Positions 1 to 36,236 of a DNA stretch of 36,236 nucleotides are shown here, piece by piece (positions within the stretch are counted from its first letter, which is position 1; each line of letters opens with the position of its first letter). The stretch covers positions 1 through 36,236 of the forward strand of contig JAKFWI010000068.1 in assembly GCA_021731965.1 (NCBI GenBank), written 5' to 3'. The notes under the pieces are model-generated. The model made no database searches. It was not told the origin of the DNA and saw only the letters and a list, made by a program, of their open reading frames with translations. Origin of the DNA: Hyphomonadaceae bacterium. GTDB taxonomy: Bacteria > Pseudomonadota > Alphaproteobacteria > Caulobacterales > Aquidulcibacteraceae. A program made the translations under genes and the position numbers.

Positions 1-385
1 TCCCCCGCGTGCGGGGGAGGTGCGCGAAGCGCGGAGGGGGCTTAGGGTGATCGCAGACGCCCCCTCGGCCCTGCGGGCCACTCCCCCCGTGAACGGGGGG
101 GAGATGAAATGCGGGCGCTTGGTGGCGATGAACTTCCTCCCCCGCGTGCGGGGGAGGTGCGCGAAGCGCGGAGGGGGCTTTATGCGTGCGCGCTTTAACG
201 CCCCCCTCGGCCCTGCGGGCCACTCCCCCCGTGAACGGGGGGAGATGAACTTCCTCCCCCGCGTGCGGGGGAGGTGCGCGAAGCGCGGAGGGGGCTTTAT
301 GCGTGCGCGCTTTAACGCCCCCCTCGGCCCTGCGGGCCACTCCCCCCGTGAACGGGGGGGAGATGAACTTCCTCCCCCGCTTGCG
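1..385. repeat. Tandem palindromic repeat block, about 117-118 bp period, partial first copy
   Basis: The segment 'cttcctcccccgcgtgcgggggaggtgcgcgaagcgcggagggggcttta...ccctcggccctgcgggccactccccccgtgaacgggggg' recurs with starts near 133, 250 and 368, plus a related copy at 1. Each unit contains the palindromes ctcccccgcgtgcgggggag and ctccccccgtgaacggggggag. Confidence 0.85.
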
Positions 386-486
386 CGCCTCCCCCTCGCA
401 CCCCAGCACTTGCCAGGGCGCGTGCGGCTTGGTTTATGATGGCCGGTCAGATTTGGGCCGCGCCCGCGCGCCCTGAGGGGGAAGCC

Positions 487-2208
487 ATGCGTCGTATGCT
501 GTTGATCTGCTGTGTGGCGCTGCTGAGCGCCTGCGCTGGGGCCAAGCCGGCACCGGCACCTGCCCTCGTGGCGGAGCCTGCAAGCCTGCGCCGCGTCTCC
601 ACCGGGGAGGTGATCGGTTATACCTCAAGCGGGGCCCATGTGTGGCGCGCCATTCCCTTCGCCGCGCCGCCAATTGGCGATTTGCGCTGGCGCGCGCCGC
701 GCCCTCCCTTGGCCTGGAACGGGCGGCGCGAGGCGATCAAGCCTTCGCCCTGGTGCCCACAAGTGCTCAACGCGCTCGATGGCGTGCCGGCCAAGCGCTA
801 TGGCGAAATCGTGGGGCAAGAGGATTGCCTCTTTCTCGATATTTATGCCCCGGCCATGCCGGCGGGGGCGGCTGCGACCGCGCGTTTGCCGGTGATGATG
901 TGGATCCATGGCGGCTCCAATGTCTGGGGCCGGGCCGAGCAATATGACGCCTCGGCGCTCGCGGCGCGCCAGAATGTCGTTGTCGTCGTCGTGCAATATC
1001 GCTTCGGCTTTTTGGGCTGGTTCGCGCATGAGGCGCTGCGCGCGGGCGGGAGCCTGCCGCAGGATGCCTCGCCAAATTTCGGCACCCTGGATCAGATCCG
1101 CGCCCTGGAATGGATTCGCGATGACATCGCAGTCTTTGGCGGGGATGCTGGGCGCGTCACCGTGTTTGGCGAAAGCGCGGGCGGGCACAATGTGGCGGCG
1201 CTGCTGGTCAGCCCCATGGCCAAGGGCCTGTTCCACCGCGCCATCATCCAATCGGGCTCGTTCCAGACAGTATCCTTGGCCAAAGCCGAGGGGCTGGAGG
1301 GCGATCGCCCCGATTCAGCGCGGGCTGTGGCCGCCAAGTTGCTGCCCGGCGGGGTGACGGGGGAAAACCTGCGCGCTTTGCCGGTCAAGGCCTTGTTCGG
1401 GGCCTATTCCACGAAGCAGCGGGAATTCGATCCCCCTCGCGTGATCGCCGACGGCATCGTGCTGCCGGCCGGGGGCATGCTCGCGGCCCTGGCCAATCCC
1501 GCGACATTCAATTCCGTGCCGGTGATCACCGGCACCAATCGCGATGAAGCGCGCTTTTTCAATCTCTTGCAGCCGCAATTGGTCAAGCAGGCCTATGGCC
1601 GCTTTCCAAAAGCGCGCGATCCGGTATTTTTTGAGAGGCTCTCGGATTATCAAAGCCGCACTTGGCGCGCCGCTGCGGTGGATGAGCCGGCCAACATCAT
1701 GGCCGCGGGCGGCCATGACAAAGTCTGGGCCTATCGCTTTGATTGGGACGAAGAGGGGCGGGTGTTCGTATCCCACCTCGACGAGTTGATCGGGGCCGCT
1801 CACTCGATGGAAATCCCCTTCGTGTTTGGCCGTTTCCAGCATTTGGGGGCTCTGGATCGCTTTGCCTTCACCAAGGCCAATGAGCCCGGCCGCATCGCGC
1901 TTTCCGATGCCATGATGAGTTATTGGGCGCAATTCGCCGCCAGCGGCGACCCGGGCCAAGGCGTTGACAACGCGCAAAAGCCTTGGACCCCCTGGTCTAA
2001 CGCGCCGACCGATCCTAAGCTTTTGGTGCTCGATACCGAGCAAGGGGGCGGCGTGCGCATGATCGCGGATCAGGAAAGCGTGCAGCGCATCGCGACGGAG
2101 CTGTTTATCGATCCGGCCGTGCCCGAAGATCGCCGCTGCTTTGTGTTTTCCGCAACCAAATACTGGAATCCGACATTGGCGGGCGTGCCTGAGGGGCGTT
2201 GTCGCTAA
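487..2208 (+). CDS. Type B carboxylesterase, predicted lipoprotein
   Basis: ORF 436..2208 with internal ATG at 487 giving MRRMLLICCVALLSACAG (lipobox LLSAC). Carboxylesterase motifs EDCLFLDIYAP and VFGESAGGHN. Confidence 0.88.
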   Translation: MRRMLLICCVALLSACAGAKPAPAPALVAEPASLRRVSTGEVIGYTSSGAHVWRAIPFAAPPIGDLRWRAPRPPLAWNGRREAIKPSPWCPQVLNALDGVPAKRYGEIVGQEDCLFLDIYAPAMPAGAAATARLPVMMWIHGGSNVWGRAEQYDASALAARQNVVVVVVQYRFGFLGWFAHEALRAGGSLPQDASPNFGTLDQIRALEWIRDDIAVFGGDAGRVTVFGESAGGHNVAALLVSPMAKGLFHRAIIQSGSFQTVSLAKAEGLEGDRPDSARAVAAKLLPGGVTGENLRALPVKALFGAYSTKQREFDPPRVIADGIVLPAGGMLAALANPATFNSVPVITGTNRDEARFFNLLQPQLVKQAYGRFPKARDPVFFERLSDYQSRTWRAAAVDEPANIMAAGGHDKVWAYRFDWDEEGRVFVSHLDELIGAAHSMEIPFVFGRFQHLGALDRFAFTKANEPGRIALSDAMMSYWAQFAASGDPGQGVDNAQKPWTPWSNAPTDPKLLVLDTEQGGGVRMIADQESVQRIATELFIDPAVPEDRRCFVFSATKYWNPTLAGVPEGRCR

Positions 2209-2224
2209 CGGGTTGGGGGCGCGC

Positions 2225-2485
2225 ATGCCGGCGCAGGATTGGATCCGCTTGGGCTATCTGGCCGGGGCCATCGTGGCGCTGGTGGCCGCCATGGCAGAGC
2301 GCAAACGCGCGGACCGCCTCGCTATGCTGGTCTGCTTGCTCTGCGCGCTCTTGCTGCTGCTGGCCGGGCGCTTTTATGGCGGGAGCCTGCGGCTGTTCGA
2401 TTACGTGGCCTCCATCGGCGCGAGCTTTTTGGGCGCGGCTTTGCTCGCCAATGCCAGCCTGCGCCCGCGCAAATCCAAAGGCTGA
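2225..2485 (+). CDS. Small hydrophobic membrane protein of unknown function
   Basis: Within ORF 2141..2485, ATG at 2225 gives MPAQDWIRLGYLAGAIVALVAAMAERKRADRLAMLVCLLCALLLLLAG... with several hydrophobic segments. Confidence 0.6.
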   Translation: MPAQDWIRLGYLAGAIVALVAAMAERKRADRLAMLVCLLCALLLLLAGRFYGGSLRLFDYVASIGASFLGAALLANASLRPRKSKG

Positions 2486-2557
2486 CGTAAGCTAAAGCTT
2501 GACGAGCGGGCCGCTTATCGGCTTGCCTCTTTGCAATTATGGCTGGAAGGAGGCGGC

Positions 2558-3979
2558 ATGTCCGCGAACTTGGCTGCGGCTTTGTATTTGGTCTCTGGCG
2601 TGCTGTTCATTCTGGCGCTGCGGGGGCTTTCGAGCCCGGAAACCAGCCGGCAAGGCAATCAATACGGCATGATCGGCATGGCGTTGGCCATTGGCGTGAC
2701 GCTGGCGGTGATCCCCCTGGATGGCGTGACCCTTGGATTCATCGGCGGGGGCGTGCTGGTGGGCGGGGCCATCGGCGCGCTGGCAGCGCGGCGCATCCAG
2801 ATGACGCAAATGCCGCAATTGGTGGCGGCCTTCCACAGCCTTGTCGGGCTCGCGGCCGTGGCGGTGGCGGTGGCGGCGTATTATTCGCCGGTGGCGTTCG
2901 ACATCAACCTGACCGAGCCGGGCAGTGATCGGCCCGTGCAGGGCATCCAGGGCATATCCTTGGTTGAGCTGTCGCTGGGCGCGGCCATCGGGGCGGTGAC
3001 CTTTACCGGCTCGGTGATCGCTTTCGCCAAGCTCAATGGCAACATGTCCGGCGCGCCGATCTTGTTGCCTGGGCGCCATGTGATCAACAGCTTGCTGGGC
3101 CTGGCTCTGCTGGGCTTGGTCATTTATCTGGTGCGAAGCGGGGGCGTGGAGGTGTGGCCCTTTTGGGCGATCCTCGGGATTTCGCTGGCGCTGGGAATTT
3201 TGCTGATCGTGCCGATCGGCGGGGCGGATATGCCCGTGGTGGTCTCGATGCTCAATAGCTATTCGGGATGGGCGGCAGCGGCGCTGGGCTTCACGCTGGA
3301 GAATGTGGCGCTGATCATCACCGGGGCGCTGGTCGGCTCATCCGGGGCTATCCTTAGTTACATCATGTGCAAGGGCATGAATCGCAGCTTTTTCTCCGTC
3401 ATTCTCGGGGGCTTTGGCGGGGAGACGGCCGCCGCGAGCGGGGCGAAAGAAACCCGCCCTGTCAAGCAGGGCAGCGCCGATGACGCGGCCTTCATCATGA
3501 AGAACGCCTCCAAGGTGATCATCGTGCCGGGCTATGGCATGGCCGTGGCCCAGGCCCAGCACAGCCTCAAAGAAATGTGTGACAAGCTCAAAGCCGAGGG
3601 CGTGGAGGTGAAATACGCCATCCATCCCGTGGCCGGGCGCATGCCCGGGCACATGAATGTGCTGCTCGCCGAGGCGCAAGTGCCCTATGATGAAGTGTTT
3701 GAGCTGGAAGATATCAATAATGAATTTTCGCAGGCGGATGTGGTTTATGTCATCGGTGCCAATGATGTGACAAATCCCGCCGCCAAAACGGACAAGACCA
3801 GCGCCATTTACGGCATGCCCATTTTGGAAGTGGAAAAAGCCAAAACCGTGTTGTTCGTCAAACGCTCGATGGGCTCTGGCTATGCCGGCGTCGAAAACGA
3901 GCTGTTCTTCCGTGACAACACCATGATGCTGTTTGCCGATGCCAAGAAGATGACGGATGAAATCGTGAAAGGGCTGTAG
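2558..3979 (+). CDS. pntB: NAD(P) transhydrogenase subunit beta
   Basis: ORF 2531..3979; ATG at 2558 after an aaggagg ribosome-binding site. PntB signatures: PVVVSMLNSYSGWAAAALGFTLEN, ITGALVGSSGAILSYIMCKGMNRSF, VIIVPGYGMAVAQAQH, HPVAGRMPGHMNVLLAEA. Confidence 0.97.
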   Translation: MSANLAAALYLVSGVLFILALRGLSSPETSRQGNQYGMIGMALAIGVTLAVIPLDGVTLGFIGGGVLVGGAIGALAARRIQMTQMPQLVAAFHSLVGLAAVAVAVAAYYSPVAFDINLTEPGSDRPVQGIQGISLVELSLGAAIGAVTFTGSVIAFAKLNGNMSGAPILLPGRHVINSLLGLALLGLVIYLVRSGGVEVWPFWAILGISLALGILLIVPIGGADMPVVVSMLNSYSGWAAAALGFTLENVALIITGALVGSSGAILSYIMCKGMNRSFFSVILGGFGGETAAASGAKETRPVKQGSADDAAFIMKNASKVIIVPGYGMAVAQAQHSLKEMCDKLKAEGVEVKYAIHPVAGRMPGHMNVLLAEAQVPYDEVFELEDINNEFSQADVVYVIGANDVTNPAAKTDKTSAIYGMPILEVEKAKTVLFVKRSMGSGYAGVENELFFRDNTMMLFADAKKMTDEIVKGL

Positions 3980-4429
3980 ATGATGCCCACACTTGGCCTC
4001 ATCATGTTCGCGGGGCTCACGCTGATCGCGGCCATCCATGTGTATTGGGGGCTGGGGTATTATTGGCCGTTCGAGACGAAGCAGGCATTGGTCGATGCGG
4101 TGATGGGCGATCCGCGCGCGCGGCGCATCCCGCCTATGTCCGCCACGGGCGTGGTTGCAGCCGCGATCTGGGCGGCAGGCTTCGCTGCCTTGCGCGCCAG
4201 TGGCGCGATCAGCTTCGGCTGGGCTTGGCTGGCGCGCGGGGCCTGCGCTTTGCTGGCGCTGGTGTTTCTGGTCCGGGCGGCGTCCGGTTTCGCTTTGGGC
4301 GGTGCCATTTTGCATTACCGGGTCACGCCAGAGTTCAAGACGCTCGATTTGTGGTTTTACAGCCCTTTGTGTTTGGCGTTCGCGATGGGGTTTGTTTTGC
4401 TCGCTTGGCGGGGGAAATACACTGGCTAA
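3980..4429 (+). CDS. DUF3995-like membrane protein
   Basis: MMPTLGLIMFAGLTLIAAIHVYWGLGYYWPFETKQALVDAVMG...; four hydrophobic segments, starts directly after the pntB stop. Confidence 0.7.
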   Translation: MMPTLGLIMFAGLTLIAAIHVYWGLGYYWPFETKQALVDAVMGDPRARRIPPMSATGVVAAAIWAAGFAALRASGAISFGWAWLARGACALLALVFLVRAASGFALGGAILHYRVTPEFKTLDLWFYSPLCLAFAMGFVLLAWRGKYTG

Positions 4430-4850
4430 ATATGAAGCGAAAACCAAGCCGAATGGCGTATCCATAGAGGCCTTTCTGGCAAGCGTGGATGAAGCGCGCC
4501 AGGAAGATACCAAAGCCCTCATTGCCATGATGCGTGAAATCACCGGGGAGGAGCCAGTGCTATGGGGGCCTTCCATCATCGGTTTTGGCAAATACGTCTA
4601 TCGCTATGACAGCGGCCATAGCGGCGAGGCACCCATCACCGGTTTTTCTCCGCGCAAGGCGGCCTTGAGCATTTATCTTTCCAGCGGCTTTCTTGGGCGT
4701 GATGCCATGCTTACCAAGCTTGGCAAGCACAGCGCGGGCAAGGCCTGCCTTTATGTCAAGCGTCTTGCGGATGTTGATCAAGCCGTGCTGCGCCAGATGA
4801 TCGCCCTCAGCGTCGCGCATGTGCGCGCGGCGCATGCCGGGTGTGCCTGA
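4422..4850 (+). CDS. DUF1801-like protein; start codon uncertain
   Basis: C-terminal part of ORF 4155..4850: KYEAKTKPNGVSIEAFLASVDEARQEDTKALIAMMREITGEEPVLWGPSIIGFGKYVYRYDSG...PITGFSPRKAALSIYLSSGF. No in-frame ATG near the expected start; CTG at 4422 is one candidate. Confidence 0.7.
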   Translation: MAKYEAKTKPNGVSIEAFLASVDEARQEDTKALIAMMREITGEEPVLWGPSIIGFGKYVYRYDSGHSGEAPITGFSPRKAALSIYLSSGFLGRDAMLTKLGKHSAGKACLYVKRLADVDQAVLRQMIALSVAHVRAAHAGCA

Positions 4851-4860
4851 TCAACCGCTT

Positions 4861-4980
4861 GGAGCCTTTTCAATGAAATCGAAGTCGATTTCTTTTTCGA
4901 AAGATGCGCTGACTCAATACTTCAGAGCGCATTCGGACGGAAAACCGCAATTCCATTTTTCCTGAATGCGCGGAAGTGGA
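4861..4980. repeat. Degenerate RIME-like palindromic intergenic element
   Basis: Perfect inverted repeat gaaatcga/tcgatttc, then gcgcattc...gaatgcgc flanking 'cggacggaaaaccg'. Layout resembles the element at 33181-33299. Confidence 0.4.
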
Positions 4981-5341
4981 GCGGACTTGGTGTTATACCA
5001 AAAATCCGCGTGCGCAGACCCTCCGTTACGCCGTCCGCTGCTGGCTGGCGCATCGCCGGGCGCACCCCCGCAGGATACATCCTACGCGAAAACAGCAGCG
5101 CAGACGCGTTGCTCATGCGACGCCCGCCAGCGTTTTCAGCCTTTTGGCTTTACAAATGGGCTTTCCAGGCTAGCCTCATTCCCGCCGCATTAAGGTGACT
5201 GCCGATCAAGCGACTTGGGCGTCGAGGCTGGGGATGCCCAAGATTTTAGCGTGGTAGACACTTTTGGGCGGCCCAGTGCGTATCTCTATTGGTGACCGCG
5301 ACTTGATCGCATGGACGCCAACAGCTTTTTGGGAGGAAGAC

Positions 5342-5845
5342 TTGATAACATCCAGCATTAGAACTGCTGCGATCGCGGTGCTCGCGATCCTGGCAACCAG
5401 CGCGCCTGCGTTGGCGGAGCTATCGGGGCGCCACGCCGATATCAAGGCGCTTGCGGCTGATTCCGACAACATCGTCTTGGGCAAGGTGACGGGTGCGCGC
5501 GTGCAACTGATCGATGGCGCGCCGTTCACGCAATACACCATGCTAGTGGAAAGCGTGCTCAAGGGCTCCGCCAGCGCCAGTGTGGTGATTTCGGTGCCGG
5601 GCGGTGCCGTGTCCACGGCGCGGGTGCCGGTCAGCGAAGTGGTGGCCGGTTCACCGCAATTATTCATCAACAGCGAAGGCGTGATGTTTCTGAATGGCAG
5701 CCCGGATGGGACTTTCGCGATTGTGGGGTCCTCCGAGGGTGCGCTGACGATGCAGACGGACGCCACCGGCCAGGACTTCGTCACCTATGGCGGCGAAAAG
5801 ATCACCATCGAGGCGCTGCGCAGCGCTGTGGCCAACGCCGAATAG
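5342..5845 (+). CDS. Secreted protein of unknown function encoded upstream of the matrixin-like protease
   Basis: TTG at 5342 is preceded by gggaggaaga. It gives MITSSIRTAAIAVLAILATSAPALA|ELSGRHADIKALAADSDNIVLGKVTG..., a clear signal peptide with ALA cleavage site. Confidence 0.7.
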   Translation: MITSSIRTAAIAVLAILATSAPALAELSGRHADIKALAADSDNIVLGKVTGARVQLIDGAPFTQYTMLVESVLKGSASASVVISVPGGAVSTARVPVSEVVAGSPQLFINSEGVMFLNGSPDGTFAIVGSSEGALTMQTDATGQDFVTYGGEKITIEALRSAVANAE

Positions 5846-5876
5846 CCCAAAAACCTTTATCCCATAGGGGAATGTC

Positions 5877-7871
5877 ATGAAGAGACTAACATCACTTGCC
5901 TTGGGTGCGGCGCTCAGCGTTGTCGCAGCCACGTCAGCCCATGCGGGCGGGCGCCTCGAAACCGTGAAAATTCTCGGCCCATCCGCAGTGGCTGGATTTG
6001 ATTTGGTACAGCCCATCGGGATTTTCTGGGATGATCGCTGCAGTACCGTGAGCTATACCATCGACACGGCGGTCGCGCCGCGTGCTGCTGGGGGGGGCAC
6101 CATTCCGATCGCGAACGTGGCCAATGAAATCCGCGCCGCCTTGGCTTCCTGGACGAATGTTCCCACCTCGGCGATCACCATGGAAGTTGGCCAAGTGCGC
6201 GCCATCGGCAATGGCACGCGCCTCTTTGATTTCATCAACGAAGTGACCTTCGAAACCGCGCCCGGCTTTGGGGCCTTGGCCTCTTCGCCGTCCACTTCGC
6301 TGAATGCCGACACGACCTTCACCACCGGCCTGGATGTCGATGGGGATGGTGATTCCGATGTCTATGATCCGGCCGCCGAAGGGCGCAATACCTGCTTTGA
6401 CGCCGATCGCGATGGCGATATCGAGTTTCCCGCCGGTTTTTACCGGGCCGGCACCATCCTCGATAACGACGTGCAATTTGGCCAAACTGTAATTTGGGAG
6501 ACCACACCGACGAATACGGCCGCTGCGGATATCCAGGCCGTCGCCGTGCATGAGTTCGGCCACAGCCATGGCCTCTCCCATGTTCTGCTGAATGTGGTCT
6601 CGGAAGTGGATGGCAATGGCTCCACCATGTTCCCCTTCATCGATACCAATGATTCGGCCTCCGAAATCGGCAACCGCACCTTGCACACCGATGACATCGC
6701 CTGGTCGTCTTTCCTGTATCCGGAGGGCAGCGCCCGTTCCGGCCCGCGGGCTTTGCAGCGCGGGGATGTCCGCTTTGATCGCGAGTTCGCGGTCGTGAGC
6801 GGCACAGTAACCGGACCCGATGGCTTGCCCGTTTTGGGGGCGAATGTGTTCGCAACCTCAACGCGCGGCGGGAATGAGCGGGAAGAGTATGATGACGATG
6901 GCCGGCGCGATGAAGATGGCGAACACGGGCGCCCGGCCTTTGTTCCGCAAATCGTGAGTGATGCCTTTTCCGGCACGACCAATCTTCTGTCCCGCCAAAC
7001 CGATGGGGCGCTGTTTATCTCCGCTGATAATGCGGTGTCGCTCATCAATGGTGATTTCGAACTGCCGGTTCCGCGCGGCACGCTTTACAGACTGGGCCTC
7101 CAGGCCACGGATGGGCGCCCCGTGACGACGGGCAGCATTTCCTTGACGGCGCAAATCGGCGGAGTACTGGGGCAACTTGCCTTCTCCGAGGAGAACTTGA
7201 ATCTCTTCGAAACCAGCCGCGAAGTGCGCCCCTTCGCTTCGCGCCGTGTGCCCGGTGGCTTGGGGATCAGCCGGCGCAATATCAACTTCCTGGTCAATTC
7301 TGACATTCAATTGCGCAATGCGGGCGTGGTGACCAATGCCGGCACCGGGGCGGTGATTGGCCAGCAAAATGTCATCTACGCGGAGCGTTTTGCCAATGCT
7401 TCCGTGCTGGCGCAATTGCAGGCCGGGGCCACTTTGACCACCGCCTTGTGGGATACAACGGTGCAGGACGCCACAATCAACCCCACCTTCCAGCGCGCCG
7501 CGATCGTGCTCGGCCGGCTGGGCGCAGGCGGAACGACGGCTGATGTGCAGCTGACCAACACCCTGGTTGAACGGCTCAATTTCGTTGGCCAAGATGGGGA
7601 TTTGACGCCCCTGGCACTCAGCCTCGTTGATCGGTACAAGGTTCGGGCCGCCCTGGAAGCAGATCCCACGCTGGATCTGTTCCTGGTGCTCGAACAGCCC
7701 AATACCTTCGTGACGGGCCCCTCGGGCATTCCGCCTTTGCTGGCCGTCCAGGCGACGGCACCTAATGCTTCAACGCGGCAGAGCTTCCTGTCCTTGAATG
7801 GCAGCCCGTTCAATGTGCAGACCGCGCTCAATTGGGCGGTGGAACTGCGCTTCACGCCGGCTGCGCCGTAA
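5877..7871 (+). CDS. Secreted matrixin-like (metzincin) zinc metalloprotease
   Basis: Signal peptide MKRLTSLALGAALSVVAATSAHAG; zinc motif HEFGHSHGLSH (HExxHxxGxxH); acidic Ca-binding-like loops DVDGDGDSDVYD and DADRDGDIE; regulatory-like segment SGTVTGPDGLPVLGANVFATS. Confidence 0.85.
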   Translation: MKRLTSLALGAALSVVAATSAHAGGRLETVKILGPSAVAGFDLVQPIGIFWDDRCSTVSYTIDTAVAPRAAGGGTIPIANVANEIRAALASWTNVPTSAITMEVGQVRAIGNGTRLFDFINEVTFETAPGFGALASSPSTSLNADTTFTTGLDVDGDGDSDVYDPAAEGRNTCFDADRDGDIEFPAGFYRAGTILDNDVQFGQTVIWETTPTNTAAADIQAVAVHEFGHSHGLSHVLLNVVSEVDGNGSTMFPFIDTNDSASEIGNRTLHTDDIAWSSFLYPEGSARSGPRALQRGDVRFDREFAVVSGTVTGPDGLPVLGANVFATSTRGGNEREEYDDDGRRDEDGEHGRPAFVPQIVSDAFSGTTNLLSRQTDGALFISADNAVSLINGDFELPVPRGTLYRLGLQATDGRPVTTGSISLTAQIGGVLGQLAFSEENLNLFETSREVRPFASRRVPGGLGISRRNINFLVNSDIQLRNAGVVTNAGTGAVIGQQNVIYAERFANASVLAQLQAGATLTTALWDTTVQDATINPTFQRAAIVLGRLGAGGTTADVQLTNTLVERLNFVGQDGDLTPLALSLVDRYKVRAALEADPTLDLFLVLEQPNTFVTGPSGIPPLLAVQATAPNASTRQSFLSLNGSPFNVQTALNWAVELRFTPAAP

Positions 7872-7935
7872 CCCGCTCCTGGCCGGTCTCCGAAAGGGGG
7901 CCGGCCAACTTGCGGTAAATCGTCAAATCCAAACG

Positions 7936-7975
7936 AAATCGATCGGCCGGCAGCGGCCGGTCGATTTTGCTTTTT
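7936..7975 (+). terminator. Rho-independent-type terminator after the matrixin gene
   Basis: aaatcgatcggcc-ggcagc-ggccggtcgattt is a 13-bp stem with one G-T wobble, followed by ttgcttttt. Confidence 0.75.
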
Positions 7976-7990
7976 GGCGGGCCCATTGCC

Positions 7991-8434
7991 TTAGGCGCGC
8001 CGATCCACAGCCACCGCCGGCGCGCCATGTCCGGGGCGGACGCTCGCGCCCTTGGCGCCATAGGTCGCGCTTGGGGTGATCTGGCGCGAGACCTCTTGCG
8101 CCATGGCTTCGGCCAGGCCTTCCGATACCGCTTTCAGTGCCGCCACGGTGTGCTGGTGTCGATCAAGGGCGGTGCGTAAGCGCGCGCCCGCCGCGATCAG
8201 ATCATCGATCAAGCCGGGGGCCGCGCCCCGCAGCAGGCTGGGATCGGCGTGCACGCGTTGCATTTCGTGGCGATAGGCATTCGCCAGCGTGACTTGCTCC
8301 TCCAGCAAAGCGGCGGGTGCCAATGCGTGCTCCGCCAAATGGGCACCGACTTCACCGACAATGCGCGCCAAGCGCTGGGTCATCGCCAACAAGGCGGCGG
8401 CGTGCTGCGATTGGGGATCGTGCGCCGCGCTCAT
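7991..8434 (-). CDS. Small helical flagellar-cluster protein (FlgN/FlbY-like by position)
   Basis: ORF 147 aa, MSAAHDPQSQHAAALLAMTQRLARIVGEVGAHLAEHAL...; directly downstream of and overlapping the rod-binding protein gene. Function inferred from position only. Confidence 0.55.
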   Translation of the reverse strand: MSAAHDPQSQHAAALLAMTQRLARIVGEVGAHLAEHALAPAALLEEQVTLANAYRHEMQRVHADPSLLRGAAPGLIDDLIAAGARLRTALDRHQHTVAALKAVSEGLAEAMAQEVSRQITPSATYGAKGASVRPGHGAPAVAVDRRA

Positions 8435-8745
8435 GCTTCTTGCTGCGCCGCTTGCAGGCGCAACAACTCACGCGTGACGGAATCGGCCACGCCGATGCCG
8501 CCGGCTTTGGCGAATTCCTTGGCATATTCCTGCACCAACAAGGGGCGAAAGGCGCGTTCACCCTCGCCGCCGCCGCCCAGCTGATCAGTATCGAGATTTT
8601 CGAAGATCGGCGCGAGCAATTCGGAGAGAAACACCGCCTCGAACTCCTCGGCGGTTTTGCGGATGGCGTCAGACGCGGTGGGCCGCTGGCTTGGCAAAGC
8701 CACGGGCACGACCGGGCGCTCAACTGGGAGGAAAGCCGCCATCAA
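8431..8745 (-). CDS. Rod-binding protein, FlgJ N-terminal-domain type
   Basis: KTAEEFEAVFLSELLAPIFENLD...GEGERAFRPLLVQEYAKEFAKAGGIGVADSVTRELLRLQ; follows flgI; no muramidase domain. Confidence 0.8.
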   Translation of the reverse strand: MMAAFLPVERPVVPVALPSQRPTASDAIRKTAEEFEAVFLSELLAPIFENLDTDQLGGGGEGERAFRPLLVQEYAKEFAKAGGIGVADSVTRELLRLQAAQQEA

Positions 8746-9851
8746 ATCACCTCGATTTCTGCTTGCAGCGCACCCGCGGCTTTCAGCGCCTGCAGGATGG
8801 AGATCATGTCACGCGGGGTCACGCCCAAGGCGTTGAGGCCCTTGACCAGCTCGCTCAGCGGCATGCCGCCCTGAACCAAAGCCAACCCGCCGCGATCTTC
8901 CTCGACCTGGACCTGTGTCGAGGGCACGATTGTGGTGTCGCCCGCTGCCAAGGGGTTGGGCTGGCTGACCTGCGGCTGCTCGCTGATGGAAATGGTCAAA
9001 TTGCCTTGAGCGATCGCCACCGTTGACACACGCACGTCATCGCCCAACACGATCACGCCATTGCTTTCGTCGATGACGATGCGGGCGGCGGCATCGACAT
9101 CGACGGGCAATTGCTCGATCTGCGCGAGAAGAGCGATCATGTCGCCGGCATAGTCCGCCGGCAAGCGCAGGCGCACCGAGCCGGGGCTGGTGGCGCGCGC
9201 GACGCCCGGGGTTACCGCGTTGATGGCGATCGCCACCCGCGAAGCGGTGGTGAAATCGGGATCGCGCAGCGCCAAGCGCAATTCTTTTTGTTCGCTGAGA
9301 TCATATCTGATTTCGCGCTCGATCAAGGCCCCTGATGCGATGCGCCCGGCGGTGGGCACCCCGCGTGACACCGAGGAGCCAGAGCCGCCCTCCGCAGTAA
9401 ACCCGCCGACGGCCAAGGGCCCCTGCGCGACGGCATAGACCTGTTGATCGGCACCGATCAGCGGGGTGGCCAACAATTGACCGCCCACCAGGCTGCGGGA
9501 ATCGCCTAGCGCCGAGACGGCGACGTCCATGCGCGCGCCGTTTATCCCGAAGGCCGGGAGATTGGCTGTGACCATCACGGCCGCGACATTGCGCGTATTG
9601 AGATTGCCTTCGCGGGTGTTGACCCCCAGGCGTTCCAGCATGGCTTCAAGGCTTTGGCGGGTGAAAGGCGCGTTGCGCAGGGAATCGCCTGTGCCTTGCA
9701 GGCCCACCACCAGGCCATAGCCCACCAATTGGTTTTCGCGCACCCCCTCGACATCCACAACATCCTTGATGCGCGGCGCGGCCAAAGCTGGGTCTAGCAC
9801 CAGGAACACTAGGCAGAGGGCAAAAAGTGAAGTTGAGCGAAAGCAGAGCAT
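8742..9851 (-). CDS. flgI: Flagellar P-ring protein FlgI
   Basis: RIKDVVDVEGVRENQLVGYGLVVGLQGTGDSLRNAPFTRQSLEAMLERLGVNTR...; start chosen at MLCFRSTSLFALCLVFLVLDPALA (signal peptide). Confidence 0.97.
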   Translation of the reverse strand: MLCFRSTSLFALCLVFLVLDPALAAPRIKDVVDVEGVRENQLVGYGLVVGLQGTGDSLRNAPFTRQSLEAMLERLGVNTREGNLNTRNVAAVMVTANLPAFGINGARMDVAVSALGDSRSLVGGQLLATPLIGADQQVYAVAQGPLAVGGFTAEGGSGSSVSRGVPTAGRIASGALIEREIRYDLSEQKELRLALRDPDFTTASRVAIAINAVTPGVARATSPGSVRLRLPADYAGDMIALLAQIEQLPVDVDAAARIVIDESNGVIVLGDDVRVSTVAIAQGNLTISISEQPQVSQPNPLAAGDTTIVPSTQVQVEEDRGGLALVQGGMPLSELVKGLNALGVTPRDMISILQALKAAGALQAEIEVI

Positions 9852-9955
9852 AGGTCTTTTTGGACAAAATATCTTAACGGGCCGTTCCGTTTCTTTCGTT
9901 ACGCAGTGGCGAGAAGGCTTGCAGTTTTGTGCGGGCGCCTGCATTGGGCAGTGTT

Positions 9956-10369
9956 ATGAGGATCGAAGGACCATCACCGATCAAGCCGCGCGCCAAAGGT
10001 GCCAGCACCAGCGCCAGCGCGGGCTTTTCGCTAAGCGGTGCAAGCGTTTCGGGCGCGTCGGCCAGCCATGGGCCGAGCCAGGCTTCTGCCCTTGGCGCGG
10101 CACTTGCTCTGCAGATGGAGGTGATCGATCCCGAGCGGCGCCGGCGTCAGCTGCGGCGCGGAGAGGAGGCGCTCGATGCGCTCGAGGCCTTGACTTTGGC
10201 GCTGGCGGGCGCGGGGGATGCGAATGTGGTGCAGGCGGCGCTGTCACAAGCCCGCGAGGGCCTGCGTGAGCGCACTGGCGAAATAGGGCTGGATGAAGTT
10301 TTGGCTCAAATTGAACAGCGCGCTGCGGTGGAGCTAGCGAAAATGGAACGCAAAGGGCGAGTCAAATGA
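9956..10369 (+). CDS. fliX: Flagellar assembly regulator FliX
   Basis: MRIEGPSPIKPRAK...LQMEVIDPERRRRQLRRGEEALDALEAL...; divergent from flgI, as in Caulobacter-type clusters. Confidence 0.85.
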   Translation: MRIEGPSPIKPRAKGASTSASAGFSLSGASVSGASASHGPSQASALGAALALQMEVIDPERRRRQLRRGEEALDALEALTLALAGAGDANVVQAALSQAREGLRERTGEIGLDEVLAQIEQRAAVELAKMERKGRVK

Positions 10370-10472
10370 CGAATGAACCTAGCGTAAGTCAACATGTTGA
10401 TTGCTGCGCGATTGGCGTCTATGTTCCGCGCCATTTCGTGTTCCCGAAAATGCTTGGGGAGTTTTGTCAGTC

Positions 10473-10889
10473 ATGAGCGCCGTGTTGCCCGACGCCTACC
10501 GGCCCAGCGACAACGAGCCGTTCATGAGCGAACGGCAATTGGAGTATTTCCGTGCCAAATTGCTGGCGTGGAAAGCCGAGCTTCTCGAAGAATCCCGCGT
10601 GACGATTGCCAATCTGCAAGAAGAAAGCGCCGCCTTGGCGGATCTGGCGGATCGCGCCACCAGTGAAACGGATCGCTCCATCGAGCTGCGCACGCGTGAT
10701 CGCCAGCGCAAGCTGATCGCCAAGATCGATGCCGCGCTGCGCCGGATAGACGAGGGTGTCTACGGCTATTGCGACGAGACCGGCGAGCCGATCTCCTTGT
10801 CGCGCCTGGAGGCACGCCCGATCGCAACCTTATCCATCGAGGCGCAGGAGCGCCACGAAATGCGCGAGCGTATCCACCGGGACGAGTAA
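10473..10889 (+). CDS. dksA: DksA/TraR-family RNA polymerase-binding protein
   Basis: FMSERQLEYFRAKLLAWKAELLEESRVTIANLQEES...DRATSETDRSIELRTRDRQRKLIAKIDAALRRIDEGVYGYCDETGEPISLSRLEARPIATLSIEAQERHE. Confidence 0.95.
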   Translation: MSAVLPDAYRPSDNEPFMSERQLEYFRAKLLAWKAELLEESRVTIANLQEESAALADLADRATSETDRSIELRTRDRQRKLIAKIDAALRRIDEGVYGYCDETGEPISLSRLEARPIATLSIEAQERHEMRERIHRDE

Positions 10890-10896
10890 ATCCGCG

Positions 10897-11637
10897 CTAA
10901 AATGGGCTGATGGCGTCTGCGCCCTTTTGCCCCCAACGCGGTGCCTGCACCGCCGAGAGCGTGCCCTTGCCGCCGTAAGAGATACGCGCCTCCGCCATTT
11001 GCGTGTGCCGTACGGTGTTGAGCGCCGTGATATCTTCCGGGCGGATGACGCCGGCGACGGTCAAATCGCGTACCTCCTGGTTGACCCGGACCTGTTGGCG
11101 CCCCGCGACCACCAAATTGCCGTTCGGCAGAACCTGGGTGACGATTGCCGCCACGGTCAATTGGATGCGCTCCTGGCGCGCAATGGTGCCGGTGCCATTC
11201 GACGAGGACGTGCCCTGGGTGGTCAACAGATTGGAGGGATCCACCCCGCCGGGCAAGACAGAGGCAAACTTGCTCTCAAAGCCTAAAATGTTGGGGATGC
11301 CGACATTGGTGGCGCTCTGGCGAGAGCGGTCCGTCGAGTTTGACACGTCAGCGCTGTCATCGATCTCGATGAGAACGGTCAAGATATCGCCGGTGCGGGC
11401 CGCGCGTTGATCAGCAAAAAAGGTGCGGGCGCCGGCGCGCCACAAAGAGCCAGGAGCATAGATATGCTGCTCGACTTCCGGCATGGGCATCGTGACCGGC
11501 TCCTGGCCAGACAAATATTGCGGGGATTGCACTTCTTTTAGGCGTGGCCCGCTGTCAATTTCACGAAGCGAAGCGCAGCCGCTCAAAGCCGTGGCAGTAA
11601 CGAGCAGGGCGCTGGTGAGATAAAGGGAGGCTTTCAT
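10897..11637 (-). CDS. flgH: Flagellar L-ring lipoprotein FlgH
   Basis: Lipobox LSGC; GSLWRAGARTFFADQRAARTGDILTVLIEIDDSADVSNSTDRSR...GNLVVAGRQQVRVNQEVRDLTVAGVIRPEDI. Confidence 0.97.
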   Translation of the reverse strand: MKASLYLTSALLVTATALSGCASLREIDSGPRLKEVQSPQYLSGQEPVTMPMPEVEQHIYAPGSLWRAGARTFFADQRAARTGDILTVLIEIDDSADVSNSTDRSRQSATNVGIPNILGFESKFASVLPGGVDPSNLLTTQGTSSSNGTGTIARQERIQLTVAAIVTQVLPNGNLVVAGRQQVRVNQEVRDLTVAGVIRPEDITALNTVRHTQMAEARISYGGKGTLSAVQAPRWGQKGADAISPF

Positions 11638-12254
11638 TGCGACACCGTCGCCTCGCCAGGCCCGGTGACCTTGGCCTCGAGTTGGCGCTCTGCGGGCAAG
11701 GTCAGCACGCGCACCGTCTCGCCCTGGCCGGCCCCGTTCAGCGCGCGCGCGCGGGTGCTGACCCGCAAAGCGCCCTGCGTGTAGATGAGATTGATCTGCT
11801 CACCGCGTTTGATGACGGGCGCGGCAGATGGCGCGGCGGCAGGCGCGGCGGGGCCAGCCAGGCTCCGCACCGGCGTGGCAAAATGCGAGGCCGGCCTTTG
11901 CCCGTCACCCGCGCGTGGCCCCTCGATCGATAGCTGGATGAAGCCGGGCTGCGGCTCCCAGGAAAAGCCGGCGGCGCGGGCGGCTGCTGCCAGGAAGGCC
12001 GTGGAATAGAGGCCGGCCTCGCCCGCGCGAGGGGCGGGCGCGATCTCGCGGGCCGCGGCGGGGCCCTCGATGTGGAACACGTCACCAAGGCGCAAGGCTG
12101 GCCCATCCGCCCGCACGGAATCGCGCAGGGTCGTGGCGGTCAGCACGCGTTCTTGCGCGGGGGTAGAGCTTGGGGCCGGCGCCGCAAGCGGGGCTTGGGC
12201 AAAAGCGGGGCCGCCGCCAGCGGCCAAACACGTAATGAACAGCAAAATGCGCAT
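11634..12254 (-). CDS. flgA: Flagellar P-ring assembly chaperone FlgA
   Basis: C-terminal SAF-like region IKRGEQINLIYTQGALRVSTRARALNGAGQGETVRVLTLPAERQLEAKVTGPGEATV; position between flgH and flgG. Confidence 0.9.
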   Translation of the reverse strand: MRILLFITCLAAGGGPAFAQAPLAAPAPSSTPAQERVLTATTLRDSVRADGPALRLGDVFHIEGPAAAREIAPAPRAGEAGLYSTAFLAAAARAAGFSWEPQPGFIQLSIEGPRAGDGQRPASHFATPVRSLAGPAAPAAAPSAAPVIKRGEQINLIYTQGALRVSTRARALNGAGQGETVRVLTLPAERQLEAKVTGPGEATVSQ

Positions 12255-12274
12255 AAACAGAATTTCCCTCGGGG

Positions 12275-13060
12275 TTAGCGGATCTGGTTGACGGCCTGCA
12301 GGAGTTCATCCACCGCATTGATAATGCGGGCGTTTAGCTCGTAGGCGCGCTGCGCCTCGATCAGGTTGGAGATTTCCTCGACGGCATTGACATTGGAGGC
12401 CTCCACGGCGCGCTGCTGCAACGTGCCCACCCCCGGGGATCCGGGTGCTGAAACCACCGGCTGGCCCGAAGCCGCGCTTTCGAGAAAGAGATTGTCGCCC
12501 ACCGATTCCAGGCCCGCCGGGTTGATAAAGGTGGCGAGTTCTAGCTGGCCAAGCTGCTGGGGCTGGGGATTGCCGCTCAACGTGGCCTCCACCGTGCCAT
12601 CGCGGCTGACGGAGACAGAAATTGCCTCGTTGGGCACGGTGATGTTGGGTTCGATCAAGAAGCCGTCGGTGGTCACCAGGCGGCCCTGGGCATCGAGGGA
12701 GAAATTGCCGGCGCGCGTGTAGGCGGTATCGCCCGATGGCAGCGTGACTTGGAAGAATCCGCGCCCGGCAATGGCGATGTCATAGGGGTTTTCCGTGCCT
12801 GAAATCGAACCTTGCTCGGAACTGCGAGAAATGCCCGAGGTTTTGACGCCCAAGCCGATCTGGATGCCGATCGGCCTGATATTGCCAGAACTGGAGGTGC
12901 TGGCCCCCGGCCGTTCCAGGTTTTGGTAGATCAGATCCTGGAATTCCGCCCTTTGGCGCTTGAAGCCGACTGTGTTCAAGTTGGCGACATTGTGGGAAAT
13001 GACTTCGACGTTGAGCTGTTGGGCTTTCATGCCCGTGGCGGCGATATTGAGCGCGCGCAT
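12275..13060 (-). CDS. flgG: Flagellar distal rod protein FlgG
   Basis: MRALNIAATGMKAQQLNVEVISHNVANLNTVGFKRQRAEFQDLIYQ...VEEISNLIEAQRAYELNARIINAVDELLQAVNQIR. Confidence 0.97.
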   Translation of the reverse strand: MRALNIAATGMKAQQLNVEVISHNVANLNTVGFKRQRAEFQDLIYQNLERPGASTSSSGNIRPIGIQIGLGVKTSGISRSSEQGSISGTENPYDIAIAGRGFFQVTLPSGDTAYTRAGNFSLDAQGRLVTTDGFLIEPNITVPNEAISVSVSRDGTVEATLSGNPQPQQLGQLELATFINPAGLESVGDNLFLESAASGQPVVSAPGSPGVGTLQQRAVEASNVNAVEEISNLIEAQRAYELNARIINAVDELLQAVNQIR

Positions 13061-13079
13061 GGTGGCTCCTTATTCGGGG

Positions 13080-13811
13080 TTAAGCGTTTTGGCCGAGGCG
13101 CTGCAATGTGCGCTGGCGAAGATCATCGGTGGATTGCACGATGCGGGCGGCACCTTCATAGGCGCGGCTGACCTGGATCAGCTCGGTGATGGCCGAGATG
13201 GCATCCACATTGGATTGCTCGAGTGCGCCTTGCGCCACTTGCCCCTCGAAGGCCGTGGGGGCTTGGCTGCCGGCCTCGAAGAGATTGTCGCCCACTTTTT
13301 TGAGGCCGGCCTGGTTGGCGAAGGATACCAGCTGCAACGCGCCGATATTGGCGGCCCCGACGCGGATGCGGCCCTCGCGATCGATCTGCGGAGCCTCCCC
13401 GCGGGTATCGAACACGAGGGGTGCGCCCGCGCTGTCCAATACCGGGCGGCCATCGCTGGTGACCAGCGTGCCGGCGGCATCGAGCTGGAAGGAGCCGTCA
13501 CGCGTGTAGGCCGTGCCATTGGGGCCCTGAACCGCGAAAAACCCCCCGCCTTCAATTGCAACATCAAAGGATTCGCCGGTGCGCTTGATGGGGCCTTGCG
13601 TGAAATCCCGCACCAAGCCCGCATCGCGCACGAAGCGGATATCGTTGGGGCGATCTTCCGAGCGCGCTGGGGCCACGTTGGCCACCTGGAAGCGCAGCGA
13701 ATCGGCCTTGAAGCCGGTGGTGTTGACGTTGGCCAGATTGCTCGCGGTGGTGGCGATGCGGCGCTCGAGGGCCTGCTGGGCCCGCAGGCCGAGATAGGAG
13801 ATGTTGTCCAC
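13080..13811 (-). CDS. flgF: Flagellar proximal rod protein FlgF
   Basis: MDNISYLGLRAQQALERRIATTASNLANVNTTGFKADSLRFQ...ISAITELIQVSRAYEGAARIVQSTDD. Confidence 0.95.
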   Translation of the reverse strand: MDNISYLGLRAQQALERRIATTASNLANVNTTGFKADSLRFQVANVAPARSEDRPNDIRFVRDAGLVRDFTQGPIKRTGESFDVAIEGGGFFAVQGPNGTAYTRDGSFQLDAAGTLVTSDGRPVLDSAGAPLVFDTRGEAPQIDREGRIRVGAANIGALQLVSFANQAGLKKVGDNLFEAGSQAPTAFEGQVAQGALEQSNVDAISAITELIQVSRAYEGAARIVQSTDDLRQRTLQRLGQNA

Positions 13812-13879
13812 GTGTTTGCCTCTTTGCAGAAGGCTGGTGCACGACCTGGGCCAAGCCCAAGCCCAAGGCGCACTTGTGG

Positions 13880-13894
13880 TTAATGAAAAGTCAA
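13880..13894. promoter_or_regulatory. Candidate CtrA-like box TTAA-N7-TCAA
   Basis: ttaa tgaaaag tcaa(c), upstream of flgF in the flgF/fliL divergent region; 7 of 8 matches to TTAA-N7-TTAA. Confidence 0.4.
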
Positions 13895-13944
13895 CGCGCT
13901 TTGCCCGGCAAGAAACGCTTGTCGCGTCGGCAGATTTTGCCGCC

Positions 13945-13960
13945 CTAACCTTGGGTTAAC
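13945..13960. promoter_or_regulatory. Candidate CtrA box CTAA-N7-TTAAC
   Basis: ctaa ccttggg ttaac, upstream of fliL; 7 of 8 matches to TTAA-N7-TTAA plus the trailing C. Confidence 0.55.
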
Positions 13961-13994
13961 CACGTTGAGCGAGGGTAAGGTCTGGAGATCACCC

Positions 13995-14702
13995 ATGGCC
14001 AAAGCACCCAAACCAAAGCCGGAAAAGAAAGCCAAGAAAAACGCCGGCGGCGCCAAGAAGCCCGGCGCGGCCATGGATGCGATGGATAAGGAAGGTGGGG
14101 CCGAGGGGGAAAGTGGTGATGATCACGCCCCCGCCAAAAAGAAGATGGCCGGCAAGACGCTGGTGCTGTTCATTCTCCTGCCGGCGTTGATCATCCTTGG
14201 CGGCGGCGGTGCGACGGCTTTCTTCTTGCTGTCAAAGCCCAAGGCCGAGCAGCACGCCAGTGCCGAGGAAGCCAAGCCGGCCGGCGATCACAAGGCCAAG
14301 AAAGAAAAGGGAGAAAAGAAAGCCAAAGGTGGCCACGGCAAAGCCGGCAAAGAGGGGGAGGAAAGCGCCTCAGCGGAGGTCATCGAAGGCGCGGACGGCG
14401 TGCTGTACTACAAGATGCCGGAGCTTTTGGTGAATATCACCACCGGCGATGGCCGCCCCGTTTATCTCAAGCTGAAACTGACCGTGGAGACGCATTCAGA
14501 AGAGGCGATTGCGGCCATCGAGCCCAATCTGCCGCGCGTGCTCGATCAATACCAAGGCTTTCTGCGCGAATTGCGCGTCGATGACATTGCCGGGTCTGCC
14601 GGCGCGTATCGCTTGCGGCTCGAACTCTTGCGGCGGGTCAATCTGGCCATAGCGCCGGCCCAGGCCGATCAGGTGCTGATCGAAGAAATGCTGGTGCAAT
14701 AA
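13995..14702 (+). CDS. fliL: Flagellar basal body-associated protein FliL
   Basis: Lys-rich N-terminus, one TM (TLVLFILLPALIILGGGGATAFFLL), YYKMPELLVNITTGDGRPVYLKLKLTVE...LRVDDIAGSAGAYRLRLELLRRVNLAIAPAQADQVLIEEMLVQ; directly upstream of fliM. Confidence 0.93.
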   Translation: MAKAPKPKPEKKAKKNAGGAKKPGAAMDAMDKEGGAEGESGDDHAPAKKKMAGKTLVLFILLPALIILGGGGATAFFLLSKPKAEQHASAEEAKPAGDHKAKKEKGEKKAKGGHGKAGKEGEESASAEVIEGADGVLYYKMPELLVNITTGDGRPVYLKLKLTVETHSEEAIAAIEPNLPRVLDQYQGFLRELRVDDIAGSAGAYRLRLELLRRVNLAIAPAQADQVLIEEMLVQ

Positions 14703-14704
14703 CC

Positions 14705-15829
14705 ATGGCCACGCCAGAGGAAGATGCCCTAGCTGCCGAATGGGAAGCCGCGGCCGGCGGCGGGGATCTCGCGGCCGAATGGGAGGCCATGGTCGGTGCC
14801 GACGGATCGGGCGGCGGGCCTACGCTCGCGGCATCGACCGTCGGTGCGGAGCGCATCCTCAATCAAGACGAAATCGATAGCCTGTTGGGCTTTGCCGGCG
14901 GCGATGATGGCGCCAATGAGCGCGCCGGCGTGCGGGCCATTATCAATTCCGCGCTCGTTTCCTACGAGCGCCTACCGATGCTGGAAGTGGTGTTTGATCG
15001 CCTGGTGCGGTTGATGACCACCTCATTGCGCAATTTCACGTCCGACAATGTTGAAGTGAGCCTGGATAATATTTCCTCGATCCGCTTTGGGGATTATCTC
15101 AATTCCATTCCGTTGCCAGCGATCATTTCGGTGTTTCGTGCCGAGCAGCTCGATAATTTTGGGCTGATGACCGTCGATTCCAATTTGATCTATTCCATCG
15201 TGGATGTGTTGCTGGGCGGGCGGCGCGGCAATGTGGCCATGCGCGTCGAGGGCCGCCCTTACACCACCATCGAGCGCATGCTGGTGACGCGCATGGTGGA
15301 AGTGGTGCTGGCCGATACCACCTTGGCGTTTGCGCCGTTGACGGACGCCACGTTCAAGCTCGATCGCATTGAAACCAATCCGCGCTTTGCGGCCATTGCC
15401 CGCCCCGCCAACGCCGCCATTCTTGTGCGCCTACGCATCGACATGGAAGATCGCGGCGGGCGCCTGGAATTGCTTTTGCCCTACGCGACCCTAGAGCCCA
15501 TCCGCAAAATGCTGCTGCAACAATTCATGGGCGAGAAGTTCGGCCGCGACAACATTTGGGAAGGCCATTTGGCCTCCGAATTGTGGCACACCCATGTGGA
15601 AGTGCGCGCCGTGCTCGATGAGCAGATCGCCCCGCTGAGCAAAGTGCTGAACTTGAAAGTTGGCGATACGCTGATGCTTGGCTCCGCGCCGGATTCGCCG
15701 GTTTCGGTGGCCTGCGGGCGGGTGGCCTTGACCAGCGGACATGTCGGCAGAATCGGCCATAAGGTGGCTGTGCGTGTCGATGCGCCCATCACACCAGCAG
15801 CGCGCGCAGAATTGCAAAAAGGGCGGTGA
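14705..15829 (+). CDS. fliM: Flagellar motor switch protein FliM
   Basis: ILNQDEIDSLLGF N-terminal CheY-binding motif; LPMLEVVFDRLVRLMTTSLRNFTSDNVEVSLDNISSIRFGDYLNSIPLPAIISVFRAEQLDNFGLM. Confidence 0.97.
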   Translation: MATPEEDALAAEWEAAAGGGDLAAEWEAMVGADGSGGGPTLAASTVGAERILNQDEIDSLLGFAGGDDGANERAGVRAIINSALVSYERLPMLEVVFDRLVRLMTTSLRNFTSDNVEVSLDNISSIRFGDYLNSIPLPAIISVFRAEQLDNFGLMTVDSNLIYSIVDVLLGGRRGNVAMRVEGRPYTTIERMLVTRMVEVVLADTTLAFAPLTDATFKLDRIETNPRFAAIARPANAAILVRLRIDMEDRGGRLELLLPYATLEPIRKMLLQQFMGEKFGRDNIWEGHLASELWHTHVEVRAVLDEQIAPLSKVLNLKVGDTLMLGSAPDSPVSVACGRVALTSGHVGRIGHKVAVRVDAPITPAARAELQKGR

Positions 15830-15832
15830 GCC

Positions 15833-16153
15833 ATGGGCGATGTGAGCGTGCTGGGCTGGTTTCTCAATTTGACTCTGCTGGGTCTGTTGGCGGCGTGTTT
15901 GGTGTTTTGCCTGCGCCTGGATCGCAAGCTTTCGCATTTGCGCAGCGGCCAGGATGGCTTGCGCGAAGCGGCTCAGGAATTGAGCGAAGCGACGCGCCAC
16001 GCCGAACTGGCGGTGCGTAATCTGCGCAGCACCGCCATGGAGGCCGGCCGCGATTTGCAAGCCCGCATCGATGAAGCCCGCGTGTTGAGCGATCGCGGCG
16101 CACCCGTAAACCCAAGCCGCCCGCAGCGGCCAAAAAGTGAGACCCGCTGGTAA
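15833..16153 (+). CDS. DUF6468-like / PflI-like flagellar-cluster membrane protein
   Basis: N-terminal TM (VLGWFLNLTLLGLLAACLVFCLRLDRKLSHLRSGQDGLREAAQELSEAT) then a helical tail; immediately downstream of fliM. Family assignment from memory and position. Confidence 0.6.
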   Translation: MGDVSVLGWFLNLTLLGLLAACLVFCLRLDRKLSHLRSGQDGLREAAQELSEATRHAELAVRNLRSTAMEAGRDLQARIDEARVLSDRGAPVNPSRPQRPKSETRW

Positions 16154-16869
16154 TGCCTTCCCCCCCCTTCGCTCTGCCACAAAATGTGCGGATACTTCCC
16201 GCCTTGATCATCACTTTGGGCGTGGTCTTGAGCCTGCGCGCCGCCGCCACCGCGCGCGCCGCGGAAGCGGCTCAAGATGGCGCGAGCGATGCAGCCAAAT
16301 CCGAGACGGCCGCATCCCCCAAGGCACCAGCAGCCCAGCCTGCCGCCGTGCCCGCTCCGGCCAATCCCGCGCCGCCAGCCCCAGCGTCTGCGCCCACGGG
16401 CGGGGATGCCTTTGCCGCGCAAGCGGGGCTGACACCCAACGAGCTGTCCGTGCTGCAAAGCCTTGGGGCGCGCCGCGAATTGCTGGATGGGCGCGAACGC
16501 GCTTTGGGGGATCGCACCTCTTTGGTCGAGGCGGCAGAAAAGCGCCTGGAGCAGCGCGTTGCGGAGCTGAAGCAGATCGAGGCGGCCATCCAGGCGCTGA
16601 TTGGCAAAATGGATACCGAGCAGGAAGCCCGCACCAATGCGCTGGTCAGCATATATCAGAAAATGCGCGCCAAGGATGCGGCCGCCATCTTTGATGCGCT
16701 CGATCAAGACGTGCTGGTGGCGGTGGCCAGCCGCATGAAGGATCAATCCCTGGCAGAGATTTTGGGACTGATGCAGCCGGCCGCTGCCCGCCGGCTGACC
16801 ACCGCCTTGGCCCAAGCCAAAAAACTGCCTGAGGAAGCGGCGCAATTGCGCCCGCCGCCCAATGGCTGA
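16153..16869 (+). CDS. MotE-like flagellar protein (MgtE N-terminal-like domain)
   Basis: TM/signal region, coiled coil, then LVSIYQKMRAKDAAAIFDALDQDVLVAVASRMKDQSLAEILGLMQPAAARRLTTALA. Confidence 0.8.
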   Translation: MPSPPFALPQNVRILPALIITLGVVLSLRAAATARAAEAAQDGASDAAKSETAASPKAPAAQPAAVPAPANPAPPAPASAPTGGDAFAAQAGLTPNELSVLQSLGARRELLDGRERALGDRTSLVEAAEKRLEQRVAELKQIEAAIQALIGKMDTEQEARTNALVSIYQKMRAKDAAAIFDALDQDVLVAVASRMKDQSLAEILGLMQPAAARRLTTALAQAKKLPEEAAQLRPPPNG

Positions 16870-16872
16870 AGC

Positions 16873-17523
16873 TTATTTCACCGCATCGGGTTGCTGATCG
16901 GGGTGGGCGGCGGCGAAAGCGGGGTGCGTCAAAGCGGCCGCCTCGATGGCAGCCAGCCGCGGATAGCTGGCCATGTCGATGCCCCAGCGGCGCGCGCTAT
17001 AGACCTGCGGGATGAGGTAAATATCCGCCAAGCTTGGCATATCGCCCCAACAGTACGGCCCAGGCTCGGTGTGCTTGAGCAGCGCCTCCAGGCCCGCAAA
17101 CCCCTGCGAGATCCAATGGCGGGACCAGAGCAGGCGCGATTCGTTGTCATGCCCCATCTCCGCGCCCAGATAACCGAGGATGCGCAGATTGTGCAGCGGG
17201 TGGATATCGCAGCCGATCAAGGCGGCCATGGCCCGAATTTGCGCGCGCGCCATCGGCTCGGCCGGCAGCAAAGGCACAGCGGGATAGACCTCGTCGAGCC
17301 ATTCCAAAATCGCCGGGCTTTGGGTGAGGATGCGCCCGTCCGCCAGTTCCAGGCTCGGCACCAGGCGCAGCGGATGGCGCGCGGCATTGTCAGGCTCGGT
17401 CTGCTCACCTGCGAGCAAATTGACGCCGACATAGCGATAGGCCAGGCCCTTGAGCGCCATAGCGATCCGCACCCGGTAAGAGGGCCCCGAGCGCCAATAG
17501 CCATAGAGCGTCAGGCCGCTCAT
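16873..17523 (-). CDS. maiA: Maleylacetoacetate isomerase (GST fold)
   Basis: MSGLTLYGYWRSGPSYRVRIAMALKGLAYRYVGVNLLAGEQ...GCDIHPLHNLRILGYL...PGPYCWGDMPSLADIYLIPQVYSARRW. Confidence 0.93.
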   Translation of the reverse strand: MSGLTLYGYWRSGPSYRVRIAMALKGLAYRYVGVNLLAGEQTEPDNAARHPLRLVPSLELADGRILTQSPAILEWLDEVYPAVPLLPAEPMARAQIRAMAALIGCDIHPLHNLRILGYLGAEMGHDNESRLLWSRHWISQGFAGLEALLKHTEPGPYCWGDMPSLADIYLIPQVYSARRWGIDMASYPRLAAIEAAALTHPAFAAAHPDQQPDAVK

Positions 17524-18206
17524 GAAAGGATCAGCTCGATACGGCCCACCTCATCGACGCCCGCGGTGATGCGATCGCCCGGCAGGATGCGCCCGACACC
17601 TTCGGGCGTGCCGGTAAAGATCAAATCGCCGGCGGCGAGCGTCCAGATGGCGCTGAGCTTGGCGATGATGTTGGGCAAATCCCAGATCATGGTGCTCAGA
17701 TCGGCCGACTGGCGCGTTTCGCCGTTAACAGCCAGCCAGATGCGGCCCGAATGCACCGGCCCACAGCGCGCGAGGGGGCGGATTTCCGAGACGGGGGCGG
17801 AGCGGTCAAAGCCCTTGGCGCGATCCCAGGGCTGGCCGGCGGCTTTGGCCTCGGCTTGGCGATCGCGCTTGGTCAAATCGATGCCCACCCCATAGCCATA
17901 GACCGTGCTCATGGCATCGGCAGGCTCGATATTGCGCCCGCCAGAGCCGAGCGCCGCGACCAGCTCGACCTCGTGATGCAAATCCATGGTGTCCCCCGGG
18001 AAGGGCAAAGCCCCGGCGGCCAGCGTCACCGCATCGGCAGGCTTCATGAAAAAAATTGGGGCCTGGATGGCGGGATCACCTCCCATTTCGCGCGTGTGGG
18101 CGGCATAATTGCGCCCGATGCAGTAGATGCGCCGCACCGGAAACGCCACAGTTTCCCCGATGATGGGGAGGGTAGGCCGGGGGAGATCGAACAAAGAAGA
18201 GATCAT
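17520..18206 (-). CDS. Fumarylacetoacetate hydrolase-family protein
   Basis: Start at MISSLFDLPRPTLP; RRIYCIGRNYAAHTREMGGDP...FFMKPADAV...HHEVELVAALG...MIWDLPNIIAKLSAIWTLAAGDLIFTGTPEGVGRILPGD. Confidence 0.93.
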   Translation of the reverse strand: MISSLFDLPRPTLPIIGETVAFPVRRIYCIGRNYAAHTREMGGDPAIQAPIFFMKPADAVTLAAGALPFPGDTMDLHHEVELVAALGSGGRNIEPADAMSTVYGYGVGIDLTKRDRQAEAKAAGQPWDRAKGFDRSAPVSEIRPLARCGPVHSGRIWLAVNGETRQSADLSTMIWDLPNIIAKLSAIWTLAAGDLIFTGTPEGVGRILPGDRITAGVDEVGRIELILS

Positions 18207-18293
18207 GTGCGCGCCTACCACACTTTGCCGCCGCGCGCTGCGCAAATTTTTGCGGGGGCGGCGCGGGCGGCGGGTTTTCGCGAACAGTGCGGG

Positions 18294-19115
18294 CTATTGT
18301 GCGAACCAGACCATCTGATGCGATGTCGCCAGCAAATGCCCGTCGCTGGACCAAAGATCCGCGGTTTGATCGTGGAAATGACCCCGAAACACGCGGGAAT
18401 CGACCGCGCACAGCAGGGCTTGATCGCCTTGGCTGTCGAGCAAAGCTTGATCAGCGTGGAAATGCGTCGTCAGCGATACCGTGGCCATTGCCGGAAAGGT
18501 GTTACGGACCTGAATCATGCGCACGAAAAACGCGTCGCTGAGGCAGGCCAGCCCTGGGAAATCGAGCAAACGGGGATAAGTGTGCCGGATCCACAGCAAA
18601 GACTGCGCATCCCCCGGTGCCGAGAGCGGCGGTTGATCGTGCAGCGCGGCGATCGAGCCTTTGATGAAGCGAAAATCATATTGTTGTACCCAGCCGCGCG
18701 CCCCGGCGGTCTCCAAGGGCAAGATAGTGTCTGGCGGTGGGGCCTGCGGCGGAGCTAGCGGCGCGTGCGCCCAGCTCTCAGCGCGCTGACCAAGCGCCGC
18801 GATGGCGCTCGCCACCACGATGGCCCCTTGCGTCATCTCGATCGCCCAATGCTGCAGCGTGCGCCCGAGGCGGATCGCCCGCACGGTGAGCTCAAACGCG
18901 CTTGGCTGCACGGCGGCGGTGTAATTGACCGTCAGCGATACCGGCGTGCCGCGCGCCGCAGGCTGATCGAGCGCCGCTTTCAGCAGCGTCGCCGCGGTGA
19001 TGCCGCCAAATTGCCCGGCGAAATTGCTGTATTCCGGGAGGGTTTCGCCGCGAAAGCGTGCATCCGACAACGGAATTACCCGCACCGCGCGATCAAAGGG
19101 ATGGGGAGAGATCAA
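18294..19115 (-). CDS. Acyl-CoA thioesterase-family (double hotdog) protein
   Basis: SNFAGQFGGITAATLLKAALDQPAARGTPVSLTVNYTAAVQPSAFELTVRAIRLGRTLQHWAIEMTQGAIVVASAIAALG...LTTHFHADQALL. Confidence 0.8.
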   Translation of the reverse strand: MISPHPFDRAVRVIPLSDARFRGETLPEYSNFAGQFGGITAATLLKAALDQPAARGTPVSLTVNYTAAVQPSAFELTVRAIRLGRTLQHWAIEMTQGAIVVASAIAALGQRAESWAHAPLAPPQAPPPDTILPLETAGARGWVQQYDFRFIKGSIAALHDQPPLSAPGDAQSLLWIRHTYPRLLDFPGLACLSDAFFVRMIQVRNTFPAMATVSLTTHFHADQALLDSQGDQALLCAVDSRVFRGHFHDQTADLWSSDGHLLATSHQMVWFAQ

Positions 19116-19211
19116 TTCCGGGCGCTCCGGCTCGAGGGGGGCTTTGCGGGGAATGCTGTTGCATAGCCCGGCGTATTCGCAATGGGCCCCATCGTCACGG
19201 CGGCGGTGAAA

Positions 19212-20867
19212 TCAGTTTGTCCAGTAGACGTATTCCTGCTCCGGCGTCCATGGCACGTTGAGCGGCACGTCGATCCGCACGGGCCCTTCCACCAGGCCAG
19301 GCCAGAGCGGCTCTGGCATGCTCTGGTTCTGGGTTTCGAGGATGGCGCGTAGCCGCGCAACCTGCGCGGGCTCGCTGGCGGCAAGGTCGGTCTGCTCGGT
19401 GGGGTCCACCGCCAAATTATAGAGATAGGCGCGCGGCGGGCGCTTAGTGACCTGCAATTTCCAATCCCCGTCACGGACCGCGCGGTAATCGCCCGATCGC
19501 CAGAATAGCGGCGCGGCACGCGTGGCAACGGGCAAGCCCCCCACGATGCCGGACAAGACATTGACCGAATCCATCGGCCGATCGGTTGGCAGCGCGGCCC
19601 CGGTCACCGCCGCAAGCGTCGCGAACAGATCGATGCCCGACGTCGGTATCGCCGATTTCGTGCCCGGCGCGATCTTGCCGGGCCAGCGCATATAGATCGG
19701 CACGCGGATGCCACCTTCGAAAAAAGTGGCTTTCCAGCCGCGGAACGGCTTGTTGAGATCGGGAATGCCAGTGTACCAGGCCCCGCCATTGTCGCTGGTG
19801 AAGATGATGATGGTCTGCTCATCGAGGCCGAGCGCCTTGATCTTGGCCATCACGTCGCCGATGCGCCGATCGAGCTGGCGGATCATCGCGCCATAGACGC
19901 GGGTTTTTTCGTCCTTGATTTGTGGCAGCGCGTCATAATCGGCTTTGGTGGCCTGCAAAGGCGTGTGCGGCGCATTATAGGCCAGATACAGGAAGAAAGG
20001 CTGGTTGCGGTTTGCCTCGATGGCCTTCAGCGCGTTGTCGGTGAGATAATCGGTCAGGTGCCCGTTAGGCGCGAACCGCTGCTCGCTATTGTACTGCACC
20101 GCGTAGGGTAAATTGGGCCACAAAAACCGATCGATTGGATCCCATGGCAACTTGGCATTGACCACTTGTGGATCACGCGTGCGCATGAATTTGCTGGCCC
20201 CCGCGCGAAAGCCCAGCGATTCGTCAAACCCCTGAGCCTTCGGGGATAGGGCGTCGGAATCGCCCAAATGCCATTTGCCGACATGCAGCGTGTGATAGCC
20301 GCGCGCCTGCAGCGCTTCGGCGATGGTGATCTCACGCGCCGGCACGCCCATCATCCCGTAATCAATCAAATCGTGGTTCAGCTCTTTGTGGTAAATCGTG
20401 GGGTGGGACGATTTGGTATCGGCGTGCCCGATCGCCGCGGCGAACGCACCCGGCACGGCGGTGAACTCGAACCCGAAACGCGTGGGGTAACGCCCGGTCA
20501 TCAGTGCGGCGCGGGAGGGGGAGCAGGTCGCGTTCGCCGCATAGCCGCTGGTGAAATCCACGCCCTGTTGCGCGATCGCATCGATATTGGGCGTCTTGAC
20601 GATGCCGCCAGCGACCCCGCCGCCATTGTGCGAAACATCGTTGTAGCCGAGATCGTCCGCCACGATCAGGATGACATTGGGCGGGCGCGCTGGATCGGGT
20701 GAGGCGGTGGCCGGGCCCTCAACCCAGCGCACCGCATGGTTTTTGGCGATCGGGTTGCGCCATTCGGAAAGCAAGCCGGGCAGATAGATCTTGAATCGCT
20801 GAAATGCCGCATAGCCGCCGATGGCAAGCGCCGCGATGAGGACGATCCAGATAAGAGAGCGCTTCAT
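19212..20867 (-). CDS. Arylsulfatase-family sulfatase, Cys-type, membrane anchored
   Basis: NVILIVADDLGYNDVSHNGG; formylglycine motif CSPSRAALMTGRYPTRFG; GKWHLG; IIIFTSDNGGAWYTG; N-terminal TM. Confidence 0.93.
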   Translation of the reverse strand: MKRSLIWIVLIAALAIGGYAAFQRFKIYLPGLLSEWRNPIAKNHAVRWVEGPATASPDPARPPNVILIVADDLGYNDVSHNGGGVAGGIVKTPNIDAIAQQGVDFTSGYAANATCSPSRAALMTGRYPTRFGFEFTAVPGAFAAAIGHADTKSSHPTIYHKELNHDLIDYGMMGVPAREITIAEALQARGYHTLHVGKWHLGDSDALSPKAQGFDESLGFRAGASKFMRTRDPQVVNAKLPWDPIDRFLWPNLPYAVQYNSEQRFAPNGHLTDYLTDNALKAIEANRNQPFFLYLAYNAPHTPLQATKADYDALPQIKDEKTRVYGAMIRQLDRRIGDVMAKIKALGLDEQTIIIFTSDNGGAWYTGIPDLNKPFRGWKATFFEGGIRVPIYMRWPGKIAPGTKSAIPTSGIDLFATLAAVTGAALPTDRPMDSVNVLSGIVGGLPVATRAAPLFWRSGDYRAVRDGDWKLQVTKRPPRAYLYNLAVDPTEQTDLAASEPAQVARLRAILETQNQSMPEPLWPGLVEGPVRIDVPLNVPWTPEQEYVYWTN

Positions 20868-21044
20868 GGAGAGCCACCAAATGCCAGGATGAGCCCCTAG
20901 CCCGCCTTATTCAAGATAACCGCCATCGGCAGCGCATTTCATGTTCATGTGCGCTCTCGCTTGGCTCAAATGACAACACGCTTTGGTTTTGCCATGGTTA
21001 TATTGGCGTGTACAGTGCCGCATTCGCGTGGAATCCACAGCTTC

Positions 21045-21671
21045 CTAAAGGAGCAGCGTGGCCAGATGCGCCAACGCCGCGGCCAGCGCGAGGATCAGCG
21101 CAACGCTCACGCGCGGCCCCAGATAAAAGGATATCACGCGCTGGGTTGGAAAGGAAAAGGTGGCGGCCGTGCCGGCGATTTTTGAGCGGTGCCCGGCCAG
21201 GAAGCGGGGATCGACAGCAAGCTTCATCATGTCGCGGCGGCTGCGATAGCGCACCATGCCAAACAGCGTCCAATCGGGATCGGGCACGGTGTTCCAGGCA
21301 TCAATATAGCCGCCTATTTTGCGTCCCACGATCCCGGGATGCCCGCCTCTACCGAACAGCAAAGGCATAAACTGCTGCGCATAGCGCTTTAACAGCGCAA
21401 ACCCCTTTATCATGTGGCCCGTGTCGGGATCTGCCACCTGGCCCATTTCGGCCTTGACCAGGTTGAGCATGACGAATTCGCGCCCGTCATCGGCTTCGAG
21501 AAAGGCGCGCAGCGTTACAGGATCATTGCCGCTTGACTCATACCGTCCCTCTATTTGCGCCATGAAGGCCTCAATTTCCGCCGGCTTCAGCGCGCCGCGG
21601 ATATTGTCGTACCATAGGCGAAAAATCGCATAAGCGATGCCCGCCGTTATCCAGATCATTGCCCCGGTCAT
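21045..21671 (-). CDS. Membrane protein with a DUF1330-like central region
   Basis: N-terminal TM, 'DDGREFVMLNLVKAEMGQVADPDTGHMIKGFALLKRYAQQFMPLLFGRGGHPGIVG...WTLFGMVRYRSRRDMMKLAVDPRF', C-terminal hydrophobic segment. Confidence 0.6.
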   Translation of the reverse strand: MTGAMIWITAGIAYAIFRLWYDNIRGALKPAEIEAFMAQIEGRYESSGNDPVTLRAFLEADDGREFVMLNLVKAEMGQVADPDTGHMIKGFALLKRYAQQFMPLLFGRGGHPGIVGRKIGGYIDAWNTVPDPDWTLFGMVRYRSRRDMMKLAVDPRFLAGHRSKIAGTAATFSFPTQRVISFYLGPRVSVALILALAAALAHLATLLL

Positions 21672-21843
21672 GGGCGTTTCCCCTTCTTGCGCGCGTCTCT
21701 CGCGGAGATATCAGCATGCGTAATGCCAGAATTACTGAGGTCTCGCTAGGTGATCGCTGGAGGCAAGGAGGCGGTCAATTCCGGCGCAACGCGTGCGGGC
21801 GGAAGCTAGACATGGCGCGAGCAAGTCGATAGGCCGAAGCGTA

Positions 21844-22467
21844 ATGGTCACGGCAAAAACGGCTTCTCGCACCAAGGTGGCGGCTCCGGTGCGCGCTGAC
21901 GGACGACACCAGCGGAGCAAATCGAGCCGCGCCAAGATCATCGCTGCGCTGCTTGAGCTTGTGAAGGAGGGCGATGTCGCCCCCAGTGCCGCCAAGGTTG
22001 CCCAGGCAGCCAATGTTGGCTTGCGCTCGGTGTTTCGCCATTTCGACGACATGGATTCCCTCTACCGGGAAATGTCAGAGCACATCGAATCGCTGGTGAT
22101 GCCGATCATTTTGCGCCCGATGCCGGACTTGCCCTGGCGCGCTTGTGTGCGCGAATTGACGGAGCGCCGCATCCAGGTTTTCGAGCTGATCCTGCCATAT
22201 CGGCTTTCGGCCAGCATCAAGCGGTTTCAGTCGGCGTTTCTCATGCAGGATTACCATCGGATGCTGCGGATGGAGCGTTCGTCGCTGCTGGCCATCCTGC
22301 CCGCAGCGCTCGCCGCCGATAGCCTGCAGGTCGATGCGCTGAATGTGCCGATGAGCTTTCAGGCCTGGCGCTTGTTGCGGTACGACCAGGCGCTGGCGGT
22401 GGATGCGGCGCGGCTGGTGGTGCTCAAACTCGTCGATGCCGTGCTCGCGCAGATTGAGCAGCCCTAA
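21844..22467 (+). CDS. TetR-family transcriptional regulator
   Basis: ATG at 21844; N-terminal HTH RSKSSRAKIIAALLELVKEGDVAPSAAKVAQAANVGLRSVFRHFDDMDSLYREM. Confidence 0.85.
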   Translation: MVTAKTASRTKVAAPVRADGRHQRSKSSRAKIIAALLELVKEGDVAPSAAKVAQAANVGLRSVFRHFDDMDSLYREMSEHIESLVMPIILRPMPDLPWRACVRELTERRIQVFELILPYRLSASIKRFQSAFLMQDYHRMLRMERSSLLAILPAALAADSLQVDALNVPMSFQAWRLLRYDQALAVDAARLVVLKLVDAVLAQIEQP

Positions 22468-22552
22468 TCGCGCGACGGCGACAATCGCTTTGTGCCCCGC
22501 CCCGGAAAACGCGCGGGTGCCGGGCCGGAAGCTACGTTGAGATAGCGTGCGC

Positions 22553-23632
22553 TCAAAGCAGTTTCCTTCGGCGGATTTCGGTGGTGCCCGCGGGCAGGCT
22601 GAACATCATCCCATCTTCACCGATGATGATCTCGCCGCCAAAATGCTGCGCGGCATCGCCCAAAAACGCGCGATAGGCAAAGCGGACCGGCACGGGCGGG
22701 ACGAGATGGTTGAGCACCAACAGATGCACGTTTGCCGCCTTGGCCGTATCCGCCGCTTGCTGGGGCGTGGTGTGATAGCTCACAATGTCGCGCGTGATCT
22801 GCGCCGTGTTCGCCTGCCCCTTCGCCTCCAAGGCGGCTGTGATCAGCGAGACCAATTTGGGTTGCAGCGCCTCGTTGACAAGCAGGTCCGCGCCTTTGGC
22901 CGCTGTGATCAGCGTCGGCGTCGGTACGGTATCGCCGCTAAACACCACCGAGCGGCCCTTGTAGTCGAAACGATAGCCAAATGCCGGCTTAACGGGGCCA
23001 TGATCGACGCGGAATGCCGTGATCTTCAGCCCGTCGGCGTCTTCGATCACCATGCTGTCAGCCGTGCCAATCTCGAACGGCATTGCGATGCCCCCGGCGC
23101 CGGATGGCGGCGCGATCTTCGGGCCGTGGTGTGCGGTGCGATAGCCATTGTCGGTCAAGTAAGCGCCGTTGAAGCCGGCAACGATCGCCTCCACCCCGCT
23201 GGGGCCGTGCATGGGCAAGGGCGATGGCGCCGCCGCACCCGTCCAGCGCAGCAGCATGAGCGGCCCCATGCCGTCGAGGTGATCCGAGTGGAAATGGGTG
23301 AGGAACACCCCTTCGATGCGCCCCATCGGCACGCCCATGAGCGCAAGATTGCGCGCGCCGCCTTCGCCGATATCGACGACAAACAGGTGTTTGCCGGCAA
23401 TCACCAGTGAGCACGGCCCCGCGCGTGTCGCATCGGGCAAAGGCGAGCCGGTGCCGCACAAAACGACGTGCAGACCGTCCGGCAGAGTGGCGGTCACGTC
23501 ACGCCCCACGCGGCTATCGACCATGCGCGCCATGAGGCGCGCGGCGATCTGCGCTTGAAACACGCTGAGCACCACCGCAATGGTCGCGCCGATCACGGCC
23601 AGCCCGAGCAAAATCCTGGTGCCTGTTTTCAC
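22553..23632 (-). CDS. MBL-fold metallo-hydrolase with N-terminal membrane anchor
   Basis: LTHFHSDHLDG; VVLCGTGSPLPDATRAGPCSLVIAGKHLFVVDIGEG; VVFSGDT; N-terminal hydrophobic segment. Confidence 0.9.
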   Translation of the reverse strand: MKTGTRILLGLAVIGATIAVVLSVFQAQIAARLMARMVDSRVGRDVTATLPDGLHVVLCGTGSPLPDATRAGPCSLVIAGKHLFVVDIGEGGARNLALMGVPMGRIEGVFLTHFHSDHLDGMGPLMLLRWTGAAAPSPLPMHGPSGVEAIVAGFNGAYLTDNGYRTAHHGPKIAPPSGAGGIAMPFEIGTADSMVIEDADGLKITAFRVDHGPVKPAFGYRFDYKGRSVVFSGDTVPTPTLITAAKGADLLVNEALQPKLVSLITAALEAKGQANTAQITRDIVSYHTTPQQAADTAKAANVHLLVLNHLVPPVPVRFAYRAFLGDAAQHFGGEIIIGEDGMMFSLPAGTTEIRRRKLL

Positions 23633-24077
23633 GTCAGCCCTCTGTTCGCGTGACCCAGATCATGCCCCAGCAAACCGGCACGATCAATGCCAAATGAATG
23701 GCCGGTGCTGGCCGTTTAGGCGACCCGCGCCGTTAGAGGATTCCCGCCGCCTCCAGCGCGACACGCGCATTTCCATAGGTCGCGTCCGCGGGCACCTCGA
23801 AGGGGATGACCTCCATCACGCCCAGGATTGTTTCAAGTTGGGACGCGAGCCGCCCCGATCCTTATTTTGCGGCGCCGTGACGGACCGTTTACTGGCACGC
23901 CTGAACCCTTGTCGCGATCGGTTACAGGTTTGGTGTCGTCATCGTTCGTTCGGCTCATGCCGATCTCAGACAGAATTTCCACTTATCCCCTCTGTTCAGA
24001 TTGCCCGAGCCAGCTCTCCTCGCTTACCACGTCATGAACATTCACTGGGGTGGCCAAATCCTTAAGGCTATTCTGTT

Positions 24078-25079
24078 ATGAGCGCCGTTCCCGCTTTGCT
24101 TGAGGAAGACGCGCATATGATCCCTGCACCGCTGATGCAACTGGTCGAAGTTTATGCCGCTGACGGCCGGGTCACGCCCGATGAGGTGGCCAAGTTGCGG
24201 GCAAGCCTATTTCCCGATGGCGTCGTGTCGCGGGCCGAAGCGGACGCCTTGTTTGCGCTCAGCGATCGGGTCGCTGATGACGATCAACATTGGCGCCAAG
24301 TATTCGCTGAAGCCATTGCAGATCATTTGATCGACGCCGGAGAGCCGCGCGGCCATGTTTCCGAAGAGGGCGCGGGCTGGTTGGAAAGTCGAATCGCTGC
24401 CGATGGCCAGCTCAAGCGCGGCACAGAACTCGAAGTGGTGCTAAAGGTGCTGGAGCGGGCCGAAAGCGCACCCGCGCATCTCGCGAAGCTGGCGCGCGAC
24501 TATGTCAGCCGCTCGGTGCTGACGCAGGACGACATTATAGGCGGCAACCTGAACCGCGTGCCCGGCCAGATCAAGGCTTGCGAAGTGGCCTTGATCCACC
24601 GCGTCCTGCACGCCAGCGCCGCCTGTGGCGGGGTATGGGTGACGCGCGAAGAGGCCGAGTGGCTGTTCTGCCTCGATGAAGCGACCGTCGGCTTCGACCA
24701 TGACCAGGCCTGGCAGGACGTCTTCGTCAAAGGGTTGCTAAATCACCTGTTCGCGCCAGCACCAAACGCGCTGCACGACCGCGACGCCTCACTCAAGCGC
24801 GCAGAATGGCTGAATGAGACCGCGGCGCCAAACGCGGGCCGGTCCTGGGCGCGCACGTTCGCTGGCGGTTTGAGCGGCTTTGTCAACCACGTGGTCCAGC
24901 CCAATGCGATCGACGCCATGACGGATCATTATGCGGGCCGCGTTGAAGCGGCGGTCGCGGCCGAAGCGTTCGACCTTGCGGAAGCGACGTTCGTTTCGGT
25001 CCGCGTGCGCAAAGACGGTAGCCGCAGCCCCAATGAGCAAGCACTGTTGGCGGCGATCAAGGATGCACAGGCGGCGTAA
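24078..25079 (+). CDS. Protein of unknown function with an apparent internal module duplication
   Basis: 334-codon ORF with two similar modules: EADALFALSDRVADDDQHWRQVFAEAIADHLI...WLESR and EEAEWLFCLDEATVGFDHDQAWQDVFVKGLLNHLFA...WLNET. Confidence 0.65.
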   Translation: MSAVPALLEEDAHMIPAPLMQLVEVYAADGRVTPDEVAKLRASLFPDGVVSRAEADALFALSDRVADDDQHWRQVFAEAIADHLIDAGEPRGHVSEEGAGWLESRIAADGQLKRGTELEVVLKVLERAESAPAHLAKLARDYVSRSVLTQDDIIGGNLNRVPGQIKACEVALIHRVLHASAACGGVWVTREEAEWLFCLDEATVGFDHDQAWQDVFVKGLLNHLFAPAPNALHDRDASLKRAEWLNETAAPNAGRSWARTFAGGLSGFVNHVVQPNAIDAMTDHYAGRVEAAVAAEAFDLAEATFVSVRVRKDGSRSPNEQALLAAIKDAQAA

Positions 25080-25311
25080 GTTGCAGACAAGCCAGGGTGG
25101 ACACGGTCTCGCCAGTGAAACGGGAGGAAATTACCTCAACCACGAAACTGGCGCTCTGGCCGAAACGTCGGAAAGCGGCGGACAGCGGAAATCTAACGTC
25201 TGATGACGGGCACGGGAGGGCTGAGGTCTCTTGCTGGGATGTCTCGCCGCTGAATCCGCGGGCAGGGGCGCGTTTGGTCTTCCCCGGTTTTGGTAGAGAG
25301 CCGATCCCGGG

Positions 25312-25618
25312 TTAGGCGGCACCTTTGAGAGCGTGGCTCTCGAACTGGATGGGGCTTTTGTAGCCCAGGGCGGAATGCCTTCTTTTGGGGTTATAGAAGC
25401 CGTCGATGTAACGGGCAATGGCGCCTTCGGCCTGGTCGCGGGTGCGCCAGACGGTCCGCCAAATCAGCTCCGCCTTGATGGTTTTGAACACGGCTTCGAC
25501 CATGGAATTGTCGTAGCAATTGCCTTTGCCGCTCATTGATGCGGTGAAGCCGTGGTCGTTCAAGAGCTTCAGATATGCGTCCGAACAATATTGGCTCCCG
25601 CGGTCTGAGTGATGCAGA
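25312..25618 (-). pseudogene. IS3-family transposase (OrfB) C-terminal fragment
   Basis: Minus-strand reading from 25618: LHHSDRGSQYCSDAYLKLLNDHGFTASMSGKGNCYDNSMVEAVFKTIKAELIWR...AIARYIDGFYNPKRRHSALGYKSPIQFE. N-terminus missing. Confidence 0.88.
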
Positions 25619-26299
25619 AGATGATGCGACGGCTGGCGCCCGGCGATGTGCGCCTACCCGCGATCAGCACCGTCCATTGCGTGCTGGACCGCCATGGCCT
25701 GGTTGCGCGGATCGGTCGGCGGCGTCAACGGGCGCAGGGCACGCCGCTGTCAGGCAGCGGCCAGCCCAACGACCTCTGGTGCGCTGATTTCAAAGGCGAA
25801 TTCAAATTGGGCGATGGGCGTTATTGCTACCCGCTCACCGTCACCGACCAGGTCAGCCGCTTCATCCTCATGTGCGATGGCCAGACCTCCACCAAAGCCG
25901 TCGCCGCCTTGCCGGCCTTTGAGCGCCTGTTCAAAGAACGCGGTCTCCCAAAAGCCATCCGCTCCTTCAACCAGGAGCGGCCACACGAGGCGCTGGGGAT
26001 GAAGCGTCCCGCCGATCTCTATGCCCCCTCAAACCGGCCCTATCGCGGCCTGCCAGAGGTGGAATACCCCCTGCACGATCGCGACGCGCTGGTCATTATT
26101 TGCGGCCGCATCTGCATGCCCAGCCAAGAAAATCAACATTTCCAATTCCCTGGCGGGGCAGCGCCTTGGAATCAAGGAAGGCGACGACGCCATCTGGCTC
26201 GTTTCCTTCATGGACTACGACCTCGGCGATATCGATCTGGAGCGGACAACCTTACAACCTCTCGACAACCCGCCGCGCCCGCTTGTGTCACCCATGTGA
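25619..26299 (+). pseudogene. IS481-like transposase remnant: N-truncated, internally deleted, frameshifted
   Basis: STVHCVLDRHGLVARIGRRRQRAQGTPLSGSGQPNDLWCADFKGEFKLGDGRYCYPLTVTDQVSRFILMC...FKERGLPKAIR, then a jump to SFNQERPHEALGMKRPADLYAPSNRPYRGLPEVEYP. Shift near 26115-26125 into frame KKINISNSLAGQRLGIKEGDDAIWLVSFMDYDLGDIDLE. Confidence 0.88.
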
Positions 26300-26346
26300 C
26301 CGGAACAATTCGTCACCCATGTCTTCGGTATGGACCCCGCTGCAAC

Positions 26347-26423
26347 TGGCGACGCCGGAGGGAGTCGAACCCCCGACCTTGTCCTTAGGACGGACCCGCT
26401 CTATCCAGCTGAGCTACGGCGCC
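26347..26423 (-). tRNA. tRNA-Arg (anticodon CCU), CCA encoded
   Basis: GGCGCCGTAGCTCAGCTGGATAGAGCGGGTCCGTCCTAAGGACAAGGTCGGGGGTTCGACTCCCTCCGGCGTCGCCA; acceptor stem GGCGCCG/CGGCGTC (one G-T), loop GTCCTAA. Confidence 0.95.
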
Positions 26424-26481
26424 GCGAAGAAGGCTGTGTACCGCAGGCGGATGCCGCTTGGCCATAGCCCGGATTTGCCGA

Positions 26482-26766
26482 TTAGGATGCCTCGGCGCGG
26501 CGGGCACCTTGCAGCGAAAAGCGGGCCATTTGGCTGGCGCGAAAGCGCACCTGCGGCGTCTGGGATTGCTCGGCCAAGCGCGGCCCGATCTCACAGCGCA
26601 GGACATCGCAGGCGTTTTCGCCGCGCGCGTGGAGATCATCGAGCGCCAGCTTGGTGGCCTCGATCTCATCATGTGCCCAAATTTCATAAGAAATACCGCG
26701 CACGGCCGATTCCGCCTCGATCGAAAGGAGGATGGACCACACGCGAAGTTCTGGAGCTGCGCTCAC
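26482..26766 (-). CDS. Small conserved-looking protein of unknown function
   Basis: MSAAPELRVWSILLSIEAESAVRGISYEIWAHDEIEATKLALDDLHARGENACDVLRCEIGPRLAEQ...; stop-start overlap with the downstream end of the minus-strand gene at 26763. Confidence 0.55.
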   Translation of the reverse strand: MSAAPELRVWSILLSIEAESAVRGISYEIWAHDEIEATKLALDDLHARGENACDVLRCEIGPRLAEQSQTPQVRFRASQMARFSLQGARRAEAS

Positions 26767-27617
26767 TCTGCTTCTCCCGAATCACAACTTGCAATTGAGC
26801 GTAACCCGTCTTGGTAACCGGGGAAACTCGGTCGCCAGCCGAGTTCTGCCTTTAGGCGCGCATTGCTCACACGTTTGTTTTCGTCCCAGAATCTTCTGGC
26901 CATGGGGCTTAGCAGATCAGCATCAAAGGGGGCTTCGCGCGGGGCGGATAAACCCAGCAGCCCGGCCGCGTAGCGCAGCACGTTTTGCGGGGGGGCTGGG
27001 GCATCGTCACAGACGTTATAGATGCGACCCGGCGCGCTGGCGGGGATGGAGCGTGCGAGGGCGTCCGCGAGATCCGCCACATGAATGCGCGAGAAGACTT
27101 GCCCCGGCTTGATCCACGAGACCAGATCGGGGGCGCGCACCCGCTCCAGCGGCGAGCGGCCCGGCCCGTATATGCCCGGCAGACGGAACACGCAGGCTGG
27201 ACGCGGCAGGCCCAGCGCTTGATCCTCAGCGATGACCCGCAGCCGCGCCGCATCGCTTAGCGGGGCCAGCGGTGTGCGTTCGCTCACCCAGCCGCCGCCG
27301 CGATCCCCATAAACTCCCGTGCTGGAAAGATAGCCTACCCATCCATGGCGACGCGCGGCGAAGGCCGGCGCGAAGGCGCGCAGCGCGCTATCACCCTGCG
27401 CATCAGGCGGGATGGACAGCAAAATGGCGTCCGCTGCTTCCACGGCCTGCTGCAGAGCCGGGCTTGCCTCGCCCGTGAAAGCCAGGATATCCACGCCGGC
27501 ATGGACTTTTTGGCTGCGCCGTGTGCCAATCACGCGCCAGTGCTGGCGCATCAGCACCTCGGCAAGCGCTGCGGCACTATACCCGAAGCCAAAGCAAAGT
27601 AAGGTCTTGTCGCGCAT
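26763..27617 (-). CDS. NAD-dependent epimerase/SDR-like (YeeZ-like) protein
   Basis: Start at MRDKTLLCFGFGYSAAALAEVLMRQHWRVIGTRRS; YLSSTGVYGDRGGGWVSERTPLAPLSDAARLRVIAEDQ; VFRLPGIYGPGRSPLERVR; RIHVADLADALARSI. Confidence 0.85.
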   Translation of the reverse strand: MRDKTLLCFGFGYSAAALAEVLMRQHWRVIGTRRSQKVHAGVDILAFTGEASPALQQAVEAADAILLSIPPDAQGDSALRAFAPAFAARRHGWVGYLSSTGVYGDRGGGWVSERTPLAPLSDAARLRVIAEDQALGLPRPACVFRLPGIYGPGRSPLERVRAPDLVSWIKPGQVFSRIHVADLADALARSIPASAPGRIYNVCDDAPAPPQNVLRYAAGLLGLSAPREAPFDADLLSPMARRFWDENKRVSNARLKAELGWRPSFPGYQDGLRSIASCDSGEAE

Positions 27618-27660
27618 GGTCCGATAGATCAAAGGCGCGTTTTGAGGACGGAGCAAGCCC

Positions 27661-28353
27661 ATGTCGATCGCCGCCGCGCTGTTCCTGGCCTTTGCTCAAC
27701 TGGCATCTGCCCCTCCCGCCACCGCGCCCGCACCAGCGCCGCGGGTGGAGCAAGATCGCCCCAGCCGCGGCCAGATCGCCGATGCGGCGCGCCTGGAGGC
27801 CTGCGATGCGCTGGCGCGCACCAGCCCTGAAAAGGCATACGAAGAGGGGCGCGCCTGGACCGCCGAAAGCCCAGCCTTCGAAGCCAAATATTGTTTGGCC
27901 TCGGCTGCCTATGCGCTGAATCGACCCCTGGTGGCCGCCGAGCAGTTTGAGGCGGTGGCGCGCGGCATGGCGGGGCGCGACAAGCCCGGCCAGGCAAAGG
28001 CGCAGAGCGATTCCGGCAATGCCTGGCTGATTGCCGGTGATGGTGCCCGCGCTTTGGCCGCGTTCAACCGCGCCTTGGGTTTTGCCCCAGGCGATGGCAA
28101 TTTGCTGATCGATCGCGCCCGCGCCTTTGCCTATTTGCATGATTGGCGTCACGCCGAAGAGGATCTCAATGCGGCTTTGGCTGTTGAGGGCCAGGATCCC
28201 TTGGCGCTGCGCTTGCGCGCGGAAACGCGGTTTCAGCTGGGTGCGCGGACCTTGGCCCTCAAGGATGCCGAAGCGGCCCATGCTATCGATGCCAACGACG
28301 TGGAAACCCTGCTGGTGCTGGGCCGGATCAAGGAAGCGATCGCTGGCCGCTGA
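27661..28353 (+). CDS. TPR-containing exported protein
   Basis: N-terminal signal-like segment; repeats such as AWLIAGDGARALAAFNRALGFAPGDGNLLIDRARAFAYLHDWRHAEEDLNAALAVEGQDPLALRLRAETRFQLG. Confidence 0.75.
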   Translation: MSIAAALFLAFAQLASAPPATAPAPAPRVEQDRPSRGQIADAARLEACDALARTSPEKAYEEGRAWTAESPAFEAKYCLASAAYALNRPLVAAEQFEAVARGMAGRDKPGQAKAQSDSGNAWLIAGDGARALAAFNRALGFAPGDGNLLIDRARAFAYLHDWRHAEEDLNAALAVEGQDPLALRLRAETRFQLGARTLALKDAEAAHAIDANDVETLLVLGRIKEAIAGR

Positions 28354-28366
28354 TCGCTGCGCGCGT

Positions 28367-28675
28367 TCAGCTTGGCGGTTGCAGATTGCGATCGCGCTGG
28401 CGGCTCGCGCCCGAAAAATAGTGGCGGCGCAAAGTGCGCATGGCAGGCTTGGGCGCTTGCGCCGCGGCCGTCATCGGGAAGGTATCGATCCCCGCGGCCA
28501 GCCCAAGCAGCAGGCGGCGCGCAGCCTCGCATTCCAGCGCGCCATTGCTGCGCCCACCTGCACTGATATTGGTGAGCACGTGCTGGATCTCGAAGCCGGC
28601 CAATACCTGAATCGCCGCCGATAGCGCTTCCTCGCCCACGATCGCGCTCAGCTCCGTCAGCTGGGCAACCGACAT
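28367..28675 (-). CDS. Unknown protein downstream of parA-like gene
   Basis: ATG at 28675: MSVAQLTELSAIVGEEALSAAIQVLAGFEIQHVLTNISAGGRSNGALECEAARRLLLGLAAGIDTFP... Start uncertain; open frame extends upstream. Confidence 0.45.
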   Translation of the reverse strand: MSVAQLTELSAIVGEEALSAAIQVLAGFEIQHVLTNISAGGRSNGALECEAARRLLLGLAAGIDTFPMTAAAQAPKPAMRTLRRHYFSGASRQRDRNLQPPS

Positions 28676-28812
28676 GACCCCGTGCAAAAGCTGATTGCGC
28701 AAATGCTGGCCCCGGTCGCGCTGGCCACCGCACCGGAAGCTGCAAAGGCAGCCGGGTTGGCGGCGATCTTGGCCAGCAGCTTCCAGGCGTCAGCGCGCGG
28801 CGCGTCGGGCAT
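28657..28812 (-). CDS. Possible 51-aa ORF overlapping the 3' end of the parA-like gene
   Basis: MPDAPRADAWKLLAKIAANPAAFAASGAVASATGASICAISFCTGSCRLPS; overlaps the ParA stop (28790) and the next ORF. Confidence 0.3.
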   Translation of the reverse strand: MPDAPRADAWKLLAKIAANPAAFAASGAVASATGASICAISFCTGSCRLPS

Positions 28813-29716
28813 CGGCCATCTCCTGGTGCGCGCTATCCAAGATCTGCATGATTTCTTGTGCCACGAGGCGGAAAGGGGCCGCGACGACGTCATCGCTTGG
28901 CACCGCGATTTGACCTTGCGAAACGCCGGATAAGCCCCCGCCTTCTTCGATGGCGAGGCAGCTGGGGATCTCCGCGCGCAGCATGCCAAAGCCCGCATCA
29001 GCGGCGGCGGCCTCGCTGCGCATCTCGCTGAGCATGATGGCGTGGTGGCTGGTTTCTCGCACCATGTTCGCGACCACCCAGGGCATTTTGGAGCGCGATT
29101 GATCGCGATTGTTTTTCCACACCGAGCGACAAAAGGCCTCCAGGCCCAGATTGGAAATGAAATCGGGGATGGTGGGCACCAAGATAAAATCCGACGCGCG
29201 CAGCGCCGCCTCCGTCAAGGCGGAAATGCCAGGCGCGGTATCGAACAGCACCAGATCGAAATTGTTGCGCAAGGCCTCGAGCTCGATGGCGAATCTCTCG
29301 CCCAGATCAGCTTCGATTTCACGCAGATTGCGTTTCCCCTCGGAAAGAAAATAGATCAGCTCGCGCTCCACCAGCCGCAATTCTGGGCTGGAGGGGATCA
29401 CCGATAATCTTCGCGCCCCATTGTTTTCGCTCCAGACATCGTACGCAAACTCGAGCAAAGGTCGCTTCATGCTGAATAGCAGGGAGTCTTCCAAAAACGC
29501 ATCGATGGTTTTGCCACCTTCGATCAATTCGGTGAGGGCAAGATCGCCGCACAACCAGAAGGATGCGTTCGCCTGGGCATCGAGATCAACCAACAACACA
29601 CGCAGCGGTGGCTGTCCTGGCATCGCATTGGCATAGGCCAAAGACAAGTGAACGGCCAACGTCGTCTTGCCAACGCCACCCTTCATGTTCGCGACGGAAA
29701 TGATCTTGCCGGGCAT
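28790..29716 (-). CDS. ParA/MinD-family ATPase
   Basis: MPGKIISVANMKGGVGKTTLAVHLSLAYA (deviant Walker A KGGVGKTT), VLLVDLDAQANAS, FDLVLFDTAPGISALTEAALRASDFILVPT. Confidence 0.93.
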   Translation of the reverse strand: MPGKIISVANMKGGVGKTTLAVHLSLAYANAMPGQPPLRVLLVDLDAQANASFWLCGDLALTELIEGGKTIDAFLEDSLLFSMKRPLLEFAYDVWSENNGARRLSVIPSSPELRLVERELIYFLSEGKRNLREIEADLGERFAIELEALRNNFDLVLFDTAPGISALTEAALRASDFILVPTIPDFISNLGLEAFCRSVWKNNRDQSRSKMPWVVANMVRETSHHAIMLSEMRSEAAAADAGFGMLRAEIPSCLAIEEGGGLSGVSQGQIAVPSDDVVAAPFRLVAQEIMQILDSAHQEMADARRAAR

Positions 29717-30248
29717 GATGCTCTCTTTGTCTGTCTTGAAAACCAGTTAGCGTGCGTTGCCAACCCCGGGATGAAACATTAACCAGATGACGTTCAATGG
29801 CCCCGGGCCGCGCCCAAAAAGCGCAAACGCGCATAGGTTGTAGGGAAAGCTTGTTCGCCCGAGTTGAGATGATGAGAGCATAGCGCACAGATCATGGAAA
29901 GTTTTACTTGCGATGATTTCCGAAGATTTTGCTAGGTCAGAGCATTTGCTCTCGTTCGGAAGTATAAATCGCGCTGTCGCTGTAATGTTGGGCAAAGCTA
30001 TCATTTTTTGCTGAGCCGAAGAGAGCTTGTTTAGAGATTTTAACCAATTTGGCCATCATTCGCAAACGCCATTCCGTTCTACGCACAGGTTTTTGGAATT
30101 GCCTGGCGCTGTTTTCGATCAAATGGATATAGCCGGATCGTGATGAGGAAATCTGCACGGCCGGAAGAGGAGATGTGTTAATTGCCTGATTCCACGCAAT
30201 AGACTGAATTATTCAAGCAATTTCGGCGATCCTCTTAAATGATCCGGG

Positions 30249-30881
30249 CTAATTATCACGGGCCTCATCTTCCAGCATCAGCCTTTGCGTGACCCCGTCT
30301 CGCTGGCGCAGGATGCAATCATGCTCCGCGCCAAGCGATTGCGCCAAGGCCGCGGCGCTCTGTGCCGGCCCGCCCGCGCAAGTGCCAAGCAGGACGTCCC
30401 CGCGCTCAATATCCAGCTTGCTGACCGTCAGGTTCAGAACCTCAAAGCCGATGCGTGATGCCGCGGCACCGTCTGGGCTCGCCACATTCACAGCCCGCGC
30501 GCGTACGTGCAAAGAGCCAAGAGAGAGTTGGAGCGGGCTGGCCGTATCGGCCGCTGCAGCCGGCAGCGCAGTGTGGGGTGCCGGCACAAGCCTTTGCAAA
30601 GGGGCGCTTGGCAAAGCCAGCGGCACGGGGCTATCGACTGGCACCATGGGAGGCAAGGGCGCTATCGGCAGCCTAGCAACACGGGGCGTGGACTGAGACG
30701 CTGTCGCCGGTGGGTGTTTCCACGTCAGCGACAGCCCCCACAGACCGCCGCCCGTGATCAATGCTGAGCCAGCGCCGATCGCGAAGAGCCAAGCGGTCAC
30801 GAATTTCGGGTTGCGCTCAACAGGCGCGGGAAAGCTGGCATTGCGCGTCGCATGGTCGGGCCGAATTCTGCCGGCGCGCAA
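30249..30881 (-). CDS. Single-TM protein with proline-rich linker and C-terminal domain of unknown function
   Basis: TTG at 30881 proposed start: MRAGRIRPDHATRNASFPAPVERNPKFVTAWLFAIGAGSALITGGGLWGLSLTW...PIAPLPPMVPVDSPVPLALPSAPLQRLVPAPH... Start uncertain; the longer ORF track entry runs antisense to the next gene. Confidence 0.55.
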   Translation of the reverse strand: MRAGRIRPDHATRNASFPAPVERNPKFVTAWLFAIGAGSALITGGGLWGLSLTWKHPPATASQSTPRVARLPIAPLPPMVPVDSPVPLALPSAPLQRLVPAPHTALPAAAADTASPLQLSLGSLHVRARAVNVASPDGAAASRIGFEVLNLTVSKLDIERGDVLLGTCAGGPAQSAAALAQSLGAEHDCILRQRDGVTQRLMLEDEARDN

Positions 30882-31040
30882 AACGCGCCGTGCGGCCCCG
30901 CGCTCCTGCGCGGTATCAAAGGAAGGGGCATTTTCCAAAGCCAGCGCCCGATAACCATCATATCGCAATCGGTAATGACCGCGACCCCAAGGCAGTCTAT
31001 CATGGGTGCGGTGTCGGGGTCCAATTCTATGGAGGGGCGC

Positions 31041-32234
31041 ATGTCCACAATACATAAGCACGTATGGGCCATGGCGAGCACGGCGCTGTTGAGCTTGCTT
31101 GGAATTGGCGCAGCCAGCGCCGCCGAGCCGCAGCGCCAATTTGGGGTGATCGAGATCGGGGGATCGGGCGTAAAGGCCACGATAGTGGAATTTGTCACCC
31201 CCGCGCGCGATAGCACTGCCTTTGGCCTTGATCTCAAAGTTGTGCGGCGCTTTCCCATCAAGAATGTGGACCCGGCCTTTGCTGAGAACGTGCCCAAGGT
31301 TGCTGCGGAAATCGACGCGCTCATTGCCGATCTCAAGGCGCGCTATGATTTGGATCCGCTGCATATCTACATCACGGCCGCTAGTGGCTTGAACATGGAC
31401 GGTAAGGGCACGGCGCTGAGGCTCGCGGTGGATGCAGCGGCAGCGGGCAGGGCCGGGGCTTTGTCTTTCGTTTCGCCCGCCGAACAAGCCCAATTTGGCT
31501 TTAACGGCGTGGTGAATTGCCAGCGTTTGGCGCATCGGCGCCAGCAGACCCTGTTCATCGACGTTGGCAGTTCGGAAATCGTGGCCGCCGCGGCAGGCCC
31601 GCGCACCGGTGCCTGCGGCAGCGAGAGCATCTCGGCGCTCACCTTCGGTTTTGGCGTCAAGACCGGCGCGCGCTTGCTCGGTCAGCAGGGTGGCGTGCCT
31701 GATGCGCCCCCGCCCGCGGACACGGTCGATGCGATGGTCAAACACGCATTAGAAGCCTCCCCGTCGCGCGCCTTGAGCCGCGGGCGCGTCTATTGGGGCG
31801 GTGGGATCGTCTGGACGGTGGCCACCATGCTGCATCCTGAGGATGGCAGCGGCTATGTGCGCTTGCAACCGGACGATTTCGCGCGGATCGGCGCGCAATT
31901 GCGGGCCGATGCCTCGTGTTTGACAGATCCAGTGATGGCCCTACGGGCCGATCCGGAATGTGGGATTGTCGACGTCAATTTTTCCACGGTGCGCGACGTT
32001 GATCAACGCGTGCGGGTGGCGGCTGATCACCGCGAGATCGTCACCAGCATTTATACGCGCGAGCAGATGAAGACCGGGATCGACATCCTGCTGGCGCTCA
32101 CCAAACAATTGGAGCTGACCAACAGCGAAGTATTTTTCGCGCGGCCATCCTTAAATGCCTGGACCATGGGCTATCTCTTGGCTCAGGAAAGCGGCCTGGA
32201 CCTCGGGCATCCCATCAGCCCGGCGCAGCCATGA
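31041..32234 (+). CDS. Exported Ppx/GppA-like (ASKHA-fold) protein
   Basis: Signal peptide MSTIHKHVWAMASTALLSLLGIGAASAA; phosphate-1-like VIEIGGSGVKATIVEF; phosphate-2-like TLFIDVGSSEIVAAAAG; adenosine-like VYWGGGIVWTVATML. Confidence 0.7.
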   Translation: MSTIHKHVWAMASTALLSLLGIGAASAAEPQRQFGVIEIGGSGVKATIVEFVTPARDSTAFGLDLKVVRRFPIKNVDPAFAENVPKVAAEIDALIADLKARYDLDPLHIYITAASGLNMDGKGTALRLAVDAAAAGRAGALSFVSPAEQAQFGFNGVVNCQRLAHRRQQTLFIDVGSSEIVAAAAGPRTGACGSESISALTFGFGVKTGARLLGQQGGVPDAPPPADTVDAMVKHALEASPSRALSRGRVYWGGGIVWTVATMLHPEDGSGYVRLQPDDFARIGAQLRADASCLTDPVMALRADPECGIVDVNFSTVRDVDQRVRVAADHREIVTSIYTREQMKTGIDILLALTKQLELTNSEVFFARPSLNAWTMGYLLAQESGLDLGHPISPAQP

Positions 32235-32261
32235 TCGGATCGGGCGCAGAGAGGGAGATGC

Positions 32262-33182
32262 ATGGCCACGGATCTTGACCTGGCGGCGCAGCCGCGTCCG
32301 GGAGACTTGCGCGCGCGGATGCGCGGTGTGGTGGAGTCCGATTGGTTCACGCGCGCCATCCTTGGCGTGATTTTGCTCAATGCGCTGCTGCTTGGCCTTG
32401 ATGCGGATGTGCGCGGGCACGCCGATTTCGGCGCGCTGATCAGCGTGTTCGATTCGCTCGTGACCGGCGTTTTTGTGCTGGAGCTTGGCCTCAAGCTGTT
32501 TGTCTTTCGGGAGAAATTTTTCCGCTCGGGCTGGAATTTCTTTGATCTCGCAGTCGTGCTGATTTCCCTGGTGCCAGACGCGGGTGCCTTTCTCGTGCTG
32601 CGAGCCTTGCGGGTGTTTCGGGTCTTTCGGGTGTTTTCCGTATTGCCGGCGCTGCGGCGGGTTATCGATGCGCTGCTGAAGGCCATCCCTGGCATGGGTG
32701 CCATCCTGGCCGTGCTCATCGTGCTGTTTTACGTGATGGCGGTGATGGCCACGACGTTGTTTTCCAGCGATACACGCGCGCCGATGCAGGAAATGTTTGG
32801 CTCGGTGTCGGCTTCGGCTTTCACCTTGTTTCAGATCATGACGCTGGATGGCTGGAGCTCAGAGGTGGTGCGCGTGGTCATGTCCCGCCACCCATGGGCA
32901 TGGGCGTTTTTCATTCCCTTCATCGTCATCACCAGCTTTGCAGTGCTCAATTTGTTCATCGCCGTGATCGTGCAATCCCTGCAAGAAGAACACGAAGAGC
33001 ACCTCAAGGCCGTGGCTGCCGAAGAAGCGGCGGAGCGCGCGGCGCTGGAAGGACCCAGCGAGACCGTGCCGCTTGATCCCGACCAAGAGCGCGGGGCGCT
33101 TTTGGCGCATGTCCAGGCGCTACGTGCCGAAATGGCCCAGCTGAGCCAGGCCTTGCGCGAATCCAGTCTGGCCCGCCGCTAG
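32262..33182 (+). CDS. Voltage-gated ion channel, NaChBac/BacNaV-like
   Basis: Six TM helices; S4 LRALRVFRVFRVFSVL with arginines every third residue; pore FTLFQIMTLDGWSSEVV; S6 FIPFIVITSFAVLNLFIAVIVQSLQEEHEEH; coiled-coil tail. Confidence 0.92.
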   Translation: MATDLDLAAQPRPGDLRARMRGVVESDWFTRAILGVILLNALLLGLDADVRGHADFGALISVFDSLVTGVFVLELGLKLFVFREKFFRSGWNFFDLAVVLISLVPDAGAFLVLRALRVFRVFRVFSVLPALRRVIDALLKAIPGMGAILAVLIVLFYVMAVMATTLFSSDTRAPMQEMFGSVSASAFTLFQIMTLDGWSSEVVRVVMSRHPWAWAFFIPFIVITSFAVLNLFIAVIVQSLQEEHEEHLKAVAAEEAAERAALEGPSETVPLDPDQERGALLAHVQALRAEMAQLSQALRESSLARR

Positions 33183-33299
33183 AGCGGATCCCGATTTGAC
33201 CTATCTCAGGTCAAATCGGGTGAATCCGCTCTACACTCAGTGATTAGAGCCGTTTTCGTCCGAAAACCGCGTCACACTTTTCGGGAACGGGTCTAGCCG
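33181..33299. repeat. RIME-like intergenic palindromic element
   Basis: agagcggatcccgatttgacc-tatctca-ggtcaaatcgggtgaatccgctct is a 21-bp inverted repeat with one 3-nt bulge. It is followed by gccgttttcgtccgaaaaccgcgtcacacttttcgggaacgggtctag. Confidence 0.7.
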
Positions 33300-33301
33300 G
33301 G

Positions 33302-35206
33302 CTAGGCCCGCGCCGCACCGAGCTGGCGGCCCAAGGCCGCGCAGGCCGCTTCCACAATGCCTTCGGCATCCAGCTTGGCGGTGGAATACATCACTTCGGG
33401 CTTATCGTGATCCTGGAAGATATCCGGCAGCATGAGCGTGCGGATTTTCAAGCCGCGATCCAGCAGGCCGTCAGCAGCCAGGAAATGCAGCACGAAGGCC
33501 CCAAATCCGCCCATCGAGCCTTCTTCGATCGTCAGCACCACTTCGTGCTCCCGCGCCAGGCGCCGGATCAAATCCTCGTCGAGTGGCTTGGCAAAGCGCG
33601 CATCCGCCAGCGTGGTGGACAGGCCCATGGCGGCCAAGCGATCCGCCGCTTTGTAGCATTCGCCGAGGCGCGCGCCAAAATTGATCAGTGCCACCGTGGT
33701 GCCTTCGCGCAGAATGCGACCTTTGCCGATTTCCAGCGGCAAAATCACGTCCGGGATGGCCACGCCGAGGGCCTCACCGCGCGGATACCGCACGGCCGAT
33801 GGCCGGTCATCGATGGCGGCGCAGGTGGCGACCATGCGCGCCAAATCCGCTTCATCGCCCGCGGCCATCACCACAAAGCCGGGCAATGCCCCCAGATAGC
33901 CGACATCGAAGGAGCCGGCATGAGTCGGGCCATCAGCGCCCACCAGCCCGGCCCGATCGATCGCGAAGCGCACCGGAAGGCCTTGGATGGCCACATCATG
34001 CACCACCTGGTCATAGCCACGCTGCAAAAAAGTGGAATAAATTGCCGCAAATGGCTTCATACCATCGGCAGCTAGGCCGGCCGCGAAGGTCACGGCGTGT
34101 TGTTCGGCGATGCCGACATCAAAACTCCGCTCCGGGAAGCGCTTGGCGAAGATATCGATGCTCGTGCCGGAGGGCATGGCCGCGGTGATGCCGACGATTT
34201 TATCGTCTTTCTCCGCCAGCTTGACCAAGGTCTCGCCGAACACCTTTTGATAGGCGGGCGCGCCCGGCTTGCTCTTGGCCTGTTCGCCGGTGACGACGTT
34301 GAATTTGGTGACGCCGTGATACTTATCCGCGGCCGCCTCAGCCGGGGCATAACCCTTGCCCTTTTGCGTCTTGATATGAACGAGCACGGGCTCATTCATT
34401 TCTTTGGCATTGCGCAAAACCGGCAACAGCGTCGCCAGATCATGCCCATCAACCGGGCCGACATAATAAAAGCCCAGCTCCTCGAAAAAGGTGCCGCCAG
34501 TCACCATGCCGCGGGCATATTCTTCGGCCTTCTTGGCGGCTTCGCGCATAGGATCGGGAAGGGCCCCGGCCACTTTTTTGCCGATCTTGCGCAGCGCCTG
34601 ATAGGCACCGCCAGACACCAAACGGGCCAGATAATTGCTCATGCCCCCCACGGGCGGGGCGATCGACATTTCGTTGTCATTGAGGATGACGATCAGGCGC
34701 TTGGTGGTTTCCGCGGCATTGTTCATCGCCTCATAGGCCATGCCGGCGGACATCGAACCGTCGCCGATCACGGCGATGACGTGGTTGTTGCGCCCCTGGA
34801 GGTCGCGGCCAACGGCAAAGCCAACGCCGGCGGAAATCGAGGTGGCGGCGTGCGCCGCCCCGAACGGATCATAGCGGCTCTCGGCGCGCTTGGTGAAACC
34901 AGAGAGGCCGCCCCCTTGGCGCAAAGTGCGGATGCGATCGCGGCGCTCCGTCAGGATCTTGTGGGGGTAAGCCTGATGCCCGACATCCCAGATCACGATA
35001 TCGTCAGGGGTGTTAAATACGGTGTGCAGCGCCACCGTCAATTCCACCACGGCCAGCCCCGAGCCCAAATGCCCGCCAGTTACGCTGACGGCATCGATCA
35101 TCTCTGAACGAAGCTCATCGGAGAGCTGACGCAGCTTGGATTCCTCCAAAGCGCGCAGATCCGCTGGGTTTTTCACCGTATCGAGCAGCGGGGTGGCAAC
35201 AGTCAT
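33302..35206 (-). CDS. dxs: 1-deoxy-D-xylulose-5-phosphate synthase
   Basis: [67 protein letters not shown]...[44 protein letters not shown]. Confidence 0.98.
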
Positions 35207-35248
35207 TATATTTCCAATCGATCAATTTTTTCGAAGTTAGCGTTCTCT

Positions 35249-36133
35249 TTAGCTGCCTGCGAGCACGAAATCGACAGCTTCTCTCAGGAGTCTAGCCTTC
35301 GGCCCGAATATTGCCAAATGGCGTTGCGCTTGAGCCGCAAGTACCAGCATCCGCGCGCGCGCACCCTCTTCGCCAAACAAGGTGACGTAATTCACTTTTG
35401 GTCGTTGCGGGCGCCCGCGTTCTGGCCGGCTGAGCTCATCTTCCATGCCGTCGCGATCCATCAAATCGTCGGCGAGTTGGAAGGCCAGGCCCAGATCATG
35501 GCCAAAGCGGTTGAGGGATTGGCGCGCGTCTTCGCTCGCGGCCCCGGCCAGCGCCCCCGCCTCCAACGCAAAGCAGATCAGCGAGCCGGTTTTCAGCCGG
35601 TTCATCCGCGCCACCGCCGCGCTGTCTTCGCCGATTTCCGGGCCCATCATGTCCAGCATCTGGCCGGCGGCGAGGCCCATGGGGCCGCAGGCCTTGGCCA
35701 GCAAGGTCGTCAGCAAACAGCGCATTTGCGGATCGGGGTGGGTGTTGATATCGGCCAGGATTTCGAAGGCGAAAGCCAGCAACGCATCGCCAGCCAGCAG
35801 AGCCGTCGGTTCATCGAATTGGCGGTGCACGCTGGGCTGGCCGCGCCGGTGATCATCATCATCCATCAGCGGCAAATCATCGTGGATCAGCGAATAGGTG
35901 TGGACACATTCCACCGCCGTGGCCACGCGCAGCAAGGTGGTCTCGTCGGCATCGAACAAATGCCCCGCTTCCAGGCACAAAAATGGCCGGACACGGCGCC
36001 CTCCGGCCAAAGCGGCGTAGCGCATGGCGCTCAATAGGCGCTGTTCGGGCCCGCTGCAGCGCGGCAGCAAGGCATCGAGCGCCACCGTGATACGGTCCGC
36101 GGTTTCGCGAAGGCGTTGTTCAATATGCATCAA
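35249..36133 (-). CDS. ispA: Polyprenyl (farnesyl/geranylgeranyl-type) diphosphate synthase
   Basis: AGGRRVRPFLCLEAG; first Asp-rich motif SLIHDDLPLMDDDDHRRGQPSVHRQFDEPTALLAGDALLAFAFEIL; second FQLADDLMD. Confidence 0.93.
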   Translation of the reverse strand: MMHIEQRLRETADRITVALDALLPRCSGPEQRLLSAMRYAALAGGRRVRPFLCLEAGHLFDADETTLLRVATAVECVHTYSLIHDDLPLMDDDDHRRGQPSVHRQFDEPTALLAGDALLAFAFEILADINTHPDPQMRCLLTTLLAKACGPMGLAAGQMLDMMGPEIGEDSAAVARMNRLKTGSLICFALEAGALAGAASEDARQSLNRFGHDLGLAFQLADDLMDRDGMEDELSRPERGRPQRPKVNYVTLFGEEGARARMLVLAAQAQRHLAIFGPKARLLREAVDFVLAGS

Positions 36134-36236
36134 CGCCCCTTAACCTCTTGGAAATAGCCATGTTTCGCCAAGCGCTTAGATCGGCCGCTGGTTCAAGTGC
36201 CGCACCCCCGTGCGCCCCCGCGGCGATCATGCCGCA

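Follow-up and report, generated by a model that had tools for sequence, protein, structure and literature searches.

A NavAb-like bacterial voltage-gated channel carries a native TLDGW filter predicted to admit Ca2+

The one prokaryotic Ca2+ channel identified so far, according to published descriptions, is CavMr, a channel of the AnclNav group with the filter TLEGWVD (PMC7041947, PMC12919392). The glycine at filter position 4 (Gly4) is required for its Ca2+ selectivity and confers the same selectivity on NavPp in the mutant NavPp-D4G (PMC7041947). This Gly4 filter keeps out Na+ and K+ in both CavMr and NavPp-Mr; the CavMr mutants G4S and G4D turn K+/Cs+-permeable, and Ca2+ selectivity also needs Val6 (PMC7041947). 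Once placed in NavAb, the CavMr filter gave no current (PMC7041947). In NavAb, the single mutation S178G raises Li+ permeability at a PCa/PNa below 0.05, and the double mutant S178G-M181A reaches a PCa/PNa of 0.47 (PMC12919392). An aspartate at position 3 (Asp3) is found in NsvBa (TLDSWGSG), which is nonselective and Ca2+-permeable; D186E restores its Na+ selectivity, and its filter carries the nonselectivity along when moved to NaChBac (PMC4225499). A published rule assigns Ca2+ selectivity to one-domain channels in which a Gly follows the high-field-strength acid, be it Glu or Asp (PMC10120453). Gly4 and a polar or acidic position 7 have been stated to be absent from canonical BacNaVs (PMC7041947, PMC12919392). 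Our search of the open full-text literature, with subscription papers outside its reach, returned no ion-channel paper containing TLDGW or TMDGW, and electrophysiology on a NavAb-like channel with a native Gly4 was not found in the literature.

Here we report a channel gene in a window of 36,236 nucleotides, the whole stretch of DNA that was analyzed. The gene, its frame open throughout, and the parts of its product are arranged as follows.

32262-33182, + strand: voltage-gated cation channel gene, NavAb-like BacNaV, 306 residues (ATG start; end includes the stop codon)
32340-32570, + strand: voltage sensor S1-S3, residues 27-103, with conserved N40, E74 and D95 (invariant alignment columns; model helices)
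32583-32642, + strand: S4, residues 108-127, with gating R114, R117, R120 and R123 (invariant in 20 relatives; model helix)
32805-32840, + strand: pore helix P1, residues 182-193 (model helix)
32841-32861, + strand: selectivity filter T194-L195-D196-G197-W198-S199-S200 (sequence; alignment to 229 homologues)
32862-32864, + strand: Glu201, the first P2 residue (alignments; P2 starts at 201 in the model)
32862-32888, + strand: pore helix P2, residues 201-209 (model)
32892-32996, + strand: S6 and neck, residues 211-245 (alignment of relatives; model)
33078-33176, + strand: C-terminal amphipathic helix, residues 273-305 (model helix)

The protein matches the Pfam family Ion_trans (142 bits, cut-off 25), as does no other in the 2.55 Mb genome. 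Against PDB sequences, phmmer aligned NavAb and NavMs over the whole channel at E-values of 1e-57 to 1e-62, and Cav channels of the T and P/Q types also came up, their matches summed over several domains. An AlphaFold2 monomer model (pLDDT 87) displays S1-S6, P1, the filter loop 194-200, P2 and the C-terminal helix, the last of which is presumed by analogy to form a four-helix coiled coil. The nearest solved chains to this model are those of NavAb and CavAb, at a global TM-score of 0.41 and an rmsd above 12 Å; the low score presumably reflects a misplacement of the voltage sensor relative to the pore in the monomer model, and the fold identity of the channel therefore rests on E-value and sequence. 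The Ion_trans domain, six transmembrane helices, P1-filter-P2 loop and regularly spaced S4 arginines, together with the PDB relatives and the tree placement described below, bear out the BacNaV identity proposed in an earlier sequence-only reading, and confirm a real gene for a NavAb-type bacterial voltage-gated ion channel.

Sequence and alignment reveal that Asp196 and Gly197 occupy positions 3 and 4 of the filter, where the usual residues are Glu and Ser. The sequence-only reading had correctly recognized the T-L-D-G-W-S-S filter, the exchange of Glu for Asp at the high-field-strength position and the following Gly, as in Cav domains I and III; its interval of 32815-32860 covers the end of P1 and the filter but misses the last filter base. 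The string is no product of chance, as the flanking F-Q-x-M-T...W residues are invariant in 20 relatives, the frame is open and PDB relatives align along the entire channel; recurrence of the filter state in independent genomes excludes an assembly error. Three points had escaped that reading: published work identifies Gly4 as what determines Ca2+ selectivity in CavMr, a native bacterial channel; TLDGW is no peculiarity of this protein, and xDGW and xEGW are the norm in its order; and the filter change is accompanied by an acid, Glu201, where P2 begins. In the alignments, Glu201 lines up with Asp7 in filters of the TLEDWTD type, an Asp7 that CavMr (TLEGWVD) has as well, and with Gly in the NavAb sequence TLESWSMG.

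Compared with NavAb and NavMs (TLESWSM), the channel shares the fold, S4 arginines, F-Q-x-M-T...W pore motif, C-terminal helix and tree region, but has Asp3 for Glu, Gly4 for Ser and Ser7-Glu8 for Met7-Gly8. With CavMr (PMC7041947) it has in common Gly4 behind the high-field-strength acid and an acid at the P2 start, whereas it carries Asp3 instead of Glu, Ser6 instead of Val6 and one extra residue before the acid. It contains no cysteine and therefore has no counterpart of the disulfide-bearing L6 loop reported for CavMr, and it falls in the NavAb-like rather than the AnclNav region of the tree. The engineered channels CavAb and CaChBac (TLDDWSD/TLDDWAD) likewise combine Asp3 with a BacNaV backbone and more than one acidic ring, but they possess Asp4 and Asp7 where this natural channel has Gly4 and Ser7-Glu8. 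NsvBa (PMC4225499) is also a native BacNaV with Asp3, but it is of Bacillus origin and differs in Ser4, a Gly at position 6 and the lack of a P2 acid. CatSper3 and CatSper4 (TVDGWTD and TQDGWVD; PMC7041947) share the D-G-W core and an acid three residues past Gly4; these belong to a eukaryotic heterotetramer of distant sequence, and their acid is at position 7 rather than 8.

Phylogenetic analysis was performed on 123 channels after removal of the filter columns, with NavAb, NavMs and NaChBac as references (full length checked against PDB) and with TLEDWTD-type channels representing the AnclNav group in place of CavMr's own sequence. The window channel lies among NavAb-like channels, inside a clade of 41 rows (SH-aLRT 98), and adjoins TGDGW channels of its own family (support 95); channels that fit the published AnclNav type by their TLEDWTD and TFEDWTD filters are placed outside, together with NaChBac. 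A second tree of 63 rows agrees, placing the channel with the TGDGW channels (99/91) in an inner clade (100/98) of a 55-row NavAb-like clade (100/99). Thus, although the channel resembles the AnclNav/CavMr group in Gly4 and a polar or acidic position 7 (Gly197, Ser200 at position 7, Glu201 at position 8), it does not group with TLEDWTD-type channels. On this sequence-based placement, it is filed as NavAb-like by phylogeny and not by motif, its filter being TLDGW instead of TLESW, and the NavAb-like group is wider than TLESW. A single clade of all Gly4 channels was rejected (AU p 7e-6), and position 4 underwent at least 15 changes to or from Gly on the tree, counts that do not tell gain from loss. 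The idea raised in the sequence-only reading that TLDGW might form one clade did not hold either (AU p = 0.006). The DGW of the window channel and the TLDGWSGE of sister genus g5 may have had separate origins or a single one (AU p 0.14).

The filter is uncommon in the class at large and ordinary in the order. A search of 385 genomes with the pattern F-Q-x-M-T-x-[DE]-x-W yielded 86 filters, comprising 70 TLESW, 12 TLEGW, 3 TLDGW and 1 TMDGW. Among the best 80 relatives from a search of genome contigs, about seven-eighths had TLESW and the remainder mostly TLEGW. Within the order of the window genome (398 genomes), Gly4 is the usual state (TMDGW, TLDGW, TGDGW, TLEGW): nearly all of the filters listed for the large family f2 read TMDGW, family f5 has TLEGW, and family f4 has TLEGW or TLESW according to genus, the two kinds being close sisters in the tree. 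We infer that this order is Caulobacterales and that f4 is Maricaulaceae. The window's own family, f1, bears TLDGW and TGDGW, and QFDGW in remoter copies; the latter form a further branch (L150, L154, L155, L158-L160) whose filters, QFDGWG(D/E), no longer have the conserved Thr-Leu ahead of the acid. The nearest relatives (L005, L007 and L009; genus g8 of family f1) have TGDGW, hence a Gly at position 2 as well. In NavAb, the position 2 mutants L176G and L176Q have been studied for divalent block (PMC10349818), and by analogy the three TGDGW channels may show such a block. In three genomes of genus g93, the filters of tandem TLESW channels are exactly 911 bases apart (G283:C71:47495 and 48406; G453:C29:30688 and 31599; G376:C53:7428 and 8339). 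No relative was found on viral contigs.

We then looked in 229 distinct aligned homologues for an acid anywhere from position 6 to position 8 of the filter, and found one in 76 of the 80 Gly4 channels against 0 of the 114 Glu3-Ser4 channels. The acid is mostly a Glu or Asp as the first residue of P2, directly after the filter in TLEGWPD and after one extra residue in TLDGWSSE; in NavAb, positions 7-8 are Met-Gly. All branches of the best tree provide 15 phylogenetically independent comparisons; Gly4 and the acid change jointly in 14-15 of them and oppositely in none. A sign test on the 15 independent pairs gives about 1e-4 (calculated by hand), many of those branches being weakly supported; the well-supported branches alone provide 5 pairs, too few to reach significance. 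For a coupling of Asp3 with Gly4, the tree offers too few supported pairs to uphold it. At three loci (L218, G859:C135; L219, G838:C22; L220, G938:C391), tandem channel genes differ in their filters, with TTEGWP(T/S) lacking the P2 acid beside TMEGWPD or TSEGWPD carrying it. Three of the only four acid-less Gly4 channels sit in these pairs, an arrangement that suggests heteromeric channels.

The neighbouring DNA gives no clue to the function of the channel. An ORF of 460 residues on the same strand (30852-32234, +) ends 27 bases upstream and contains a stretch resembling a signal peptide close to an internal Met; neither Pfam nor NCBIfam gave a match for it, and related channels had no homologue of it beside them. 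Directly 3' of the channel gene is the palindrome CCGATTTGACCTATCTCAGGTCAAATCGG (33191-33219), the core of which occurs in about 23 copies in the genome as a dispersed intergenic repeat. Further downstream, dxs (33302-35206, -) and a polyprenyl synthase gene (35249-36133, -) are convergent with the channel gene. A dxs gene is also near TLESW BacNaV genes at the distant loci L060, L078, L094, L198, L203, L205 and L208, and none was found beside the nearest xDGW relatives. The genome holds a Na/Ca exchanger family protein and MotA/ExbB proteins, which are too common to indicate the ion of the channel.

Combining these data with the published mutants, we propose that the window channel is a canonical BacNaV equipped with a filter resembling those of CavMr and Cav domain I, most likely forming a Ca2+-permeable to Ca2+-preferring pore (probability about 0.6). 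The analysis establishes its protein identity, filter, phylogenetic place, recurrence and Gly4-acid coupling, and the tetramer, gating and ion preference are deduced. In this putative model, four identical subunits of the NavAb-like family would assemble into a voltage-gated channel, in which the S4 arginines shift on depolarization and the gate at S6 opens, as the conserved parts imply. The filter has been remodelled at three points, by Glu3 to Asp, by Ser4 to Gly, and by replacement of the Met-Gly of TLESWSMG with Ser-Glu, the last of which would create a second acidic ring where P2 begins. Gly4 would widen the entrance and leave the acidic ring exposed, and extra charge would come from the second one. 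As a result, the pore would no longer exclude Ca2+, and might range from weakly selective and Ca2+-permeable to Ca2+-preferring. The PCa/PNa of 0.47 in NavAb S178G-M181A indicates that a Gly4 channel without Met7, such as this one, may pass Ca2+. NaChBac also lacks Met7, having Ser there as in the window channel, yet it is Na+-selective. Taken together, the mutant data on Gly4, Asp3 and the missing Met7 and the published one-domain rule predict Ca2+ permeation; a Ca2+ preference, and with it Ca2+ selectivity, would go beyond them, because CavMr also needs Val6 and carries a disulfide loop that this channel lacks, and the CavMr filter in NavAb gave no current. The latter result, along with S178G altering the permeability to Li+ and not to Ca2+, means that the backbone matters. 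Altered Na+/Ca2+ selectivity, as put forward in the sequence-only reading, is accordingly the best prediction from published mutants, but its argument from Gly4 is weaker than implied there, since S178G alone keeps Ca2+ out of NavAb.

An alternative that we consider unlikely, though the stronger of two, is a nonselective cation channel like NsvBa, in which Asp3 and a flexible Gly pass Na+, K+ and Ca2+ without real preference. The nonselectivity of NsvBa travels with its filter into NaChBac, the K+/Cs+ permeability of CavMr G4S and G4D indicates that selectivity over monovalent ions is easily lost, and the C-terminal half of the window filter lacks the second Asp that CavAb has at position 7. 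However, CavMr's Gly4 filter keeps Na+ and K+ out of two channels, and the coupled acid suggests divalent handling rather than leak. An ordinary Na+-selective BacNaV, with its selectivity set by the backbone and its substitutions as tolerated drift, would fit the intact NavAb-like backbone, the Ca2+ exclusion of NavAb S178G and the close TLEGW/TLESW sisters of family f4, which hint that the change may be cheap, but it is quite improbable, as drift explains neither the repeated pairing of Gly4 with a P2 acid, nor the 15 changes at position 4 with one clade rejected, nor the prevalence of Gly4 across whole families, and Asp for Glu at position 3 admits other cations in NsvBa.

In summary, the window protein is a BacNaV, a known kind of channel, with a variant filter. 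The protein is not strange on its own, but the coupled change that recurs across canonical channels allows native sequences to be used for testing how Ca2+ selectivity arose. Gly4 and a polar or acidic position 7, reportedly absent from canonical BacNaVs, appear many times inside this group and are linked to each other. Dozens of unstudied natural relatives, including close TLEGW/TLESW pairs of the Maricaulis versus Glycocaulis type, offer a test of how a Na+ filter becomes one for Ca2+ and of what in the backbone permits this. Since the NavAb-CavMr swaps gave no current, native NavAb-like sequences with such a filter supply what this question needs. It is conceivable, if somewhat doubtful at present, that NavAb-like channels repeatedly became native Ca2+ channels through Gly4 and a P2 acid, with Asp3 optional, and that voltage-gated Ca2+ entry would be the rule among channel-bearing Caulobacterales.
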